DNA of 64,000 bases from Spiribacter halobius (GTDB lineage Bacteria; Pseudomonadota; Gammaproteobacteria; Nitrococcales; Nitrococcaceae), in NCBI RefSeq assembly GCF_020883455.1, contig NZ_CP086615.1:2728001-2792000 (forward strand). Direction: 5' to 3'. The notes under the pieces are model-generated. The model did no database searches. It had not been told where the DNA came from and was given only the letters and a program-made list of their open reading frames with translations. Positions 1-64,000 of this stretch are shown here, one piece after another (the stretch's first letter is position 1; each line of letters begins with the position of its first letter). A program made the translations under genes and the position numbers.

Positions 1-1212
1 CGGATTCAGTCGAGCCGACGCCTGGAGCGCGAGACTCAGCGCAATGTCGAGCTCATGTGGCTGGCCGAGCGCCTGTCACCGGACTTCAAGACCATTGCCG
101 ACTTCCGCCGCGACAACGGCAAGGCGATCCGGGGGGTGTGCCGCGAGTTCGTGCTGCTGTGCCGGCGGCTGAATCTCTTCTCGCAGGCGTTGGTGGTCAT
201 CGACGGCAGCAAGTTCAAGGCAGTCAACAATCGCGACCGTAACTTCACCGCCGCCAAGATGAAGCGGCGCATGGAGCAAATCGAGCAGAGCATCGAGCGG
301 TATCTCGGCCAGCTCGATTACGCCGATCGCGACGAGCCCTCGGTAGCGGAGGCGAAGACGACACGCCTCAAAGAGAAGATCGCACGACTCAAGGAGGAAG
401 CGCAGCGCCTTGCGGCCATCGAAGTACAGCGCCGCCAGGCGTCCGATGAACAGATCTCGCTGACCGACCCGGACGCGCGCTCCATGGCCACCAGTGGCCG
501 CGGCACCGGCATGGTGGGATACAACGTGCAGACCGCCGTGGACAGCGAGCACCACCTGATCGTCGCCCACGAGGTGACGAACATAGGTAACGATCGCGGG
601 CAACTGGCCAGAATGGCCACGCAGGCCAAGGAAGCGCTGACAGCGGAGGAACTCACGGTGGTCGCCGACCGAGGCTACTTCAAGGGCGAGGAGATCCTCG
701 CCTGCGAAACCGACGGCATCACCACCTATCTGCCCAAGCCCCAGACCTCGGGGAACCAGGCGAAGGGATTATTCCCGCGACACGCTTTCCGCTACCGGAG
801 CGAAGACGACGAGTACGAATGCCCGGCCGGCGAGCGCCTCCGATGGCGATTCACCACCGTCGAGAAGGGACAGACGCTTCACTGCTACTGGAGTTCGGCC
901 TGCCCTGGGTGTTCGCTGCGCCCCCGGTGTACCGGTGGTCAGCAACGGCGCATCAAGCGCTGGGAGCATGAAGCCGTGCTGGAGGCGGTCCAGGCAAGGC
1001 TCGAACGTCGCCCGGAGGTCATGCGCATCCGGCGGCAAACTGTCGAGCATCCATTCGGCACACTGAAATCCTGGATGGGCTCAACGCACTTCCTGACGAA
1101 GACGCTCGAGCACGTGAGCACCGAGATGAGCCTCCATGTGCTCGCCTACAACCTCAAACGGGTCGTCAACATCCTCGGTTGCAGACCCCTGGCCGAGGCC
1201 ATGCAGATTTGA
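1..1212 (+). CDS. IS1182-like DDE transposase, 5' end outside window
   Basis: The frame is open from base 1 and begins with the residues RIQSSRRLERE, so the start codon lies upstream of the window. About 403 residues are visible. The catalytic core of a DDE transposase is recognisable: LVVIDGSKFKAVN near the left end, a central coiled-coil stretch, a GYNVQTAVD segment, VVADRGYF, and a Cys-rich region (CPGC...RPRC) before a C-terminal VEHPFGTLKSW segment. This layout is known from IS1182/IS5-group transposases, which cut and paste the element. There is no internal stop in the visible part. The family call is from pattern recognition; exact IS identity is not established. Confidence 0.85.
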   Translation, partial: RIQSSRRLERETQRNVELMWLAERLSPDFKTIADFRRDNGKAIRGVCREFVLLCRRLNLFSQALVVIDGSKFKAVNNRDRNFTAAKMKRRMEQIEQSIERYLGQLDYADRDEPSVAEAKTTRLKEKIARLKEEAQRLAAIEVQRRQASDEQISLTDPDARSMATSGRGTGMVGYNVQTAVDSEHHLIVAHEVTNIGNDRGQLARMATQAKEALTAEELTVVADRGYFKGEEILACETDGITTYLPKPQTSGNQAKGLFPRHAFRYRSEDDEYECPAGERLRWRFTTVEKGQTLHCYWSSACPGCSLRPRCTGGQQRRIKRWEHEAVLEAVQARLERRPEVMRIRRQTVEHPFGTLKSWMGSTHFLTKTLEHVSTEMSLHVLAYNLKRVVNILGCRPLAEAMQI

Positions 1213-1837
1213 GTGGCAGGGCGGCATACCGTCCCGAAACCGCCCAACGGCCCTCCTAGGGAATAATCGGCCTGTAGATACATCGGCAGAGGAGTCTCTG
1301 CTGCGACCGGGTACAGATTCCGGCACGGCAGCTGTGGCTGCCCACCGCCGGTCCGGAACCGCCCTCTGCGCTGCTCAGAGGGTGTTTTCACACGGCCTGG
1401 ACCGGCAGCGGACATGCCCAGAGCCTACGAAGGTCTGAGCCAAGCATTCTGTGGAAACGCAGACCGTCTCAGGCCCTAGGCGCTCCGTACCCCCCGGTAG
1501 CTTGGGAAGCGTGAGTACCCAAGAAATGCGCTGCCGGGCTTTGTGCCCTTCCGGGCGACACGGCGCACCGACGGAAGACCGGGCCAATGGCCTCCGCGGC
1601 TACGTCGGGGGGCTACAGATGCCCTGCCGCGGGCCTTAACGGCCGACGCGATCAGGTAGAACGGCGGCCCGGAAGCAGTAGACCAGGCCGCTGCACTTGA
1701 GGCGGGTGTGGGCGCACACATGCGTCCGGCCCTCCATCCGCCAAGCTCCCTTCGGAACAGGCGAATATGACAGCCAGACGTGTGCAGGTACCGGGATGAA
1801 AAGTACTCCCTAACTTCCCGATACCAAGGGGATAATC
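1213..1837. other. Gene-free stretch downstream of transposase
   Basis: No convincing gene is seen in these 625 bases. Short open frames are present on both strands but lack ribosome binding sites and recognisable protein character. The motif GGGTGTTTTCACACGGCCTGG near 1378-1398 resembles the right end of related insertion sequences, so the element probably ends near 1400. The left end needed to confirm the terminal inverted repeat is outside the window. Confidence 0.4.
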
Positions 1838-1928
<91 letters not shown>

Positions 1929-1990
1929 GGATGGTTGCCATCGGGCTCCGCCCGACAGGCGTGCAAGGGTAATGCACGGGTTGCGCGGGA

Positions 1991-2323
1991 TCAATCGCGG
2001 CCGCGGCCCGGGCCGTAGAACGGCATGGGGAAGTGGGTCACCTTGCCCTCGGCGTCGGTGATCTTGGGGGCGCCCTCCTTCTCCACCTCGTCGATGCGGA
2101 TGATGGCGTGCATCGGGATGAAGGTGCGCTTGACGCCGGCGAACTCGCTCTTGAGCCGCTCCTCGGACGGGTCCACCACCACCTGGGTGCGCTCGCCGAA
2201 CGTCAGCGACTCGATCTGCACGAAGCCGAGCAGACCGCCGTCCGCGACCTTGCGGGCGTAGATCTCGTAGACCTTGCCCTGGCTGTGGAAGATGACGCGG
2301 TAGATGTGCTCGGGTGCTGCCAT
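1991..2323 (-). CDS. DUF1820 family protein
   Basis: A 110-residue soluble protein that begins MAAPEHIYRVIFHSQGKVYE and ends with a basic GPGRGRD tail. It matches the DUF1820 family found in Gammaproteobacteria; the segment SLTFGERTQVVVDPSEERLK is characteristic. No catalytic motif, signal peptide or membrane segment is visible and the biochemical role is unknown. The gene lies between tRNA-Ser and yjbQ on the same strand, with a 61-bp gap to yjbQ. Confidence 0.85.
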   Translation of the reverse strand: MAAPEHIYRVIFHSQGKVYEIYARKVADGGLLGFVQIESLTFGERTQVVVDPSEERLKSEFAGVKRTFIPMHAIIRIDEVEKEGAPKITDAEGKVTHFPMPFYGPGRGRD

Positions 2324-2384
2324 GTGACCCCGTCCGCCACGCGGTGAAAAGAGTGGCGGAGGATAGCACGCGCGCGCGCCGGCC

Positions 2385-2795
2385 TCAGCCCTGAACGGTG
2401 ACCACCACCTGGCGGCGGTGCGGCTGCGCGCGGTGCTCCCAGAGGAAGATGCCCTGCCAGGTCCCGAGGGCCAGTCGCCCGCTGCTCACGGGCACCGAGA
2501 GGCCGCTCTGGGTGAAGACGCTGCGGATGTGGGCGGGCATGCCGTCCGGGCCCTCGACGTCGTGCTCGAAACGCGGGTCACCGTCCGGCACCCAGTCCGC
2601 CGTGAAGCGCTCCAGGTCGCGGCGCACGCCCGGATCGGCGTTCTCGCAGATGATGAGCGAGGCGCTGGTGTGGCGGATGAAGACGTGTGCGAGCCCCGCG
2701 TCCACGCCGGCCTCTCGGGCCACGGTGGCGACTTCCCGGGTGATGTCCAACGTGCCGCGGCCGGGGGTGCGGAACTCGAGGGTCTGCTGATGCAT
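2385..2795 (-). CDS. yjbQ: YjbQ/UPF0047 family protein
   Basis: A 136-residue protein of the UPF0047 (YjbQ) family. Family marks visible are LAHVFIRHTSASLIICENADP near residues 36-56, the DGMPAHIRS segment and the C-terminal LGTWQGIFLWEHRAQPHRRQVVVTV strand. These conserved His, Asn, Asp and Glu residues form the metal- or phosphate-binding pocket of the trimeric fold. E. coli YjbQ has weak thiamine-phosphate synthase activity; the natural substrate is uncertain. Length is typical for the family. Confidence 0.9.
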   Translation of the reverse strand: MHQQTLEFRTPGRGTLDITREVATVAREAGVDAGLAHVFIRHTSASLIICENADPGVRRDLERFTADWVPDGDPRFEHDVEGPDGMPAHIRSVFTQSGLSVPVSSGRLALGTWQGIFLWEHRAQPHRRQVVVTVQG

Positions 2796-2827
2796 GGGCG
2801 CTCCGGGGCTGTGTGGACAGCGTCAGC

Positions 2828-3011
2828 CTAGCCCGCCTATCTCACCGATTCACGAAGCGAGGGCGTGGAGATGGCGGGCAGGACAAGGCGCGGGAGAGTT
2901 CGGGCGCGCAGGCGTACTCGAAAGTACGTCGAGCACCCGGACCGAGCGCAACGCCGGACTGCCCGCCAGATCCGCGCCCGCAGCCGTGAATCGGTGAGAT
3001 AGGCGGGCTAG
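2828..3011. repeat. MITE-like palindromic intergenic element
   Basis: Two 27-bp arms at 2828-2854 and 2985-3011 are near-perfect inverted repeats (the inner 25 bp are exact and contain CTCACCGATTCACG). They enclose about 130 bp with a second inner inverted pair (TGGCGGGCAG at 2872 and CTGCCCGCCA at 2959). No open frame of interest lies inside. The ends carry CTAG. A shortened relative sits at 15,900-15,957. The structure fits a non-autonomous miniature element; no target duplication could be confirmed. Confidence 0.65.
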
Positions 3012-3021
3012 CGGCCTGCCA

Positions 3022-3119
3022 TGGCGCGGGGTAAGGCCTACCGGGCGACGTCCGGCCCTTCCCTGCCGGTGGGGCGCATCCGGCGCGACGTGGGTCCGGC
3101 AGGCCTTACCGCGCGCCAC
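3022..3119. repeat. Second long inverted repeat, downstream of cysI
   Basis: Arms at about 3023-3041 (GGGGTAAGGCCTACCGG) and 3101-3118 (CCGGCAGGCCTTACCGCG) are imperfect inverted copies separated by about 60 bp. They lie just past the cysI stop. There is no U-run, so this is not a typical intrinsic terminator, but the RNA hairpin could stabilise the cysJI message end. Confidence 0.5.
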
Positions 3120-3137
3120 GGCAAGCCGTGGCACCGG

Positions 3138-4856
3138 TCAGTCGTGGAAGTGGCGCCCGGCGGTCACCTCCGGCACGTAGCCGGCGCGGATGACGAAGTC
3201 GCCGAAGGGCTCGCCGGCATCGCGCTCTGCGGCATAGCGCCGGAACATGCCTTCCAGCTCGCTGAGGATGCGCGCCTCGTCGATGTTCTCGAGATAGGGC
3301 TTGTTCAGGCGCTGGCCGTGGAAGCCGCCACCCAGGTACATGTTGTACTTGCCAGGCGCGCGGCCGGTGAAGCCGATCTCCGCGAGGTAGGGCCGGGCGC
3401 AGCCGTTGGGGCATCCGGTCATGCGGATGACGATGGGCTGCTCGGCGATGCCCGCCGTCTCCGCCAGGCCCTCGATCTTCGTGACCAGGTCCGGCAGGTA
3501 GCGCTCGCTCTCGGCCATGGCGAGGCCGCAGGTGGGGAAGGCGACGCAGGCCATGCTGTTGAGCCGAAGGGCGCTGCGATGCTCCGGGGCGAGCACCCCG
3601 TGGGCCTCGAGCAGGCGCTCGATGCGCTTGCGGCTGCGCGCGGGCACGCCGACGATGGTGAGGTTCTGGTTCGGCGTGAGCTGGAACTCACCCTTGTGCA
3701 CCCGGGCAATCTCGCGCAGGGCACTGCGCAGATGCAGGCCGTCCTCGCGGTCGCGGATGCGGCCGTTCTCGATGAACAGGGTGTAGTGCCAGCGGCCGTC
3801 CTCGCCGCGGGTCCAGCCGTAGCGGTCGCCGTTGTGCTCGAAATGGTAGGGCCGTGGCTCTCCGAGCGCGAAGCCCATCCGGCGCTCCATCGCGCCACGG
3901 AACCACTCCGTGCCGTAGTCCTCGAGGGTGTACTTCAGGCGCGCGCGCTTGCGGTCCTCGCGGTTGCCGTAGTCGCGCTGGGTGGTCACCACCGCCTCGG
4001 CCACGGCCACCATCTGCTCCCGGGCACAGAAGCCGATGACGTCCGAGAGGCGGGGAAAGGTACTGGTCTCGTTCTCGGTCCGGCCCATGCCGCCGCCGAT
4101 GAGCACATTGAAGCCGGCAAGCCCGCCGTCTTCGTCCCGGATGGCGATGAAGCCGAGATCCTGACTGTAGACGTCGACGTCGTTCACCGGCGGCACGGCG
4201 TAGCCGATCTTGAACTTGCGCGGCAGGTACGTCGGCCCGTAGATGGGCTCGGCCTCGGCGTCCGGGTCGACGCGCTCGCCGTCGAGCCAGATCTCGCGGT
4301 AGGCGCCGGTGCGCGGCAGCAGATGATCACTCACCGCCTGGGCGTGGCGCTGCACCTCGGCGTGCAGGCGCGACTCGTGCGGGTTCACCGCGGCCATCAC
4401 CGTGCGGTTGACGTCGCCGCAGGCCGCGATGCTGTCCAGCAGTGCGGCATCAACGGCCTGGATCGTTGTCTTTATGTTGCGCTTGAGCACGCCGTGGAAC
4501 TGGAACGTCTGCCGTGTGGTGAGCCGCAGGCTGCCGTCGGCGTAGCGCCCGGCGATGTCGTCGAGCTGCAGCCACTGCTTCGGCGTGCAGGTGCCCCCCG
4601 GCAGGCGCAGGCGGAGCATCATCTGGTAGGCGGGCTCGAGCTTCTGGCGCCGGCGCTCGTCGCGCAGGTCGCGGTCGTCCTGCTGGTAGAAGCCGTGGAA
4701 CTTGGTGAGCTGGGTGTCCGCCTCGCGCAGGGCGCCGGTGATGGGGTCCGCCAGGCCCTCCTCGATGGTCCCCCGGAGCAGCCGGCTCTCGGCCTTCAGC
4801 CGCTCGTTCGGATGCAACTCGGAAACCGGGCGGTCGATGGGTCGCTGCTCGCTCAT
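3138..4856 (-). CDS. cysI: Sulfite reductase hemoprotein subunit
   Basis: A 572-residue siroheme/4Fe-4S subunit of NADPH-dependent assimilatory sulfite reductase, which reduces sulfite to sulfide for cysteine synthesis. The four cluster cysteines are visible as C437-x5-C443 (CVAFPTC) and C482-x3-C486 (TGCPNGC), as in E. coli CysI (434/440/479/483). The siroheme-contact segments [11 protein letters not shown] and [10 protein letters not shown] are also present. Length is normal. It starts 11 bases after the cysJ stop, so the two are one cysJI transcription unit encoding the alpha8beta4 enzyme. Confidence 0.96.
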
Positions 4857-4867
4857 GCCGGTCTGCT

Positions 4868-6694
4868 TCAGTAGACGTCGCGCTGGTAGCGCTTCCCGCG
4901 CTGCAGCTCGCGGAGGTAGTCGTGGGCGGCCTCGTCGTCGAGCCCGCCGTGGTCGCGGGCGATCGCCTGCAGCGCCTGGTGCACGTCCGGCGCCATGCGC
5001 TCGGCGTCACCGCAGACGTAGACGTGGGCACCCGCCTCGAGCCAGCGCCAGACCTCGGCGCCGCGCTCGCGCAGCCGATCCTGCACGTAGACCTTTTCGG
5101 CACCATCGCGGGAGAAGGCGACATCCATGCGCTCCAGCACACCGTCCTTCAGCCAGCGTTGCCACTCGGTCTGATACAGGAAGTCCGTGCGGTGATGCGG
5201 GTTGCCGAAGAACAGCCAGCTGCCGCCATCGATGCCCTGCTCCTCGCGCTCCTGCAGGAAGGCGCGGAACGGCGCCACCCCGGTGCCCGGGCCGATCATG
5301 ATGATCGGCGTCTCGGCGCTGTCCGGCAGGCGGAAGTGCTTGTTCGGCCGCACGTACACCGGCACCGTCGCCCCCGGCTCGGCAATGTCCGCGAGATAGG
5401 TGGAGGCAACCCCCTCGCGGGCCCGCCCATGGCTCTCGTAGCGCACCGCGGCCACGGTCAGGTGAACCTCGCCGGGGCTCGCCGCATGGCTGGAGGCAAT
5501 CGAGTATTCCCGGGGCTGCAGGCGGCGGAGCATGCCGAGCAGTGTCGCGGCATCCAGACCCGCCACCGGGTACTCGCTGACGACATCGATGACGTGTCGC
5601 CCCTCGAGCCAGTCCATGAGCTCCCGACGCCGTTCCTCGGCGGTGAGGGCGCGCAGCGTGTCGGCGCCGGCCAGATCCGCCCAGGCCCCGACGAAGGCCG
5701 GGGTAAGCGTGGTGATCTCGTAGTCGCGCTTCAGCGCCTCGGCCAGGCTCACCTCACCCGACGGCGCGGAGACGGTCTCCTCGCCGGAGAGCGACAGCGC
5801 CTCCAGCAGCTCGCCGACGATCGCATCGCGGTTCTCCGGCACGACCCCGAGGATGTCCCCCGGCTGATAGTCGATACCCGAGCCCTCCAGCGAAAGCTCG
5901 ATGTGATGCGTCTCCTTGGGCGAGCCGCGGCCGTTCAGCAGGACACGGTCCAGCACCTCGGCAGGAAACGGGTTCTTGCGGTCGTAGCGGCTCGTGGCGC
6001 GCTGGCCGCCGCTGCCACTGAAGGCCACCACGTTGTTCGGCGTGCCGGTCGTCTCGGCATGCTCGGCGAAGCCGTCGAGGGCCCGTGCGAGCCAGGCCTC
6101 GGCGGTCTCCTCGTAGTCCACGTCGCAGTCGACGCGCTCGGTGAGACGTTCGGCGCCCAGCGCCTCGAGCCGGGCGTCGAAGTCGCGGCCGGTCTGGCAG
6201 AAATGCTCGTAACTGGAGTCGCCCAGGGCGAGCACCGCGAACTTCGTCTCCGGCAGCTTCGGTGCCTTGCGGCCGTGCAGGAACTCGTGGAAATCCGCCG
6301 CCGTGTCGGGCGGGTCGCCCTCGCCGTGGGTGGCGGTGATGATCAGCAGCAGACGCTCGTCACGCAGGGACTTCGGCTTGTAGTCGGCCATGTCCTGCAC
6401 GCGCACGTCGAGGCCGCGGGCGGCCGCGAGCTCGCCGGCGTGCCGGGCGAGCCCTTCGGCGTTGCCGGTCTCGGAGCCGTAGAGGATGGTCAGCCGCTGC
6501 CGCGCGGTCGCGGCCTGAGGCTGGCCGCCGCTGCCGGCCAGGGGCTGGCCCTGCAGACCAGCGAGGTAGCCGCTTACCCAGGAGAGCTGCTCCGGGGCGA
6601 GGCTGCCGACCAGGCGGTTCACCTGCTCCGCCTGCTCGCTGCTGAGGGGGCTGTTCACTTGATCGAGCGCGTTGCTCGCCATCAGGGTCACCAT
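4868..6694 (-). CDS. cysJ: Sulfite reductase flavoprotein subunit
   Basis: About 608 residues. An N-terminal flavodoxin domain carries the FMN loop [10 protein letters not shown] and THGEGDPPD. The FAD-binding ferredoxin-reductase domain has REYSIASS, and the C-terminal NADPH domain has [19 protein letters not shown] and a final RYQRDVY. This is the CysJ architecture, passing electrons from NADPH to CysI. The start is ambiguous: ATG at 6694 (MVTLMASN...) or at 6682 (MASN...). Neither has a strong Shine-Dalgarno. An upstream ATG at 6727 is in frame but would add residues not seen in the family. Confidence 0.94.
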
Positions 6695-6808
6695 TAGTCG
6701 TGGGCTCTGGTGGACGCGTCGATCCACGCCACTGCAGACGGGACCCTACCCGCTGTTGGAAAGCACGAGAACGAATTTTATCTTCGTTGTTTATACGGCT
6801 ACGTTATG

Positions 6809-6835
6809 AAAAAGGCCCGGCACGGGGCCGGGCCT
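6809..6835 (-). terminator. Intrinsic terminator of the peroxiredoxin gene
   Basis: On the minus strand an 8-bp GC stem (GGCCCGGC/GCCGGGCC) with a 5-base loop is followed by TTTTT. It lies about 45 bases past the peroxiredoxin stop and before the cysJ promoter region, so it separates the two minus-strand units. Confidence 0.85.
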
Positions 6836-6880
6836 CTACGGGAGACAGACACCGCCCGACGGGACGGCCGGCGTCCGCAG

Positions 6881-7543
6881 TCAGTCCTGCGGCTGCCGGG
6901 CGACGCGCAGATAGGGCTTGAGCGCCTTCCAGCCCTCGGGGAACTTCTTGCGCGCCTCCTCGTCGCTCACCGACGGCGGGATGATGATGTCCTCGCCGTT
7001 CTGCCACTGCACCGGCGTCGCCACCGTGTGGCGGGCGTTGAGCTGCAGGGAGTCCAGCAGGCGCAGGATCTCGTCGAAGTTGCGGCCGCTGGTCATCGGG
7101 TAGACGAGCATCGCCTTGATCTTCTTGTCCGGCCCGATCAGGTAAACCGCGCGCACGGTGGCGTTGTCCGCCGGCGTGCGACCCTCGAAGGACCCCTCTT
7201 CCGTCTCCGGCAGCATGTCGTAGAGCTTGGAGATGGAGAGGTCGGTGTCACCGATCATCGGGTAGTTGGGCGCCGTGCCCTGGGTCTCCTCGATGTCCTT
7301 GGACCACTTCGTGTGGTTCTCCACCGGATCCACGGACAGGCCGATGATCTTGGTGTTGCGCTTGTCGAACTCGGGCTTGATGCGGGCCATGTAGCCGAGC
7401 TCGGTGGTGCACACCGGCGTGAAGTCCTTCGGGTGGGAGAACAGGATCGCCCAGCTGTCGCCGATCCACTCGTGGAAGCGGATCGTGCCCTCGGTGGTCT
7501 GCGCCGTGAAATCCGGCGCCGTGCTGCCAATTCGCAGACCCAT
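6881..7543 (-). CDS. 1-Cys peroxiredoxin (Prx6 type)
   Basis: A 220-residue thiol peroxidase reducing hydrogen peroxide and organic hydroperoxides in the cytoplasm. The active site FTPVCTTE carries the peroxidatic Cys45, with Pro38 and Thr42 context. No second cysteine exists in the chain, which defines the 1-Cys class. The long C-terminal dimerisation extension (VATPVQWQNGEDIIIPPSVSDEEA) is typical of Prx6. The start at 7543 has a strong AGGAGG six bases upstream; the open frame reaches further upstream but without a binding site. It is a single-gene unit with its own terminator. Confidence 0.95.
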   Translation of the reverse strand: MGLRIGSTAPDFTAQTTEGTIRFHEWIGDSWAILFSHPKDFTPVCTTELGYMARIKPEFDKRNTKIIGLSVDPVENHTKWSKDIEETQGTAPNYPMIGDTDLSISKLYDMLPETEEGSFEGRTPADNATVRAVYLIGPDKKIKAMLVYPMTSGRNFDEILRLLDSLQLNARHTVATPVQWQNGEDIIIPPSVSDEEARKKFPEGWKALKPYLRVARQPQD

Positions 7544-7811
7544 GTTGCAACCTCCTTCTCTGAGATGACGGGCTCCGGAGCGCGCAGGCTCCGGAGCGTT
7601 GAACGGCCGGGCCGGACGCTGCGTTCGATCCGGCGCCGCGTAACCCGCATAAGGTAGATTGACAGTGTCAGGCACAGAAGTAATTTTCCCTTCTTCCGTT
7701 ATGCATTGACGTTACAAGGCATCCGGCGGCGGCTGGCCAGCGCGGGCCGCCGATGACATGATCCCGGGCCTGCACCCATTCCGAGAAGAACCGAACGAGG
7801 AGACCCCGGCC

Positions 7812-8999
7812 ATGAGACGGGCAGCCTGCATCCCCTTCCTCGCCGCCGTTCTGGCGGCAGCGATACCGTTCGCCGCCACGGCGGCCGAGCCGGTGCGCAT
7901 CGGCATGGTCACCACCCTGTCCACCGGCGGCGGCTACCTCGGCGAGGATATCCGCAACGGCTTCCAGCTCGCCCTCGACCAGGGCGACGGCGCGCTCGGC
8001 GGCGTGCCGGTGGAGCTGATCGTGGAGGACGACGGCCGCGAGCCGGGCAACGCCCGCCAGCTCGCCCGCCGGCTGATCGAGAGCGAGGGTGTGCGCCTGA
8101 TGACCGGCTCGGTGTTCTCCAACGTCGCCATGGCGACGATCCCGAGCATCGTGCGCGACGGCGTCATCTACATCAGTCCCAATGCCGGGCCGGCCCAGCT
8201 GGCCGGGCGGCTCTGCCACGAGAACTACTTCAACGCCGCCTACCAGAACGACAACTTCTACGAGGCCATGGGCCAGTACTTCAACGACGAGGGGCTGGAC
8301 AACGTCTACCTGCTGGCGCCGAACTACGCCGCCGGCAAGGACGCCCTCACCGGCTTCAAGCGCTATTTCGACGGCAACGTGGTGGGCGAGGTCTACACCC
8401 AGCTCGGCCAGACCGACTATGCCGCCGAGATCGCCGATCTGCGCGCCGCCGAGCCGGACAACGTGTTCTTCTTCTACCCGGGCGGCATGGGCATCAACTT
8501 CATCAAGCAGTACGCTCAGGCCGGCCTCGACCAGCGCATTCCGCTGTTCGGCCCGGGCTTCTCGGCCGACAACAGCCTGGTGGACGCGGTCGGCGAGGCC
8601 GCCCTCGGCATGGTCAACAGCGCCCACTGGAGCCGCGACCTCGACAACGCCGCCAACCGGCAGTTCGTGGACGCCTACATCGCCGCCTACGACCGTGAGC
8701 CGACGCTCTACGCGGCCCAGGGCTACGACACGGCCCGCCTGATCGGCAGCGCCCTGGCGGCGGTGGCCGGTGACGTCAGCGACACCGAAGGGCTGCGCGC
8801 CGCCCTGCGCGCCGCCGACTTCGACTCCGTGCGCGGCGATTTCCGCTTCGGGCGCAACCAGCATCCGATCCAGGACATCTACGTCCGCCGGGTGGTGCGC
8901 GGCGAGGACGGCAACCTCACCAACGCCCTGGTCGCCAAGGTATTCGACGACCATCAGGACGCCTACGTCGGCGACTGCGGGATCCCCGAGCAGGGCTGA
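7812..8999 (+). CDS. Liv-type periplasmic substrate-binding protein
   Basis: 395 residues with a cleavable signal peptide (MRRAACIPFLAAVLAAAIPFAATAA). The mature part is a type I periplasmic-binding fold of the Leu/Ile/Val-BP class: VRIGMVTTLSTGGGYLGEDI, VELIVEDDGREP, and a C-terminal QHPIQDIYVRRVV. It captures a small substrate for the transporter encoded by the next four genes. This family includes binders of amino acids, amides, urea and aromatic acids, so the ligand is not certain. The start at 7812 has GAGGAGA upstream. It is the first gene of a 5.9-kb plus-strand operon. Confidence 0.92.
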   Translation: MRRAACIPFLAAVLAAAIPFAATAAEPVRIGMVTTLSTGGGYLGEDIRNGFQLALDQGDGALGGVPVELIVEDDGREPGNARQLARRLIESEGVRLMTGSVFSNVAMATIPSIVRDGVIYISPNAGPAQLAGRLCHENYFNAAYQNDNFYEAMGQYFNDEGLDNVYLLAPNYAAGKDALTGFKRYFDGNVVGEVYTQLGQTDYAAEIADLRAAEPDNVFFFYPGGMGINFIKQYAQAGLDQRIPLFGPGFSADNSLVDAVGEAALGMVNSAHWSRDLDNAANRQFVDAYIAAYDREPTLYAAQGYDTARLIGSALAAVAGDVSDTEGLRAALRAADFDSVRGDFRFGRNQHPIQDIYVRRVVRGEDGNLTNALVAKVFDDHQDAYVGDCGIPEQG

Positions 9000-9012
9000 A
9001 CCCTTTATCTCC

Positions 9013-9036
9013 GCCCCGCCGGCATGCCGGCGGGGC
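9013..9036 (+). promoter_or_regulatory. 24-bp perfect palindrome between binding protein and permease
   Basis: The sequence GCCCCGCCGGCA followed by its exact complement TGCCGGCGGGGC forms a 12-bp stem in RNA, with no U-run after it. It lies between the binding-protein stop and the livH start. Such hairpins commonly protect the upstream message and give more binding protein than permease; that role is inferred. Confidence 0.7.
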
Positions 9037-9053
9037 CTCCCGGATGGACTGGT

Positions 9054-9968
9054 ATGCAGCTGTTCCTGGAGCAGGTGCTCAACGGGCTGCAGTTCGGCAT
9101 GACGCTGCTCCTGATGGCGTCGGGGCTGACGCTCGTCTTCGGCATCATGAACCTGATCAATCTGGCCCACGGCTCGCTGTTCATGCTGGGGGCCTTCGCC
9201 GGGGCCACCGTAGTGGCCTGGAGCGGCAGCTTCCTGCTGGGGCTTCTGGCCGGCGTCGTGACCGCCGGCCTGGCGGGCATGGCCATGGAGGCGCTGGTGC
9301 TGCGGCGGCTCTACCGCCGGGACCACCTCGACCAGGTGCTCGCCACCTTCGGCCTGATCCTGCTGTTCAACGAGGCGGTGCGCGTGATCTGGGGGCGCCG
9401 GCCGCTCGGCCTGACGCTCCCGGACTGGCTCGCCGGCAGCGTGGAGATCCTGCCCGGGGTCGGCTACCCGGTGTTCCGCCTCGCGGTGATCGCCGTCGGG
9501 CTCGCGGTGATGGCAGGGCTCTGGTGGCTGGTCATGCGCACACGGCTCGGCATGCGTATTCGTGCCGGCGCGTCGGACCGGGAGATGATCGGCGCGCTCG
9601 GCGTCAACATCACCGCACTCTATACCCTGGTGTTCGGGCTGGGTGCCTGCCTGGCCGGGCTCGCGGGGGTGATGGCCGCGCCCTTCATCGCCGTGCAGTC
9701 GGGTATGGGGGAGGACATCCTCATTCTCACCTTCGTGGTGATCGTCATCGGCGGCATCGGCTCGCTGCGGGGGGCGGTGGCCGGCGCCCTGCTGATCGGG
9801 CTGGCGGACACCCTCGGCCGGGTGTACCTGCCGGACCTGCTGCGGCTGTGGCTGCCCCCGGCGACCGCGGACGGGGCGGGGGCGGCGCTCGCCTCCATGA
9901 CCATCTACCTGCTCATGGCCCTGGTGCTCGCACTGCGCCCGCGGGGCCTGTTCGGCGATGCGGGCTGA
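9054..9968 (+). CDS. livH: Liv-type ABC transporter permease, LivH class
   Basis: 304 residues, highly hydrophobic with about eight membrane segments. It starts MQLFLEQVLNGLQFGMTLLL and carries the conserved GLTLVFGIMNLINLAHGS and the C-terminal LTFVVIVIGGIGSLRGAVAGALLIG loop that docks on the ATPase. It forms half of the inner-membrane channel with LivM. The chosen ATG (9054) matches the family N-terminus; the frame is open ten codons further up through the hairpin. Its stop overlaps the livM start by 11 bases. Confidence 0.93.
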   Translation: MQLFLEQVLNGLQFGMTLLLMASGLTLVFGIMNLINLAHGSLFMLGAFAGATVVAWSGSFLLGLLAGVVTAGLAGMAMEALVLRRLYRRDHLDQVLATFGLILLFNEAVRVIWGRRPLGLTLPDWLAGSVEILPGVGYPVFRLAVIAVGLAVMAGLWWLVMRTRLGMRIRAGASDREMIGALGVNITALYTLVFGLGACLAGLAGVMAAPFIAVQSGMGEDILILTFVVIVIGGIGSLRGAVAGALLIGLADTLGRVYLPDLLRLWLPPATADGAGAALASMTIYLLMALVLALRPRGLFGDAG

Positions 9969-10938
9969 CCGCCGCCTACTCGCCGCCGCCGTGCTGGTGG
10001 TGGGCCTGCTGGCGCTGCCGCCGCTGGCAAGCGCCTTCGGCAACCCGTACCTGGTGACGCTGGTCACCCGGGCGCTGATCTACGCCCTGGCGGCACTCGC
10101 CCTCGACTTCGTGATGGGCTACGGACGGCTGGTGAGCTTCGGCCATGCCGCGTTTCTCGGCCTCGGCGCCTACACGGTGGGCATCCTCAACACCCATGCG
10201 CTGCAGGCCCTGCCGCTGGTGGGCGGCTGGAGCGGCAGCAACGAGGCGCTGGTGGCCTGGCCGCTGGCGATGCTGGTCGCGGCCGCCTACGCGCTGCCGG
10301 TGGGGGCGATCTCGCTGCGCACCTCCGGGGTGTACTTCATCATGATCACGCTGGCCTTCGGGCAGCTGGTCTTCTACCTGTTCAACTCGCTCTCGGCCTA
10401 CGGCGGCCAGGACGGTCTGCCGCTCTGGCTGCCGAACACCGTCGCCGGGCGGGAGATGCTGGAGGGCCCGGCCTTCTACTACCTCTGCCTCGGCATCCTG
10501 TTGGTGGTCTGGGCCTTCCTGCAGCGGGTGGTGAGGTCGCCCTTCGGCCGCGTGCTGGTGGGCTGCCGCGAGAACCCGCGGCGGATGCGGGCCCTCGGCT
10601 ACCGGCCCTACCCCTACCAGCTCGCCGCATTCGTGCTCTCCGCAGCGCTCACGGGCCTCGCCGGGGCACTGCTCGCCAACCAGCAGACCTTCGTCAGCCC
10701 GTCGCTGATGCACTGGTCACAGTCCGGCGAGCTGCTGGTGATCGTGCTGCTGGGCGGCCTGGCGACGCTGATCGGCCCCATCTGGGGGGCGCTCGCGCTG
10801 CTGGTGCTGGAAGAGGTACTGGTGACGGTCACCGAGCACTGGCAGCTGGTGCTCGGGCCGCTGCTGGTGCTGGTGGTGCTGTTCTTCCGCAACGGCCTGC
10901 AGGGCGCGCTGGACGGTCGGGGAGCGCGGGATGACTGA
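9958..10938 (+). CDS. livM: Liv-type ABC transporter permease, LivM class
   Basis: 326 residues with about nine membrane segments. Family marks are YALAALALDFVMGYGRLVSFGHAAFLGLGAY in the N-terminal third, LRTSGVYFIMITLAFGQL, and the ATPase-docking SGELLVIVLLGGLATLIGPIWGA loop. It is the second channel subunit. It overlaps livH by 11 bases and livG by 8 bases, indicating translational coupling. Confidence 0.93.
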   Translation: MRADRRLLAAAVLVVGLLALPPLASAFGNPYLVTLVTRALIYALAALALDFVMGYGRLVSFGHAAFLGLGAYTVGILNTHALQALPLVGGWSGSNEALVAWPLAMLVAAAYALPVGAISLRTSGVYFIMITLAFGQLVFYLFNSLSAYGGQDGLPLWLPNTVAGREMLEGPAFYYLCLGILLVVWAFLQRVVRSPFGRVLVGCRENPRRMRALGYRPYPYQLAAFVLSAALTGLAGALLANQQTFVSPSLMHWSQSGELLVIVLLGGLATLIGPIWGALALLVLEEVLVTVTEHWQLVLGPLLVLVVLFFRNGLQGALDGRGARDD

Positions 10939-11689
10939 GGTGCTGCTGGAGGCGCGGGATCTGCAGAAGCGATTCGGCGGGCTGCTGGCCACCGACCATC
11001 TCTCCCTGGCGCTGCGCCGCGGGGAGATCCACGCCCTGATCGGCCCCAACGGGGCCGGCAAGACCACGGCACTGGCCCAGCTCTCCGGCGAGCTCGCGCC
11101 GGATGCCGGCCGCATCCACCATCGGGGCGAGGACATCACCGCCCTGGACATGCCCGGCCGCGCCCGCCGCGGCATCGCCCGCTCGTTCCAGATCACCGCG
11201 GTGTTCGAGGGCCTGAGCGCACTGGAGAACGTCGCCCTGGCGGTGCAGGCACGGGCGGGCCACCACTTCCGCCTGCTGCGCCGGGCGGCGCGTGACGAGA
11301 CGCGCATGGCGCCGGCCCGGGAGCTGCTGGAGCGGGTCGGCCTCGCCGGCGCAGCGGCGACCCCCGCGGCCACCCTCGCCCACGGCCAGCGCCGCCAGCT
11401 CGAGATCGCCATGGCGCTGGCGCTGCGCCCGGAAGTTCTGCTGCTGGACGAGCCCATGGCGGGCATGGGCCAGGCCGAGGGCGAGGCCCTGGCGTCGCTG
11501 CTGGAGAGCCTGCGCGACGAGCATGCCATCCTGCTGGTGGAGCACGACGTGCATCTCGTGTTCCGGCTCGCCGACCGGGTCAGCGTCCTCGTCGCCGGGG
11601 CCGTGCTCGCCAGCGGCCCGCCAGCCGAGGTGCGCGCCGACCCGGCCGTGCAGCAGGCGTACCTGGCGGAGATGAGCGATGGCGCTTGA
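10931..11689 (+). CDS. livG: Liv-type ABC transporter ATPase, LivG class
   Basis: 252 residues. Walker A is GPNGAGKTT, the signature is degenerate (LAHGQRRQLEIA in place of LSGGQ), and Walker B is LLLDEPMAGM. The HD switch appears as LLVEHDVHLVF. It powers uptake as a heterodimer with LivF. The degenerate signature is common among LivG proteins. Confidence 0.93.
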   Translation: MTEVLLEARDLQKRFGGLLATDHLSLALRRGEIHALIGPNGAGKTTALAQLSGELAPDAGRIHHRGEDITALDMPGRARRGIARSFQITAVFEGLSALENVALAVQARAGHHFRLLRRAARDETRMAPARELLERVGLAGAAATPAATLAHGQRRQLEIAMALALRPEVLLLDEPMAGMGQAEGEALASLLESLRDEHAILLVEHDVHLVFRLADRVSVLVAGAVLASGPPAEVRADPAVQQAYLAEMSDGA

Positions 11690-12368
11690 GGTCCGCGGGA
11701 TCGAGGCCGGCTACGGCGACAGCCGGGTGCTGTTCGGCGTGGATCTGGACGTCCCGCCCGGGCGCACCGTCGGCCTCCTCGGCCGCAACGGCATGGGCAA
11801 GACCACGCTGGTGCGAGCGATCATGGGGCTGCTGCCCGCCCGTGCCGGCTCCGTGCGCTTCCGGGGCCGGACCCTGGACCGGGCACCTGCCCACCGACGG
11901 GCGCGGGCGGGGATCGGGCTGGTGCCGGAGGGCCGGCGGATATTCCCCAACCTCAGCGCGCGCGAGAACCTCATCGCCGCCGCGCGCCCCGGCCCCTGGG
12001 GGCTCGCCCGGGTGTTCGAGCTCTTCCCGCGGCTCGCCGAGCGCCGCGACGCGCCGGGCAACCGGCTTTCCGGCGGCGAGCAGCAGATGCTCGCCATCGG
12101 CCGGGCGCTGATGACCAACCCCGAGCTGCTGATCCTCGACGAGGCCACCGAGGGGCTCGCGCCCGCGGTGCGCGCCGACATCCGCCACTGCCTGCAGCGC
12201 CTGCGCGCGGCCGGGCACTCGCTGCTGGTGATCGACGGCGACGTGGAGGCCATGCTTGGGCTCTGCGATGATCTGGTGATCCTCGAAACCGGGCGGGTGG
12301 TCTGGCACGGCCGCGCCGAGGCCCTGGCCGCGGACCGCACCCCCCTCGTCCGCCATCTGGGAGTGTGA
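11679..12368 (+). CDS. livF: Liv-type ABC transporter ATPase, LivF class
   Basis: 229 residues. Walker A is LGRNGMGKTTL, the signature is RLSGGEQQML, and Walker B is LLILDEATEGL. The D-loop and switch follow, but the switch histidine is replaced (LLVIDGDVEAML rather than the usual H). It overlaps livG by 11 bases and is followed after 3 bases by the hydrolase gene. Confidence 0.93.
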   Translation: MALEVRGIEAGYGDSRVLFGVDLDVPPGRTVGLLGRNGMGKTTLVRAIMGLLPARAGSVRFRGRTLDRAPAHRRARAGIGLVPEGRRIFPNLSARENLIAAARPGPWGLARVFELFPRLAERRDAPGNRLSGGEQQMLAIGRALMTNPELLILDEATEGLAPAVRADIRHCLQRLRAAGHSLLVIDGDVEAMLGLCDDLVILETGRVVWHGRAEALAADRTPLVRHLGV

Positions 12369-12371
12369 GCG

Positions 12372-13208
12372 ATGGACTGGCGCGCGCTTGACGCGGAAAC
12401 GCTGGAGGTCGAGTACAACCCGCGGCGACAGGTCGCCGACGCCGAGGCCCTGCTGGCCACGGTTGCCGAGCGCTCGGCAGCGGCTCGCGGGCGCCTCGGC
12501 GAGCCCCACGAGTTCGCCTACGGGCCGGAGCCGCTGGCACGCGTGGACGTCTATCCCGCCGCGGGCCATGCGCGGCCGCTGCACGTGTTCTTCCATGGCG
12601 GCTACTGGCGCGGCCAGGACAAGCGCGACTACGCCTACCTCGCCGAGGCGCTGCTCGCCCGGGGCGTCAGCGTCGCCCTTGCCAACTATCCGCTCTGCCC
12701 GCAGAGCAACCTGCCCGCCATCCACGAAGCCGCCTGCCGCTGCCTGCAGCTGCTCGCCGACAGCGCCCATGGCCTCGGCGCCGACCCGGCGCGGCTGACC
12801 CTGGGCGGCCATTCCGCGGGCGGACAGATCGTCGCCCGCCTGCTGGCCGAGGGCCCGGTGGCGCCGGCCGGGGCGGTGGCCGCCTCCGGGGTGTTCGACC
12901 TCCTGCCGGTGGTGCATACGAGCATCAATGAGGCGCTGCGGCTGGACGAGGCCGGCGCGGAGGCCGTCTCTCCCCTGCGGCGTCCGCCCCCGCGCTGGCG
13001 CGGCCCGCTGCTGCTGGCCGTGGGCGGGGCCGAGAGCGCGGCGTTTCAGGCGCAGACCGCGGACTATGCGGCACACTGTCGCGGCGCGGGGCCGGCCATC
13101 GACGCCGTCACCGTGCCCGGACGCCATCACTTCGACATTCTGGACGCCCTGTACGGCGAGCAAGGCGAGCTCTTTTCCCGCCTCGCCGCACTCGTGGAGA
13201 CCACCTGA
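12372..13208 (+). CDS. Arylformamidase-like alpha/beta hydrolase
   Basis: 278 residues with the alpha/beta-hydrolase fold. HGGYWRGQDKRDY near residues 75-87 is the oxyanion-hole segment typical of kynurenine formamidases and related esterases. GGHSAGGQIV carries the nucleophile serine, and GRHHFDILD near the C-terminus supplies the catalytic histidine. It starts 3 bases after livF, so it belongs to the transporter operon. The operon link suggests it acts on the imported compound, perhaps an amide or ester; the true substrate is unknown. Confidence 0.8.
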   Translation: MDWRALDAETLEVEYNPRRQVADAEALLATVAERSAAARGRLGEPHEFAYGPEPLARVDVYPAAGHARPLHVFFHGGYWRGQDKRDYAYLAEALLARGVSVALANYPLCPQSNLPAIHEAACRCLQLLADSAHGLGADPARLTLGGHSAGGQIVARLLAEGPVAPAGAVAASGVFDLLPVVHTSINEALRLDEAGAEAVSPLRRPPPRWRGPLLLAVGGAESAAFQAQTADYAAHCRGAGPAIDAVTVPGRHHFDILDALYGEQGELFSRLAALVETT

Positions 13209-13219
13209 GGGGACTGGCC

Positions 13220-13672
13220 ATGCACGGCTGGGAAGGCCGCCCGTTCGCAGACATCGACCGGCTCACCCGCAAGCGTGATCCGCGGCGTCATCCCATCGGC
13301 TGCGTGACCACCGACGGTGAGCGCGAGATCGTGCAGTGGTTCGGCAACATCCCCGAGCTCTCCCAGTTCCTGCGGCGCATGGAGCCGCAGCGCTGGGGGC
13401 TCGCGGGCGCGGCGCTCATCGAGATCAAGGCCCAGCTTGAGGCCGTGCTCACCCGTGTCGACGTCTTCGGCCTCACCGAGGACAACCGCCTCGCCCACAA
13501 CCGGCTCACCGCGCCGCGCTACGAGGTGGTCTGGTGGGGCTCGCTGCAGGAGCTGCTGCGGGACCCTGGCGAGTGGCCGAGCCAGCTGCGCGCGGCCGCC
13601 GGCGCCGATGACGCCGACGACCCCGCCGTGCGCATCGCGGAGCACCTGCGCGAGCGTCTGCGGCAGCACTAG
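13220..13672 (+). CDS. Conserved hypothetical protein at operon end
   Basis: 150 residues with no family I recognise. It is soluble and mixed in charge, with an aromatic-rich centre (VVWWGSLQELL) and an acidic C-terminal part. An ATG at 13,220 follows GGGGACTGGCC and lies 11 bases after the hydrolase stop, so it is the last gene of the transporter operon. The plus-strand frame is open and the length plausible; function is not inferred. Confidence 0.65.
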   Translation: MHGWEGRPFADIDRLTRKRDPRRHPIGCVTTDGEREIVQWFGNIPELSQFLRRMEPQRWGLAGAALIEIKAQLEAVLTRVDVFGLTEDNRLAHNRLTAPRYEVVWWGSLQELLRDPGEWPSQLRAAAGADDADDPAVRIAEHLRERLRQH

Positions 13673-13785
13673 CGTCCGGTAGCGCAAGTCCCTGCGCCCC
13701 CGGGAGGCCCTCCGGCACGGACTTGCTCCCGCGGTCGCGCTGTGCTCTGCTCTGGTCAGTCATCCTCTGCCGGAAGGCACTGCCG

Positions 13786-14517
13786 ATGTCTGACTCCCCG
13801 CGCTGGAGCCGCCGCCGTTTCATGGGCCTCTGCGCCGCCGGCCTCGTGGCCATGGGCGGCATTCCCCAGCTGCTTCGCGCCGCCGCCGCGCCGCGGGAGG
13901 ACTTCCCCCGGGTACGCCTGATCCATCCCGACGGGCGCCCGTTTCACAGCGCTGACCTGGTGCCCGGTCGCAACTACGTCTTCTCCTATCCGTACGTGAG
14001 CACGCCCTGTTTTCTGCTCGACCTGGGGCGAACGCTGCAGGCGCCGCGTCAGCTCGAGACCCGCGAGGGGCGCGCCTACACCTGGTCCGGCGGCGTCGGG
14101 CTGCAGCAGTCGGTGGTGGCGTTCTCGGCAATCTGCTCCCACCGCATGACCCACCCCGCCCCGGAAACCAGCCTCATCAGCTACCACGCCCACGAGCACA
14201 GCGGGCCGGACGGCCAGGGCGCCGGTGTCATTCACTGCTGCTCGGAGGGCAGCGTGTTCGATCCCGCCGAGGGAGCGCGGGTGCTGAAGGGGCCGGCACC
14301 AGAGCCGCTCGCCGCCATCGATCTGCGCTACGACTTCCGCGATGACGGCCTGAGCGCGGCCGGGGCCCACGGCGGCGTGCTCTTCGAGCGCTTTCTGGAG
14401 ACCTTCGGGCCGCGGCTCTCTCTGAGCTTCGGCCCCGACCGGTACAACCGCCCGGTGGGTGAGACCAGTGTCGTGCAGACGCTGGAGGAATACAGCCAGC
14501 GGCCCTACTACTGTTGA
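13786..14517 (+). CDS. Tat-exported Rieske-like protein with altered ligand motif
   Basis: 243 residues. The N-terminus SRRRFMGL followed by a hydrophobic run is a twin-arginine signal, so a folded cofactor protein is exported. The C-terminal half looks like a Rieske 2Fe-2S domain: box I ICSHRM (C-x-H) and box II HCCSEGSVFD aligned with the usual CPCHGSxFD. In box II the ligand histidine position is Glu and the second cysteine is Ser. Normal 2Fe-2S coordination would be altered or lost. AAGG precedes the ATG at 13,786. The next gene starts 5 bases after its stop. Confidence 0.75.
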   Translation: MSDSPRWSRRRFMGLCAAGLVAMGGIPQLLRAAAAPREDFPRVRLIHPDGRPFHSADLVPGRNYVFSYPYVSTPCFLLDLGRTLQAPRQLETREGRAYTWSGGVGLQQSVVAFSAICSHRMTHPAPETSLISYHAHEHSGPDGQGAGVIHCCSEGSVFDPAEGARVLKGPAPEPLAAIDLRYDFRDDGLSAAGAHGGVLFERFLETFGPRLSLSFGPDRYNRPVGETSVVQTLEEYSQRPYYC

Positions 14518-14522
14518 CCCCC

Positions 14523-15308
14523 ATGCGCCGACGCTTCGCCTGTCTGCTGACGCTCGCCCTGACCACTGGCCTGACCGGCCATGCCATCGCGGCCACCGCC
14601 GAACGCGAGTGGCGCGAGGCCATCACCCAGCGCGATCCGGTCGCCCTCGCCCGGCTGCTCCACCAGCGCGCCGACCCCGATCCGGCCGGCGCCGGTGGCG
14701 TCACCGCCCTCATGGTCGCCGCCGCGAGCGGCGAGACCGGGCTGGTGGTCGATCTGCTGGCGGCCGGAGCCGACGTGCACGCCCGCAACGACAAGGGCGC
14801 CAGCGCCCTCCTCTACGCCGCCCATCGCGGCCATGCGGAGGTTGTGCGCCGGCTCCTCGATGCCGGGGCGGATGTGGACGTCGCCGCGAGCAACGGCTGG
14901 ACCGCCCTCACCCTCGCCGCGGCCACGGGCCGGACGGAGACGGTGCAGGTCCTGCTCGCCGTTGGCGCCGATCCGAACCATCCCGACGTCTATCGCTGGA
15001 CACCGCTGATGCGGGCGGTGGACAACGGCCACCGCGCCGTGGCCCGTCAGCTGCTGGCGGACGACCGCACCCGGGTAGACCTTCGGGACGACGCCGGCAT
15101 GACGGCCCTGCATCACGCCGCCCGCCGGGGCGGCCAGGCGACGGCGCGGGCACTGGCGGCGCGATGTGCCGATCCGGCGGCGGAATCCATTGGCGGCCAT
15201 ACGCCGTTGGACATCCTGCGCGAGCGCTGGGGCGACACCGGGGAATGGCTGCAGCGCGCCGCCCGCGAGGCGAACTGCCGCGCGGGCGTGGCCCAGGCCG
15301 CGGACTGA
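14523..15308 (+). CDS. Exported ankyrin-repeat protein
   Basis: 261 residues. A signal peptide (MRRRFACLLTLALTTGLTGHAIAA) is followed by about six ankyrin repeats with the usual G-x-TALMxAAxxG and LLxxGADV pattern (for example GASALLYAAHRGHAEVV and DDAGMTALHHAARRGG). The product is likely periplasmic and binds a partner protein. It directly follows the Rieske-like gene, so the two are probably cotranscribed and may interact; that is inference. A TTG nine bases upstream is an alternative start. Confidence 0.9.
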   Translation: MRRRFACLLTLALTTGLTGHAIAATAEREWREAITQRDPVALARLLHQRADPDPAGAGGVTALMVAAASGETGLVVDLLAAGADVHARNDKGASALLYAAHRGHAEVVRRLLDAGADVDVAASNGWTALTLAAATGRTETVQVLLAVGADPNHPDVYRWTPLMRAVDNGHRAVARQLLADDRTRVDLRDDAGMTALHHAARRGGQATARALAARCADPAAESIGGHTPLDILRERWGDTGEWLQRAAREANCRAGVAQAAD

Positions 15309-15524
15309 CGGCGGCCGGGCACACGGACGGCAGATCTGCTGGGCGCGCGGAGCGCGAATCCGCGGCCGGCTTGCACACTTCGCTACGTGATACCTGGACG
15401 CCACTGCACGCGGAATACGCCACCGAGGTCAGCTAAGCGGGGCGGGGCGGGAGCGCCCGGGCCCACGCTCCGCCCGCGACATCGCGGAGAAAGTCCCTGC
15501 AGTAAAGACGGCGCGAGGAAAATA

Positions 15525-15890
15525 ATGACCGAAGCGGACTGCATATTCTGTCGCATCGCCGCAGGCACGGCGCCCGCCGACGAGCTCTATCGGGACGAGG
15601 CGATCATCGCCTTCCGGGACCTGCACCCGCAGGCACCGGTGCATGTGCTGGTGGTGCCGCGGGAGCACATCCCGAGCCTCCTTGACCTCGAGCCGCGCCA
15701 CGCCGAGATCGTCGGTCGCCTGCACCTGGTCGCGCGCAGTCTCGCCGAACGCCTCGCGGTGGCCGATCGCGGCTACCGGACCGTGTTCAACTGCGGCAAT
15801 GAGGCGGGCCAGAGCGTCTGGCATATCCATCTGCACCTGTTGGCCGGCCGCCCGATGGGCTGGCCGCCCTGGCCCGCTACCGGCGGCTGA
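15525..15890 (+). CDS. HIT-family nucleotide hydrolase/transferase
   Basis: 121 residues. The histidine triad is HIHLHLL near the C-terminus, and the N-terminus CIFCRIAAG supplies the zinc/nucleotide-side cysteines typical of HINT-like proteins. These enzymes hydrolyse nucleoside phosphoramidates or acyl-AMPs. The ATG at 15,525 follows GAGGAAAATA. The upstream open frame (from 15,387) has no family similarity and was excluded. Confidence 0.93.
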   Translation: MTEADCIFCRIAAGTAPADELYRDEAIIAFRDLHPQAPVHVLVVPREHIPSLLDLEPRHAEIVGRLHLVARSLAERLAVADRGYRTVFNCGNEAGQSVWHIHLHLLAGRPMGWPPWPATGG

Positions 15891-15899
15891 CTGCCCTAG

Positions 15900-15957
15900 C
15901 CCTCAAATCTCACCGATTCACGGCTGCGGGCGCGGATCGGTGAGATATCCGAGCTAG
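15900..15957. repeat. Short palindromic element, deletion derivative of the 2828-3011 element
   Basis: The left part ATCTCACCGATTCACGGC plus GCGGGCGCGGAT is the reverse complement of the right end of the 2828-3011 element. It joins directly to ATCGGTGAGAT, a second terminal arm, so the interior is missing. It lies between the HIT gene and the hydrolase gene. Confidence 0.65.
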
Positions 15958-16047
15958 CCGGGCAGCGACACCGCCACTCCGGTATCCTGCGCGTCCACGG
16001 GCCCGGGCAACGGTCGCCCGGCCTGCCGCGGACTCCGGGAGCGCCCC

Positions 16048-17169
16048 ATGAACGAGACACCGATCATCATCGAGGAACGAACCGCCGCCGGCGGTCATCG
16101 CATTGGCGTGGCCACCCTGAACGCCCCGCGCTCGCTCAATGCGCTGACGCTGCCCATGATCGAGCGGCTGCGCCCGCAGCTCGAGGCCTGGGCGGAGGAT
16201 CCGGGGATCGCCTGCGTCGTGCTCATGGGGGCCGGGGAGAAGGCCTTCTGCGCCGGCGGTGACGTGGTGAGCATGTACCACGCCATCCGGGAGAATCCGG
16301 GCGGCCCGGTGCCCTTCGCCGAGCGGTTCTTCGAGCAGGAATATCGCCTCGACTATGCCATCCACACCTTCCCGAAGCCGATCCTGGTCTGGGGGCATGG
16401 CGTGGTCATGGGCGGCGGCCTCGGGCTGCTGGTGGGGGCGAGCCACCGGGTGGTCACCGAGCACGCAAAGGTCGCCATGCCCGAGATCACCATCGGCCTC
16501 TATCCGGACGTGGCCGGCACCTGGTTCCTTAACCGGATGCCCGGGCGGATCGGCCTTTTCCTGGGCCTGACCGGCGCGCGCATGAACGCCGCCGACACGC
16601 TGTACACCGGCCTCGCCGATTATCTGATCACCGCCGACCGGCGCGACGCGGTGCTGTCAGCCCTCGCCGACATCGCCTGGGAGGACGACCCCGAGCTCAA
16701 CCGCGGGCACCTGTCGGTGGCCCTGCGCCGCTTCGCCGACGCGAGCCGCGCGGCGCGCCCGGCCTCCAACGTGCTGCGCCACCTCGACCTCATCGACCAT
16801 GTCACCGACCATCACAGCGTGCGCGGCATCCTCGACGCCCTGGAGGGCTACGCCGGCGAGGACGACTGGGTCGACGCCGCCCGCGCTACTCTCGCCGCGG
16901 GCTCGCCCACCTCGGCGCGGGTCATCCTGGAGCAGTACCGTCGCGGCAGGCACCTCTCGCTGAAGGAGGTCTTCATGCGCGAGCTCAACATGTCCGTGCG
17001 CTGCGTCCGCGGGCACGACTATCCGGAGGGCGTGCGCGCCCTGCTGGTGGACAAGGACCGCAACCCGCGCTGGGATCCGCCGTCGGTGGAGGCGGTGAGC
17101 GACGAGCTGGTGGAAAGCTTCTTTCTGCCCGCTGAAGGGCTTGAAGAGAACCCGCTGCGGGATCTTTAG
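16048..17169 (+). CDS. 3-hydroxyisobutyryl-CoA hydrolase-like enzyme
   Basis: 373 residues of the crotonase fold. NAPRSLNALTLPMI, GAGEKAFCAGGDVVSMY (CoA/oxyanion loop) and VMGGGLGLLVGASHRVVTE followed by MPEITIGLYPDVAG (catalytic Glu and Asp) match 3-hydroxyisobutyryl-CoA hydrolases. These release 3-hydroxyisobutyrate in valine degradation. The length exceeds plain enoyl-CoA hydratases (about 260) and fits the hydrolase subfamily with its C-terminal extension. The convergent mmsB gene supplies the next step. Confidence 0.88.
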   Translation: MNETPIIIEERTAAGGHRIGVATLNAPRSLNALTLPMIERLRPQLEAWAEDPGIACVVLMGAGEKAFCAGGDVVSMYHAIRENPGGPVPFAERFFEQEYRLDYAIHTFPKPILVWGHGVVMGGGLGLLVGASHRVVTEHAKVAMPEITIGLYPDVAGTWFLNRMPGRIGLFLGLTGARMNAADTLYTGLADYLITADRRDAVLSALADIAWEDDPELNRGHLSVALRRFADASRAARPASNVLRHLDLIDHVTDHHSVRGILDALEGYAGEDDWVDAARATLAAGSPTSARVILEQYRRGRHLSLKEVFMRELNMSVRCVRGHDYPEGVRALLVDKDRNPRWDPPSVEAVSDELVESFFLPAEGLEENPLRDL

Positions 17170-17179
17170 GCCGCAGGAG

Positions 17180-17208
17180 ATTCGCGGCGAGGACGCCGCT
17201 CCTACAGG
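17180..17208. repeat. REP-like palindrome
   Basis: GATTCGCGGCGAGGACGCCGCTCCTACAG has an internal GCGGC/GCCGC stem and the CGCTCCTACAG tail of REP sequences known from pseudomonads and relatives. A single copy lies between the two convergent valine-catabolism genes. Confidence 0.5.
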
Positions 17209-17302
17209 CTCTGCAACGCCGCCGGGGCTCGACGAAGCCTTTGGGAGGCGCGCCCCTGCGCCGGATCTCCGACGGCCCCGGGGTAAGCCCCCGGGCGCCG
17301 GA

Positions 17303-18202
17303 CTACTCCCCCAGCTTCCCGCCGCGCAGGAACTGCAGGATGCTCGAGAAGTCGTAGCCGCCGTTGCCGTGGGCGGAGTGGGCGGTGTAGAGCGCGCGGG
17401 CCGCGGCGCCGAGGGGCGTGGCCGTGTGGCTGCTGCCGGCCATGTCCATGGCGAGGCCGAGGTCCTTCACCATCAGATCCACCAGAAACCCGCCCTGGTA
17501 GCCGTTGCTCGCGGGCACGCCGTCCATCACGCCCGGGTAGGGGTTGTAGACCTGCAGCGCCCAGTTGCTGCCGGAGCTCGCCTTCATGATGTCGGAAACA
17601 GCGGCTGGATCCAGGCCGTGGGCGTCGGCGAGGTTGAGGGCCTCGGCGGTGCCGATCATCTGGATGGCGAGCAGCATGTTGTTGCACATCTTGCCCACCT
17701 GGCCGGCACCGCTCGGCCCCGCGTGAAAGACGTTCTTCCCCATCGCTGCGAGGACTGGCCGCGCCTCCTCCACATCCGCCGCCTCGCCGCCGCAGATGAA
17801 GGTCAGCGTCCCCGCGCGGGCACCGCCGACGCCGCCGGAGACCGGCGCGTCGAGAAAGCGCAGCGACCGCTCGCGCGCGGCTGCGGCGACCTGCCGCGCC
17901 GCGTCCGCCGCGATGGTGGAGCAGTCCACGAGCAGCGTTCCCGGCCGAACGCTCGCCATGACCTGGCCGCTGCCGAGATAGAGCTCGTGCACGTGCTCCC
18001 CGGCGGGCAGCATCGAGATGACGACCTCGGCGTCCGCCACCGCCTCGGCCGCCGAGCCCGCAGCGCGGGCACCCGCCTCTTCGGCCGCCGCCAGCGCCTC
18101 TGGCACGAGATCGAACACCGTGGTCTCGTAGCCGCCGCGCAGCAGGTTCGCCGCCATCGGTGCGCCCATGTTGCCGAGGCCGATGAATGCCACCCCGCCC
18201 AT
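17303..18202 (-). CDS. mmsB: 3-hydroxyisobutyrate dehydrogenase
   Basis: 299 residues. The N-terminal Rossmann motif is FIGLGNMGAPMA, the substrate loop is LDAPVSGGVGGARAGTL, and GQVGKMCNNMLL includes the catalytic Lys. This is the beta-hydroxyacid dehydrogenase family; length and motifs fit MmsB, which oxidises 3-hydroxyisobutyrate to methylmalonate semialdehyde. The start at 18,202 is set by AGGAGGGG upstream. It is convergent with the 3-hydroxyisobutyryl-CoA hydrolase gene, the preceding step of valine breakdown. Confidence 0.92.
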   Translation of the reverse strand: MGGVAFIGLGNMGAPMAANLLRGGYETTVFDLVPEALAAAEEAGARAAGSAAEAVADAEVVISMLPAGEHVHELYLGSGQVMASVRPGTLLVDCSTIAADAARQVAAAARERSLRFLDAPVSGGVGGARAGTLTFICGGEAADVEEARPVLAAMGKNVFHAGPSGAGQVGKMCNNMLLAIQMIGTAEALNLADAHGLDPAAVSDIMKASSGSNWALQVYNPYPGVMDGVPASNGYQGGFLVDLMVKDLGLAMDMAGSSHTATPLGAAARALYTAHSAHGNGGYDFSSILQFLRGGKLGE

Positions 18203-18321
18203 ATCGCTCCCCTCCTCCTGGTCGTCGTCGCATCTGCGGGCTACAGACCGCAGGCGTGCCGTCGGTCTGCCGTATGGAGGATCATCGCACGCGGCGCGCC
18301 AGGGAAAGGAGGGAGTCCAGG

Positions 18322-20251
18322 ATCGAGTAGCCGGGGCGGTCACCCGCCCCGGCTCTCACACCACCGTACGTACGGGGCCGTATACGGCGGTTCACGCAGC
18401 GCTCGCAAGTCGACGGTGCTCGCCGAGGAAGCTCACGAGACCCTGACGGTGCAGCCAGCGCGCGGGGATGGCCACGTGCATGTGGGCCGCCCCCGCGTTC
18501 CACCACGGGCCACGCCCGTTGGTGGCGGAGCGATACGCTCGCAGGCGCTCGACACCGTGCTGCATCAGCCGCCGGGCGCGGGTGCGCCAGCGCTTCCACT
18601 GCCGCCACAGCAGGCAGCGCAGGCGGCGCCGGAGCCACTGGTCCAGCGCCTCGAACGCCGCCTTGACTTCGGCGAAGCGGAAGTAGGCCACCCAGCCCCG
18701 GATGAGCGGCTGCAGCGCCGCCAGCACCCGCTGCAGGTGGCGGCCCCGCCCGCGGCGCAGCGCGGCCCGCAGGCGGGCCTTGAGCCGCTGCACCGAGCTG
18801 GGGGCCACCCGCAGCCGCGGCTCACGGTGCGCGGTCATGCTGTAGCCGAGCAGCGTGCGCTTCCACGGGCGGTCCACCGCACTCTTCTCACGGTTGACCA
18901 CCAGGCGCAGCCGCCGCCACAGGAACCGCTCCAGCGATGCCAGCACGCGCGCACCCGCTTCGGGCGAGCGCACGTAGACGCTGACGTCATCGGCGTAACG
19001 CACGAAGCGGTGGCCGCGCCGCTCCAGCTCCCGGTCGAGCTCGTCCAGCAGGACGTTCGAGAGCAGGGGCGAGAGCGGCCCGCCCTGCGGCGTCCCCGCC
19101 GCCCGCGGCGAGACCACGCCACCGGCCATCACCCCGGCCTGCAGGTAGCGCCGGATCAGGCGCAGCACCCGCCGGTCCTCGATCCGACGCGCTAACCGGG
19201 CCATCAGCACGTCATGATTGACCCGGTCGAAGAACTGCGCCAGATCGAGGTCCACGACCCAGCGCTGCCCCGCCGCCACGTGCCCGCGGGCACGCTCGAC
19301 GGCCTGATGGGCACTGCGCCCCGGGCGAAAGCCGTAGCTCTCACCCGAGAACGTCGGGTCGAGGATCGGGGTGAGCACCTGCACCAGCGCCTGCTGGATC
19401 AGCCGGTCGACCACGGTCGGGATGCCCAGTGCCCGGGAGCCACCCCCGGGCTTGGGGATCTTCACCTCCCGTACCGGCGAGGGACGGTACGTCCCCTCCA
19501 GCAGCCGCTCGCGGATCGACGACCAGTGCGCCTGGCAGTAGGCCCACAGCTCATCGACGGTCACTCCGTCGATGCCGGGGGCCCCCCGGTTGCGCACCAC
19601 CCGCCGGTAGGCCGCCATCAGGTTCTCGCGACACAGCGCCGCCTCCAGCAGCGCCGTCGACTCGGACCCGGCTCGTCTCGAGCGCGCCGCAGCCGCTTGG
19701 CGTCCATCACCCGTACCTCCGACGGTTCCGCCGTCAGCCCTCCGGGGATGCGGCAACCTCTCAGCCGCCTCGCCTACGCCTGCTTCGGCCATCGAGCACT
19801 CCAGTGCCGGATCGGCTCCACGCGTTCGGCCCTTCGCCGCCCTGTGCCGGCGACTACTATGGCCTCGGCTGACTTCTGCCAGGCCTTCCCGGCACCTCGC
19901 GGCGCCGGTAGCTCACAGCAGCCCGACAGACCTCCCGGGGTAAGGCGCGTGACCTTCACTCCACACCCGCCGCATCTACGTATCGCCGCTCCGGGGTGAC
20001 ATCGGGTTCGCAGATCGTTGCCTGCTCGCCCGCGACGACACGCCTCCTATGCGGTTCCTGTTCGTCGGGTCGGAGATTCGCCTGAGGCTTCCTTCAGACA
20101 GCACCTCACGATGATGCCCTTGCCGTTCGGCTCGCGGTTCCCGTCACCAGGGCCCGCAGGGGACTTCCACCCCCAGGCCACTTCCCGGCTCGCTTTCGCT
20201 CACCGGTTATCCAGCGCCGGTCACGGCGCCGGCGCGCCGTGCCCGGCGCAC
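18322..20251 (-). mobile_element. Class C group II intron with maturase gene
   Basis: The 1,930-nt element reads on the minus strand. The 5' end is GTGCGCCGGGC at 20,251. A domain I stretch with GACGAACAGGAACCGCATA follows, then the maturase gene. Domain V (CCGTATAC...GTACGTACGG) lies just after the maturase stop, and a GC-rich domain VI hairpin ends CTACTCGAT at 18,322. These features fit bacterial class C introns, which insert behind transcription terminators. The 5' exon here is exactly a terminator hairpin plus TTTCTCGTT. Boundaries are from motif recognition. Confidence 0.88.
18392..19792 (-). CDS. ltrA: Group II intron reverse transcriptase/maturase
   Basis: Up to 466 residues. Reverse-transcriptase blocks are in order: GAPGIDGVTVDEL, KPGGGSRALGIPTVVDRLIQQAL, DLDLAQFFDRVNHD, GTPQGGPLSPLLSN, the catalytic YADDVSVY, and a maturase domain with GWVAYFRFAEVKAAF. 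There is no C-terminal HNH endonuclease, as in class C. It splices the intron RNA and primes reverse transcription. The first about 40 residues do not look like family sequence, so the true start may lie internally near the LLEAALCREN segment. No frameshift is seen. Confidence 0.93.
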   Translation of the reverse strand: MAEAGVGEAAERLPHPRRADGGTVGGTGDGRQAAAARSRRAGSESTALLEAALCRENLMAAYRRVVRNRGAPGIDGVTVDELWAYCQAHWSSIRERLLEGTYRPSPVREVKIPKPGGGSRALGIPTVVDRLIQQALVQVLTPILDPTFSGESYGFRPGRSAHQAVERARGHVAAGQRWVVDLDLAQFFDRVNHDVLMARLARRIEDRRVLRLIRRYLQAGVMAGGVVSPRAAGTPQGGPLSPLLSNVLLDELDRELERRGHRFVRYADDVSVYVRSPEAGARVLASLERFLWRRLRLVVNREKSAVDRPWKRTLLGYSMTAHREPRLRVAPSSVQRLKARLRAALRRGRGRHLQRVLAALQPLIRGWVAYFRFAEVKAAFEALDQWLRRRLRCLLWRQWKRWRTRARRLMQHGVERLRAYRSATNGRGPWWNAGAAHMHVAIPARWLHRQGLVSFLGEHRRLASAA

Positions 20252-20255
20252 AACG

Positions 20256-20289
20256 AGAAAGGCCCTGCCGGCAAAGCCGGCAGGGCCTT
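20256..20289 (-). terminator. Former tRNA-fMet terminator, now stranded
   Basis: A 12-bp perfect GC stem (GGCCCTGCCGGC/GCCGGCAGGGCC) with a 3-base loop is followed on the minus strand by TTTCTCG. It lies 7 bases from the tRNA 3'-end copy in attL and is the expected terminator of tRNA-fMet before prophage insertion. The prophage now separates it from the tRNA by 42.8 kb. Confidence 0.85.
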
Positions 20290-20295
20290 CGAGTT

Positions 20296-20317
20296 TGGTA
20301 GCGGGGGCAGGATTTGA
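20296..20317. other. attL core of the prophage
   Basis: These 22 bases are identical to 63,063-63,084 (the 3' end of tRNA-fMet including CCA), and the flanks differ at once on both sides. The right flank contributes a dyad arm of attP (CTTATCTGAC at 20,320-20,329). This marks the left end of the integrated phage. Confidence 0.93.
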
Positions 20318-20372
20318 GACTTATCTGACGGGCGAGCTTCTTCACGTTCGCCTTACGGGGTAGGTGCTGCCT

Positions 20373-20561
20373 ATGTTGGAAGCGGTGATCGACATCCTTC
20401 TCGGCGCCGTCATCGGGCTCTGCGCGGGCATGGCCGTCAGCGTCTTTTGGCTTCTCGGCGCCGCGATGATTGCACCCGAGTCGACTGCCTTGTGGGCGCT
20501 GGCGCCAGTGCCGATTGGTTCCCTGGCTGGAGCGCTTGCTGGCGCGGTGCTGCCCCGATAG
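20373..20561 (+). CDS. Small two-segment membrane protein (prophage cargo)
   Basis: 62 residues, almost wholly hydrophobic: MLEAVIDILLGAVIGLCAGMAV, then FWLLGAAMIAPES, then a second helix GSLAGALAGAVL. It lies 56 bases inside attL on the strand opposite the late operon. No family is recognised. Its place at the prophage edge suggests a lysogen-expressed cargo gene. Short length makes the call moderate. Confidence 0.5.
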   Translation: MLEAVIDILLGAVIGLCAGMAVSVFWLLGAAMIAPESTALWALAPVPIGSLAGALAGAVLPR

Positions 20562-20611
20562 CGTCACCACACCTGCTATTCTGTAGCGCAGCACCTGCCG
20601 ACGCTGCCTCG

Positions 20612-21124
20612 ATGATGCGCTACTCCACCTTGATCGCCGCCGCCGTTCTCGCCCTCCCTGTATGCGCATCGGCGCAGATATACCGATGCGAAACGGAATC
20701 CGGAACCGTGTTCTCCCAGGCGCCATGCGCGCCGGATGCGGAGCGGGTGGAGGGTGATGACAGCTACGACTCTGAGGCCGCCGCCAAAGCTGAGGCGAGA
20801 ACACAGCGCATAATGTCCGATTGGCAGCGGGAGCGGCAGCAACGCCTGGAGAACCGGGCACGGTGGCGGGCGGAGCAAAGGCAGGAACGCGAGGCGGAAC
20901 GGCGGCGTGAGGAGCTAAATCGGCAGGCGCGGCGCGGGAACATCCAGCGGGGCGCCGATTGCGACGTCGCCACCTCGGCTGCTGGCCGGCCCGACCGCGT
21001 AAACGAGGGTAGCGATGCGCGCGGTGAGTGGCAGCAGTACGTCTATGAGGACGGCGGCCAGACCCGTTACGTCCATTGCCGCGATGGCAAGGTGACGAGC
21101 TCGAGCCGCTGGGGCGGCGACTAG
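20612..21124 (+). CDS. Exported DUF4124-like protein (prophage cargo)
   Basis: 170 residues. A signal peptide (MMRYSTLIAAAVLALPVCASA) precedes QIYRCETESGTVFSQAPC, the DUF4124-like pattern of a short beta domain with paired cysteines. A long charged helix (Arg/Glu-rich, about residues 60-115) and a C-terminal segment with two further cysteines follow. It is convergent with the last late gene, and the two stop codons overlap in CTAG. Location inside the att sites but outside the structural operon suggests lysogenic conversion. ATG at 20,615 is an alternative start. Confidence 0.7.
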   Translation: MMRYSTLIAAAVLALPVCASAQIYRCETESGTVFSQAPCAPDAERVEGDDSYDSEAAAKAEARTQRIMSDWQRERQQRLENRARWRAEQRQEREAERRREELNRQARRGNIQRGADCDVATSAAGRPDRVNEGSDARGEWQQYVYEDGGQTRYVHCRDGKVTSSSRWGGD

Positions 21125-22578
21125 ACAAACGACACCGCGCTCTCCTCTGCCCAGTACGTCTCCCCGGTAACCGGGTGCTGGCTGCCGTAGTAGCGAGTAT
21201 GGCTTGAGGTGCCGGCGTCAATGGTCCCGGTGGCCTCGCCGGCGGGGCCGAGGGCGCCGATGTAGAGGTTGTTGACGATGATGCCGCCGAAGGTGTCCGC
21301 CTGGCGGATGTGGTAGCCGATGAGGGTGGGCGAGTAGCGGATCATGCGGGCGGTGTCTTCGCCCTGGCCAGCGCCGCAGAGGTCCATCGGCCAGCCGAGG
21401 CTGTTGGTGACGAAGGCGTCGCTGACGGTTGTGGCGCCGGAGCCGAAGACCTCATCCTCTGCGATCTCGCGGCTGGTGTTGCTCGTGCCGCCGCCTCCCC
21501 AGCTCATGGACCAGGTGTCGGTCCGGAAGACGTTGTCCGAGCCCGTGGCGCCGTCCCACACCTCGTCGCGCTCGACGTTGACGGTCCAGCTGATGGACTG
21601 CGAGCCGCCGCCGGAGACGGCCACCGTCATGCTCACGCTCTCGTCGCTCAGGCAGGTGCGGGTGAGCTCGGTGTCGACGCTGCCAGTCGGATCCGGCGCG
21701 TCGAGCACCAGGCTGGCGCTGAGCGAGCCGGTGATCTCGCGCAGGGTATCGCTCGCGTCGTAGACCAGGGCGAGGATGCGGCCGGCGGTGCTGAGGGTGG
21801 CGGTGCCCTGCTCCTTGACCACGGTGATGACGCGCGTGCCATCCGGCGGGCTGGAGTAGATGGTGCCGTCGTTGGCGTCGATGTAGTACGTCTCGCGTGG
21901 CGGCCAGCTCTCGCTGGTGCTGCCAAGCGTCTGCGCCCGTGTGCGCAGGACGCTTATCTCGGCGCTGACCGCGCTCCCCGGGCCGGACAACACGCACTCG
22001 AGGAAACCGAGCGTGCGCACCGACAGGCTGCCGTTGCTGGCCGGAAGATAGAGCATGAGCACCGCGCGGCTGCCATCGCGCGTAGTGCTCTCGATGCTGA
22101 TGGCGGCGTCTTCCGTCGGGCCCGGGCCGTTGCGGATCTCGTTATCCGCTGGGGTGGCCTGCCCCCAGTCGCTCACGACGACGCTGTAGCTGTGCACCGC
22201 TTCGGCGCCGCCCCATCGGCCGAAGCGCCGGAGCTCCAGGGTGAGGGTCTGCGGATCCCATCCGCTCTGGCGGCCCGAGAGGCTGACTAGCCACGGCACA
22301 CCGTCGGAATCGAAGTACACCCAGTCGGCGCCGATGAAGACGCCATAGATTTGCTTGCCGGTTCCGCCGCCGCCCATGATGGCCGCCTCGGCGGCGCCGG
22401 GCGCCTGGACCGCCTGGGCGCCGCCCCGCTGGTAGAACTCCCCGCCGCCCGGCTGGCTGTAGCTCTCGCCGTTAACCTGGTTGCCCTGGATCACGCCGCT
22501 GAAGGGGTGGCGCATGGCGGCTGGCCAAGCCAGCCCCGGCGGCGCGTTGCGCCCGGGCTGTGGCATGTGCGTCGTCAT
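21121..22578 (-). CDS. Phage tail tip/fibre protein, last late gene
   Basis: 485 residues. It starts MTTHMPQPGRN and is rich in Gly, Ser and Thr with many beta-prone stretches and a YIDANDGTIYSSPPDGTRVI segment. No enzymatic motif is seen. It overlaps the preceding gene by ATGA and is last in the late operon, after the presumed tail-tip genes. Position suggests a distal tail component or receptor contact. Confidence 0.6.
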   Translation of the reverse strand: MTTHMPQPGRNAPPGLAWPAAMRHPFSGVIQGNQVNGESYSQPGGGEFYQRGGAQAVQAPGAAEAAIMGGGGTGKQIYGVFIGADWVYFDSDGVPWLVSLSGRQSGWDPQTLTLELRRFGRWGGAEAVHSYSVVVSDWGQATPADNEIRNGPGPTEDAAISIESTTRDGSRAVLMLYLPASNGSLSVRTLGFLECVLSGPGSAVSAEISVLRTRAQTLGSTSESWPPRETYYIDANDGTIYSSPPDGTRVITVVKEQGTATLSTAGRILALVYDASDTLREITGSLSASLVLDAPDPTGSVDTELTRTCLSDESVSMTVAVSGGGSQSISWTVNVERDEVWDGATGSDNVFRTDTWSMSWGGGGTSNTSREIAEDEVFGSGATTVSDAFVTNSLGWPMDLCGAGQGEDTARMIRYSPTLIGYHIRQADTFGGIIVNNLYIGALGPAGEATGTIDAGTSSHTRYYGSQHPVTGETYWAEESAVSFV

Positions 22579-22892
22579 TCAGGCGGATCCGGGTCGGCGA
22601 ACTCGAGGACCACGGGCTGCGCGTTGGCGTCCTCCATGACCAGTGAGGCCAGGGGCTGCCAGTCGAACTGGAACAGGCCGTCGCTGGTGGTGATGGTGCG
22701 CACCGGGTGGTAGGTGCGCTGGCTCGGGTCGCGCTCGGTGAGCGGACTGGCGATGCCCGCGCCGGAGCCGCCCTGAGCGGCCTCGCCCACACCAACGCCG
22801 GCCGGCACGGGCCCTGGGTTCTCCAGCGGGCGCAGTCGCGCGCGCTGCGGCTCGAGGCTCTGCAGCCGCCGCATCTCCTCCCGGATCGTCAC
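22575..22892 (-). CDS. Small tail-region protein
   Basis: 105 residues from GTG at 22,892, which overlaps the stop of the preceding gene (GTGA), as is usual in this operon. It is soluble and Pro-rich in the middle; the C-terminal half has RTITTSDGLFQFDWQPLASLVMEDA and ends in an acidic tail. No family is recognised. Confidence 0.55.
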   Translation of the reverse strand: MTIREEMRRLQSLEPQRARLRPLENPGPVPAGVGVGEAAQGGSGAGIASPLTERDPSQRTYHPVRTITTSDGLFQFDWQPLASLVMEDANAQPVVLEFADPDPPE

Positions 22893-23308
22893 ACCTGGCG
22901 CTCCCGCAGCGTGTTGCACTGAAGCTTGAGCTCGGTGCTCTGCGAGACGGCCGTGGTCTCCGGGTCGATGCGCGCCCAGATCTCGACGGCATTGGCCGCG
23001 CCTCCGAGCACCTGCGCACCGAGCGCGAGTGATGCCCCCGGGGTGGCGGTGCTGAGGTCCGCCTGCGTCAGCGCCAGCCGGACGTTGCCGGCCTCCTGCC
23101 CGCTGCCGACGGCGGCATCCACGATGGAGACGACAATGTCGTCCACGCCGGGGTTCGAGTCCGCGAGCACCTTGCGCGTGTCGTCGGGGCTGCCGAAGTA
23201 GACGACGTGATCCTGCGGATTGCTGGCGTCCACGGCGTGGACGCTGGGCAGCTCGGCGAGGACGCCGTTCAGCTGAGCGTCCCCGAAGAAGTCGAAGGTC
23301 AGGGCCAT
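22889..23308 (-). CDS. Tail-region structural protein
   Basis: 139 residues beginning MALTFDFFGDAQLNGVLAELP. Beta-rich with an immunoglobulin-like look in its second half. It overlaps the preceding gene by 10 bases. No specific family can be named; it lies among tail-tip genes and probably encodes a small tip or fibre-attachment protein. Confidence 0.55.
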   Translation of the reverse strand: MALTFDFFGDAQLNGVLAELPSVHAVDASNPQDHVVYFGSPDDTRKVLADSNPGVDDIVVSIVDAAVGSGQEAGNVRLALTQADLSTATPGASLALGAQVLGGAANAVEIWARIDPETTAVSQSTELKLQCNTLRERQV

Positions 23309-25218
23309 GCGGTGAGCTCCTCGATAGTGAGCGTCAGTTCATCGTCGGGCACCGCTACCTCGTAGGCCGCCTCGCGCTCCGCCTGGATGGCCTCGCGGCC
23401 GATCTCGGGCATCTCCACGCGGAAGCGCTGCGGGTAGACGGGCGCGTCGAAGTCGGTGCGCGGCTCGCGGTTGCCGGTGTAGCCAAGCCACGTCTCGTTG
23501 TACGGCAGGGCGCCGGCCTCGCCGCCGAAGCGCGAGGAGAGCTGCACCTTCGGGGGCGGCTCGGCCGGGGCGACGGTGTCTGGCCGAGTCGGGGCGGTGA
23601 CGGGGTCGTCCGTCGCGCCGCCGCCCTGGGAGACGGCGATCTCGCACGCCGTCACGGCGCGGCCCGTCTCGAAGTCCAGCGTGTGTCGTACCTGGCGGGC
23701 TTTACCCTCCGCCACCAGGTAGGGCTGCTCCAGGCGCAGGCGGGCGGTGCGGTCCAGGTGCGGGAGGATGGGTATCTCCCATCGCACCAGGTGCCCGCGG
23801 TGGCTCTCCAGGATGCGCCGGCGGGCGCGGGCGATGAGCGTCTCCAGCGCCTCTGCGGCATCGGCCGGGTCGTGCCGGTCGATGTACTGGTCTGGGCCGT
23901 CCTGGCCGTCCCAGGTCGTGACCTCGATGTCGTCGCCCCAGTCGATGTCGGTGTCGCTGCTGAGGCCGGCCTGGTCCCGCCGGGTGAGCGTGCCGAAGCG
24001 GCCGACGCTCGCCGGCGCCTCGACGGTGAGCTCGTAGCGCTCCTCGACGTCGCGGCTGTAGCGGCGGGCGAGCTGCGCACGCATCCCCACGGCCAGGGAC
24101 TCGCGCAGCTCCCGGGAGATGAGCCAGGCCACGGGTGTGGTGCCGCAGATGATGGTGCCGCTCGGCGGCAGCTGGTCCGTGCCGAAGCCGAGGATCCGCC
24201 AGCCAGTACCCTCCAGGGCCTGACGGATCATCTCGCGCGTGGGCTTCGTGTAGTTGCGCCCCTCGCAGAAGCTCTTGCGGTACTGCCAGGCGAGCCACTG
24301 CCGGCGCTCGAGGTGGCGCTGGTAGCGGTGCGTGTAGCTCACCTCAACGCGGTTGATGAGCTGCTGCCGCGGTGCGAGGCGCATGTCCACGCTGCCGTCG
24401 ATCGGGGCCGTGATGGTCGCCGCCACGGGCTCGCCGTGCCAGGGAGTCAGCCGCCAGGCGCCGGTGACGTCGAGATCCAGGGAGGCGGCGAGGGAGGAGA
24501 GCCGCACGTCCGCGTAGTCCACGCCCTCGACGTCCTCGCCGTCCAGCGGTGGGTGGTAGCGCCCGCCGGGGGTGATGGCGTCGATGGCCGCGTGGTCCAG
24601 CGCGTGCAGCAGGGTCTGGCGGCCATCGCTCGCGAGCAGGCGGATGCGGCCGCTGCGCGGCTCGATCTCCGGCTCCTCGCAGCGGCCGCGGAACAACGGC
24701 ACCTCACCGAGGGACTGGCCGGCGGCATCGAGGGGCACGTAGTAGAGGTCCAGCGTCGCGCCGACGTAGTCGAAGGCGCTGGCCGGTCCGGTCGCCGGCC
24801 GCAGCTCGCACTCTGCGATGCGCGCCGCACCCTCCTCGGCGGTGACCTCCACGCGCCCGGTGAGCCGGGCGGAGATGTCCTGCCCATCCAGGTAGGCCGC
24901 GACGCGCCAGAGGCTGCCGCGGTGGGCGTCGTCGACCACCAGGACCTGCAGCGGGAGCTCCGGGGCGCCGGTGTCGTAGACGTCCACCTGGATCGGGAGC
25001 TCGGGCGCGCCGGTCGGCTCGACGACGGAGATCTCCAGCGGGAGCTCCGGGCGGCCGCGCTCGACCACGGACACCGCGAGCGCGACTTCCGGGCGGCCGG
25101 TCTCGGCCGCGACGGTGATCGTGATCGGGAGCTCGGGGGAGCCGGTGCCGTACTCTACCGGGGCTTCCGCCGAGGCGTTGACCGGCCCGCTGTTGAGCGT
25201 GCTGCCGTTCAGCGCCAT
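23299..25218 (-). CDS. Large tail tip/hub protein with N-terminal GxPELP repeats
   Basis: 639 residues. The first about 100 residues hold five copies of a 15-18-residue unit with the core G-[SAR]-PE-[LV]-[PA]-[LI] followed by a beta strand (residues about 26-97). After this come a domain with RVAAYLDGQDISARLTGRVEV, a Trp/Arg-rich middle and a C-terminal LTLTIEELTAWP. Size and position after the tape measure suggest a baseplate hub or tip scaffold. No peptidase motif is seen. Confidence 0.65.
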   Translation of the reverse strand: MALNGSTLNSGPVNASAEAPVEYGTGSPELPITITVAAETGRPEVALAVSVVERGRPELPLEISVVEPTGAPELPIQVDVYDTGAPELPLQVLVVDDAHRGSLWRVAAYLDGQDISARLTGRVEVTAEEGAARIAECELRPATGPASAFDYVGATLDLYYVPLDAAGQSLGEVPLFRGRCEEPEIEPRSGRIRLLASDGRQTLLHALDHAAIDAITPGGRYHPPLDGEDVEGVDYADVRLSSLAASLDLDVTGAWRLTPWHGEPVAATITAPIDGSVDMRLAPRQQLINRVEVSYTHRYQRHLERRQWLAWQYRKSFCEGRNYTKPTREMIRQALEGTGWRILGFGTDQLPPSGTIICGTTPVAWLISRELRESLAVGMRAQLARRYSRDVEERYELTVEAPASVGRFGTLTRRDQAGLSSDTDIDWGDDIEVTTWDGQDGPDQYIDRHDPADAAEALETLIARARRRILESHRGHLVRWEIPILPHLDRTARLRLEQPYLVAEGKARQVRHTLDFETGRAVTACEIAVSQGGGATDDPVTAPTRPDTVAPAEPPPKVQLSSRFGGEAGALPYNETWLGYTGNREPRTDFDAPVYPQRFRVEMPEIGREAIQAEREAAYEVAVPDDELTLTIEELTAWP

Positions 25219-26798
25219 TACACGACCCGGCGCTCCGTGGTCCCGTCAACGCCGATGAACGCCTCGACGGTCTGCGGTGTGCCACCGCTGGCGGATGGGG
25301 CAATGTCGCCAGCATCTCCGAGCACCGCAGCGCCATTACGCTGGTGAGTCCAGACGTTACGCGCCCACACGCTCCAGTGGACGCCGAAATCGCCGCCATC
25401 GAACTCGGCGTAGACGTAGCCACCCACGCCAGCCACGTCACCCAGCACCACGACCTGATGTCCGTGCTGCCTCAGAGGACTGCCTTCCAGATCGAACGCG
25501 AGCAGCGACGCGAAGCTGGTGTCCGGGCCTTCGCGGCCCGTGTAGATGACGTCGTTCAACAGGGCAAAATGCTCTGCCGACTCACAGACCGCCGACAGCC
25601 AGGGATTGAAGGTCGCGGCGCCGTCCGTCGAGCGCAGAATGCTGCCGTCCGTTGCCATCAGGTACCACGCGCCCTCGCTATCCACCGCCGCCTGACCAAA
25701 GCAGGACACCTGAGAGGCAGCGCTGCCGGGGGTGTTGATTGTGCACTTGGTCCAGGTATCCCCGCCGTCGGTGCTGTAAATCGGCTCCGATTGGCTGAAG
25801 TCCCGGTTGTAGGCGATGAACAGAATGCCGTTCGCTGCGTAATGCTGCGGAGCAGCCGGCACGGTGTGCGGAGGCAGAATGCTACTGCTCCACGTCTGGC
25901 CATCCGGAGACCGCCAGAGGTAGTGATCTCCCGTGTTAGGCGGGTTTTCGGCGAAGAGGAACTGGCTGCCGTCCCAGATGATCTGGTCGGCAATGTAGTT
26001 GGAGTAGGCGATCGAAACCTCGGTCCACGTCGTCAGGTCGGTGGACGACCAGAGCTTGTTGAACTCGTCAACCGCGAGATAGGTGGTGCCGTCGAAGGCG
26101 ACGTCGCTGATCTCGACGGAGCCGCTGATGCCTACCCACGTCCACGTCGCGCCGCCGTCTGTGCTCCGCGAGAACCCGACGTCGCGGGCAGCAATGAAAA
26201 GCTCGCCCTGATACTCGCGCACCTGGTAGTAGGACGCGGTGGCGCCGTCGGCGCCCACCTCGCCCTTGTAGGTAACGGCGGAGAAATCTTCCGCCACCTC
26301 GTAGAGGCCCGAGCCGGTCATCCCAACCCATAGAACGCCGCCGGCCGCGGCGATCATGGTAAGACCGGCGCTGACCGTGCTGAGGTCGGAGTAGTCCACG
26401 TTGTCGCTGACGTTCAGTACGCGGGCCACCTTCCCGGACGTGCCGATCACGCCCTGCGCCTCGAGAAAGGTCTCGGGCGCACCCCCTCCGCCACCCGCCT
26501 GCTGCAGGGCCGACAGAGCCCCCGCAGTAAGCCGCAGCTCGACCGCCGCGCCGGCAGCCCAGGCCTGCGCCACCGTGCCCTCCTGGCCGCGCTCGACGGT
26601 CAGGGTGCTGCCGCTGCGCGCGGTGACCTTGACGATCTCGCGCGCGTCCCCGACCTCGATGGTCAGCAGGTAGAAGTTCTCGGCGCTCGGGGTGCCGAGC
26701 AGGCTGGCGTCCGCGCCGTCCACGGTAATGGCGGTGTCCGTGGAGGCCACGGCCGCGGCCAGGGTGGAGGCCCAGTTGTTCAGGAACTGCTGGGGCAT
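25218..26798 (-). CDS. Tail protein with Asp-box (BNR-like) beta-propeller
   Basis: 526 residues from ATG at 26,798 (TGATG overlap with the upstream gene). The N-terminal about 100 residues (MPQQFLNNWASTLAAAVASTDTAI) look like a phage attachment domain. The rest carries at least five Asp-box motifs S-x-D-G-G-x-T-W (STDGGATWTW, SSTDLTTWTEV, SPDGQTWSSS, STDGGDTWTKC, STDGAATFNPW) spaced about 50 residues, the mark of sialidase-like beta-propellers. It may bind or process surface glycans; catalysis is not shown. Confidence 0.75.
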   Translation of the reverse strand: MPQQFLNNWASTLAAAVASTDTAITVDGADASLLGTPSAENFYLLTIEVGDAREIVKVTARSGSTLTVERGQEGTVAQAWAAGAAVELRLTAGALSALQQAGGGGGAPETFLEAQGVIGTSGKVARVLNVSDNVDYSDLSTVSAGLTMIAAAGGVLWVGMTGSGLYEVAEDFSAVTYKGEVGADGATASYYQVREYQGELFIAARDVGFSRSTDGGATWTWVGISGSVEISDVAFDGTTYLAVDEFNKLWSSTDLTTWTEVSIAYSNYIADQIIWDGSQFLFAENPPNTGDHYLWRSPDGQTWSSSILPPHTVPAAPQHYAANGILFIAYNRDFSQSEPIYSTDGGDTWTKCTINTPGSAASQVSCFGQAAVDSEGAWYLMATDGSILRSTDGAATFNPWLSAVCESAEHFALLNDVIYTGREGPDTSFASLLAFDLEGSPLRQHGHQVVVLGDVAGVGGYVYAEFDGGDFGVHWSVWARNVWTHQRNGAAVLGDAGDIAPSASGGTPQTVEAFIGVDGTTERRVV

Positions 26799-27307
26799 CA
26801 GGTCTCCTCGGCGGTGAGGGTCCACTGGTAGGAGAAATCGCGCACGTCACCGCTCTCCTGGGGCTCGTTGCAGATGCACTGGAGCGCCGGCCAGTAGTCC
26901 ACGCGGTAGTGTTCGGCGCCGGTGACGGCTGTGATCGTCGCCTCGTCGCCGCTGATGGCGAGGGCGGCTGGTTCGTAGCCGCCACCCGTCCACGCCCAGG
27001 CGAGCGGGGTGTAGCCGGCATCGGTGCGGCGGGCGGCGGGCAGGGTGACGGTCAGGCCCGTGGTGACGAGCGAGCGCTGGGTGATGCAGAGGATGGTGAC
27101 GGGCTGATCGTAGTCCAGAGCCACCAGGCCCGGGGGCATCCATCCGCTGCCCGAGATCTCCGTGCGCAGGCGCTGCCAGTGACGCTGGCGGATGGCGGCG
27201 CCGTCCGCCAGGCGGAAGTCACTGCGCCCGCCGATGACGCTGTACGTCTGCGAGAGCTCCAGGCCGGCGTAAAGCGGCAACTCGATGCCGCCGATGACGA
27301 GGCTCAT
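26798..27307 (-). CDS. Tail protein downstream of tape measure
   Basis: 169 residues starting MSLVIGGIELPLYAGLELSQTY. It is in the position of lambda M/L-type minor tail proteins, directly after the tape measure (shared end at 27,307). No cysteine-rich Fe-S motif like that of lambda gpL is evident. Ordinary soluble protein; specific family not recognised. Confidence 0.6.
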   Translation of the reverse strand: MSLVIGGIELPLYAGLELSQTYSVIGGRSDFRLADGAAIRQRHWQRLRTEISGSGWMPPGLVALDYDQPVTILCITQRSLVTTGLTVTLPAARRTDAGYTPLAWAWTGGGYEPAALAISGDEATITAVTGAEHYRVDYWPALQCICNEPQESGDVRDFSYQWTLTAEET

Positions 27308-30057
27308 CAGCGCCCCCTCCGCAGCGCCTCCAGGCGCAGCTGCCGCTCCAGGGATTGGCCGGTGGCGGTGTCCGCGCGCGCCTCGTATCGCTGGCCGTCG
27401 AGCACGAGGGTCAAAGGGCGTTCGCTGCTGGCGGGCGGACTGGCAGCAGGCCGCGATGAGATGGCCGGCAGGGCTCTGACGGCGCCCCCGGCAGCCAGGC
27501 CCGGAAGCTGCAGCCGGTTGATCCGGTCCAGCAATCCCATGCCGTAGCGCTGCACCGCGGCGGCTCGGATGACGTACTCGCCGCGAGACAGCCGCACGGG
27601 GATTGAATCCGAGGTGCTGGTCCCGGGGCCGAAGATCGGGCCGCCGGTCGCGCGGCCGGGGAGCGGCTTGGGCAGCTGCTCGAGGATCGCTTCCGTGGAG
27701 GTGTTGTCGTCGAGCTTGACCGGAAGGATTATCGGGTTCTGAGCCAGTCGCTGCTGCAGTTCCGTGCGTAGTGAATCTGCGGAGCGGGCGGCGGCGGTTT
27801 CGTCGAATCCGATCTCAATATTCCGCAGGCCTGCGGCCTTGCTGGCCAGCTCTTCGATCTCCTTGCGGATTTCGGCGACCTCGGCCTTGGCCTGCTCTTC
27901 CTGTACCCCTGCAGCCTCCTCGGCGAGTTCCGCGAACCGGCGTGTCTGGGTTACCAGGTACTGCTGCGTTGCCTGACCCTCTCTGCCCAGAGTACGGATG
28001 ATCTCCCGCGCGCGCTCGGCACGGCGCAACGCTTCCTCCGGACGACCCTGGGAGAGCGAGCCTTGGACCAAGTCCCCTTGGCGAGCGAGGTCGGCGGCGT
28101 CGAGCTGCTCGTCCGGGGTCTGGGGGGAAGCCGTGAGCTCGGCCTCGAGCTCCTGAAAGCTCTGAGCGATCCGAGCGCGCTCCTGTTGCACGCGCTCGAG
28201 GCGCTTGTTTGCTTCCTTGTAGGCTTCAACCTGATCGTCGAGGGAAGAGCGTATTGCGGCCAGCTCCTCGCCCTTGATCCGGGAAACGCGCTCGCTATGG
28301 CGCTCCTCGCGGCGCTCCCGCTCCTCCTGGATCTCCGCGAGCTCCTCGAGAGCGGTTTCGTAATCCTGAAGGGCCGTCTTGGGTTCGCCCTCGATCAGGT
28401 CCGGCCGGCGCTCGGCCAGGCCGACCAGGCGTTGGTAGTAGTCGCGTGCGGCCTCGAGGCGGGTTTCGTAGCTCGCGAGCTCAGCCCGGGTCAAATTCTC
28501 TAGGGCTTGCTGATTGAGGCGCTGGACGTTCGCCGCGCTCCCGCTTTCCTCCTCCAGGCGTGCGACGGCGCGCTGCACCTCGACGATGTCGCGCGCCGCC
28601 TCCTGCCCAGCAGCGGCGACGCGAAAGATCGCCGAGCCCAACTCATACACGACGATCGCCGCCGCTGCAGGCGGAGCGCCGCGAAGGGCGAAGCGCCCGA
28701 GCTGCTGTAACAACCGCCCCGCACCAGTTGCCGCGCGGCCGAAGCCTAGTGAAGACTGGGCCACCGCCAGGCGCCGGTACGACGCCGCTGCTGCGTCCGC
28801 GGCCCGAGCATTGGCGCGAAGGCGAGTCGTCACCTCGGCAAAGCCCGCCGCGAGTGTCGCAAGTTTGAGCGTCGCCAACACAGCGACCAGCGCGGCGATG
28901 GCCTCCCGATACTCGTAGACGAACACCACCCCATCCCGCAGGGCGGTGGCAATTTCGACGATGGCCTCGGCGATGCGCTCCGCGATCTCCTCAAGCTCGC
29001 CGGTCTCCGCCAGTTCCTCGATGCTGGTGTTGATGGCGTCGATCTGATCCTTGAACGCATCCAGCACGCCGGCGTCGGCGATGATCCCGAGGAAGCGTTC
29101 CCAATTATCCCGCAGGTTCGAGACGAGACCGGCGAACGTCTCCATCTGCGCGGCGGCGGCGCCGACGTTGCGCTCGCCCATCTCGCGGATGAGCGCGCGG
29201 ATGGCGTCGCGGCCCAGCTCGCCGTTGCTGGCCATCTCCTGCAGCTCGCGGGAGCTGCGGCCCATGGCGTCGGCGAGCAGCTCCCACACCGGCACGCCGC
29301 GCTCGATGAGCTGGAGCGCCTCTTCGGCCTGCAGCTTCTCCTTGCTCCAGGCCTGGCCCAGGGCGAGGACGATGCCGGTGAGCTCCTGCTGGCCGCCGCC
29401 GAGGGCGGCGGTCTGGTCCGCGATGGCCTGGAGGCTGCCGTCCAGCGGATCGAGGCCGAAGGCCTGCAGCCGGCTGAAGGCCTCGGCCACCTCGCGGAGC
29501 TGAAACGGCGTGGTGGCGGTGAACTCCTTGATCCACTCGGACGCCCGCTCGGCCTCCTCGGCCGAGCCGGTGAGGCTCTGCAGGCGCACGTCCAGCGTCT
29601 CGAACGCGGAGCCGGTCTGCAGGATCTGCTGCACGAAGCCGAACGCCGAGCGCACAGTAATGGTGGCGGCGGCGATGCCGGCGAGGCGGCCGGCGATGCC
29701 CCGCAGCCCGCCGCCGAAACCGGCCGCCGCCTGGTTGCCGGTGCGCAGCTCCCGGTTCAGCTCCGCGATACGAGCCTTGGCGGCCCGGGAGGCGTTGGCG
29801 AGGTCCCGGCTGGAGACGCGGCTGGAGCGGGCGAGGTTGGTATAGGCCCGCCGCGTCTCGACGATCTCGGCGCGGATCTGGCTCGTGGAGCGCACGCCGA
29901 GGCGGCTGAACGAGCCCTCGATGGTATTGGCCGAGCGCCGGGCGCTCTCGGCCATCTGCAGGACCTCGCGCTCGAACTGCGAGCGGCCCTGCTGGATGCC
30001 GCGCGTGAGCTCGGTGAGGTTCGCGCGGATAAGCAGTTCGACGGCGCTATCTGCCAT
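27307..30057 (-). CDS. Tape measure protein
   Basis: 916 residues setting tail length. Long coiled-coil stretches cover residues about 1-130 and 520-760. The conserved tape-measure segment ALGQAWSKEKLQAEEALQLIERGVPVWELL lies near 235-265. Two hydrophobic segments follow (ALVAVLATLKLATLAAGF and APPAAAAIVVYELGSAIF). The C-terminus contains GRATGGPIFGPGTSTSDSIPVRLSRGEYVIRA, typical of lambdoid tape measures. It is the longest prophage gene and follows the G/GT chaperone genes. Confidence 0.93.
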   Translation of the reverse strand: MADSAVELLIRANLTELTRGIQQGRSQFEREVLQMAESARRSANTIEGSFSRLGVRSTSQIRAEIVETRRAYTNLARSSRVSSRDLANASRAAKARIAELNRELRTGNQAAAGFGGGLRGIAGRLAGIAAATITVRSAFGFVQQILQTGSAFETLDVRLQSLTGSAEEAERASEWIKEFTATTPFQLREVAEAFSRLQAFGLDPLDGSLQAIADQTAALGGGQQELTGIVLALGQAWSKEKLQAEEALQLIERGVPVWELLADAMGRSSRELQEMASNGELGRDAIRALIREMGERNVGAAAAQMETFAGLVSNLRDNWERFLGIIADAGVLDAFKDQIDAINTSIEELAETGELEEIAERIAEAIVEIATALRDGVVFVYEYREAIAALVAVLATLKLATLAAGFAEVTTRLRANARAADAAAASYRRLAVAQSSLGFGRAATGAGRLLQQLGRFALRGAPPAAAAIVVYELGSAIFRVAAAGQEAARDIVEVQRAVARLEEESGSAANVQRLNQQALENLTRAELASYETRLEAARDYYQRLVGLAERRPDLIEGEPKTALQDYETALEELAEIQEERERREERHSERVSRIKGEELAAIRSSLDDQVEAYKEANKRLERVQQERARIAQSFQELEAELTASPQTPDEQLDAADLARQGDLVQGSLSQGRPEEALRRAERAREIIRTLGREGQATQQYLVTQTRRFAELAEEAAGVQEEQAKAEVAEIRKEIEELASKAAGLRNIEIGFDETAAARSADSLRTELQQRLAQNPIILPVKLDDNTSTEAILEQLPKPLPGRATGGPIFGPGTSTSDSIPVRLSRGEYVIRAAAVQRYGMGLLDRINRLQLPGLAAGGAVRALPAISSRPAASPPASSERPLTLVLDGQRYEARADTATGQSLERQLRLEALRRGR

Positions 30058-30084
30058 GCGGGCCTCTGCCGGTGGGGGATGGGA

Positions 30085-30527
30085 TCAGGTGGAGGACTTG
30101 GCGGCGTCGTCCGCCTCGATGACGACCTCGCAGGTCAGCTCGAACACGGCCCATGGGTAGTCCCAGGCGCCGGCGTGGCCGCGCTCGATGAGGGCGGCCA
30201 CGCGCTGGATCAGCTGTCGCTGGCCGTCTTTCCGGCGGCCGCCAGACGCCGGAGGAGGCCGAAAAAATGCGGGTTCATCTCCCGCGCCGCCTCGATGACC
30301 TTGTCGATGTCGGACGGGAGCGCCTGGTCGGCGACGCTGTCGCTGAGATCGCTCATGCGCTGGAGGTCCGCCAGGGTGATCTCCTCCCACAGGGCGAGGG
30401 AGATGACGTCCTGGCTCCTGGCGGATTGCTCGGCATCGGCCAGCCAGTCCCGCACCTCGCGGACGGTGATCTCGCGGACGGTGACCGGATACCCGGCCAC
30501 CGTCACCTCACGCTTGCGGGGCTCCAT
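30085..30527 (-). CDS. Tail assembly chaperone GT, made by -1 frameshift
   Basis: The upstream frame (30,527-30,210) and the downstream frame (to 30,085) overlap. The codons CAT TTT TTC at 30,261-30,269 contain the canonical slippery heptamer T TTT TTC. A -1 slip there gives a fusion continuing FRPPPASGGRR and ending EADDAAKSST. A second possible site, C GGA AAG, lies 30 bases later and resembles the lambda G GGA AAG. The layout between tube and tape measure is that of G/GT in siphoviruses, where the ratio of short and long forms controls tail assembly. Confidence 0.85.
30210..30527 (-). CDS. Tail assembly chaperone G (short form)
   Basis: 105 residues, MEPRKREVTVAGYPVTVREITVREVRDW to GKTASDS. 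It is the unshifted product of the G/GT pair, in lambda made in large excess over GT. Starts on the base where the tail tube gene stops, so translation is coupled. Confidence 0.85.
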   Translation of the reverse strand: MEPRKREVTVAGYPVTVREITVREVRDWLADAEQSARSQDVISLALWEEITLADLQRMSDLSDSVADQALPSDIDKVIEAAREMNPHFFGLLRRLAAAGKTASDS

Positions 30528-31291
30528 CAGCTCACGCTCTTACGCCGGATCTCCGCGTACTGGGAGAGGCCGGCACCCTTGCTGCTGTCCGCGAGCAGGC
30601 GGCCGGTGAGCGGGAGCTCGCCGAAGCCGTCCTCAGTGATGAGGGACAGCGCCGACGTCGGGCTGAACTTCACGCGGTGCATGCTGACGACGTAGGGCTC
30701 TCCAGACTGGGCCTCGTCCAGGCCATCGAAAATGACGCTGAACTCCTTGCCGGCCTCCGTGAGCGTCTGGACAGCGCCGTGGGCGCCATAGTCGGCGTCG
30801 ATCTCCAGATCGAGGCCATCCGTGGAGCCTTCGATGGCCGTCTCCAGGTCGCCGCCGGCGGTGACCAGCAGGCCGGCGCCGGTGACCGTGAAGCCGGTAT
30901 ACGTGGTGGTGCCGTCGGTCGCATCCGTCACCGTCACGGCCGACAGGTCGGTGAACGGCAGCGGGATGAGGGCCGTGCCCTTGGCAGCGGTCACCGGCTC
31001 GGCGGTCATGGTGCCGGCGGTCACCTCGCTGCCACTGCCCTGCAGAGCGCGGGCCAGGTTGGCAATGGTGAAGTCCCGCATGGTGAGCTCGAAGTTCACC
31101 GAGGTGATGCGGGAGAGCGAGTTGCGCAGGCCGCCGCCGGGCTGGGTGTAGTCCGGCAGCTCGCGGGTCTGCTCCTGGGGGGAGAGCTGCGCCGCAGAGA
31201 CGTTGCCGACGTCGATGTACGCGCCGGTGGATCGGTCCGCCATGAACAGGCGGCCAGTGCCGACGAAGGAAAGATCGCTCTGGACCGTCAT
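30527..31291 (-). CDS. Major tail tube protein
   Basis: 254 residues in the position of lambda V. MTVQSDLSFVGTGRLFMADRSTGAYIDVGNV and FELTMRDFTIANLARAL are typical of tube proteins of this type. A central Thr/Val-rich Ig-like domain (LSAVTVTDATDGTTTYTGF) is followed by KFSPTSALSLITEDGFGELPLTGRLL. It polymerises into the non-contractile tail. Its start overlaps the upstream small gene by one base. Confidence 0.88.
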   Translation of the reverse strand: MTVQSDLSFVGTGRLFMADRSTGAYIDVGNVSAAQLSPQEQTRELPDYTQPGGGLRNSLSRITSVNFELTMRDFTIANLARALQGSGSEVTAGTMTAEPVTAAKGTALIPLPFTDLSAVTVTDATDGTTTYTGFTVTGAGLLVTAGGDLETAIEGSTDGLDLEIDADYGAHGAVQTLTEAGKEFSVIFDGLDEAQSGEPYVVSMHRVKFSPTSALSLITEDGFGELPLTGRLLADSSKGAGLSQYAEIRRKSVS

Positions 31292-31458
31292 CAGCGGGCC
31301 TCCTCAGTGGTGGGGGTGGCGCCGCCGATCACGCCGTGGCGCTCCAGGCGCTTGCGCTGGTCGGCGGTAACTTCGATCTCCTCGCCCTCCTCTCGCCACT
31401 TGCCGCCATGGCGGGTGGGGCGGTCGAGGGTGACTTTGGTCCTGGCCGGCTTGGGCAT
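31291..31458 (-). CDS. Small phage protein between tail terminator and tube genes
   Basis: 55 residues, MPKPARTKVTLDRPTRHGG to a TPTTEEAR end, highly charged. It fits exactly between the U-like and tube genes, and its stop overlaps the next start by one base (TGATG). Similar short proteins with a W-x-E-G-x-x-I-x-V-T core occur at this place in other tailed phages, where they are unassigned. Confidence 0.75.
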   Translation of the reverse strand: MPKPARTKVTLDRPTRHGGKWREEGEEIEVTADQRKRLERHGVIGGATPTTEEAR

Positions 31459-31470
31459 GGTTCGGGCTCC

Positions 31471-31905
31471 TCAGCTCCGGGTGATGATGTTGAACGTGAC
31501 GGGCACCATGAGACGCGCGAAGGCGCTGGCGTCCTCGGGAACGCCCCACTCGGCGGTGCCCTGGGTGACGGTGTGCAGGCCGTCGATGGTCGTGGCCTCG
31601 GCCTCGAGGGCGACGATGCAGTCGCGGATGTCTTCGTAGACGTCCTCGAGCTCGTCGGGCGCGGTGCGCAGGGCGTCCACCACGTATTCGATGACGGCGG
31701 TGCGGTCCCGCCGCCGGGCACGGCCGTTGCTGGCCGTGGGCGTCTCGGTCTCCGGGTGCACGGCCAGCAGCGGGAGAGCGTCCTCCTCCTCGCTCAGCAC
31801 ATGGCCGGGCCAGCCGCGGTGCAGCCGCAGGCCGGCATCCGTGCGGTAGCCGTTGGCCTGGCGGATGGTGGCGAGGCGGTCGGCGATCAGGGGGATGACT
31901 CTCAT
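31471..31905 (-). CDS. Minor tail protein, U-like tail terminator
   Basis: 144 residues, MRVIPLIADRLATIRQANGYRTDAGLRLHRGW through FARLMVPVTFNIITRS. The pattern fits tail-terminator/completion proteins of lambdoid siphoviruses (gpU class), which cap the tube. ATGA overlap with the Z-like gene. The call rests on gene order and general sequence character. Confidence 0.75.
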   Translation of the reverse strand: MRVIPLIADRLATIRQANGYRTDAGLRLHRGWPGHVLSEEEDALPLLAVHPETETPTASNGRARRRDRTAVIEYVVDALRTAPDELEDVYEDIRDCIVALEAEATTIDGLHTVTQGTAEWGVPEDASAFARLMVPVTFNIITRS

Positions 31906-32504
31906 GTGAGCCTCCGCAGCTGGCGGCGCATCTCGCGGGCGAGGTTCTCGTCGGCCTGGGGCTGGATGTTGTCGCGCACGTCGCGCCAGACCTGGTCCAC
32001 GGAGGGACCGTGTTTAACGTCAATCGCGTCTCGCCCGGGGCCGGTTCTAATTGCCAGACCTGTAGCTCCTTCTCCCCTGTAAGGGCCACGCTTAAGCCTG
32101 ATGAAGAACGCACCCCGCATCTTCTTGCGAGAGCCGCCGGCCTTTACACGCACGCTGACGCCGGCCTGTTTCCGTCCTGCCGGAATGGACCGCGAAGGGT
32201 CGCCAGCCGCACCCGATGCCTTTCGGGTTAACTGTTTCGCTCCGAAGCGTGAAAGCAGAACTGGACGGCGAGTCGCATAAACCCGGCCGAAAAGGCTCCT
32301 CTCCGTGGCGAGTTGCACGTTGAGGTGCTTCTTGACGTAACTCGCCTTCAGGGCCACCTGTTTGCGTATCTCACGACTGCCGAGGGTGCGCATCTTGCGC
32401 ACCGTGTCGTTGATCGCGAGCTTGGCGGCACGCCGGGTCTGGCGCTCCGTGCGGTCGAACCGCCGGGCTACCTGCTTGAGCCCCTTCACGCGCACCGTGC
32501 TCAT
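31902..32504 (-). CDS. Prophage minor tail protein Z-like
   Basis: 200 residues, very basic, starting MSTVRVKGLKQVARRFDRTERQTRRAAKLAINDTV. RSIPAGRKQAGVSVRVKAGG and RPVLLSRFGAKQLTRK fit the minor tail protein Z family. Start at 32,504 overlaps the preceding stop by ATGA. The central portion (about 32,000-32,340) is clearly less GC-rich than its neighbours, suggesting a recombined segment. Confidence 0.82.
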   Translation of the reverse strand: MSTVRVKGLKQVARRFDRTERQTRRAAKLAINDTVRKMRTLGSREIRKQVALKASYVKKHLNVQLATERSLFGRVYATRRPVLLSRFGAKQLTRKASGAAGDPSRSIPAGRKQAGVSVRVKAGGSRKKMRGAFFIRLKRGPYRGEGATGLAIRTGPGRDAIDVKHGPSVDQVWRDVRDNIQPQADENLAREMRRQLRRLT

Positions 32505-32812
32505 GCCGCCGCCACCCGGATCTCGTGCGGGTCGTACCCCAGCACCTGAACCACCTTCCAGCGCTGCTGCCGGCCGCCGTCGTCCATCTCCAGGCCGTCG
32601 CCCCGCCTCGGCCACACCGGCAGACCGGCACGCTCCAGGCTCACGAGGTGCTGCACGTCCAGCACGGACCCGTAGGCGTCCGTCACCTCGACGTTGTGCC
32701 GCACCGTCCCGCGCACGCAGTACGCGCCGGTGGCGGTGACGAGGGTGACGTCCGAGAAAAAGGTGGCTGCCTGCGTCTCCGCAAGCAGCCGGTCGGCTTC
32801 GTCGTAGCGCAT
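32501..32812 (-). CDS. Head-tail attachment protein, FII-like
   Basis: 103 residues, MRYDEADRLLAETQAATFFSDVTL, beta-rich and lying right after the capsid genes, where lambda encodes FII. It likely closes the portal and joins the tail. The start lies just after a GC hairpin containing the upstream stop. Confidence 0.7.
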   Translation of the reverse strand: MRYDEADRLLAETQAATFFSDVTLVTATGAYCVRGTVRHNVEVTDAYGSVLDVQHLVSLERAGLPVWPRRGDGLEMDDGGRQQRWKVVQVLGYDPHEIRVAAA

Positions 32813-32814
32813 AG

Positions 32815-32842
32815 AGAACGGGGGCCGTTAGGCCCCCGGGTT
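32815..32842 (-). promoter_or_regulatory. Intercistronic GC hairpin after capsid genes
   Basis: On the minus strand CGGGGGCC-TAAC-GGCCCCCG forms an 8-bp stem. The stop codon TAA of the 70-residue gene is in the loop, and GTTCTCT follows. It could act as a partial terminator or message-stabiliser that raises capsid over connector expression. The T-run is weak. Confidence 0.6.
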
Positions 32843-33040
32843 CTCTTGGTCGGCGCCTTCGCCGCCGGACTCATCGTCCGACGGCCTGGGCGCCGGGCCG
32901 GCGTTGACTGCCGTGACGGCGCCGCGGCGAATGAACTCCTCCGCGAGGCCCTTCGGCAGGTCAACGGTCTCGCCGGCCGGAATCTGCCGGCGCTTACCCC
33001 GGTCCTTGAACCGGATCTGGTTCCTGGTAGTGACTCGCAT
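32828..33040 (-). CDS. Small head-region protein
   Basis: 70 residues, MRVTTRNQIRFKDRGKRRQIPAGETVDLPKGLAEEFIRRGAV with an acidic tail. Similar short proteins follow the major capsid gene in many phages (the FI position). Function unknown; lambda FI acts in packaging, but sequence similarity is not claimed. Confidence 0.7.
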   Translation of the reverse strand: MRVTTRNQIRFKDRGKRRQIPAGETVDLPKGLAEEFIRRGAVTAVNAGPAPRPSDDESGGEGADQENPGA

Positions 33041-33050
33041 CGGTTTCTCC

Positions 33051-34070
33051 TTAGAGCACGGTGGCGCGGAACGTGGCGTTGGGGCGGTACGGCACCACCA
33101 GCGGAGCGGACTGCAGCATCAGATACCGAACGGCGGGATCCGGCTGAATCCACGACTTCGGCGCGAACTCCAGAGCCTGGTAGCCGAGCTCGGCGTCACG
33201 GATGGCGCCGAAGTGCCGGGTACCAAGAACCTGGGGCGTCCCAGCCAGCAGGACGGTGCCGGTCGGCATCATCGGCTGCTCAACACCGGCGGAGTCGATG
33301 TACCAGTCCTGGTACGTCCAGATACGCCAGTTGCCGATGATGCCCTTCAGCTGACCGCTGTTACCCGGCGAAGCGATGGGCTGGATCTGGCCGGTCATCA
33401 TGTTGCGGTTGTCCAGCAGATCCCGCGCCTTCTGGTTGCTGCGGAACTGCTTGAAGGCGTCCGGCTCCATGACGATATCGGTAACGACCGCACCCTCGGT
33501 CTTCTGCACCAGCTCGGCCCACTCCTCGAGGTCGTCGACGGGCTCAACGCCTGCCTCGCCCCACTGGTCGCCGGGGGCGAGATCGATCGCGAGGTTGCCA
33601 TCACGCCCGAAATTGACGACCACCGTGTCGTACCCATCGCCCTCCACGGTGACCTGGCCCTGGCGCAGCGCCTCGGAGGCCATGACCTCGAGACGGCGAG
33701 TGAGCATGTCCACCTGGTCCTGCAGCTCGGAGGCCAGAATCAGCTGCTCGCGGTTGCCGGCCATCATCGTGCCGCCAATCTGCTCACCGGCCATGCGGCG
33801 CAGTGGCTTGTCGGGATCGATGACGCGCTTGTCCTTCACGTAGGCGGGGCGGAAGGTCTTCGTCTGGTAGCCCAGGGACTCGACCAGCTTGCCCTGCACG
33901 TAGGGGTGCACGAACGGGGCGATGCGGCGACGGCCGTCCTCGACGTCGAACTTGATCTCCTCCGCCTGGGACTGCGCCACGAGAGGGAAGAACGTGTTGA
34001 GCAGGAAGGCGGTCGGCCGCTTGAGGCTTTCCACCAGGGCCTGCAGGAAGGCGGTATCGTAGACGTTCAT
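33051..34070 (-). CDS. Major capsid protein, lambda E type
   Basis: 339 residues, the length expected for gpE-type coat proteins. MNVYDTAFLQALVESLKRPTAFLLNTFFP and the C-terminal DAELGYQALEFAPKSWIQPDPAVRYLMLQSAPLVVPYRPNA are strong family signatures. It forms the icosahedral shell with the decoration protein encoded just upstream. Confidence 0.94.
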   Translation of the reverse strand: MNVYDTAFLQALVESLKRPTAFLLNTFFPLVAQSQAEEIKFDVEDGRRRIAPFVHPYVQGKLVESLGYQTKTFRPAYVKDKRVIDPDKPLRRMAGEQIGGTMMAGNREQLILASELQDQVDMLTRRLEVMASEALRQGQVTVEGDGYDTVVVNFGRDGNLAIDLAPGDQWGEAGVEPVDDLEEWAELVQKTEGAVVTDIVMEPDAFKQFRSNQKARDLLDNRNMMTGQIQPIASPGNSGQLKGIIGNWRIWTYQDWYIDSAGVEQPMMPTGTVLLAGTPQVLGTRHFGAIRDAELGYQALEFAPKSWIQPDPAVRYLMLQSAPLVVPYRPNATFRATVL

Positions 34071-34082
34071 GGGGCAGGCTCC

Positions 34083-34463
34083 TTACGCGCTGACGGCGGA
34101 ACGGGTGAAGAGGCCACGCTGGCGCATGGCATCGCGGTGGTCGGCGATGGTGTCGGTGCCACCGAAGGCCAGCTCGGCCTCGTTGAACTCGCCGGCGTAG
34201 TAGAGAGGCGCCGCGGCGTCGCCACCGGACGTATCCACGTCCTGGGCCAGGATGGCCACCGCATCATTGATCGACGCCGTGGCGCTGGCGCTGTCCACCG
34301 GGACGAGCTTGTTGGCGTTGACGCTGTCGCGGGCGACCACGGTGCCGCGGGCGAGCGTGCCCTGCCCGCCGAGGACGGTCTCCTCGCCGGTGCGCAGACC
34401 GTCCGTGTTAACCACCAGGCGGTCCGGGGTGTAGCTCTCGCTGGAAAACTCGGGATTCTTCAT
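34083..34463 (-). CDS. Head decoration protein, lambda D type
   Basis: 126 residues. The C-terminal half (YYAGEFNEAELAFGGTDTIADHRDAMRQRGLF) matches the D-family motif. It trimerises on the expanded capsid. Lies 12 bases before the E gene. Confidence 0.88.
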   Translation of the reverse strand: MKNPEFSSESYTPDRLVVNTDGLRTGEETVLGGQGTLARGTVVARDSVNANKLVPVDSASATASINDAVAILAQDVDTSGGDAAAPLYYAGEFNEAELAFGGTDTIADHRDAMRQRGLFTRSAVSA

Positions 34464-34478
34464 CGGATCTGTCCTCCG

Positions 34479-34913
34479 TTACCGAATGAGGCCGCCCTGG
34501 CGGGCACGGTCGACAGCCGCGGCGGCCGCGGCACGGGGATCGCCGCTCGCTTCCGGCTCGTCGGGGCCGACGTCGGGGTCCGGGACGGCGGCGAGGAAGC
34601 CGTTGTCCTCGCGGCTGGCGGAGGCGAGGACTCGCTTGGCGTGTTCCTCGCTCATGCCGGGGGTGACGGCCAGCTCCTGCGCGAGCTTGGTGCGGCCCTT
34701 GGCCTCCTCGCAGCCGAGGATCGCCTGGATGCGCTCGCGCTCGGCGGTGGACGCCGCCTCGCGCTGCTCCTCGATGCTGGCCGCAGCATCGGCCTTGCCC
34801 TGCTCGCGCAGCTCGGCGGCCGCCTCGGGGCAGTAGGTCTGGAAGTTGGCCGCGGTGGCCTCGACATGCCGCTGTTCCTCGCCCGCGGCCGGCTTCTTGT
34901 CAGTGAGCCACAT
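34479..34913 (-). CDS. Putative internal-start scaffold, Nu3-like
   Basis: An in-frame ATG at 34,913 inside the protease gene is preceded by GGAGG ten bases upstream. It would give a 144-residue helical protein, MWLTDKKPAAGEEQ to RARQGGLIR. In lambda the scaffold Nu3 is made in just this way from within C. Expression here is inferred from the binding site and the domain boundary. Confidence 0.65.
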   Translation of the reverse strand: MWLTDKKPAAGEEQRHVEATAANFQTYCPEAAAELREQGKADAAASIEEQREAASTAERERIQAILGCEEAKGRTKLAQELAVTPGMSEEHAKRVLASASREDNGFLAAVPDPDVGPDEPEASGDPRAAAAAAVDRARQGGLIR

Positions 34914-35813
34914 GGGTTCACATCCTCCGTTGAGCCCGCCGGCGGCGGGCATTGCAGTTGCCCCGGAGAATCCGGGGAAAGTCATTGCGCTGCGGTCGGC
35001 CGTGCGCTCTATGAGCTCGGCGACGGTGTCTTCGTAGGTGCCCAGGCGGTCCGCCAGACCGGCGTCCACGGCCTTCTGCCCGACGAGAATGTCGCCGCGG
35101 CCGAAGTCCTCCAGGACCACCGATTCCTCGACGCCGCGATTGCGCGCCACCTTGGCGACGAACACGGCGGCGAGGTCGTCCACCAGCTGCTGGACGCGGG
35201 CGCGGTCGGAGGCTTCGGCCGGGTCGAGGGCCTTGTCGGGGCTCTGCGAGGAGACGATCACGTACTCGCGCAGCCCTTCCATGGCCATGCGTTCGCTGTC
35301 GTCCACCAGTGCAGTGCGCACGCCGATGCTGCCGAGCATGGCCGTCTCGTGGGCGATCACCTCGTCGGCGGCGCTGGCGATCCAGTAGGCAGCGCTGGCA
35401 CCGAGGCCGCCGACGTAGGCGACGATCGGCTTGGTGCCGCGGGCGCGGTAGATCATCTCCGCGAACTCGGCATTGCCGTCCGCCTCTCCGCCGGGGGAGT
35501 TGATGTTGAGCAACACGGCGCGGACCTGGTCGTCATCAATGGCGGCCTGGAAGTCCTGCGCGAGCAGCTCGTAGGAGGTGGCGCCGCTGACGCGGGTAAA
35601 GAGGTTGGCGTAGCGAAACAGCGGGCCTTCGACGGAGAGAACGGCGACGCCGTCCCGATACTCGACCTCGTAGGTGTTCTCCAGATCCCGGCCGAGCCTG
35701 GCGGCGACGGCCTCGGGCGTGGCGTTGTCCCGGGAGGCGATGTCGAGGATCACCCGCAGGTGATCCTCGGTGATGGCCCACGGCGTGCGCGCCGCTTTCT
35801 GCCAGATCCGCAT
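34479..35813 (-). CDS. Capsid maturation protease, S49 type (C/Nu3 layout)
   Basis: 444 residues. The N-terminal two thirds is a ClpP-like S49 peptidase: INSPGGEADGN and VGGLGASAAYWIASAADEV with the nucleophile serine in GASAAY. The C-terminal third (from residue about 301) is charged and helical and resembles a Nu3-type scaffold. Start at 35,813 overlaps the portal stop by one base. The longer open frame upstream is antisense noise in another frame of the portal gene. Confidence 0.92.
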   Translation of the reverse strand: MRIWQKAARTPWAITEDHLRVILDIASRDNATPEAVAARLGRDLENTYEVEYRDGVAVLSVEGPLFRYANLFTRVSGATSYELLAQDFQAAIDDDQVRAVLLNINSPGGEADGNAEFAEMIYRARGTKPIVAYVGGLGASAAYWIASAADEVIAHETAMLGSIGVRTALVDDSERMAMEGLREYVIVSSQSPDKALDPAEASDRARVQQLVDDLAAVFVAKVARNRGVEESVVLEDFGRGDILVGQKAVDAGLADRLGTYEDTVAELIERTADRSAMTFPGFSGATAMPAAGGLNGGCEPMWLTDKKPAAGEEQRHVEATAANFQTYCPEAAAELREQGKADAAASIEEQREAASTAERERIQAILGCEEAKGRTKLAQELAVTPGMSEEHAKRVLASASREDNGFLAAVPDPDVGPDEPEASGDPRAAAAAAVDRARQGGLIR

Positions 35814-37582
35814 CAGGTCTTCTCCTCGTCGCTGCCCTCGTCGGACGGCGGCTTGACGTTCATCAGGGCGTCCAGCCGCTGCGAGCGGCCGCTGGGGCCG
35901 CCGGACTGCTGGGGCTGTTCGTCCTCCTCCTCGCGCGGGGGCTGCAGGGTCACCGGCCGGCGGGTGCCGCCCTCGCGCCACGCTTCGCGCGTCTCGCGGC
36001 TCATGGGCTCGAGGTCGCTCTCCTGGCGGAAGTGCTCCTCGTCCTCCGGCTGCGGGGTGATGAGCGCGGCGCGCACGCCAATGCCGTAGGTCTCGGCGCG
36101 CAGGCGGTTGCGCTCGTCCTCGCTCATCAGCTCGGAGCGAAGGTTGCGCTCGCGGGCCTGCTGCTCCAGGACCTCTTCCCAGTCCTTGCCCTGCTCGGCG
36201 CACTCGTCCTCGAGCGTGGAGATGCCCGCCTCCATGCGCAGCACGGCGGCCTGGGCTTCCTTCACCGGATCCACCCAGCCGCGGCCGGGGCCGATCCAGC
36301 GGGCGCGGGTGTAGGCGTGCCAGTTCTCGTAGAACCCGGGCGCGTCGATGATCCCGCGCTGAACGGCCTCCTCGAGCCAGAGCTCGTAGATGGGCTGGCA
36401 CCACTTGGTGGCCATGAAGCGGCGCCGGCCGTTGAAGTGCCGCCAGGCCTCCAGCAGCGCGGCGCGCGCGGAGCTGTAGTTGGTGCCGGAGAAGTCCTTG
36501 AGCAGGAGCTCGTAGGGCATGTTCATCGCCGTGGCGATGTGCCGCAGGGTGCTCTTCACGAACGAGTCGAAGGCGCTGTTGGGGCGCTCCGGCTTGAACG
36601 CGGTCATCGTGTCCCCGGGCGGCAGCTGGAACACTGCGCCGCCTTCGAGCTGGCCCTCCCACTGCTTACGCGCGTTGGCGTATTCCTCGAAGTTCATCCC
36701 GAACGCCTCGGCCAGCTGGTCCGCCGAGGACGTGGTCTGGATGAACGCGGCGATGAGGCTGTTCACCACAGCGCTCTGCAGCTCGGTGCGGTGGTACCGG
36801 TCCACCATTCGGAACTCGGCGAGCACCGGCGAGAGGATCGGGATGCCTCGATGCTGGCCGACGCGGCGGCGCTCAAAGGCGTGGATCACCAGCCGGCGGC
36901 CGCGGCGCATTCTCGCCGGCACGCGATCCCACCGCGCCTTGCCGACGCGGAACGGCAGATCCATCGGGTGCGTGCGGCGGATGTGGTACGCGACACGGCG
37001 ACCGCGGCGGTCGAGCTCCACGCCGCGGCGCAGGGTCGCCGTGTCCATCATGTTCTGCGGGTTGCTGAGCCGGTCCGGATCCACCATCTGGATCGCGGTG
37101 GCCCAGCGACGGTTGCGATCGTTCGGCCACCAGCGGGCCACGCCCAGGGCCTCAGCGCTTTCCAGGCGGGACTGGAAGGCGAGCTGCTGCAGCTCGGCAA
37201 AGTCGAGCTCGCCACCGGCATCGCACTCGGTGGTCTCCGCGAACGTCCGCCACTCGCGCTCGACCTGCTCCGCCCAGGCGTCGGCCTCCTCCTTGCTCCA
37301 GCCGAGGGTGCGGTAGTCCGGCTTCGCCTGCATGCGCAGGCCGGTACCGATGACGTTGTCGACCAGCGTCTGGATGCCGCCGGCGGCGACGCCGTTGTTG
37401 CGCCCGAGATCGCGGGTGCGCGCCACCAGGTTCGGAAGCTCGCTGAGCAGGTCGGCGTCGGCGCTCGCGAGCATGGGGTTCCAGTCGCGCAGCTCCTTCG
37501 CCGTGCGGCCGGCTCCGTGGTACGCCGTCGACTGCTTCAGCGGCGTGCCGCGGTGGTCGAGGATCTGCAGATCTCCGCTCAT
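35813..37582 (-). CDS. Portal protein, lambda B type
   Basis: 589 residues. ARTRDLGRNNGVAAGGIQTLVDNVIGTGLRM, DAWAEQVEREWRTFAETTECDAGGELDFAEL and FDSFVKSTLRHIATAMNMPYELLLKDFSGTNYSSARAAL are portal signatures of this family. It forms the dodecameric ring through which DNA enters. The start at 37,582 forms an ATGA overlap with the gpW-like gene. Confidence 0.95.
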   Translation of the reverse strand: MSGDLQILDHRGTPLKQSTAYHGAGRTAKELRDWNPMLASADADLLSELPNLVARTRDLGRNNGVAAGGIQTLVDNVIGTGLRMQAKPDYRTLGWSKEEADAWAEQVEREWRTFAETTECDAGGELDFAELQQLAFQSRLESAEALGVARWWPNDRNRRWATAIQMVDPDRLSNPQNMMDTATLRRGVELDRRGRRVAYHIRRTHPMDLPFRVGKARWDRVPARMRRGRRLVIHAFERRRVGQHRGIPILSPVLAEFRMVDRYHRTELQSAVVNSLIAAFIQTTSSADQLAEAFGMNFEEYANARKQWEGQLEGGAVFQLPPGDTMTAFKPERPNSAFDSFVKSTLRHIATAMNMPYELLLKDFSGTNYSSARAALLEAWRHFNGRRRFMATKWCQPIYELWLEEAVQRGIIDAPGFYENWHAYTRARWIGPGRGWVDPVKEAQAAVLRMEAGISTLEDECAEQGKDWEEVLEQQARERNLRSELMSEDERNRLRAETYGIGVRAALITPQPEDEEHFRQESDLEPMSRETREAWREGGTRRPVTLQPPREEEDEQPQQSGGPSGRSQRLDALMNVKPPSDEGSDEEKT

Positions 37583-37812
37583 GCCGGCCACAGCTGAATC
37601 GGAGCGCGACCGCCCCGCCCCTTGAGTCGCGCGATCTGGGACTTGAGCTCGGCGATGTAGGCCTCGAGGCGGCGGATCTGGTCCGGCGAGTTGGCGAACT
37701 GGGTACTCCGCCCCTCACGGCTCACCTGGACGACCTGCTTGCCGATGTTCAGGTCGTGCAGGGCGGACTCCGCCTCAGCCAGCCGCTTTTCCAGCGTGGC
37801 GAGATCGCTCAT
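37579..37812 (-). CDS. Head-tail joining protein, gpW type
   Basis: 77 residues, MSDLATLEKRLAEAESALHDLNIGKQVVQV then a beta hairpin and YIAELKSQIARL. Length and the LxDLxxGKxVxxV pattern match gpW. It sits between terminase and portal as in lambda. Confidence 0.9.
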   Translation of the reverse strand: MSDLATLEKRLAEAESALHDLNIGKQVVQVSREGRSTQFANSPDQIRRLEAYIAELKSQIARLKGRGGRAPIQLWPA

Positions 37813-37827
37813 GGCTTCTCCTCGGGA

Positions 37828-39879
37828 TCAGTCCGTGCGGCTGATGGGCTTGCCGCCGGAGAAAAGGTTGCGCGCGCTGCTCGGCTTCTCTGCCGGTGCA
37901 GAGCCGCCGGATTGGCTGTTGCTGAACAGATCCGCCTGGGCGAGCTCGCGCTCCAGGGCGTCCCACTTCGCCTCGCTCCACAGGTGGAGCCGCAGGGCCC
38001 GGGCGGCGTGGAGCGCGTACACGGCAGTATCCAGCGCCTCGTTGCGAGCGCCGGCCTTCAGCTGCCAGGTCAGCTTGCCGGGCATGTTCCGGTGCGGGGC
38101 TTTTACCTCGCTGGTCATCTGCGCGTACCAGTCGCTGCGCACGTCCTGGTACCAGTGCATCCGCCCCGGGCCGTGGCCGGTGAGCGTGATGCGCCCGCTG
38201 CCGCCGACCAAGAGGTCCTTGGCTTTATGCGTGCCGACCATGAAGACCTGCACGCCGGCCTTGCTCGCCTTGGTCTTAGTCTTGTAGTCGACCTTGCGCG
38301 GTGCGCTGTAGATCTCGCGCTTACCGTGGTCGTGGCTGTCGCCCTTCACGGCCATGACCCCGCGGCGCTGGCGGCCACGGACGTACCAGTACACGGTGTC
38401 CGAGGTCTGGCCGTCCGAAGCATCGATCGACGTGCCCTCGACGATGAGGCGATAGCCACTCTGATGCTTGCGCGCGGTGAAAAGCACCTCGTCCAGCGCC
38501 TGCCAGCACGGGTCCGTGCGATCCACCGTTGTGCGTGCCGCGTAGATCTCACCCCAATAGACCAGCCACTGCTCCTCGCCGCGGCCCCAACCCCAAACCG
38601 ACACCGCCAAGCGATCGTGCTGCACGTCGACGCCGGCTGTCAGCACCAGGGCACCCGCCGGCACTGTAAGCTCTGGATAATCTGAAGCCCGGCTTTCCAG
38701 GTCTTCAATATCGGGTGTTTCGCTTTCAACTTCATACGGCCGAGCCAGTTTCGTGTTTACGAATTTGATTCGGCCAGAAATATTTCCCGTTTCCGCTGCA
38801 CGTTCCGACTCTAAATATTCCCTCACTACGTCCGAAAGAACTGAGCCCGGAAGACAAGCGTAAAGCTCGTTGAGTTCTTTGAAACCCACTACTGTCCCAT
38901 CGCTTTCTACAGTTGGCTTCCAACCGCAGTAAGGATCTCCCGACGCTACCGCATTTCGGACCGTCTGGAGCACATTTCGCTTTCGTCGCCAATCGTCCCA
39001 CGCTGATCCGCAATGGGGGCACGCATACAGCGCCGTTTCTGGCATTGCCATACCGTAAACGGGATGAGGCGCGCCCTCGTCTCGCTCCTGCCACGTAACG
39101 TTTTCCCATTGCAGGACGTGGCTCTCCAAGCACTCATGGCACTGCACTGGAAGAACGCGCTGGTCAGAAATCGCGATAAACTGCTCTACGCGAGAGACAC
39201 CTTTAACAGTGGGTGTTCCGCCTAGAATCATCTTCCCTCGCCGCCACCGGACTATCCTGTCTCTGATATGCCCTAGCGCTGCCCCCTGCTCTTTGATGTT
39301 TTCATTTGTGTCATCCGGCTCCTCGACCACGACCATTTCCGCGGTTGTGGATTTAACGTTGCTTATTGAGTTGGAACCTACCAGGGTAAAGTAGCCGCCC
39401 GGAAATTGTTTAAACAACGCTCTATTGCCGTTTTTCCTAGAAGTTCCAACATCCAGCTTTTTCGACATCGCAGGGGTTGCACGAGCAGCCGGCACAAATT
39501 TTTCATCCATGAATTTTCTTGCCGATTCTTCTTTTGGAAAAAGCCCAATAATCGCTGTAGGGCTTTCTGCAATTGTTTTCAAAAGGTACCCAATTAGGCC
39601 AAAGGTCCAACCAATCTGTGCAGCTTTCATTTGCACAATTAGCTTTACTTTGGGGTCATCGAGCGCGGCAAAAACGCCCCACAGGTATGGCACCATGTCC
39701 GGGCTGTAAGCGCCCGGCAGATCCGCACCCTCCTCCGGCAGCCGGTACTCCTCAGCCAGCCATTCCCTGGTCGCCCTTGGTGGCGGCGGCACCCACAGTT
39801 GTCCCACCCTCGCCATCATCGCCTGCAGCGCAGGGCGGGTAGCTCCCGATAGCTCGGTAGGCAGGCTGCAATGCGTCAT
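37828..39879 (-). CDS. Terminase large subunit, GpA type
   Basis: 683 residues. The ATPase has the VQMKAAQIGWTFGL region (Walker A-like) and the acidic Walker B MVVVEEPDD. The C-terminal nuclease domain follows (LTAGVDVQHDRL with the metal-binding Asp; EGTSIDASDGQTSDTVYWYV). A zinc-type CHEC...CPHC pair lies in between. It cuts at cos and pumps DNA. Start at 39,879 has AGGAG upstream and overlaps the small subunit by 128 bases. The middle (38,640-39,700) is much lower in GC than both ends, a sign of intragenic recombination. Confidence 0.95.
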   Translation of the reverse strand: MTHCSLPTELSGATRPALQAMMARVGQLWVPPPPRATREWLAEEYRLPEEGADLPGAYSPDMVPYLWGVFAALDDPKVKLIVQMKAAQIGWTFGLIGYLLKTIAESPTAIIGLFPKEESARKFMDEKFVPAARATPAMSKKLDVGTSRKNGNRALFKQFPGGYFTLVGSNSISNVKSTTAEMVVVEEPDDTNENIKEQGAALGHIRDRIVRWRRGKMILGGTPTVKGVSRVEQFIAISDQRVLPVQCHECLESHVLQWENVTWQERDEGAPHPVYGMAMPETALYACPHCGSAWDDWRRKRNVLQTVRNAVASGDPYCGWKPTVESDGTVVGFKELNELYACLPGSVLSDVVREYLESERAAETGNISGRIKFVNTKLARPYEVESETPDIEDLESRASDYPELTVPAGALVLTAGVDVQHDRLAVSVWGWGRGEEQWLVYWGEIYAARTTVDRTDPCWQALDEVLFTARKHQSGYRLIVEGTSIDASDGQTSDTVYWYVRGRQRRGVMAVKGDSHDHGKREIYSAPRKVDYKTKTKASKAGVQVFMVGTHKAKDLLVGGSGRITLTGHGPGRMHWYQDVRSDWYAQMTSEVKAPHRNMPGKLTWQLKAGARNEALDTAVYALHAARALRLHLWSEAKWDALERELAQADLFSNSQSGGSAPAEKPSSARNLFSGGKPISRTD

Positions 39880-40273
39880 CAATCTCCTGATCCGACACTT
39901 CGATCCCGTGCTGGCTCCGGATTCCCGCCACCAGCTTATCCACGGCAAACCCGACCTCCGACCGCGCCGTCGCGGCCCATCCGGCCAGGCGCGGTTCGAT
40001 CTCCTCCACGGGCACCAGGAGCTTCAGCTCCCGGTAGTAGGTGAGACGCTTGAGGTTCGCATCGGCCAGCGCCTGCTGGGTCCGCGCCTCGGTAAGCGAT
40101 GCCTGCTGGTCACCACCCCGGCCAGCCGCGAGCTCACGCAGGTGGCGGATGTACGAGACACGCACCTCGTCCAGGCTGGCCTCGCGATGGTCGACCCCGA
40201 GCTCCGCGAGCAGATCCCGCACCCGTCGCTCGGACAGGTCGAGGTGCTCTGCTATCTCTCGTTGTGTCGCCAT
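39752..40273 (-). CDS. Terminase small subunit, Nu1 type
   Basis: 173 residues. The N-terminal winged helix-turn-helix MATQREIAEHLDLSERRVRDLLAELGVD recognises the cos region. A helical middle (QQALADANLKRLTYYRELKLLVPVEEI) and the large-subunit-binding end follow. The two adjacent ATGs at 40,276 and 40,273 are both usable. Confidence 0.9.
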   Translation of the reverse strand: MATQREIAEHLDLSERRVRDLLAELGVDHREASLDEVRVSYIRHLRELAAGRGGDQQASLTEARTQQALADANLKRLTYYRELKLLVPVEEIEPRLAGWAATARSEVGFAVDKLVAGIRSQHGIEVSDQEIDDALQPAYRAIGSYPPCAAGDDGEGGTTVGAAATKGDQGMAG

Positions 40274-40276
40274 CAC

Positions 40277-40376
40277 TACCTCACCCGGAACCGGAACCCC
40301 CTATAGGCTCAGAAATCTGCACGAAAATCGCGGCTCCGCGCACCCGTACGCTGCCGACCCCAGGAAGGACCCGCGG
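40277..40376 (-). other. Putative cos region
   Basis: A gene-free 100-bp gap directly before the Nu1-like gene, with several GC-dyads and the stretch GATTTTCGTGCAGATTT then CCTATAGGGGGTTCC on the minus strand. Similar strings precede Nu1-type genes in other prophages. Position fits cos; the nick sites cannot be read off. Confidence 0.45.
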
Positions 40377-40715
40377 CTAGGTGTGGCTGACCTTGACCCG
40401 TAGGGACCGGTCCTTCTCGGGACCGTCGCTGAAGACCACGCGATTCGTGAACGTCAGCTCAGTCACGCCGGGGGCTGGGGTGCCGCTGATCCTGGCGCGG
40501 TTGACGTGCTCCACCAGATCACCGTCCACGGTCTCGACGGTGACGTCCTGCTGCTCCTCGAGGGGCTCAAAGCCATCGGGCAACAGCCAGGCGCTGGAGA
40601 CCATCGAGCGAGCGCCGGTGAGCCAATCGCTCCAGCTGATCCCGACCCAGTCCGTCTCGTCCGGATCCCACCACTGCGGGTCCAGTGGCGGCTGGCGACC
40701 GTCGTGCTTGATCAC
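40377..40715 (-). CDS. Phage structural-region protein
   Basis: 112 residues, MIKHDGRQPPLDPQWWDPDETDWVGISWSDWLTG, Trp- and Asp-rich at the front with an Ig-like FTNRVVFSDGPEKDRSLRVKV end. ATGA overlap with the next upstream gene. It belongs to a small set of proteins upstream of terminase; role unknown, probably fibre- or decoration-related. Confidence 0.6.
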   Translation of the reverse strand: MIKHDGRQPPLDPQWWDPDETDWVGISWSDWLTGARSMVSSAWLLPDGFEPLEEQQDVTVETVDGDLVEHVNRARISGTPAPGVTELTFTNRVVFSDGPEKDRSLRVKVSHT

Positions 40716-41071
40716 GTCGGGTCCGCGATCTCGGTGTCGTAAGCGGGCACCGTCACCGTGCCGCCGGACGTGAGCTGCTGCGACGGGCAGGTGGTGACAT
40801 GGATATTGGTGCCATCGTCCTGCACCACGTGCGTCGCCGACCCCGAGGTGTTGATCGGCAGGTCCGCCTGCTGGCCCATGCGGACCTTCCGGCCGGAGGT
40901 GTCCCCATCGCTGACGGTAAAGTCCCCGCCAACGAGCGGCCCCTCCGCCAGCACCACGTTGGCGATGTCAGCGTGATCTACTGGTTCCGCCGAGCAGACG
41001 GAGAGCTGAATGCATCCGGCAATCCGGTCAAGCGTGCCGTCGAGGAAAAAGTCGTCAGACTTCTTAGCCAT
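40712..41071 (-). CDS. Phage structural-region protein
   Basis: 119 residues, MAKKSDDFFLDGTLDRIAGCIQLSVCSAEP, beta-rich with many Thr and Gly. No known family. Coupled to its neighbour by an ATGA overlap. Confidence 0.6.
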   Translation of the reverse strand: MAKKSDDFFLDGTLDRIAGCIQLSVCSAEPVDHADIANVVLAEGPLVGGDFTVSDGDTSGRKVRMGQQADLPINTSGSATHVVQDDGTNIHVTTCPSQQLTSGGTVTVPAYDTEIADPT

Positions 41072-41077
41072 ATCGCC

Positions 41078-41308
41078 TTAGCCCTCCGAGCGCTTGGATT
41101 CAAGCTTCTGATTGCGAGGACGCACGGTGGCAGCGCCCGGCTTCCTCTCAGGGGCCTTGTCCCAGCCCTCGACCTCACACCAGCCCGCCTCCCAGGCCTG
41201 AGCCAGATCGGCTTCCGTCAGCGACGGGTACTTCTCCAGGGTGTACGTGTTCTCCGCCTCGAACGTGTTTCGTCCGAGCCGGAAGTCCTCGTTGGCCGTG
41301 AACTTCAT
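41078..41308 (-). CDS. Small phage protein
   Basis: 76 residues, MKFTANEDFRLGRNTFEAENTYTLEKYPSLTEADLAQAWEAGW with a basic tail. The start at 41,308 was chosen for the MKF N-terminus; the longer frame overlaps the fibre gene end. Function unknown. Confidence 0.6.
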   Translation of the reverse strand: MKFTANEDFRLGRNTFEAENTYTLEKYPSLTEADLAQAWEAGWCEVEGWDKAPERKPGAATVRPRNQKLESKRSEG

Positions 41309-41318
41309 CGGTCTTACC

Positions 41319-43142
41319 TCAGTGGATGACTCGTTGCGCGGGCGCAACTATCAGGAGCCTATCGGTTGCCTTCACGAGCAGCAGGCGGCCTCGGTGCTCC
41401 ACCGGGCCGCCCATGTTCGGCTGGTCCAGCAGCAGGCTGAACAGCACGTCCGAGACCACGACCGTCGCGTCGGTCACAAGCTGCGGCTCCTCCGCGGCCA
41501 GGGCCACGGCGAGGTCCTGGACGGCGAGCACGGTGGACGTGCTGAGCGTTGGCGCCTCGGTGGCCGTGGCCAGCGACACCCCGGCCGGGGCGAGCACGAG
41601 CGCCTGGGTTACCACGGGGCTCTCGATGCTCGGCTCGAGCGACACCTCGTTGACCGCGAGCACGTGCGCCTGAGTGAGCGCCGGCGCCTCGGTGCTCGTC
41701 GCGTGCAGCAGATCCTCGACCGCCAGCACCCCGGCGATGCCGAGCGTCACGGTCTCGAGGCTCTGCGCGATCGCGAGCGACTCCGGGGCCAGCGTGTGCG
41801 CCTGGGTCAGCCCGGGGCTCTCGGTGCTCGTGCTGTGGAGCATGTCGGCCACTGCGAGCGCGGCGGCTTGACTGAGCTCGGGCGCATCGAGGCCGACGTT
41901 GAGCTGCACGCCGTCGGCGGTGAGCACGTGGGCCTGCGTCAAGCTCGGGGAATCAGCAGATACCGCGATCTGCAAGCTGGCCGCTTGTAGCACGTGCTCC
42001 TGCGTAAGCGCGGCGGCATCGAGCGTGGGCGCCAGGGCCAGGTCCTCGGGCGCGAGGTCGCCAGCCGCCGTTAGCTCCGGGGCCTCGAGGCTCTGGGCCA
42101 GGTTGATCTCATCCGCAGTCAGGACATGAGCCTGCGTCAGGCTCGGGCTCTCCGCGCCGACACTCAGCCCGAGGCCTGCGACGTTCAGCACGTAAGCCTG
42201 CACGAGGCTCGGCGTCTCGAGCGCCGGTGCCAGGAGCACGTCGTTCGGTGCGATCGAGACGGCCGTGGTCAGAGCGGGGCTCTCCACGGCCGTCTCATGG
42301 TGCAGATCGCTCGGGGTGAGCACGTGCGCCTGGGTCAGCGCGGGCGCCTCTAGGCTGTTTCCGAGGGTCAGGCTGTCGACGGTCAGCGTCGCCCCGCCGC
42401 CCGTAGATACGGGGATGAGGAGTGGGCGGGGGCGGAAAGGAAGCCAGGGGTCGTCGGCTAGGTCTGCAATGAGGTGGTCTGGCAAGTAGCTATTGCACAC
42501 CCACGCGTGCAGAACATCACCGCCGACCCCTGCCCCGAGGTCAGAAGAAGCAGACCCCCCGTTTATAGGGGCGCTGAGGTCCCCGTCCGAGTCATTTGAT
42601 GCAGCAAGAAGGCCATTGACGAAAACATCTAGTGCGACCCCCTCCCGAAAGCGACCCACTATGTAGACGAGTTCGCCAACCGACCATCCGCTAGTATCCT
42701 GCAGCACCAAGCCGCTGGTGGTCTGCACGGCCATTCTGATCCCAGGGGCCGCCTGAAGCTCAATAATCCATTTTCTGTTGGAAAGCGCCCCCCACTGACC
42801 CCAGACAACCCCCGAATCAGTCGGATAGAAGGCAATCCCGAACGTAATATCGGACGCACCGGATGCCGTATAATCCGTGTCACTCCACTCAACAACGACC
42901 CCGCCTATATCCGACGCGGGACCTCTCGTGGTAATTGTACGAGTTAAATCGCTTTCGTTTATACCCTCAACAAGTCCAGCAGCATTGCGGGCCTTCCGAT
43001 CTGGTCCGAAAAAAGATAGGTACTCCTGCCCCAGCGCTCTCCAAAATTGAGGCGCAGCACTCTCCGCCGCCGAACGGGCGATGGTCGCGGGCGCGTAGCC
43101 TCGCTTGGTGCTTATCCCGCGTGGGACTTGGATCAGGCCCAT
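41319..43142 (-). CDS. Fibre protein: LamG-like head plus about 15 tandem 21-residue repeats
   Basis: 607 residues. Residues about 80-225 look like a concanavalin/LamG-type jelly roll (ITFGIAFYPTDSG, WIIELQAAPGIRMAVQ, VGRFREGVALDVFVNG). From about residue 255 to 565 a 21-residue unit repeats with the core S-x-E-[AS]-P-x-L-T-Q-A-H-V-L-A. This regular solenoid-like part suggests a rod. The LamG-coding part (42,450-43,130) is lower in GC than the repeat part. Likely a tail or side fibre binding host glycans; placed upstream of terminase. Confidence 0.75.
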   Translation of the reverse strand: MGLIQVPRGISTKRGYAPATIARSAAESAAPQFWRALGQEYLSFFGPDRKARNAAGLVEGINESDLTRTITTRGPASDIGGVVVEWSDTDYTASGASDITFGIAFYPTDSGVVWGQWGALSNRKWIIELQAAPGIRMAVQTTSGLVLQDTSGWSVGELVYIVGRFREGVALDVFVNGLLAASNDSDGDLSAPINGGSASSDLGAGVGGDVLHAWVCNSYLPDHLIADLADDPWLPFRPRPLLIPVSTGGGATLTVDSLTLGNSLEAPALTQAHVLTPSDLHHETAVESPALTTAVSIAPNDVLLAPALETPSLVQAYVLNVAGLGLSVGAESPSLTQAHVLTADEINLAQSLEAPELTAAGDLAPEDLALAPTLDAAALTQEHVLQAASLQIAVSADSPSLTQAHVLTADGVQLNVGLDAPELSQAAALAVADMLHSTSTESPGLTQAHTLAPESLAIAQSLETVTLGIAGVLAVEDLLHATSTEAPALTQAHVLAVNEVSLEPSIESPVVTQALVLAPAGVSLATATEAPTLSTSTVLAVQDLAVALAAEEPQLVTDATVVVSDVLFSLLLDQPNMGGPVEHRGRLLLVKATDRLLIVAPAQRVIH

Positions 43143-43146
43143 CAGC

Positions 43147-43518
43147 TTACGCCGTCATCGCCACATTGCTGTCGCCCGCGTCCAGCGAGCCGATGGGGAT
43201 GCCCTCCTGCGCGTCCGGCCACGTTGTGCCGCCGTCGTCGCTGAACTCCAGAAAGACGGTGATGACGCCTGCGGTGCCCGTGCCGGTCGCAGAGACGAGC
43301 AGATTCGCCCCAATGTTCTTAGCCGTGGAGTTGTCCACGGTGGCGCCCGTGCCAAGCGTCCCGTCAGCGGTGGTTACGGCGTTCATGCGCGTGGTCCAGG
43401 TGCCGTAGGACAGCGCTCCGTTGCTATCGAACTTCCACGCCTGCTCCTCCACGGTGATGTCGCTGGAGGCTCCGCTGGCGTTGTAGGCCGTGTAGCGGTA
43501 AGTGCTAGGCAATGGCAT
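43147..43518 (-). CDS. Phage structural protein upstream of fibre
   Basis: 123 residues, MPLPSTYRYTAYNASGASSDITVEEQAWKF; beta-rich, with FLEFSDDGGTTWPDAQEG. Lies 4 bases before the fibre gene and shares its start base with the stop of the gene upstream. Probably part of the same fibre or particle component. Family unknown. Confidence 0.6.
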   Translation of the reverse strand: MPLPSTYRYTAYNASGASSDITVEEQAWKFDSNGALSYGTWTTRMNAVTTADGTLGTGATVDNSTAKNIGANLLVSATGTGTAGVITVFLEFSDDGGTTWPDAQEGIPIGSLDAGDSNVAMTA

Positions 43519-43973
43519 CAGACGGCCTCCCGAATCTGTGCGAGCGTCACGCGCCCGAGCCCGATCTGCTCAGCGCGGCTGATGTCTGCGGTGGAGAGCG
43601 CTTCGAGCGAGGACTTGTCGTCGGCCGTGAACACTGTCGCCTGCACCAGCGCATCAATCATCGCAACTTCCTGCGCGTCGCTCAGATCGAGGCCAGTGTC
43701 AGAGCGCTGAACCATGCGCAGGGCGGCAGACGCGATGCTCCGCACATCAGCGCCTAGCTGGCTGTTCGCCGCTGCATCCTCTAGGCGGGCAATACGCCCT
43801 GCCTGCGCGCCCCACATCAACAGCTCGGTGCTGGAAATCCTCCGACCGCCGACAGTGCTGTAGCGCGGCTCGTTGATGATCGCCGTGACGCTCTGGTGGT
43901 CGCCCGCGCTGATATGCGTCTGGTAGCCAAGCCCTTGTGGGTCATTGGCCAGCTCGTTACTCAGTGTGCTCAC
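43518..43973 (-). CDS. Phage protein of unknown function
   Basis: 151 residues, MSTLSNELANDPQGLGYQTHISAGDHQSVTAIINEP, then helical. This N-terminal form is common in tailed-phage proteins placed near the tail or lysis genes. ATGA overlap with the gene upstream. No function assigned. Confidence 0.65.
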   Translation of the reverse strand: MSTLSNELANDPQGLGYQTHISAGDHQSVTAIINEPRYSTVGGRRISSTELLMWGAQAGRIARLEDAAANSQLGADVRSIASAALRMVQRSDTGLDLSDAQEVAMIDALVQATVFTADDKSSLEALSTADISRAEQIGLGRVTLAQIREAV

Positions 43974-44248
43974 AGCCTGTATCTCCGATACGTAATCCGA
44001 TCACCCCGCCTGCGCTCAATGCACAGCCAGCGGGCGCTACGGGCTCGATGGCGTAGCAGCTCGCGGAAACGCGCCCAATCGGCAAGGTCGAAGCCGTCCG
44101 AGCGAAAGCCGGTAACGCTCGCCGTGTCGCCCTCTACAACGACGGTGCCGCTAGCGGTGTACGGGTCGCCGAACGTCTGATGGGGCGGGCCACCGCGCAG
44201 CGTGCCAGTCAGGTCCGCGCGCTCGTGCCATTCAATCGTGACGCCCAT
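43970..44248 (-). CDS. Small phage protein
   Basis: 92 residues from ATG at 44,248 (TGATG overlap with the DUF1353 gene): MGVTIEWHERADLTGTLRGG to DRITYRRYRL. Upstream residues in the open frame are noise. Basic C-terminus. No family. Confidence 0.6.
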   Translation of the reverse strand: MGVTIEWHERADLTGTLRGGPPHQTFGDPYTASGTVVVEGDTASVTGFRSDGFDLADWARFRELLRHRARSARWLCIERRRGDRITYRRYRL

Positions 44249-44610
44249 CAGCCCTGCACCCTCAGCCGCGCCCACAACGCGCCGATCTGCACGCCCGCGT
44301 AGAGCACCGCCCGGCGCCACCAGGCGACGCCCAACCGGCGCAGGAGCACGCGGAACACGGCGTCGGCCTCCGACCGAGGTGTCGCCGGCTGGCGCACGAG
44401 GTGGTCGTGCACCACGGCCGCAGGCCAGTACCGGCCCATCGGGTGCCCCACGATCGGCCAGAGCGCCCGCGGGATGCTCGCGCCGTCGGTGACGAACCCG
44501 GCAGGGACGACGTGGCGGGTGCCGAGGGCGTATACGCGGATCGGCTCGGTGGTGAGCCATTCGCTTGCGCTGATCGGCTCGAGGCGCTGGTAGAGGCCGT
44601 GGTCGGTCAT
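44248..44610 (-). CDS. DUF1353 family protein
   Basis: 120 residues. VPAGFVTDGASIPRALWPIVGHPMGRYWPAAVVHDHLV is the DUF1353 signature, with conserved Asp and His residues (TDGAS, VHDHL). Such genes are frequent beside phage lysis and tail genes. Its role is unknown; a C-terminal hydrophobic helix (VLYAGVQIGALWARL) suggests membrane contact. Confidence 0.85.
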   Translation of the reverse strand: MTDHGLYQRLEPISASEWLTTEPIRVYALGTRHVVPAGFVTDGASIPRALWPIVGHPMGRYWPAAVVHDHLVRQPATPRSEADAVFRVLLRRLGVAWWRRAVLYAGVQIGALWARLRVQG

Positions 44611-44620
44611 GGCTGGGTCC

Positions 44621-44968
44621 TCACGAGACGATCAGCACGACGAGGGTGCCGGCGGTCAGGACCACGCCGAACACGCCGATCAGCGTGCCGACCAGCCACT
44701 TGATGCTGCTGACGGCGCCGTTGAGCTCGCCCACCGTCGCGGAGTACGAGGTCTTCAGCTCGTTGAGCGTGTCCAGGACGCTCTGGTTGGCGACTCGCGA
44801 TTCTCCCCGCAGGTTGTGGAGCTCCTGGACCAGCCGCTCCTCGCGCTGCTCGATCGCAGTCAGGCGCGCCACGAGGCTGGCCTGCCCGGTCTCCAGGGAA
44901 TTGAGGCGGCGGCCGTGCTCACTGAGCTTCTTCCAGGATTCGGTCTGCTGCTGGGCCTGTTCCGTCAT
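44621..44968 (-). CDS. Coiled-coil membrane-anchored phage protein
   Basis: 115 residues from ATG at 44,968 (ATGA overlap with the o-spanin gene). Residues about 5-70 form a coiled coil; the end SIKWLVGTLIGVFGVVLTAGTLVVLIV is a membrane anchor. The layout recalls XhlA-type lysis accessory proteins. Confidence 0.7.
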   Translation of the reverse strand: MTEQAQQQTESWKKLSEHGRRLNSLETGQASLVARLTAIEQREERLVQELHNLRGESRVANQSVLDTLNELKTSYSATVGELNGAVSSIKWLVGTLIGVFGVVLTAGTLVVLIVS

Positions 44969-45246
44969 TCCGGCGCATCCCGCTCCTGAGTCGCCTCGTC
45001 TCGCCACTGGCGCATGGCATCCACCTGGTCCGCGCACTGGGCACGCTCATCGATCAGCACCGGCAGCGCCTCCAGCGCCTCGCCGATGGTCTCAGCGGCC
45101 ACCGGTGTCCTCGGGCAGGGCGCCGTCATCCACGCCGGCGGCGCCACCGTCACCGTCTGCGGCTCGCGGATCACCTCCGTGCCCCCGCAGGCTGCGAGCG
45201 ACAGACTCAGGCAGGCGCACGTCCAGGCACTGGCGATAGGCCTCAT
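44965..45246 (-). CDS. o-spanin lipoprotein, Rz1-like
   Basis: 93 residues from ATG at 45,246, preceded by GGAGG with good spacing. MRPIASAWTCACLSLSLAAC ends in a lipobox (LAAC), so the mature protein is an outer-membrane lipoprotein. Its first 155 bases lie inside the Rz-like gene in another frame, the classic nested Rz/Rz1 layout. Confidence 0.85.
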   Translation of the reverse strand: MRPIASAWTCACLSLSLAACGGTEVIREPQTVTVAPPAWMTAPCPRTPVAAETIGEALEALPVLIDERAQCADQVDAMRQWRDEATQERDAPE

Positions 45247-45556
45247 CGGCATTCCTCCGTGCCTCGGCGAGTGCGTCCTCGAGGGACTGGCGGGTGGCGG
45301 CGCGTTCGGCCGCACGCTCACGCTCGGCGGCGAGCAGCGCCTCGCGGCGGTCGAGCTCGGTGCGCAGGCGGTTCACCGCGGCCGTGGCGCTCTCGTGCGC
45401 CTGGCGGTACTGCTCGGCCCGGCTGCGGGCGGCCTCGGCATCCTCGCGCGCGCCGTCTAGCCTCCACAGCAGCAGGGCGAGGGCCACAGCGGCCGCCACC
45501 AGCACACCGAGCAGGACTTTCGGGCCGGCGGCCTTGGTGAGGATGCGGCCGATCAT
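45092..45556 (-). CDS. i-spanin, Rz-like
   Basis: 154 residues. An N-terminal membrane helix (VLLGVLVAAAVALALLLWRL) is followed by a long periplasmic coiled coil (about residues 35-110). With the nested lipoprotein it fuses inner and outer membranes at the last step of lysis. ATGA overlap with the holin-like gene. Confidence 0.85.
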   Translation of the reverse strand: MIGRILTKAAGPKVLLGVLVAAAVALALLLWRLDGAREDAEAARSRAEQYRQAHESATAAVNRLRTELDRREALLAAERERAAERAATRQSLEDALAEARRNADEAYRQCLDVRLPESVARSLRGHGGDPRAADGDGGAAGVDDGALPEDTGGR

Positions 45557-45843
45557 CTCTGCAGCCGGCTTGCCGCCCGGTCAGCAAAGCGCTGGAGAAT
45601 GTCGGATCCTGCGTAACCGACGCCGAGCGCCGTAATCGGCCCGAGCTCGTCGGTCGCGTGCAGGCCGCCGAATGCGGCCAGGCTCGCCACCACACCGAGG
45701 CCGATGGCGTAGGGCCGGCTGCGGAGGAACTCCACCGGGTGCACCGGCTTGTCCGGCTTGGATGCGGAATGCAGCGCCATCAGCAGATTGCAGGCCATGC
45801 CGTAGGCAAGCATCGCCAGCGGGTGGCTGATCAGATCGATCAC
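45553..45843 (-). CDS. Holin-like membrane protein
   Basis: 96 residues from GTG at 45,843, which overlaps the previous stop (GTGA). Three hydrophobic segments are seen (LAMLAYGMACNLLMAL, AIGLGVVASLAAFGGL, ITALGVGYAGSDIL). Size, position before Rz and topology fit a holin. No charged-tail consensus is claimed. Confidence 0.65.
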   Translation of the reverse strand: MIDLISHPLAMLAYGMACNLLMALHSASKPDKPVHPVEFLRSRPYAIGLGVVASLAAFGGLHATDELGPITALGVGYAGSDILQRFADRAASRLQR

Positions 45844-46268
45844 GGCCACTGCACCCGAAAGGGGCGGATGTCGAGCGTCCACTCGTCGCGCTCGTCGAGC
45901 TGATCCATGAGCTCACGAAAAGCCGCGCGGCTATGGGTCACAGACCACTTGCCGCGGACCACGCCGATGTCCTCACCCGGGCCGATGCAGCCTTCGAGGT
46001 CGTCCATCGTGTTGGCGGGGTGCAGCATGATGAAAGTGCGCCCCGGAACGTCGCAGACCTCCCAGCCTTCCTGGTACTCGCCGCCGGTGGAGCGCGTCAC
46101 CACACCGGAGCGGCGCATCCGCAGCGGGTAGACACCCTCCGGGATGCAGGAGACGTTCGGCCGGTTGCCCGCCCATGGCCGCTCGACCGTGTAGCAGCTC
46201 CAGCGTCCGATCCGCAGCGTCCCGAACACGCCGACCGGCGTGTATGCCCAGCGCTCGAGCTCAACCAC
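45840..46268 (-). CDS. DUF5675 family protein, possible lysis enzyme
   Basis: 142 residues from GTG at 46,268, preceded by GGAGGTGCGCC. CIPEGVYPLR, FIMLHPANTMDDLEGCIGPG and DERDEWTLDI match DUF5675. The H-x-x-N...GCI spacing recalls L,D-transpeptidase-like folds, but activity is unproven. It is next to holin and spanins, and no lysozyme, amidase or transglycosylase gene is found elsewhere in the prophage. The frame is open up to an ATG at 46,406 or 46,457, which would add a hydrophobic N-terminal helix. Confidence 0.75.
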   Translation of the reverse strand: MVELERWAYTPVGVFGTLRIGRWSCYTVERPWAGNRPNVSCIPEGVYPLRMRRSGVVTRSTGGEYQEGWEVCDVPGRTFIMLHPANTMDDLEGCIGPGEDIGVVRGKWSVTHSRAAFRELMDQLDERDEWTLDIRPFRVQWP

Positions 46269-46474
46269 GGCGCACCTCCAGCCGTAACACCCGCGCCTGC
46301 GGCAGCGGCCCCAGGCCGCCGCCGCCCGCAGCCACGCACGCGCCAAGGCCAGGTGCCAGCCGGCCATCAGCCGGCACCCGATGTAGGTGGCCAGTGCGGG
46401 ATGCATGAGCGCTCCGAAGAGGGCGGCCCAGCGGCGCAGGGAGGAGAGGAACCACACCGCCGGGCCTGGAACGA

Positions 46475-46502
46475 CAAAGCCCGGCGCGGTGGCCGGGCTT
46501 TA
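46475..46502 (-). terminator. Terminator at the head of the late operon
   Basis: AAAGCCCGG and CCGGGCTTT form a 9-bp stem around an 8-base loop on the minus strand, followed by TGTCGTT. It lies between the putative late regulator gene and the first late gene, where lambdoid phages have the terminator overcome by the Q antiterminator. Confidence 0.75.
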
Positions 46503-46564
46503 GAGACAGCTTTGTTAGCTTGGGAAAATCATGCCTCAAAATTGGGGGCTAAATCAAGCCCCGC

Positions 46565-47121
46565 TTCAAACCGCCTCCTTCAACGCCACCGGAAGGGCGT
46601 CCGCAACCGTCGCCAGCCCCCGCCGATCCCAGTCATCGACGATGCGGATCATCGCCTCCACCGCCGGCTTGTAGTCCCGCCACCGATCCGCGCCCACGCC
46701 TATCGCCTTCGTGTACTGGATCGGCTTCGCCCCCCTCCCTCGTCGGCGATCGGTACTGCTGCCGCAGATCCGAGATCACCGCCGCCGCGGCCAGCACCAC
46801 CCGGTCCGGCCGCATGCGGATCGTCCGCGTCTCCGCGTACTGGCGGTAGAGCTCCGAGGTCACGCGGTGCAGCGCCCGGCTCGAGGCGTAGCCATCGGCC
46901 CCGTACGTCAGCAGCAGCCAGCTGCGCACGTGTGGCAGGCAGCGGTCCACCGCCGCCAGCACCCTGCCGCAGTCCAGCCCGTGCCAGATCGCGGCCGTAT
47001 TGTCCGGCTTGCCCGAGCGGGCCGCCGCCAGCGCCTCATCCACCCAGCCCGGCACCTGCATGCCGTTCGCCGTCGCCACCGCAATCGCCACCCGTGCACT
47101 GGTCGTCCTGATCATCGTCAC
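46565..47121 (-). pseudogene. Putative late regulator gene, frameshifted
   Basis: The ATG frame from 47,121 reads MTMIRTTSARVAIAVATANG to SDLRQQYRSPTREG, then drifts into low-complexity sequence and stops at 46,633. At 46,730-46,735 a run of six C (G on the coding strand) causes the shift. With five, the frame continues AKPIQYTKAIGVGADRWRDYKPAVEAMIRIVDDWDRRG and ends at 46,565. About 185 residues restored. Its place just before a terminator and the late genes suggests a Q-type role, but no family is recognised. Confidence 0.65.
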
Positions 47122-47150
47122 TCCCGCTCGCTGCTCTGCTGATTCGCCCC

Positions 47151-47430
47151 GTCACCACCTGGTAGTGACACCCCGCCGAGGTAGTGACACCCCGGAGCCC
47201 TTGCTGGGCGCGGGTTGTCACTACCGTCACTACCGTCACCACCTTTTTCTCGCGTATAGAGAAAACCGCTTTCTTGTGGCGAGTGCCCCGTTCGTTCACT
47301 CACGGAATTGATCCCCCTTACGCGCGACCCCCTTGAGGTAGTGACGGTAGTGACAACCCGCACGGGCACTGGCCTGGAGGCACTTATCCAGGTGGTGACA
47401 AGGTAGTGACGAGGTGGTGACGGTGGTGAC
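47151..47430. other. Putative replication origin with 12 iterons
   Basis: Twelve copies of the 9-mer GGTRGTGAC occur in 280 bases. Plus orientation: 47,161, 47,180, 47,337, 47,346, 47,391, 47,402, 47,413 and 47,422. Minus orientation: 47,151, 47,217, 47,226 and 47,235. Several abut head to tail. The two clusters flank an A/T-richer 93-base centre with a TTTTCTC...GAGAAAA dyad (47,245-47,265). No open frame of note crosses it. It lies directly behind the primase-helicase gene. This is the layout of an iteron-type origin. Confidence 0.72.
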
Positions 47431-47432
47431 AC

Positions 47433-49901
47433 CTATCCGCCCTCCTCCGGGCGCACGTAGAGGTACACCCGCCTGCCGTTCCGTCGTCGCTGCTCCCGCT
47501 GCCAGCCGAGACGCCTCAGCACCTCGCCGACGCGCATCTGCTCCGGCCGGCTCTGCTTGCCCGTCTCCACCTTCAGCGCCCAGGCCATCACGTCCGCCAC
47601 CGTCACCTGCCGCACCGGGTGCTTGCGGTCGATCGGCAGCCACTCGAACGGATACCGGTCCTGCTCACACTCCCCGTCCAGCCAGGCACCGATCGGCTCC
47701 TCCCAGGCGTCCGCCGCGTTAGCGCGCCTCCTGCCTCCTCCTCCGCGCTTGCCGGGAAAATCCCACCACGGCTCCCCGCGCTGGTAGCGCACGTTCCGCC
47801 TCCGCCCACAGCTGGTCGCGCAATTGTTCGAGGGAGGGAATACTCGATCCACCCGCAACTCACGGGCAGGAACCGCCTCGCCCCGGTCGGATCCTGCAGG
47901 TAGGCGTGGTCGTTGGTGGTGCCCACAAAGATATTCTGCCCGGGAAAACTGGCGCGCGTAGCGGCCATAGCTCGGTCGGTAGGTGTCTTCCTGGGCGGAG
48001 ACGGCTGCCTTGATGCGGTTACGGTCCGCCTTGTTGAAGGACTGGAGCTCAGGAATCTCGATGATCCAGCGCCCGGAGAGTATCTGGTAGAAGTCCTTGT
48101 CCTGGGGCGATTGCATCATCTCCGCGAACCACTGCGGCCCGCAGAGCGTGCGCACGGCCGTGGACATTCCCCCGGCCCTGCTTGCCTTCCAGGATCACCA
48201 TGAAGTCCACCTTGCAGCCCGGGGACCGCACCCGCGCCACCGCGCTCATCAGCCACGAGCGGCCCACCGCCGCCGTGTACTCGTCGTGCGTGCAGCCGAA
48301 GAAGTCCGAGAGCATGTGGTCGAGCCGCGCCGTCCCGTCCCACTGCAGCCCGTCCAGGTACTCCACCACCGGGTGGTACTTCCGCCGCCGCGCCACCGCC
48401 TCCACCGCCTCCAGGGCCATGCCGGAGCCGATGCTCAGCGCGTAGTGGTACGGGTGCCCCATCCAGGCCGCGATCTCGGTCCCGTCCGCGTCCGCCAGCG
48501 CCTCGCCCGATCCGCTGCCCGCATAAGGCGGCGCCCGCGTCGTCCGGATCTCGTTGGCGAACGCGTCGAGCGCGTACATCCCGTGCCAGGCCTGGTGGTT
48601 CTCCAAAATGGTGATGACGTTGTGCAGCGTGGCCTTCACGCCGCCCTTCTCCGTCCGCACCAGGAGCTCCTCCCACACCGAAGGCGAGCGGGGGGTCAGA
48701 GCACCGCCCTCAACCCCCGCTTCGGCTGGCGCTCCTCGCCGCCCCTGGCCGGACGCTCCGCTGTGGCCGCCGCAAACTGCTCGACCAGCTGCCGCGCCAC
48801 CGCCGGCCGCCCCCTCGGCAATCTGCAGATCGTTCCAGTCGCTCTGCCCCGCCGGCTCCCGGAACTGCGGCACGAGCACCACGCCCCCGGTCTCCGCCGC
48901 CGCGGCCTCCGCCTTCTCCCGCCGGGATTGATCGGCCGACCGCGGGCGTCAACCGCCTCGTGGTCGTCGTCCGCGCAGTAGGCCAGCGTCGCGCCCACCT
49001 CCGCCGCCAGCGGCAGCAGCACCCGGCCCACCGGCGCCAGGTTGCCGGCATCCCAGGCGACGGCCACCGGCCAGCCCTTGGCCTCGTGCACCGTCGCCGC
49101 CGTCGCATACCCCTCGGCGATCGCGAGCGGCATCCCGGCCCGGGGCGTGCCAATCAGATGGAAGGTGCCCTTCTTGCGGGCATGGCGGAGGAACGTCTTC
49201 GCCCCGCCGGGAAGATGAACTGCAGGCCCCACAGCGTGGCCTTGGCGTCGCGCATGGGCACCGCCAGCGTCCCGCGCTTCACGTAGCGGAACGAGACCCC
49301 GTCCCGCTCGCCCGCCTTGCTGTCGAAGAAGGCGCGGATCTCGGCGCGGTCCGTGATGCAGCGGGCCGTGCCCGCCTCCTCGTCCGTCACCAGCAGCAGC
49401 GCGCGCTTCGCGAACCGCAGGCCGTGGCTTTTCACCTTCTTGCCGCCGAGGTACCGGCTCTGCCCCACCTGGTGGAGCTGGTCCCAGCACTCCGCGGCCA
49501 TCTCCGCCACGCGCCGCTGCCACGCCGCCTCGCGCTCCGCCTCATCCGCCTCCTGCGACCCGACGTTCCTGCTGGCGCCTCTTCTGCCGCTCGTCCAGAT
49601 CGCGGCGCTCGGCCTCGGAGCGCTCCCGCCGCCGCGGCTGCCAGCCGCCCGCCTTCGCGTGGTGGATCAGCGTGCCGATGCCCACGCGCCCGTGCGGCTT
49701 CACGGACCGCCACTGCGTGCGGGCATCCCGCTCGCGGTAGTTCTGCGCCTGCGCGCTCCAGCGGTCCCAGGCCTCGAAGGCGCCGTCCCCGAACTCGGAC
49801 TTCAGCGCCATTGCCATGCGCAGCCAGACGTCCCGCGAGTGCGGGTCGACGTGGGCCAGCGCCTCTTCCGCCTCCTCGAGCGTGAGCTCGGGCAGCGTCA
49901 T
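47433..49901 (-). pseudogene. Phage primase-helicase (PriCT/Toprim plus VapE-like ATPase), multiply frameshifted
   Basis: Read in pieces, the gene runs MTLPELTLEEAEEALAHVDP (PriCT-like), KSHGLRFAKRALLLVTDEEAG, a Toprim-like IAEGYATAATVHEAKGWPVAVAWDAGN with YCADDDHE, NDLQIAEG, then the VapE/DUF5906 part TRAPPYAG...WMGHPYHYALSIGSGMAL, Walker A GKQGRG-K-STAVRTL, IPELQSFNKADRNRIKA, IFVGTTNDHAYLQDPTGARRFLP and DAWEEPIGAWL. These pieces fall in all three frames with at least eight shifts. An intact version would be about 820 residues and would start replication at the adjacent iterons. Confidence 0.85.
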
Positions 49902-50173
49902 CCGAGGCCCTGCTCCCGCTCCATCTCCCGCACGCGCTCAGGTGTGCGCTGCGCTATCAGCCGCTGCATCGCCTCGAAAGCGGCCCGCTGGTCCGCCTCA
50001 CTCTCCACCACGGAGAGCTTCCAGGCCTCCGTCTCGATCTGCACCTCCAGCCGCCGGTCCGCCTTCAGCCGCGTGATCAGCGCGAACAGCTCCCCGCGCT
50101 GCCGCGCCGAGCGCACCGTCTGCAGCTGTAACGCCAAACGGTCAATGCGCCGCTCCAGGCGCACACTCGGCAA
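49898..50173 (-). CDS. Small helical phage protein, possibly 5'-frameshifted
   Basis: 91 residues, basic and helical (LERRIDRLALQLQTVRSARQRGELFALITRLKADRR). It overlaps the primase start by 4 bases. A better ATG at 50,239 (MSVRDLPRESLDGWPRP) lies one frame off, so the true gene may be longer and shifted near 50,175, like its neighbours. Function unknown. Confidence 0.5.
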   Translation of the reverse strand: MPSVRLERRIDRLALQLQTVRSARQRGELFALITRLKADRRLEVQIETEAWKLSVVESEADQRAAFEAMQRLIAQRTPERVREMEREQGLG

Positions 50174-50200
50174 TTCCCTTCCCGCGGCCGCGGCCAGCCG

Positions 50201-50870
50201 TCAAGCGACTCTCGCGGCAAATCCCGCACGCTCATCGCTCACCCCCGCCAGGTCACCGGGCCGGCCACGACCGTCTCGTCCGCCACCGCCCTCCGCGGCC
50301 GCCTGCACGTGCTGGCGCAGGCTCTCCAGATCCGCCTGCATCCGCTGCACGTCCCGCAGCAGGGCCGGCAGACGCGAGGCGTCGTCCTGGTCGATCCGCC
50401 CGTCCGCCAGCACCGCGGCCATGTCCCGCGTCACCAGGCCGAAGTCCTCCAGCACGCTCGCCCAGCTCGCCGTATCGCCGGCCACCGTCGCCGGCCGGCG
50501 GAAGGCACCGTAGAGCCCGTAGCGCTCCGCGAGCTCGCGGATGCAGTCGCTGCGCCAGGGATCCTCCAGCGCCGCCACCCAGGCCTCCTCCAGCTCAACG
50601 GGAAAGCGCAGGTCGTCCGCCGCATAGCGGCGCAAGGTCTGGTCCCAGGCCCGCAGCAACTTGCGCCACTCCTCCGCGCCGGCCACCGCCTCCAGATTCG
50701 GCGCCGGCACGTGGCGCAGGCGCTCCGGCACTCGCGCGCAGTACGCCGCGTCCACACCGCTCCGCCCACCGCTCGTGGGACAGCCCCCGGCGCAGGCGGT
50801 ACTGCTCCGCATAGGCCACCAGCACCGCCTGTCGCGTTGGCGCCTGCGCGCCCTGTGTCTGCCTCTCCAT
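50201..50870 (-). pseudogene. Unknown early phage gene, frameshifted
   Basis: Starts MERQTQGAQAPTRQAVLVAYAEQYRLRRGLSHERWAE from 50,870. One frame later it continues GVDAAYCARVPERLRHVPAPNLEAVAGAEEWRKLLRAWDQTLRRYAAD and further helical sequence. The shift lies near 50,760, where one extra base is present. Restored length is about 220 residues. No family recognised; it is upstream of the primase on the same strand. Confidence 0.6.
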
Positions 50871-50972
50871 CAGCCATCCCTCCAGGCCGGCTGCAAATGG
50901 CGGAGCGTCCCCGGTGGGCCTATGCTGGCCGTTGCCACACGACACCAGCAGCCCACCGGAGCCGCCCCCATG

Positions 50973-51199
50973 GATCATCGAACCGAATTCGACTTCGCCC
51001 TCGAGCAGGTCCAGCGCAACCGCCGCAGCCCCGAGGGAATGGCAGATGCCGCCATCCACGTGCACGACACGATGAAGCCTCGCCATCGACGCCGCCTCGC
51101 AGCCTCTTCGGCGATGCTTTCACCCCCGCGCTGGCGCTCGACGTATACGACCGCATCGAGGCGGCCAGGCAGTCGCAGCGCACCGACTCCCGCTCGTAA
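50973..51199 (+). pseudogene. Small early gene, frameshifted
   Basis: ATG at 50,973 reads MDHRTEFDFALEQVQRNRRSPEGMADAAIHVHDTMK. Two single extra bases near 51,077 and 51,110 then shift the frame. With both removed it continues LAIDAASQP, FGDAFTPALALDVYDRIEAARQ and SQRTDSRS to a stop at 51,197-51,199. Restored length about 75 residues. It lies opposite to its neighbours. No family. Confidence 0.5.
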
Positions 51200-51394
51200 G
51201 GCGGGCGCACAAGAACGCCCCCGCAGCTGCCCCTGGGGCAGGTCGCAGGCGTTTCCTCGGGTGTGTGGTACGGCGGTGCATCCGTTCCACACTCATCTCC
51301 CGAGTTCATCCGCTGTGGGTGTTTCAACGTTTCCTCTCCTCTGGTGCTGGGCTGTACTGGCCCCATGGAATCGCCACGCTCAAACCCTGCGCGT

Positions 51395-51640
51395 TCACTT
51401 GTACGACTGGGCTCGGTACAAGTCCGGCCGTAACTCCTCCGGGCGGACCCGCCCCCCAGTCGCGTCGACGATGCGCAACACCTGCTCCGGCGGCACACGG
51501 CCGCGAGCCTTCCAGTTGGATATCGCTGATGGCTGGACCCCAAGCGCTGCCGCCAAGGACGCACTCGTGCCCATAGCGGCAATTGCCTTCTGCAGCGCGC
51601 TCACGTCTATCCCCGCTTCTCCACACGCCTGGCGCGTCAC
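51395..51640 (-). CDS. Cro/YdaS-like HTH protein, second of a tandem pair
   Basis: 81 residues from GTG at 51,640, which overlaps the stop of the first copy (GTGA). The helix-turn-helix is SLAAALGVQPSAISNWKARGRVPPEQVLRI, followed by a GGRVRPEELRPDLY tail. This is the YdaS/Cro-like pattern of lambdoid phages, acting as an antirepressor or replication-side regulator. It is the only intact gene of this block. Confidence 0.78.
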   Translation of the reverse strand: MTRQACGEAGIDVSALQKAIAAMGTSASLAAALGVQPSAISNWKARGRVPPEQVLRIVDATGGRVRPEELRPDLYRAQSYK

Positions 51641-51899
51641 GCCGCGTCGCTCGCCGGCCCGAACACATCCGGCCGCAACTGCTCCGCCGTCGCCGCGCCG
51701 CCGCTCGCATGCTCGATCGCTCGCAGCGCTCGGGAGGCACCGGCCGCTGCCCGCGCACAGCTGCGACACGAACTGCGGGCTCACGCCGATCGCTGCCGCC
51801 AGCCGCGCGCGGGACTCGCAAGCCGCCACCGCCGCCTCCAGCGCCCGGATCGCCTGCGCCCCTGCGCTCCGCGTCCAGCTCCTGCCTCTCGGTCACCAT
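51637..51899 (-). pseudogene. Cro/YdaS-like HTH gene, first of tandem pair, frameshifted
   Basis: Starts MVTERQELDAERR at 51,899. An extra G in an AGGGGCG run near 51,865 shifts into AQAIRALEAAVAACESRARLAAAIGVSPQFVSQLCAG, and two further shifts lead to QRPVPPERC and AIEHASGGAATAEQLRPDVFGPASDAA. The restored protein is parallel to the second copy (PPERC/PPEQV, EQLRPDVF/EELRPDLY), so it is an old tandem duplicate. Confidence 0.7.
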
Positions 51900-51938
51900 T
51901 CACCTCTCACCCCGGTCGGGGTCCCTTCAGGTGAAGGA

Positions 51939-51967
51939 AGTAAAGCAGCGCTTTAGCTACACGTCAA
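51939..51967 (-). promoter_or_regulatory. Leftward promoter with repressor operator
   Basis: On the minus strand -35 TTGACG (51,962-51,967) and -10 TTTACT (51,939-51,944) are separated by exactly 17 bases. The dyad TAAAGC-AGC-GCTTTA (51,941-51,955) covers the -10 and spacer. It drives the tandem Cro-like genes and the replication block. Confidence 0.78.
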
Positions 51968-52025
51968 TGCCCGAGGACAACCGGCGCTTGTTCCTAGCAC
52001 CGGAGCACGGCCGCACACTCAAGCC

Positions 52026-52772
52026 ATGACTGAGAAAACCAACCACGAGCTGGCCGAAAACATCCGCTGGGCGATGCAGCAGGCCGGCGTTCGCTCCGTG
52101 GACGTCGCCAACGCCCTGGGCGTGAGCGAGCAGGCCGTCTACGGCTGGCGGAAGACGGGCAAGATCAGCCGCGCCAACCTGGTGCGCCTCGCACGCTATC
52201 TGCAGGTCCCAGCGGACCAGATCCAGCCGCCCGGCGAGATCATCGAGGTCATGAGCAGCAGTCGAGAGACGACGCTGCCCAAAGAGCTCGAGCCCATGGT
52301 CGTTGCCGAGGACGCCGGCCCCTATTTCGACGAGCCGGCCTTCCTTCGCCGTTCGGAACCCGCCTACCCCCTGGAGACGGGCCCTGCTATACGTGGTGAG
52401 ATACCGCTTATCGGCTGGGATGAGGCAGGGAGGTGGCGAGGCGTGCACGAAGATACCCGCACGGAAGAGACGATCATCGCCACGCGCAAGGTGTCGCCTG
52501 ATGCCTTCGCGCTGCGCGTGCAGGACGACACCAACTCACCGGACATACCTCGCGGTGCCATCGTCGTCGTGGATCCGGACGTGGAACCACGCCACGAGCA
52601 CTACGTCATCGCGCTCTTGCCCGGCAGTGATGCGCCCACGCTCAAGCAGCTCATCGTCGACGGCGACCAGCAGTACCTCCGCCCGCGCAACGACCGCTAT
52701 CCCATCCAGCCCTTCCCGCCAGGCGGCCGCATCATCGGCGTCGTCCGCCAGGCGGTGCAGGACTTCTTCTAG
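52026..52772 (+). CDS. CI-like repressor, S24/HTH, with altered protease serine
   Basis: 248 residues. The N-terminal HTH is SVDVANALGVSEQAVYGWRKTGKI. The C-terminal S24 domain contains VQDDTNSPDIPRGAIVVVDP, which aligns with the usual V-x-G/D-D-S-M-x-P. The nucleophile position is Thr169 rather than Ser. Lys207 of the dyad (PTLKQLI) is kept with normal spacing. It should bind the dyad operators on both sides. The Ser to Thr change may slow or stop RecA-triggered self-cleavage. Confidence 0.9.
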   Translation: MTEKTNHELAENIRWAMQQAGVRSVDVANALGVSEQAVYGWRKTGKISRANLVRLARYLQVPADQIQPPGEIIEVMSSSRETTLPKELEPMVVAEDAGPYFDEPAFLRRSEPAYPLETGPAIRGEIPLIGWDEAGRWRGVHEDTRTEETIIATRKVSPDAFALRVQDDTNSPDIPRGAIVVVDPDVEPRHEHYVIALLPGSDAPTLKQLIVDGDQQYLRPRNDRYPIQPFPPGGRIIGVVRQAVQDFF

Positions 52773-52795
52773 CCAAAGCGAGGCGCAGCGACCCC

Positions 52796-53314
52796 ATGGC
52801 CAGCGGCACCGATAAGCACCTCGCCAACTTCCGCCGCCGCCACCGCAACCCCGGTGAGCAGATCCGCACCTGGGCGCCCGGCTACATCGGCAAGATGTTC
52901 GGCAGCGGGAAGGACTGGCAGCACAACGGCGTGCTCATCGTCACCGACCAGCGCGTCATCTTCCACCGCCGCGGCCTGCTCGGCGAGGTGCTGGAAACCA
53001 TGCCGCTCGCACGCATCAGCTCTGTCGAGCAGCTCACCTTCGCCGGCCACCGCGTCCTGCGGCTGCACACGAGCAACGACAGCCTCGAGTTCAAGAGCTT
53101 CGACGCCGGCCGAGTCCGCAGCGTAGCCCGCGCGGTAGAGGCTGCCCGCGGCAACATCCAGCCGCCGCCCCAGCCGCAACCGACAGCCACCAACCCCACC
53201 AGCGCCACACCCGCCGCCGAGCGCCTCCGCCAGCTGGACGAGCTCCACCACCAGGGCCTCATCTCCGCCGAAGAACACCAAGCCAAGCGCGCCGAGATCC
53301 TCGCAGAGCTCTAA
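52796..53314 (+). CDS. PH-like plus SHOCT domain protein beside the repressor
   Basis: 172 residues. Residues about 18-115 fit a bacterial PH-like (YokE-type) domain: GVLIVTDQRVIFHRRGLLGEVLETMPLARISSVE and LEFKSF. A Pro-rich linker leads to a C-terminal SHOCT motif (RLRQLDELHHQGLISAEEHQAKRAEIL). It starts 24 bases after the repressor stop, so it is probably cotranscribed and expressed in the lysogen. Function unknown; membrane or oligomer sensing and superinfection defence are reasonable guesses. Confidence 0.82.
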   Translation: MASGTDKHLANFRRRHRNPGEQIRTWAPGYIGKMFGSGKDWQHNGVLIVTDQRVIFHRRGLLGEVLETMPLARISSVEQLTFAGHRVLRLHTSNDSLEFKSFDAGRVRSVARAVEAARGNIQPPPQPQPTATNPTSATPAAERLRQLDELHHQGLISAEEHQAKRAEILAEL

Positions 53315-53369
53315 CCCCTCTCTCAGACGGCCACCGCCCGTCGGCCACAAAGGCCGCTTGTGCTCGATC

Positions 53370-53409
53370 TAAAGCAATGCTTGACTTCCAGCAACGGCGA
53401 TGCTTTAGT
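53370..53409 (+). promoter_or_regulatory. Rightward early promoter with matching operator
   Basis: -35 TTGACT (53,381-53,386) and -10 TTTAGT (53,404-53,409) have a 17-base spacer. TAAAGC-AAT-GCTTGA (53,370-53,384) overlaps the -35 and a further GCTTTA half-site overlaps the -10. The dyad matches the leftward operator in 12 of 15 positions, so one repressor likely controls both. Confidence 0.75.
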
Positions 53410-53440
53410 TTCCGACGTCAGCCAAGCGAGGAGACCGGCC

Positions 53441-53911
53441 ATGAACCAGACAGCCACCGCCCGCCCCCTGGACGAGCCCCGCCTCGACGAGCTCTGGGAC
53501 AGCACCGTCGCCCGATACGCCTACGAGGGCGGCCCCCTGGCCGCCGAAGCGCGCGCGGAGCTCGTCCGCAGAGGTTTGGCAGAGACGGCCAGCGCACCAG
53601 CCGAGGCCGTGCACGCCGTAATCCAGGGCAACGAGCGCCGCATCGAGCACGCGCTCGGCGAGCTCATGCGCGCTGCCGTAGCCTCTCAGCGCGAGGGCCG
53701 CGCCAGTGTGTTCGTGACTTACTTCGGCCACGTGAACGCCGTGGACGTCTACGCAAGACGTGTGGCCGACACCAGCGATAGCGATGCGTTCTTGCTGAAG
53801 CGCGTAATGATCGATCTCACAGGCCCCCTCAGCGACCGCCCCGCGGACCGCCTCTACGAGCTCGCCGCCCGCATCGACGCCCTACACTCCGACATGGAGC
53901 CGGGCCAGTGA
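53441..53911 (+). CDS. First early-operon protein, unknown
   Basis: 156 residues from ATG at 53,441, preceded by GAGGAG. MNQTATARPLDEPRLDELWDSTVARYAYEGG, then helical, with FVTYFGHVNAVDVYARRVADTSD. No family recognised. First gene of the rightward operon and 32 bases from the promoter, so expressed at once on induction. Position is where lambdoid phages place takeover or recombination functions. Confidence 0.65.
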   Translation: MNQTATARPLDEPRLDELWDSTVARYAYEGGPLAAEARAELVRRGLAETASAPAEAVHAVIQGNERRIEHALGELMRAAVASQREGRASVFVTYFGHVNAVDVYARRVADTSDSDAFLLKRVMIDLTGPLSDRPADRLYELAARIDALHSDMEPGQ

Positions 53912-54111
53912 CCCGCGCGGACTGGCCGCGCCTCCCCGGCGTGCTCATCCAGATTGCCCTGGACCACCAGCGCAACCACGCCGAGGAGCTCCGCCGCGCC
54001 GCCGAGATGCGCCGCAACGGCGCCCGCCTCGAGCGCTGGTACCACCGCGGCGGCCCGGAGCGCCGGCTCGACGAGGTCATCGAGCGCCAGGGAGCGATCA
54101 CCCCATGGTGA
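53908..54111 (+). CDS. Small early phage protein
   Basis: 67 residues from GTG at 53,908 (GTGA overlap). Helical, Arg/Glu-rich: IQIALDHQRNHAEELRRAAEMRRNGARLERWY. No family. Confidence 0.6.
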   Translation: MTRADWPRLPGVLIQIALDHQRNHAEELRRAAEMRRNGARLERWYHRGGPERRLDEVIERQGAITPW

Positions 54112-54557
54112 GCAGCACCGCCACCATCCGCCGCCGCCTGGGGCGCGTCACTGCCCTCGCCAACCGCGGCCGGCTCAGCTCCCGCGGCCAGGCCCTCGCG
54201 GCCCTGCTGCGCAGCCACCTGTTCGCCAGGCTCAACCGCGCCCGAGCCGCCGAGCTCCGCGCCCGGCGCCCGGAGGCCCAAGAGCCGCCGCCGCTGCCGG
54301 ACCACCAGCAGGCCCTGACGGACCGCTACGGCCGCCAGTGGGAGTGGCACGGCAGCCGCCGCCTGGCCTGGTGGGAGTCCCGCATCGCAGGCCACGCCGT
54401 GCGCTATCGCGTCGACCTCACCACCCAGCTCTGGCCCGTCGAGGTCTGGCACCCCGTCCATGGCTGGGCCCCGATCCACCAGGCCACCCATGAGGCCGAC
54501 GCCCACGAAGCCGTCCACGCCCTCGCCCAGGCCGTCGACCACGCCCGGGCCCGCTGA
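54105..54557 (+). CDS. Early phage protein, unknown
   Basis: 150 residues, basic at the N-terminus and Trp-rich in the second half (WEWHGSRRLAWWESRIAGHAVRY, WPVEVWHPVHGWAPIHQA). Overlaps its neighbour by 7 bases. Nucleic-acid binding is possible, but no motif is decisive. Confidence 0.6.
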   Translation: MVSSTATIRRRLGRVTALANRGRLSSRGQALAALLRSHLFARLNRARAAELRARRPEAQEPPPLPDHQQALTDRYGRQWEWHGSRRLAWWESRIAGHAVRYRVDLTTQLWPVEVWHPVHGWAPIHQATHEADAHEAVHALAQAVDHARAR

Positions 54558-54570
54558 GAGGAGAGCCACG

Positions 54571-54789
54571 ATGAGCGCCACCGTCCACATCTTCCCCGGC
54601 GACCACTGGCGCGACACCACCGCGCGCGTCACCCGCGCCGGCTACCTGGTGCACGTCACCCCCGGCAGCGGCCAGCTCCGTGGCCGCCCCCACGCCGACA
54701 ACTTCGCCCGCCAGAAGCGCCCGCGCCATCACGGCCAGTACGTCGGCGCCCTGCCCGGCGGCGGGCCGGAGGGGGGCGACGCGGCGTGA
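54571..54789 (+). CDS. Small early phage protein
   Basis: 72 residues from ATG at 54,571, with GAGAGGAGA upstream. MSATVHIFPGDHWRDTTARVTRAGYLVHVTPG. No family. Confidence 0.6.
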   Translation: MSATVHIFPGDHWRDTTARVTRAGYLVHVTPGSGQLRGRPHADNFARQKRPRHHGQYVGALPGGGPEGGDAA

Positions 54790-55499
54790 GTGACGACCCG
54801 GTCCCTGCCCGCCCCTCGCGCTTCCAACAGCCGGCGGGCGACTACCGCCCGCCGGCACCGCCCCCGCGCAGGGCCGGCTCGGACCACAGCCACATCCCCC
54901 ACAGCCTGGAGCGACCCGTGGAGCATCCGTTCAGCACTCTCAGCCCAACTGGCCGGCGCATCACCGTGCTCGCCGAGCTTCGCAAGCAGCCGGCGACGAC
55001 CGTGCAGCTGCGCGAGCTGCTCGAGATCGAGCGCGACACGACGGCAGCCACCCAGCTCAACGGCACCCTGCAGGAGCTCCAGCGCGCGGGCGATATCGAG
55101 GGCGAGCGCCTGCCGGGCGGACCGCACAAGCGCTGGAGCGTCACTGGTCTTGGCGCTGCCCGGCAAGACTCGGAATCCGATCGCGTTTCGATCGAAGAAT
55201 CCAGCGCCCCGGCAGACAAACCGCAAGCCGCCACCGTTCGGCAAACGACTCCAGGATGCGGCATGCCGACCCCGGACTGGCAGCCGCCTGAGAACTGGGA
55301 CCAGCCAGCCGGCCGCATCCGCGAGCTCGCGCCGGAGCTGAACCCGACCGTCACACCCGACCGCGTCGGCATGACCGCCGACGGCCACCTGCTGATCTGG
55401 CTGCCGGGCAAGGCCCTGCCGCTCGAGCTCTGCCAGCGGACCACCGCCGGCATCGCCCGGCTCACCGAACTCAACCGGCCGCTGATCCGGGAGGACTGA
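54786..55499 (+). CDS. Winged-HTH-like early protein
   Basis: 237 residues from GTG at 54,786 (GTGA overlap). Residues about 50-125 resemble a winged helix: TGRRITVLAELRKQPATTVQLRELLEIERDTTAATQLNGTLQELQRAGDI. A second, more conserved-looking part follows after a linker (RVGMTADGHLLIWLPGKALPLELCQRTTAGIARLTEL). Probably DNA-binding; target unknown. Confidence 0.65.
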   Translation: MSDDPVPARPSRFQQPAGDYRPPAPPPRRAGSDHSHIPHSLERPVEHPFSTLSPTGRRITVLAELRKQPATTVQLRELLEIERDTTAATQLNGTLQELQRAGDIEGERLPGGPHKRWSVTGLGAARQDSESDRVSIEESSAPADKPQAATVRQTTPGCGMPTPDWQPPENWDQPAGRIRELAPELNPTVTPDRVGMTADGHLLIWLPGKALPLELCQRTTAGIARLTELNRPLIRED

Positions 55500-55501
55500 C
55501 T

Positions 55502-55747
55502 ATGGCCGATCGCAAGCTAACCGGACTAATACACGACGCGCTGGCTGAAGCTCTTCCGAAGATGGGCGAAAGCGACCGGAAGATAGCCACGAGCGTGATC
55601 GCCAACGAGCTAAGCGCCAAAGGGCATGTGGGCACCAGCGCCGAGGCCGACTTCGAGCGCATGCAGTGGACGTTTGAGATCGGCCACGACTGCCGCGTCA
55701 GAGGCGGGCGCTACCTGCTTATCCAGATTGGACCGGAGGTGCCGTGA
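55502..55747 (+). CDS. Small early phage protein
   Basis: 81 residues, MADRKLTGLIHDALAEALPKMGESDRKIATSVIANELSAKGHV. Lower local GC than its neighbours. No family. Confidence 0.6.
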   Translation: MADRKLTGLIHDALAEALPKMGESDRKIATSVIANELSAKGHVGTSAEADFERMQWTFEIGHDCRVRGGRYLLIQIGPEVP

Positions 55748-55947
55748 TGGCCGACGCCGCCGACATCGCCACCGAGCGAACCGAGGCCGCCATCGAGGAA
55801 GCCCTCGCCAGCCGCCAGCGCTACGCGGGCCACAGCGCTACGCACTGCGACGAGTGCGATGCCGCCCTCCCCGAGCGCCGCCGCGAGCTCATCCCGGGAG
55901 TCCGGCTTTGCGTGGAGTGCCAGGAGATGGAGGAGCGGAGGCGATGA
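55747..55947 (+). CDS. DksA/TraR-type zinc-finger protein
   Basis: 66 residues. HCDECDAALPERRRELIPGVRLCVEC is a C4 finger (C-x2-C...C-x2-C) typical of short phage TraR/DksA relatives, which act at the RNA-polymerase secondary channel. Starts at ATG 55,747 (TGATG) or GTG 55,744. Confidence 0.85.
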   Translation: MADAADIATERTEAAIEEALASRQRYAGHSATHCDECDAALPERRRELIPGVRLCVECQEMEERRR

Positions 55948-56240
55948 CTGGGAAGCAAATCGATGATTCAGGCGTCACGACGACTCAAGTACGTCAAGTG
56001 ATGCTGCGCTTCGAGGACGAGCTGGAAATCGCGCTTCAGGAGCACCCAGGATTTCCCGACGACCCGATCCACCAGGTCGCCATCGTGTGCGAGGAATCCG
56101 GAGAGGCCCTGCGCGCTGCGATCCAGAGCGTTTACGAACACGGCCCCGAGGCTGCCGTGGACAAGGAGCTTGTTCAGACGGCGGCCATGTGTATCCGAGC
56201 GTTGATCGCCCGGCGGCTTCAGCGGGGGGCTGAGGAATGA
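55944..56240 (+). CDS. MazG-like nucleotide pyrophosphohydrolase
   Basis: 98 residues from ATG at 55,944 (ATGA overlap). IVCEESGEALRAAIQ followed by KELVQTAAMCIRALI gives the EExxE and paired acidic/amide pattern of all-alpha NTP pyrophosphatases, in the short form found in phages. Likely trims the nucleotide pool. Confidence 0.65.
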   Translation: MTGKQIDDSGVTTTQVRQVMLRFEDELEIALQEHPGFPDDPIHQVAIVCEESGEALRAAIQSVYEHGPEAAVDKELVQTAAMCIRALIARRLQRGAEE

Positions 56241-56356
56241 GCAAGCCGAGACGACGCATCGACGACGGCATGCAGCTGGCGACCGCTGCTGTGCTGGCCG
56301 TGGTCTTTGTCGCGGGCTGCGCCGTAGGCGCGGCGGTGCTGGCGGCGCTTTTCTGA
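56237..56356 (+). CDS. 39-residue membrane protein
   Basis: MSKPRRRIDDGMQLATAAV and then one hydrophobic helix ending AVLAALF. Basic N-terminus, single span; ATGA overlap with the upstream gene supports translation. Confidence 0.6.
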   Translation: MSKPRRRIDDGMQLATAAVLAVVFVAGCAVGAAVLAALF

Positions 56357-56368
56357 GGTGGCAACCCG

Positions 56369-56626
56369 ATGACGCAGATCCTTGACCCGATCGCCCGCGA
56401 CGCCATCGAGGCCTTCGAGAAGGCGAACCGTGAACTCCGGCGAGTTCTGCGCGTGCCCGAAGGCTCAATGCAGCGCCCGTCTCTGCATCCGATGCAGCGC
56501 CCGGCCAAAAGCCGCATCCACCCCGTCACGTATGTCCGGGAGCACCCGAAGGTCGGGCGCAACCAGCCTTGCCCATGTGGCTCAGGGCGGAAGTTCAAGC
56601 GCTGCTGCATCAACAGCTGGGAGTGA
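56369..56626 (+). CDS. SEC-C zinc-motif protein
   Basis: 85 residues. The end [17 protein letters not shown] is the SEC-C metal-binding motif (CxC...CC). The front is helical. GAGGTGG precedes the ATG. Function unknown; SEC-C motifs serve protein or ribosome contacts in other proteins. Confidence 0.85.
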
Positions 56627-56630
56627 CCTG

Positions 56631-56873
56631 ATGACCACCGCAACACACATGCGAACCCCGGTGGGGCCGGTCCCGATCCGCCCGGAGATCCAGCTCCGGC
56701 TGGCCGAGATGAGCGACCGGGAAGTCGCGGATGCGGCTTTCCAGATGTCCGCCCGGTTCATCAACCCCGAAATGTACGCCGAGCTCGTCCACCGCGGCCT
56801 GTCGGGCCCAGGCGTGAGCGTCGGCGAGACCTACCGCCTCATCGAGGCGCGAGAGCAGGAGAGCACCCAATGA
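56631..56873 (+). CDS. Small early phage protein
   Basis: 80 residues, MTTATHMRTPVGPVPIRPEIQLRLAEMSDREVADAAF. ATG at 56,631 four bases after the SEC-C stop. Overlaps the next gene by ATGA. No family. Confidence 0.6.
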   Translation: MTTATHMRTPVGPVPIRPEIQLRLAEMSDREVADAAFQMSARFINPEMYAELVHRGLSGPGVSVGETYRLIEAREQESTQ

Positions 56874-57757
56874 GCGAACCGCTCTGCATCTATCACGGCA
56901 ACTGCGCGGACGGCTTCACCGCGGCCTGGGCAGTGCGCCAGGCCCTCGGACCAATCGAGTGCGTCGCCGCCACCCACGGCAACCCGCCTCCGGACGTCAC
57001 CGGCCGCGACGTGATCATGGTGGACTTCTCCTACAAGCGCCCGGTGCTGGAGGAAATGGCCCAGCAGGCGCGCTCCATCCTGATTCTCGACCACCACAAG
57101 AGCGCCGCGGAGGACCTGGAGCCGTTCAAGGTGACGGAGTGCGGCGGCGGGAGACTGGTCTACGACGACGTCCCCGACATGCTCCGCGACCTCGCAGAGC
57201 TATGGCGGCCGCCCGTCATCGCCCTATTCGACATGGAGCGCTCCGGCGCCGGTCTGGCCTGGGACTTCTTCCACGACGCGCCACGCCCGGCGCTGATCGA
57301 CCACGTCGAGGACCGCGACCTCTTCCGCTTTGCGCTCGAAGGCACCCGCGAGATCCAGGCAGCCGTCTTCGCCCGCGAGTACGACTTCGCCCTGTGGGAC
57401 GAACTCATGGAGACACCGCTCGAGCGCCTGCGCGCCGAGGGCGAGGCCATCGAGCGCAAGCACCACAAGGACGTCCGCGAGCTCGTCGACGTGACCATGC
57501 GCTACATGGTGATCGCCGGCCACCGCGTCCCGGTGGCGAACGTGCCCTACACGCTCACGAGCGACGCCGGCCACCTGATGGCCGAAGGCAACCCCTTCGC
57601 CGCCTGCTACTGGGACACACCAGACGGCCGCGTCTTCTCGCTGCGCTCTCACCCCGACGGCGCAGACGTCTCCGAGATCGCGACGCAGTACGGCGGCGGT
57701 GGCCACAAGCACGCCGCCGGCTTCCGGATGCCCATCGGCTGGGAGGGCGAAGCATGA
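56870..57757 (+). CDS. DHH/DHHA1 phosphoesterase
   Basis: 295 residues. GNCADGFTAAWA, VDFSYKR, ILDHHKSA (the DHH motif) and the C-terminal GGGGHKHAAGF of DHHA1 are all present. Family members cleave short oligonucleotides or cyclic dinucleotides with Mn. In a phage it may recycle nanoRNA or remove signalling nucleotides; the substrate is not determined. Full length, no damage. Confidence 0.93.
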   Translation: MSEPLCIYHGNCADGFTAAWAVRQALGPIECVAATHGNPPPDVTGRDVIMVDFSYKRPVLEEMAQQARSILILDHHKSAAEDLEPFKVTECGGGRLVYDDVPDMLRDLAELWRPPVIALFDMERSGAGLAWDFFHDAPRPALIDHVEDRDLFRFALEGTREIQAAVFAREYDFALWDELMETPLERLRAEGEAIERKHHKDVRELVDVTMRYMVIAGHRVPVANVPYTLTSDAGHLMAEGNPFAACYWDTPDGRVFSLRSHPDGADVSEIATQYGGGGHKHAAGFRMPIGWEGEA

Positions 57758-57963
57758 GCAGTTCACCGAGCCACGGCTACGCCATCGTCCTGCCCTGCGG
57801 CCATGCCGACGCCATCCTCGGCGACCTTGGCACGCCGAACGGACTCGCGGACGTGCTGGAGCACTACCGAGACACGGACTGCCACGTAGAGAGGCTGCCG
57901 ATCGAGCAGCTGCGCCAGGTCCCGATGGGCTGCGACTGCGATGAGAAGGAGAGCAACCAGTGA
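57754..57963 (+). CDS. Small Cys-containing early protein
   Basis: 69 residues. MSSSPSHGYAIVLPCGHADAILGDLG to MGCDCDEKESNQ. ATGA overlap. CGH and CDC suggest metal binding; no family. Confidence 0.6.
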   Translation: MSSSPSHGYAIVLPCGHADAILGDLGTPNGLADVLEHYRDTDCHVERLPIEQLRQVPMGCDCDEKESNQ

Positions 57964-58118
57964 GAGCAACCCTAATCTCGACCGGCGAGGACGTCCTGGT
58001 GCTACTCCGGGGCGACCTGCGCTGCCTCTGCCGATTGGCGCCCATGGCGCCCTGGCACCGCCACCGCATTGAGGAGATCGGCTACAACCGACTCCGGTTT
58101 CCGAAGGGGGACGACTGA
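57960..58118 (+). CDS. Small early phage protein
   Basis: 52 residues from GTG at 57,960 (GTGA overlap): MRATLISTGEDVLVLLRGDL to RLRFPKGDD. Stop overlaps the next ATG by one base. Confidence 0.55.
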   Translation: MRATLISTGEDVLVLLRGDLRCLCRLAPMAPWHRHRIEEIGYNRLRFPKGDD

Positions 58119-58804
58119 TGCACCTGATCGGTCTGGCCGGCGCCGCCGGCGCGGGGAAGGACACCGTCGCCAGCATCCTCACCGCCGTACACGGCTGGCG
58201 CGCGTTCAGCTTCTCGGACGCCCTCTACCAGGAGGTGGCCGAAGCCTTCGGCGTCAGCGCCGAGAGCCTCAAGGAGCGCACGCTCAAGGAGATTCCGTGG
58301 CCCAGGCTCAGCGTGGATCGCTGCCGTGACCACGGCTTCCGCCGCCGGATGCTCGCCGGCGTCGCGGACTCCGACCTCTGCGAGCTGATCCTCACGCAAC
58401 CGAACAGCCCGCGCGAGATCCTCCAGCGCTGGGGCACGGACTACCGCCGCGAGCAGGATCCGGACTACTGGGTGCGCCAGGCGGAGGCTACCTGGTGGCA
58501 GCACCACCAGTCCGACGCCCCGCCGGTCGGAATGGCCAACACCTCCACCCGCTTCGACAACGAGCTCGCCTGGATCAGGGCCATGGGCGGACACGTGGTT
58601 CGGGTGGACCGCCCCGGCGTCGAGCCCGAGTCGGACTACATCAGCGAGCGCCCGGTGCCGGACAACGCGGTCGACTACGTGATCGACAACAGCGGCGGTA
58701 TCGACGAGCTGCGCGGGGAAGTGATGCAGATGCTGCTATCCCTGGATCTGCTCGCCCGCGAGGAAACGTCCGACGCGCCGGTGGATCCGCTGGAGGCCGA
58801 CTGA
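58118..58804 (+). CDS. Deoxynucleoside monophosphate kinase
   Basis: 228 residues. P-loop GAAGAGKDTVA at the N-terminus, AFSFSDALYQEV, the LQRWGTDYRR signature and VRVDRPGVE are typical of phage dNMP kinases (T4 gp1 relatives). It supplies dNDPs, sometimes of modified bases. Intact. Confidence 0.9.
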   Translation: MHLIGLAGAAGAGKDTVASILTAVHGWRAFSFSDALYQEVAEAFGVSAESLKERTLKEIPWPRLSVDRCRDHGFRRRMLAGVADSDLCELILTQPNSPREILQRWGTDYRREQDPDYWVRQAEATWWQHHQSDAPPVGMANTSTRFDNELAWIRAMGGHVVRVDRPGVEPESDYISERPVPDNAVDYVIDNSGGIDELRGEVMQMLLSLDLLAREETSDAPVDPLEAD

Positions 58805-59448
58805 TGGCCGCCCATACCGGCACAGCGTGGACGGACATTGAGCTGTCGTGGCTCGAGGCCTTGTACGCAGACACGCCGAACCGCGAGCTCGGAGAGCTCC
58901 TGGGGCGCAATCCGCGTGCGGTAGGCCTGAAGGCACGCCAGCTGGGCCTGCGCAAAAGCGAAGCATTCATGGCCCGGCCGGAGCACAACGGCCGGTTCCG
59001 CCGCGGCCAGAGCGCCTGGAACAAAGGCCAACAGTTCGACAGCGGCGGGCGTTCGCGCGAGACACGGTTCCAGCCAGGTGAGCGGCCGCACACCTGGGTA
59101 CCAGTCGGCACCGAGACCACCGACGCGGACGGCTACCTGAAGCGCAAGGTCCGCGACGACGCGCCACCCGGGATGAGCCGACGGAACTGGCGCTACGTCC
59201 ACGTGATGCTGTGGGAGGAGCACTACGGCCCCGTCCCTCGAAGCCACGCGGTCATCTTCCGCAACGGCGACCGCACCGACCTCCGCATCGAGAACCTGGA
59301 GTGCATCCCGCGCTCCGAGCTTGGTCGCCGCAACAGCATGTGGACACGCTACCCGCGCCCGGTGGCCGAGGCGGTCCATATGCGCGGCGTCCTCAAGCGC
59401 CGCATCCGAGAGATCCAGGAGAAGCGCCATGAAGAACCGCATCGATGA
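58804..59448 (+). CDS. HNH endonuclease
   Basis: 214 residues from ATG at 58,804 (TGATG). The N-terminal Myb-like part (WTDIELSWLEALYADTPNRELGELLGR) binds DNA. The C-terminal part YVHVMLWEEHYGPVPRSHAVIFRNGDRTDLRIENLECI is an HNH_3 core. It could be a free-standing homing or packaging-linked nuclease. Confidence 0.9.
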   Translation: MAAHTGTAWTDIELSWLEALYADTPNRELGELLGRNPRAVGLKARQLGLRKSEAFMARPEHNGRFRRGQSAWNKGQQFDSGGRSRETRFQPGERPHTWVPVGTETTDADGYLKRKVRDDAPPGMSRRNWRYVHVMLWEEHYGPVPRSHAVIFRNGDRTDLRIENLECIPRSELGRRNSMWTRYPRPVAEAVHMRGVLKRRIREIQEKRHEEPHR

Positions 59449-59683
59449 TCTGCGCGACCACCTGTTCGAGTCACTGGAGCGACTGAAGGAAGCCGACGGC
59501 GAATCCCTCGAGCAGGAGCTCACCCGCGCGAAGGCGATCAGCGAAACCGCCGGCAAGCTCATCGACAGCGCGAAGGTCGAGGTTCAGTACCTGGAGGTCA
59601 CCGGACAGATCGAGGGCAGCCGGTTTCTCAAGGGCGCCCCCGCGCTCAACGGCGAACGTCAGCCTGGCATCACCAAGCAGTGA
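59429..59683 (+). CDS. Small helical early protein
   Basis: 84 residues from ATG at 59,429, with AGGAGAAG upstream. MKNRIDDLRDHLFESLERLKEADGE, then helical and ending in GERQPGITKQ. Overlaps the HNH gene by 20 bases. Similar helical proteins follow HNH genes in other phages; role unknown. Confidence 0.6.
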   Translation: MKNRIDDLRDHLFESLERLKEADGESLEQELTRAKAISETAGKLIDSAKVEVQYLEVTGQIEGSRFLKGAPALNGERQPGITKQ

Positions 59684-59694
59684 CGGAGAAACCC

Positions 59695-59907
59695 ATGGAA
59701 AACCCGTTCATCACCGGCCACTTCAACGGCCATCCGGTGGGCCACACCGACGCCCAATCGCGCATCGAGGCAGCGAGGCGGTTTGACCGTGCCCAGTGTC
59801 TGGCGGCGCTTGAGGTGCCTGGGCTGCAGAAGACCGTGCGCAATGCAGTTGAGCGGCGGCTGCGGAAGTTGGAGGCAGCGCTGGCGCACCAGGAGCAGAG
59901 GCGATGA
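59695..59907 (+). CDS. Small early phage protein
   Basis: 70 residues from ATG at 59,695 (ACGGAGAAACCC upstream); GTG at 59,680 is an alternative. MENPFITGHFNGHPVGHTDAQSRI, then a basic helix. No family. Confidence 0.55.
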   Translation: MENPFITGHFNGHPVGHTDAQSRIEAARRFDRAQCLAALEVPGLQKTVRNAVERRLRKLEAALAHQEQRR

Positions 59908-60131
59908 TCGCCAACGCCGCAACCTGCACAGACAACGACATTGACCGCGACGCCCTGAAGCGCGAGGAGCAGCAGCTATTTAACGAGCTGGCCGTCGCCA
60001 AGCGATCCGAAGAGGCCCTGGCCAAGCTCCGCCGGTTCCGCCAGATCAGGCGCCTGCTGCAGGAAACCGCACCGCCGCCTCCGCCGCCGGAGCCAAAGCA
60101 GCAGGAGCTGTTCGCGGAGGGCACGCGATGA
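59904..60131 (+). CDS. Small coiled-coil early protein
   Basis: 75 residues, helical (DALKREEQQLFNELAVAKRSEEALAKLRRF) with a Pro-run and the end KQQELFAEG. ATGA overlaps on both sides. Confidence 0.55.
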   Translation: MIANAATCTDNDIDRDALKREEQQLFNELAVAKRSEEALAKLRRFRQIRRLLQETAPPPPPPEPKQQELFAEGTR

Positions 60132-60274
60132 CCCATGACCTCACCTACGCCTCACGCGGCCGCAGTGGCTGGGTCACCGTCTTTTGCCGGCGATGCCGCA
60201 CCGTCGTCTTTGAGGCCACGAGCGCCGCCGAGGCGCTGATCTTCGTGATGGATTACCGGGAGGGCGCGCTATGA
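60128..60274 (+). CDS. Small early protein with CxxC
   Basis: 48 residues, MTHDLTYASRGRSGWVTVFCRRCRTVVFEATS. FCRRC suggests half a zinc knuckle. ATGA overlaps with both neighbours support it. Confidence 0.55.
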   Translation: MTHDLTYASRGRSGWVTVFCRRCRTVVFEATSAAEALIFVMDYREGAL

Positions 60275-60603
60275 CTCCCAAACGCATCCAGCTCCGCCGC
60301 GCCCGCGGCTGGCGGATGCCCGAGAACACGGTGAAGGTCGACCGCTCCACGCCGTGGGGCAACCCCTTCATCACCGGAAAGCACGGCACGCGTGCCGAGT
60401 GCGTAGAGCTCTACCGCGGCCTTATGGCGGGGTTCATCTGCCTGACCACTTTCAACGCCGATAAGCAGAAGGCCGCGCGGGAACACGTGATCCACCACAT
60501 CGACGAGCTCCGCGGCAAGAACCTCGCTTGCTGGTGCCCGCCGGACGCTCCGTGCCACGCGGACGTGCTGCTGGAGATCGCGAACCGCGAGGAGACGCCA
60601 TGA
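60271..60603 (+). CDS. DUF4326 family protein
   Basis: 110 residues. KVDRSTPWGNPFITGKHGTRAECVELYRG and LRGKNLACWCPPDAPCHADVLLEIAN are the DUF4326 signature with the conserved CWC and CHAD motifs. Widespread in phages; function unknown. Confidence 0.88.
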   Translation: MTPKRIQLRRARGWRMPENTVKVDRSTPWGNPFITGKHGTRAECVELYRGLMAGFICLTTFNADKQKAAREHVIHHIDELRGKNLACWCPPDAPCHADVLLEIANREETP

Positions 60604-60848
60604 CCCGCTACGCCGAAACAAGCAAGGTCCCAGCCCCCTGCCCCTTCTGCGGCAGTCCCGCCGTCGCTCACTGGACCAACCAGGAGCTCGGCATCACGTT
60701 CATCCAGTGCAGCGGCTGCAGCGCCACGGTGTCGTTCACCGAGGCCCCGCGAGGAAGAGAGGCGGTGCTGGCGTGGAATGCGCGCAGCGGCGTGGATGAG
60801 CAGGTTCGCGCCCGACGGGCGCAGAGGCGGAGGAGGGGCACGCATTGA
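60600..60848 (+). CDS. Lar-like restriction alleviation protein
   Basis: 82 residues from ATG at 60,600. PCPFCGSPA...IQCSGCSATV is a four-Cys zinc ribbon and the end EAVLAWNAR is the Lar-family signature. Rac-prophage Lar changes type I restriction-modification balance; an anti-restriction role is likely. Confidence 0.82.
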   Translation: MTRYAETSKVPAPCPFCGSPAVAHWTNQELGITFIQCSGCSATVSFTEAPRGREAVLAWNARSGVDEQVRARRAQRRRRGTH

Positions 60849-61381
60849 GCATCGACAGCGACCTCGCCCGCAGCACTGAAGCCCGCCACGGTGCCGACGT
60901 CGCCACCCTGGTCCGCCGGTGCATCGCCGACGGCCTGAGCCAGTCCCAGGCCTGCGGGCGCCTGGGTGTGCCACGTGGCACAGTCGGCCGCTGGGCGAAG
61001 ATGCTCGGCATCCGATGGGTACCCCGCCGCGATTTACAGGTCGCCGCCCTCCGCCGGCAGAGCGCCCGCAACACCTACCGCTGGGTCGAGATCGACGGAG
61101 AGCGCATCACCATCGGCGAGCTCCACCGGCGCACCGGCATCGCGCTCACCACACTGCGCATGCGCTACGACGCCGGCCTGCGCGGCCGAGCCCTCACGCG
61201 CCGACCAGGCCGCCAGGGCAAGGCGCCTGCCCACTACCACCTCGGCATTGGTGAGCGCGACTGGCGAATCATCCTTGAGCATGCGGAACAGCACGGGCCG
61301 AAGACCACGGCGAACCGACTGGGCATACCTCTCGGAGCGATCCAGGCGATGCGGCGGGGCGACGTGTGGAGGGTGGCGTGA
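60845..61381 (+). CDS. HTH-containing early protein
   Basis: 178 residues from TTG at 60,845 (TTGA overlap). GLSQSQACGRLGVPRGTVGRWAKMLGI is a clear helix-turn-helix, with two further weaker ones (TIGELHRRTGIALTTLRMRYD and TTANRLGIPLGAIQAMRRGD). Probably DNA-binding; might regulate the late part of the early operon or excision. Confidence 0.7.
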   Translation: MSIDSDLARSTEARHGADVATLVRRCIADGLSQSQACGRLGVPRGTVGRWAKMLGIRWVPRRDLQVAALRRQSARNTYRWVEIDGERITIGELHRRTGIALTTLRMRYDAGLRGRALTRRPGRQGKAPAHYHLGIGERDWRIILEHAEQHGPKTTANRLGIPLGAIQAMRRGDVWRVA

Positions 61382-61521
61382 GCGAAGCACACCGCAAGCT
61401 GATCGAGCTGATCGCCCGCCAGGCCGTACGCGAGCATCTGACACGTGAAACCGCGCAACGGCGGGATCGGGAGAGTGGTCAACAGAATCGGGCCTGCACG
61501 AAGCGGGCAGCCAACGGCTAG
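61378..61521 (+). CDS. Small protein before integrase
   Basis: 47 residues from GTG at 61,378 (GTGA overlap): MSEAHRKLIELIARQAVREH to KRAANG. Basic and short; lies directly before the integrase. A directionality factor is possible by position only. Confidence 0.5.
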   Translation: MSEAHRKLIELIARQAVREHLTRETAQRRDRESGQQNRACTKRAANG

Positions 61522-61531
61522 GCTTCACTCC

Positions 61532-63139
<1,608 letters not shown>

Positions 63140-63152
63140 ATCGGTAGCGCGC

Positions 63153-63181
63153 ATATTACGGATGCATTGCGGCGTTTTCAA
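63153..63181 (-). promoter_or_regulatory. tRNA-fMet promoter
   Basis: -35 TTGAAA (63,176-63,181) and -10 TAATAT (63,153-63,158) with a 17-base spacer and a GC-rich discriminator, 14 bases before the tRNA. This is the form of strong, stringently controlled stable-RNA promoters. Confidence 0.75.
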
Positions 63182-63335
63182 GGGCCGCAGCCCGGCACTG
63201 GACAGTCGGTTTCAGGTTCCACACTCGGAGGTCGTGCACGGCGCAGCCGTGTGCGACGTCCTTGCGCCGCGCGGTCCCCGGTCTCGCATCCCGGTCGGTG
63301 CCATGGCCGGGCCGCGGGTCGCGCCACAGGTGCGG

Positions 63336-63665
63336 CTAACGCCCGCGCCGGCGCTTGCGAAGGTGGCGGCGGAGGTCGTGGTGGTAGATGAAGCCCGGCA
63401 GGGCGAACACCGCGAACAGGCACAGGACGATGACCCAGAACTCCCAGTCCTGATCCTGCAGCTGCCCCTGGGTGCGCTGCTCCAGTGCTGCACCGGCCAG
63501 GCCCACGAGGCCGAACATCAGCAGCCACTCCAGCAGACGGATCCATTCCCGCTTACCGCGGGGCGGCACCGGGAGCAGGAACAGCGGCCGTTCCGAGAGC
63601 CAGGGCAGGTTCGCCGCCACCAGCGCCAGACCGAACAGCAGCCAGATTGCCGCGGCATCGCTCAT
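63336..63665 (-). CDS. DUF2818 family membrane protein
   Basis: 109 residues with three membrane segments (AIWLLFGLALVAANLPWL, LLEWLLMFGLVGLAGAAL, FWVIVLCLFAVFALPGFIY) and a basic tail HHDLRRHLRKRR. DUF2818 genes follow nuoN in many Gammaproteobacteria, as here. Probably linked to complex I assembly or just cotranscribed. Confidence 0.88.
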   Translation of the reverse strand: MSDAAAIWLLFGLALVAANLPWLSERPLFLLPVPPRGKREWIRLLEWLLMFGLVGLAGAALEQRTQGQLQDQDWEFWVIVLCLFAVFALPGFIYHHDLRRHLRKRRRGR

Positions 63666-63767
63666 GCCGTGGCCACCCGGCCTGCCTCACCGATCCACCG
63701 CTGCCGCTGCGGGTCCGGCAGGCAATCCCGGGTGGTGCTCGCTGGGCGCATCGTACCGACGGGCGCG

Positions 63768-64000
63768 CTACAGCCCGAAGGCGGCACGGCAGGCCGAGAT
63801 CAGCGCATCCGGGAACAGCCCGAGCAGCAGCACCGCGCCGCCGTTGGCCGCGAGCATCACCCGCTGCCCTAGCGGCGCCTCGAGCGGCGGGCCGTCGGAC
63901 TCGAGGCGGTCGAAGTAGACCGCCTTCAGCACGCGCAGGTAGTAGAACGCACCGATCACCGCGAACACCACCGCCAGCACCGCGAGCCAGATCAGGCCGG
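63768..64000 (-). CDS. nuoN: NADH-quinone oxidoreductase subunit N, C-terminal part
   Basis: 77 codons visible: WLAVLAVVFAVIGAFYYLRVLKAVYFD followed by a final hydrophobic segment (MLAANGGAVLLLGLFPDALISACRAAFG). The frame is open to the window end, so the start is outside. Typical last antiporter-like membrane subunit of complex I. Confidence 0.92.
   Translation of the reverse strand, partial: GLIWLAVLAVVFAVIGAFYYLRVLKAVYFDRLESDGPPLEAPLGQRVMLAANGGAVLLLGLFPDALISACRAAFGL

Follow-up and report, generated by a model that had tools for sequence, protein, structure and literature searches.

The array behind vapE and its prophage

The window, that is, the whole stretch of 64,000 nucleotides of the Spiribacter halobius genome analysed here, carries a prophage with vapE in its early operon, and repressor, YdaS/Cro and CII-like genes are found upstream of vapE. 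To one side of this operon come the genes for terminase, portal, head protease, major capsid and tape measure, the large terminase gene being 7-9 kb from the array described below. On the other side a serine integrase gene adjoins a tRNA-Met gene; the integrase gene (61445-63139, 553 aa) has its end inside the tRNA-Met gene, which is likely to be the prophage attachment site. Because genes for TerL, portal, protease, major capsid, tape measure and serine integrase are present, the element is classified as a prophage and not as a satellite of the PICI type. A comparison at the nucleotide level gave no similarity to cultured phages. The following features have been assigned around the 3' end of vapE.

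47151..47159, minus strand: iteron unit GGTGGTGAC, outermost and distal to vapE (exact match)
47161..47169, plus strand: iteron unit GGTAGTGAC (exact match)
47180..47188, plus strand: iteron unit GGTAGTGAC (exact match)
47217..47243, minus strand: three head-to-tail units with starts at 47217, 47226 and 47235 (9-bp pitch)
47244..47336, no strand: centre of 93 bp, possible unwinding element
47244..47265, no strand: TTTTTCTCGCGTATAGAGAAAA, the A/T-richest part of the centre, from the sequence
47337..47354, plus strand: inner pair of units with starts at 47337 and 47346 (9-bp pitch)
47391..47430, plus strand: four head-to-tail units with starts at 47391, 47402, 47413 and 47422
47433..49901, minus strand: vapE primase-helicase gene, with PriCT_2, a primase-like middle part, VapE helicase and a C-terminal winged helix
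47436..47705, minus strand: winged-helix domain at the VapE C-terminus, proposed to read the iterons, in one frame (boundaries approximate, from the AlphaFold model of the homologue L154)
47490..47492, minus strand: codon for the Gln at wing position W+4, which co-varies with base 6 of the unit

The twelve GGTRGTGAC units of the original prediction (47151-47430) were all found to be exact and in place by pattern match within the window, and their order across the array is - + + - - - / + + + + + +. The array lies directly behind a primase-helicase gene, as had been proposed; its last unit ends 2 bp from the stop codon, and the gene, on the minus strand, is of the VapE type (PF05272 and PriCT_2 matches). 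As for orientation, the right set is indeed head-to-tail on the plus strand, while the left set, described as inverted, is mixed (- + + - - -), and the triple at 47217..47243 reads as +++ on the vapE strand. The inner pair at 47337..47354 and the segment 47210-47234 form a 25-bp perfect inverted repeat with 102 nt between its arms.

The window as a whole contains 17 matches to GGTRGTGAC where 0.67 is expected by chance and where shuffled sequences gave 3 at most. Pattern searches of the 4.17-Mb genome returned 190 single copies, on average one in roughly 22 kb. In tandem, as GGTRGTGACGGTRGTGAC and GGTRGTGACNNGGTRGTGAC, the word is confined to this array, and a tandem form was absent from all 58 related genomes searched. 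The expectation that the 9-mer clusters only here has thus been confirmed, and since it is not equally dense elsewhere, its genome-wide occurrence does not speak against a dedicated array.

The centre (47244-47336) was predicted to be richer in A/T. Its GC content is lower, 54% against 66% for the 560-bp region and 40% in the lowest 30 bp, so that this holds to a mild or moderate degree and not in the sense of a strongly A/T-rich element; in two relatives (L156 and L163) the centre is GC-rich. CTATA and YGCG elements resembling TTTTTCTCGCGTATAGAGAAAA occupy the same place in related arrays. Two parts of the centre, 47244-47265 and 47319-47327, correspond to elements that recur among related arrays; those of one side resemble CGCGCGTA, and the other side has CTATAYGCG with an A-run. 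These elements may be melting or priming sites. GC skew showed no clear switch at the array and drifts with the coding strand over the whole prophage.

Arrays behind vapE in other phages and plasmids

The viral contig L074/L154, whose VapE is 56% identical, has an array of identical twelve-unit layout (-++---++++++), in which several unit gaps differ by 1 nt from those of the window. GGTRGTGAC arrays are also present beside the stop of more distant vapE genes (L009, L110, L121 and L075/L084). In a Myxococcales-binned contig (L133, 709-3438) a GGTGGTGAC array overlaps the 3' end of a 909-aa vapE frame and, as it lies inside this frame, an origin there would be translated as a C-terminal tail. 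A viral contig (L048, 7323-7662) has ten GGTRGTGAC units, and no VapE match was found in the stretch examined; another initiator may use this word, or vapE may lie outside the stretch. Tandem GGTGGTGAC found in the viral contigs L015, L041, L055 and L107 has a single orientation and looks like coding repeats, and these candidates were rejected as origins.

Arrays of other words are found 3' of vapE in cultured phages of Marinobacter, Pseudomonas and Acidovorax, with one gene intervening between vapE and the array in the Pseudomonas phages. Among 80 further viral contigs, nearly all closest relatives have an array, and the words include GGTTTTGCA, GGTAGGAAC, GGTGTTGCA, GGTTGGGCA, GGTTGGGCC, GGTCGGGAC and GGTTGTC. 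In Corynebacterium phage CL31 (L325, 3343-3793) nine CGGGACAA units in both orientations lie behind vapE, where just 45 bp separate vapE from the next annotated small ORF, which is possibly no gene. The order of vapE followed by iterons was also found on the plasmids pGO128, pKNA06 and p1318-5. On the natural 4.3-kb Gluconobacter oxydans plasmid pGO128 (L314, 1545-2945) inverted GGTGCTA iterons are right behind vapE, which is the sole annotated replication-type gene, and this plasmid may represent a minimal VapE replicon.

For a family-wide survey, VapE loci from viral contigs (including the second set of 80), plasmids and genomes were dereplicated at 90% identity, and an array was called when an exact 8-mer occurred at least four times and above its count in 100 shuffles; 919 stretches of the same length, scored at four copies, served as controls. 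An array directly 3' of vapE was called at 54 of 96 dereplicated loci vs 14 of the 919 control stretches, a procedure that misses some degenerate arrays and some that another gene separates from vapE, and at 52 of the 54 loci the array occupies both strands. In the polymerase-type VapE phages checked (Bacteroides and Croceibacter) the array is mostly absent, the repeats of Corynebacterium phage CL31 being an exception, and therefore the rule is not valid for every VapE protein. In the open-access literature we found no earlier report that ordinary phages have such arrays after vapE, while one may exist elsewhere.

Fixed spacing, drifting words and the winged helix

Geometry was compared over 19 arrays that between them use about 11 words. 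In the inner left pair the gap is 9 in all but two arrays, where it is 8; the gaps of the inner right run or triple are 8-10, and the centre measures 65-102 from start to start. The outer-left gap is 33-35 in 14 arrays and 42-46 in five, two classes separated by about one helical turn. On the outer right the gap is 32-37 in 17 of 18 arrays and 50 in the remaining one. The word is free to drift, while spacing and helical phase are held. Fixed spacing and phase with a changing word point to the demand of a nucleoprotein assembly, not of coding or RNA structure. Because words change at constant spacing, recognition between protein and origin becomes directly testable.

When the columns of the VapE C-terminal alignment were compared with base 6 of the word, W+4 ranked top with a z of 8.5, followed by 3.7 for the next column, in a scan that is unweighted and ignores relatedness. 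Gln at W+4 goes with T at base 6 in seven of seven cases and Arg or Lys with G in 15 of 17 (Fisher p 1e-4, base 6 having been picked after viewing the alignment); the exceptions are L165 and L181. On a maximum-likelihood tree, however, the switch recurs in separate branches, in L075 vs L131, L121 vs L207, L154/L155 vs L156, and L200/L216 vs L178. The Myxococcales-binned contig with the word GGTGGTGAC, which was outside the scan set, has the predicted Gln at W+4. In the L154 model this residue is located in the first strand of the wing and not in the recognition helix. We propose, from alignment and predicted structure, that the C-terminal winged helix of VapE is the reader of the iterons.

The origin reading, its alternatives and known systems

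What is seen here is the array, its position, its conserved geometry with changing words and the co-variation of the word with a winged-helix residue. We interpret the 280-bp segment, with a probability of roughly 0.88, as a prophage replication origin with VapE-bound iterons of the SaPI/PICI kind. The original prediction of a dedicated initiator array serving as phage origin is supported, because many unrelated phages and some plasmids have such an array after vapE, with a conserved geometry and a word that changes with the VapE DNA-binding domain, and because its counterparts in the SaPI/PICI literature are functional origins. By analogy with homologues, a VapE/PriRep-family primase-helicase would bind the twelve GGTRGTGAC units via its C-terminal winged helix, and the two inverted unit sets would assemble two facing initiator oligomers, probably two hexamers, with fixed spacing and helical phase around the 93-bp centre. 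The AAA+ helicase parts would then melt the centre, the primase part of VapE would prime replication, and bidirectional theta replication would presumably start after induction.

Several other readings of the repeats have to be considered. If a phage transcription regulator other than VapE used the array as an operator to control genes downstream of vapE, or if the repeats formed a terminator or antiterminator, the position between two co-directional genes, the inverted repeats that could fold and the several HTH regulators encoded nearby would all be in keeping with this. However, a promoter-like or terminator-like site and an Rfam match are lacking in 46900-47700, twelve units over 280 bp in a fixed two-sided geometry far exceed an operator, the same kind of array adjoins vapE on plasmids, and changes in the word go along with the C-terminal domain of VapE; regulation of this sort is therefore quite improbable. 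Iteron-like arrays are known also as centromeres and near packaging sites, and a partition, packaging or recombination site might take the place of an origin. Such a role is very unlikely here, considering that the surrounding genes scanned include no ParB/ParR-type gene, that the large terminase gene is kilobases away, and that the array is linked to vapE in phages and plasmids alike. A protein of the VTTVTT type encoded by the repeats is hardly credible: short ORFs that overlap one another do read the units as VVTVVT, and the L133 array is contained in the 3' end of the vapE frame, but units are on both strands, and since the gaps differ by 1 nt from those of L154 and are non-multiples of 3 across the family, no reading frame is kept. 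The claim that no protein-coding explanation fits is accordingly borne out by the shifting gaps and the units on both strands.

Another reading, that of a former origin which is inactive in this strain through its broken initiator gene, concerns present activity and not the identity of the array, and is compatible with the origin reading. Compared with the L154 protein, the vapE frame has at least six changes, at about 49.6-49.5, 49.2, 48.9, 48.17, 47.95 and 47.74 kb, which may be real damage or sequence error; unless the sequence is at fault, the frameshifted vapE may leave this strain without an active origin. Against a relic stand the twelve intact units in a layout equal to that of L154 and the TerL, portal and tape measure genes, which are single open frames among the long structural genes scanned, so that the breaks in vapE fit recent damage or sequence error. 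We put inactivity at a little below an even chance.

This kind of origin is itself already known, and what deserves attention is the rule of fixed spacing with a drifting word, together with the proposed specificity residue. The analysis gives a large group of temperate phages a likely origin whose place, right after vapE, can be predicted, and the conserved layout lets it be recognised without knowing the word. Fixed geometry set against drifting words that are tied to one residue provides a natural data set for changing specificity between initiator and origin, and the same data bear on compatibility and incompatibility of elements and on the placement of two facing helicases on DNA.

Among known systems, SaPI Rep proteins recognise iterons directly downstream of their own gene via the C-terminal domain (PMC7581432), and rep-ori replicons of PICIs drive plasmid maintenance (PMC6092414). 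The L154 VapE model (pLDDT 92) matches the SaPI PriRep1-dsDNA structure 7pds over its length (E 2e-34), a homologue profile matches it with E 1e-92, and 7pds is the first match for the predicted L154 winged helix alone (pLDDT above 90). The likeness consists in an initiator helicase homologous to PriRep1 in sequence and fold, with a C-terminal DNA-binding domain (predicted here), in an origin immediately 3' of the initiator gene where short iterons flank a centre as two inverted sets, and in element-specific words. The window differs in that its array belongs to a prophage of full size, which has genes for head, tail, packaging and integrase, in its word, and in a centre that is moderately A/T in a GC-rich genome. 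A PICI-like element of E. coli CFT073 (L327, 3997-4284) has GGTAGACA/GGTAGATA (GGTAGAYA) iterons behind a primase gene, with P4 ori1 spacing in mirrored pairs as judged by eye; its pairs are outermost, whereas in the window's array inner pairs face the centre. Origins 3' of helicase genes are also known from pRN1-type archaeal plasmids, where the origin is immediately downstream of the orf904 primase-helicase gene (PMC4234260) and consists of a stem-loop without iterons, and from SCCmec Cch2, a self-loading helicase that uses its C-terminal domain to bind repeats located shortly after its own gene (PMC7581432); Cch2 differs in having three AAGTG repeats only and a D5-type helicase, and its replication in vivo is putative.

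In P4, annotated crr is immediately 3' of alpha, and the 8-bp type 1 repeats GGTGAACA start with GGT. In gaps and relative orientations, crr (pair, 43, opposite, 18, opposite, 14, same) matches the vapE-distal side of the array in the window and in L154, and ori1 (pair, 43, opposite, 22, same, 11, same, 10, same) matches the left-hand part of both the L128 and the L156 array; among shuffled patterns the rate of such matches is about 0.6% for ori1 (p about 0.006) and 1-2% for crr (p about 0.01-0.02). Only geometry is in common. The P4 initiator alpha is another primase-helicase and not VapE, the word differs, ori1 and crr are about 5 kb apart, and with respect to the module all P4 units are turned in the opposite direction. 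The case for a module common to P4, PICIs and prophages is suggestive. It would be made up of a pair, a gap of about 35 or 45 bp and further units at about 20 and 10 bp in set orientations, and in VapE prophages two such modules would face each other around a 60-105-bp centre. That all three share one origin module with signed spacing fixed and the word drifting, and with W+4 as a repeatedly flipped switch at which Gln reads T and Arg or Lys reads G at base 6, is in our estimate evenly balanced. If it is true, origin words of unseen phages should be partly predictable from protein sequence, and the split ori1 and crr of P4 and the compact origins of PICIs and prophages are suggested to be versions of one architecture.
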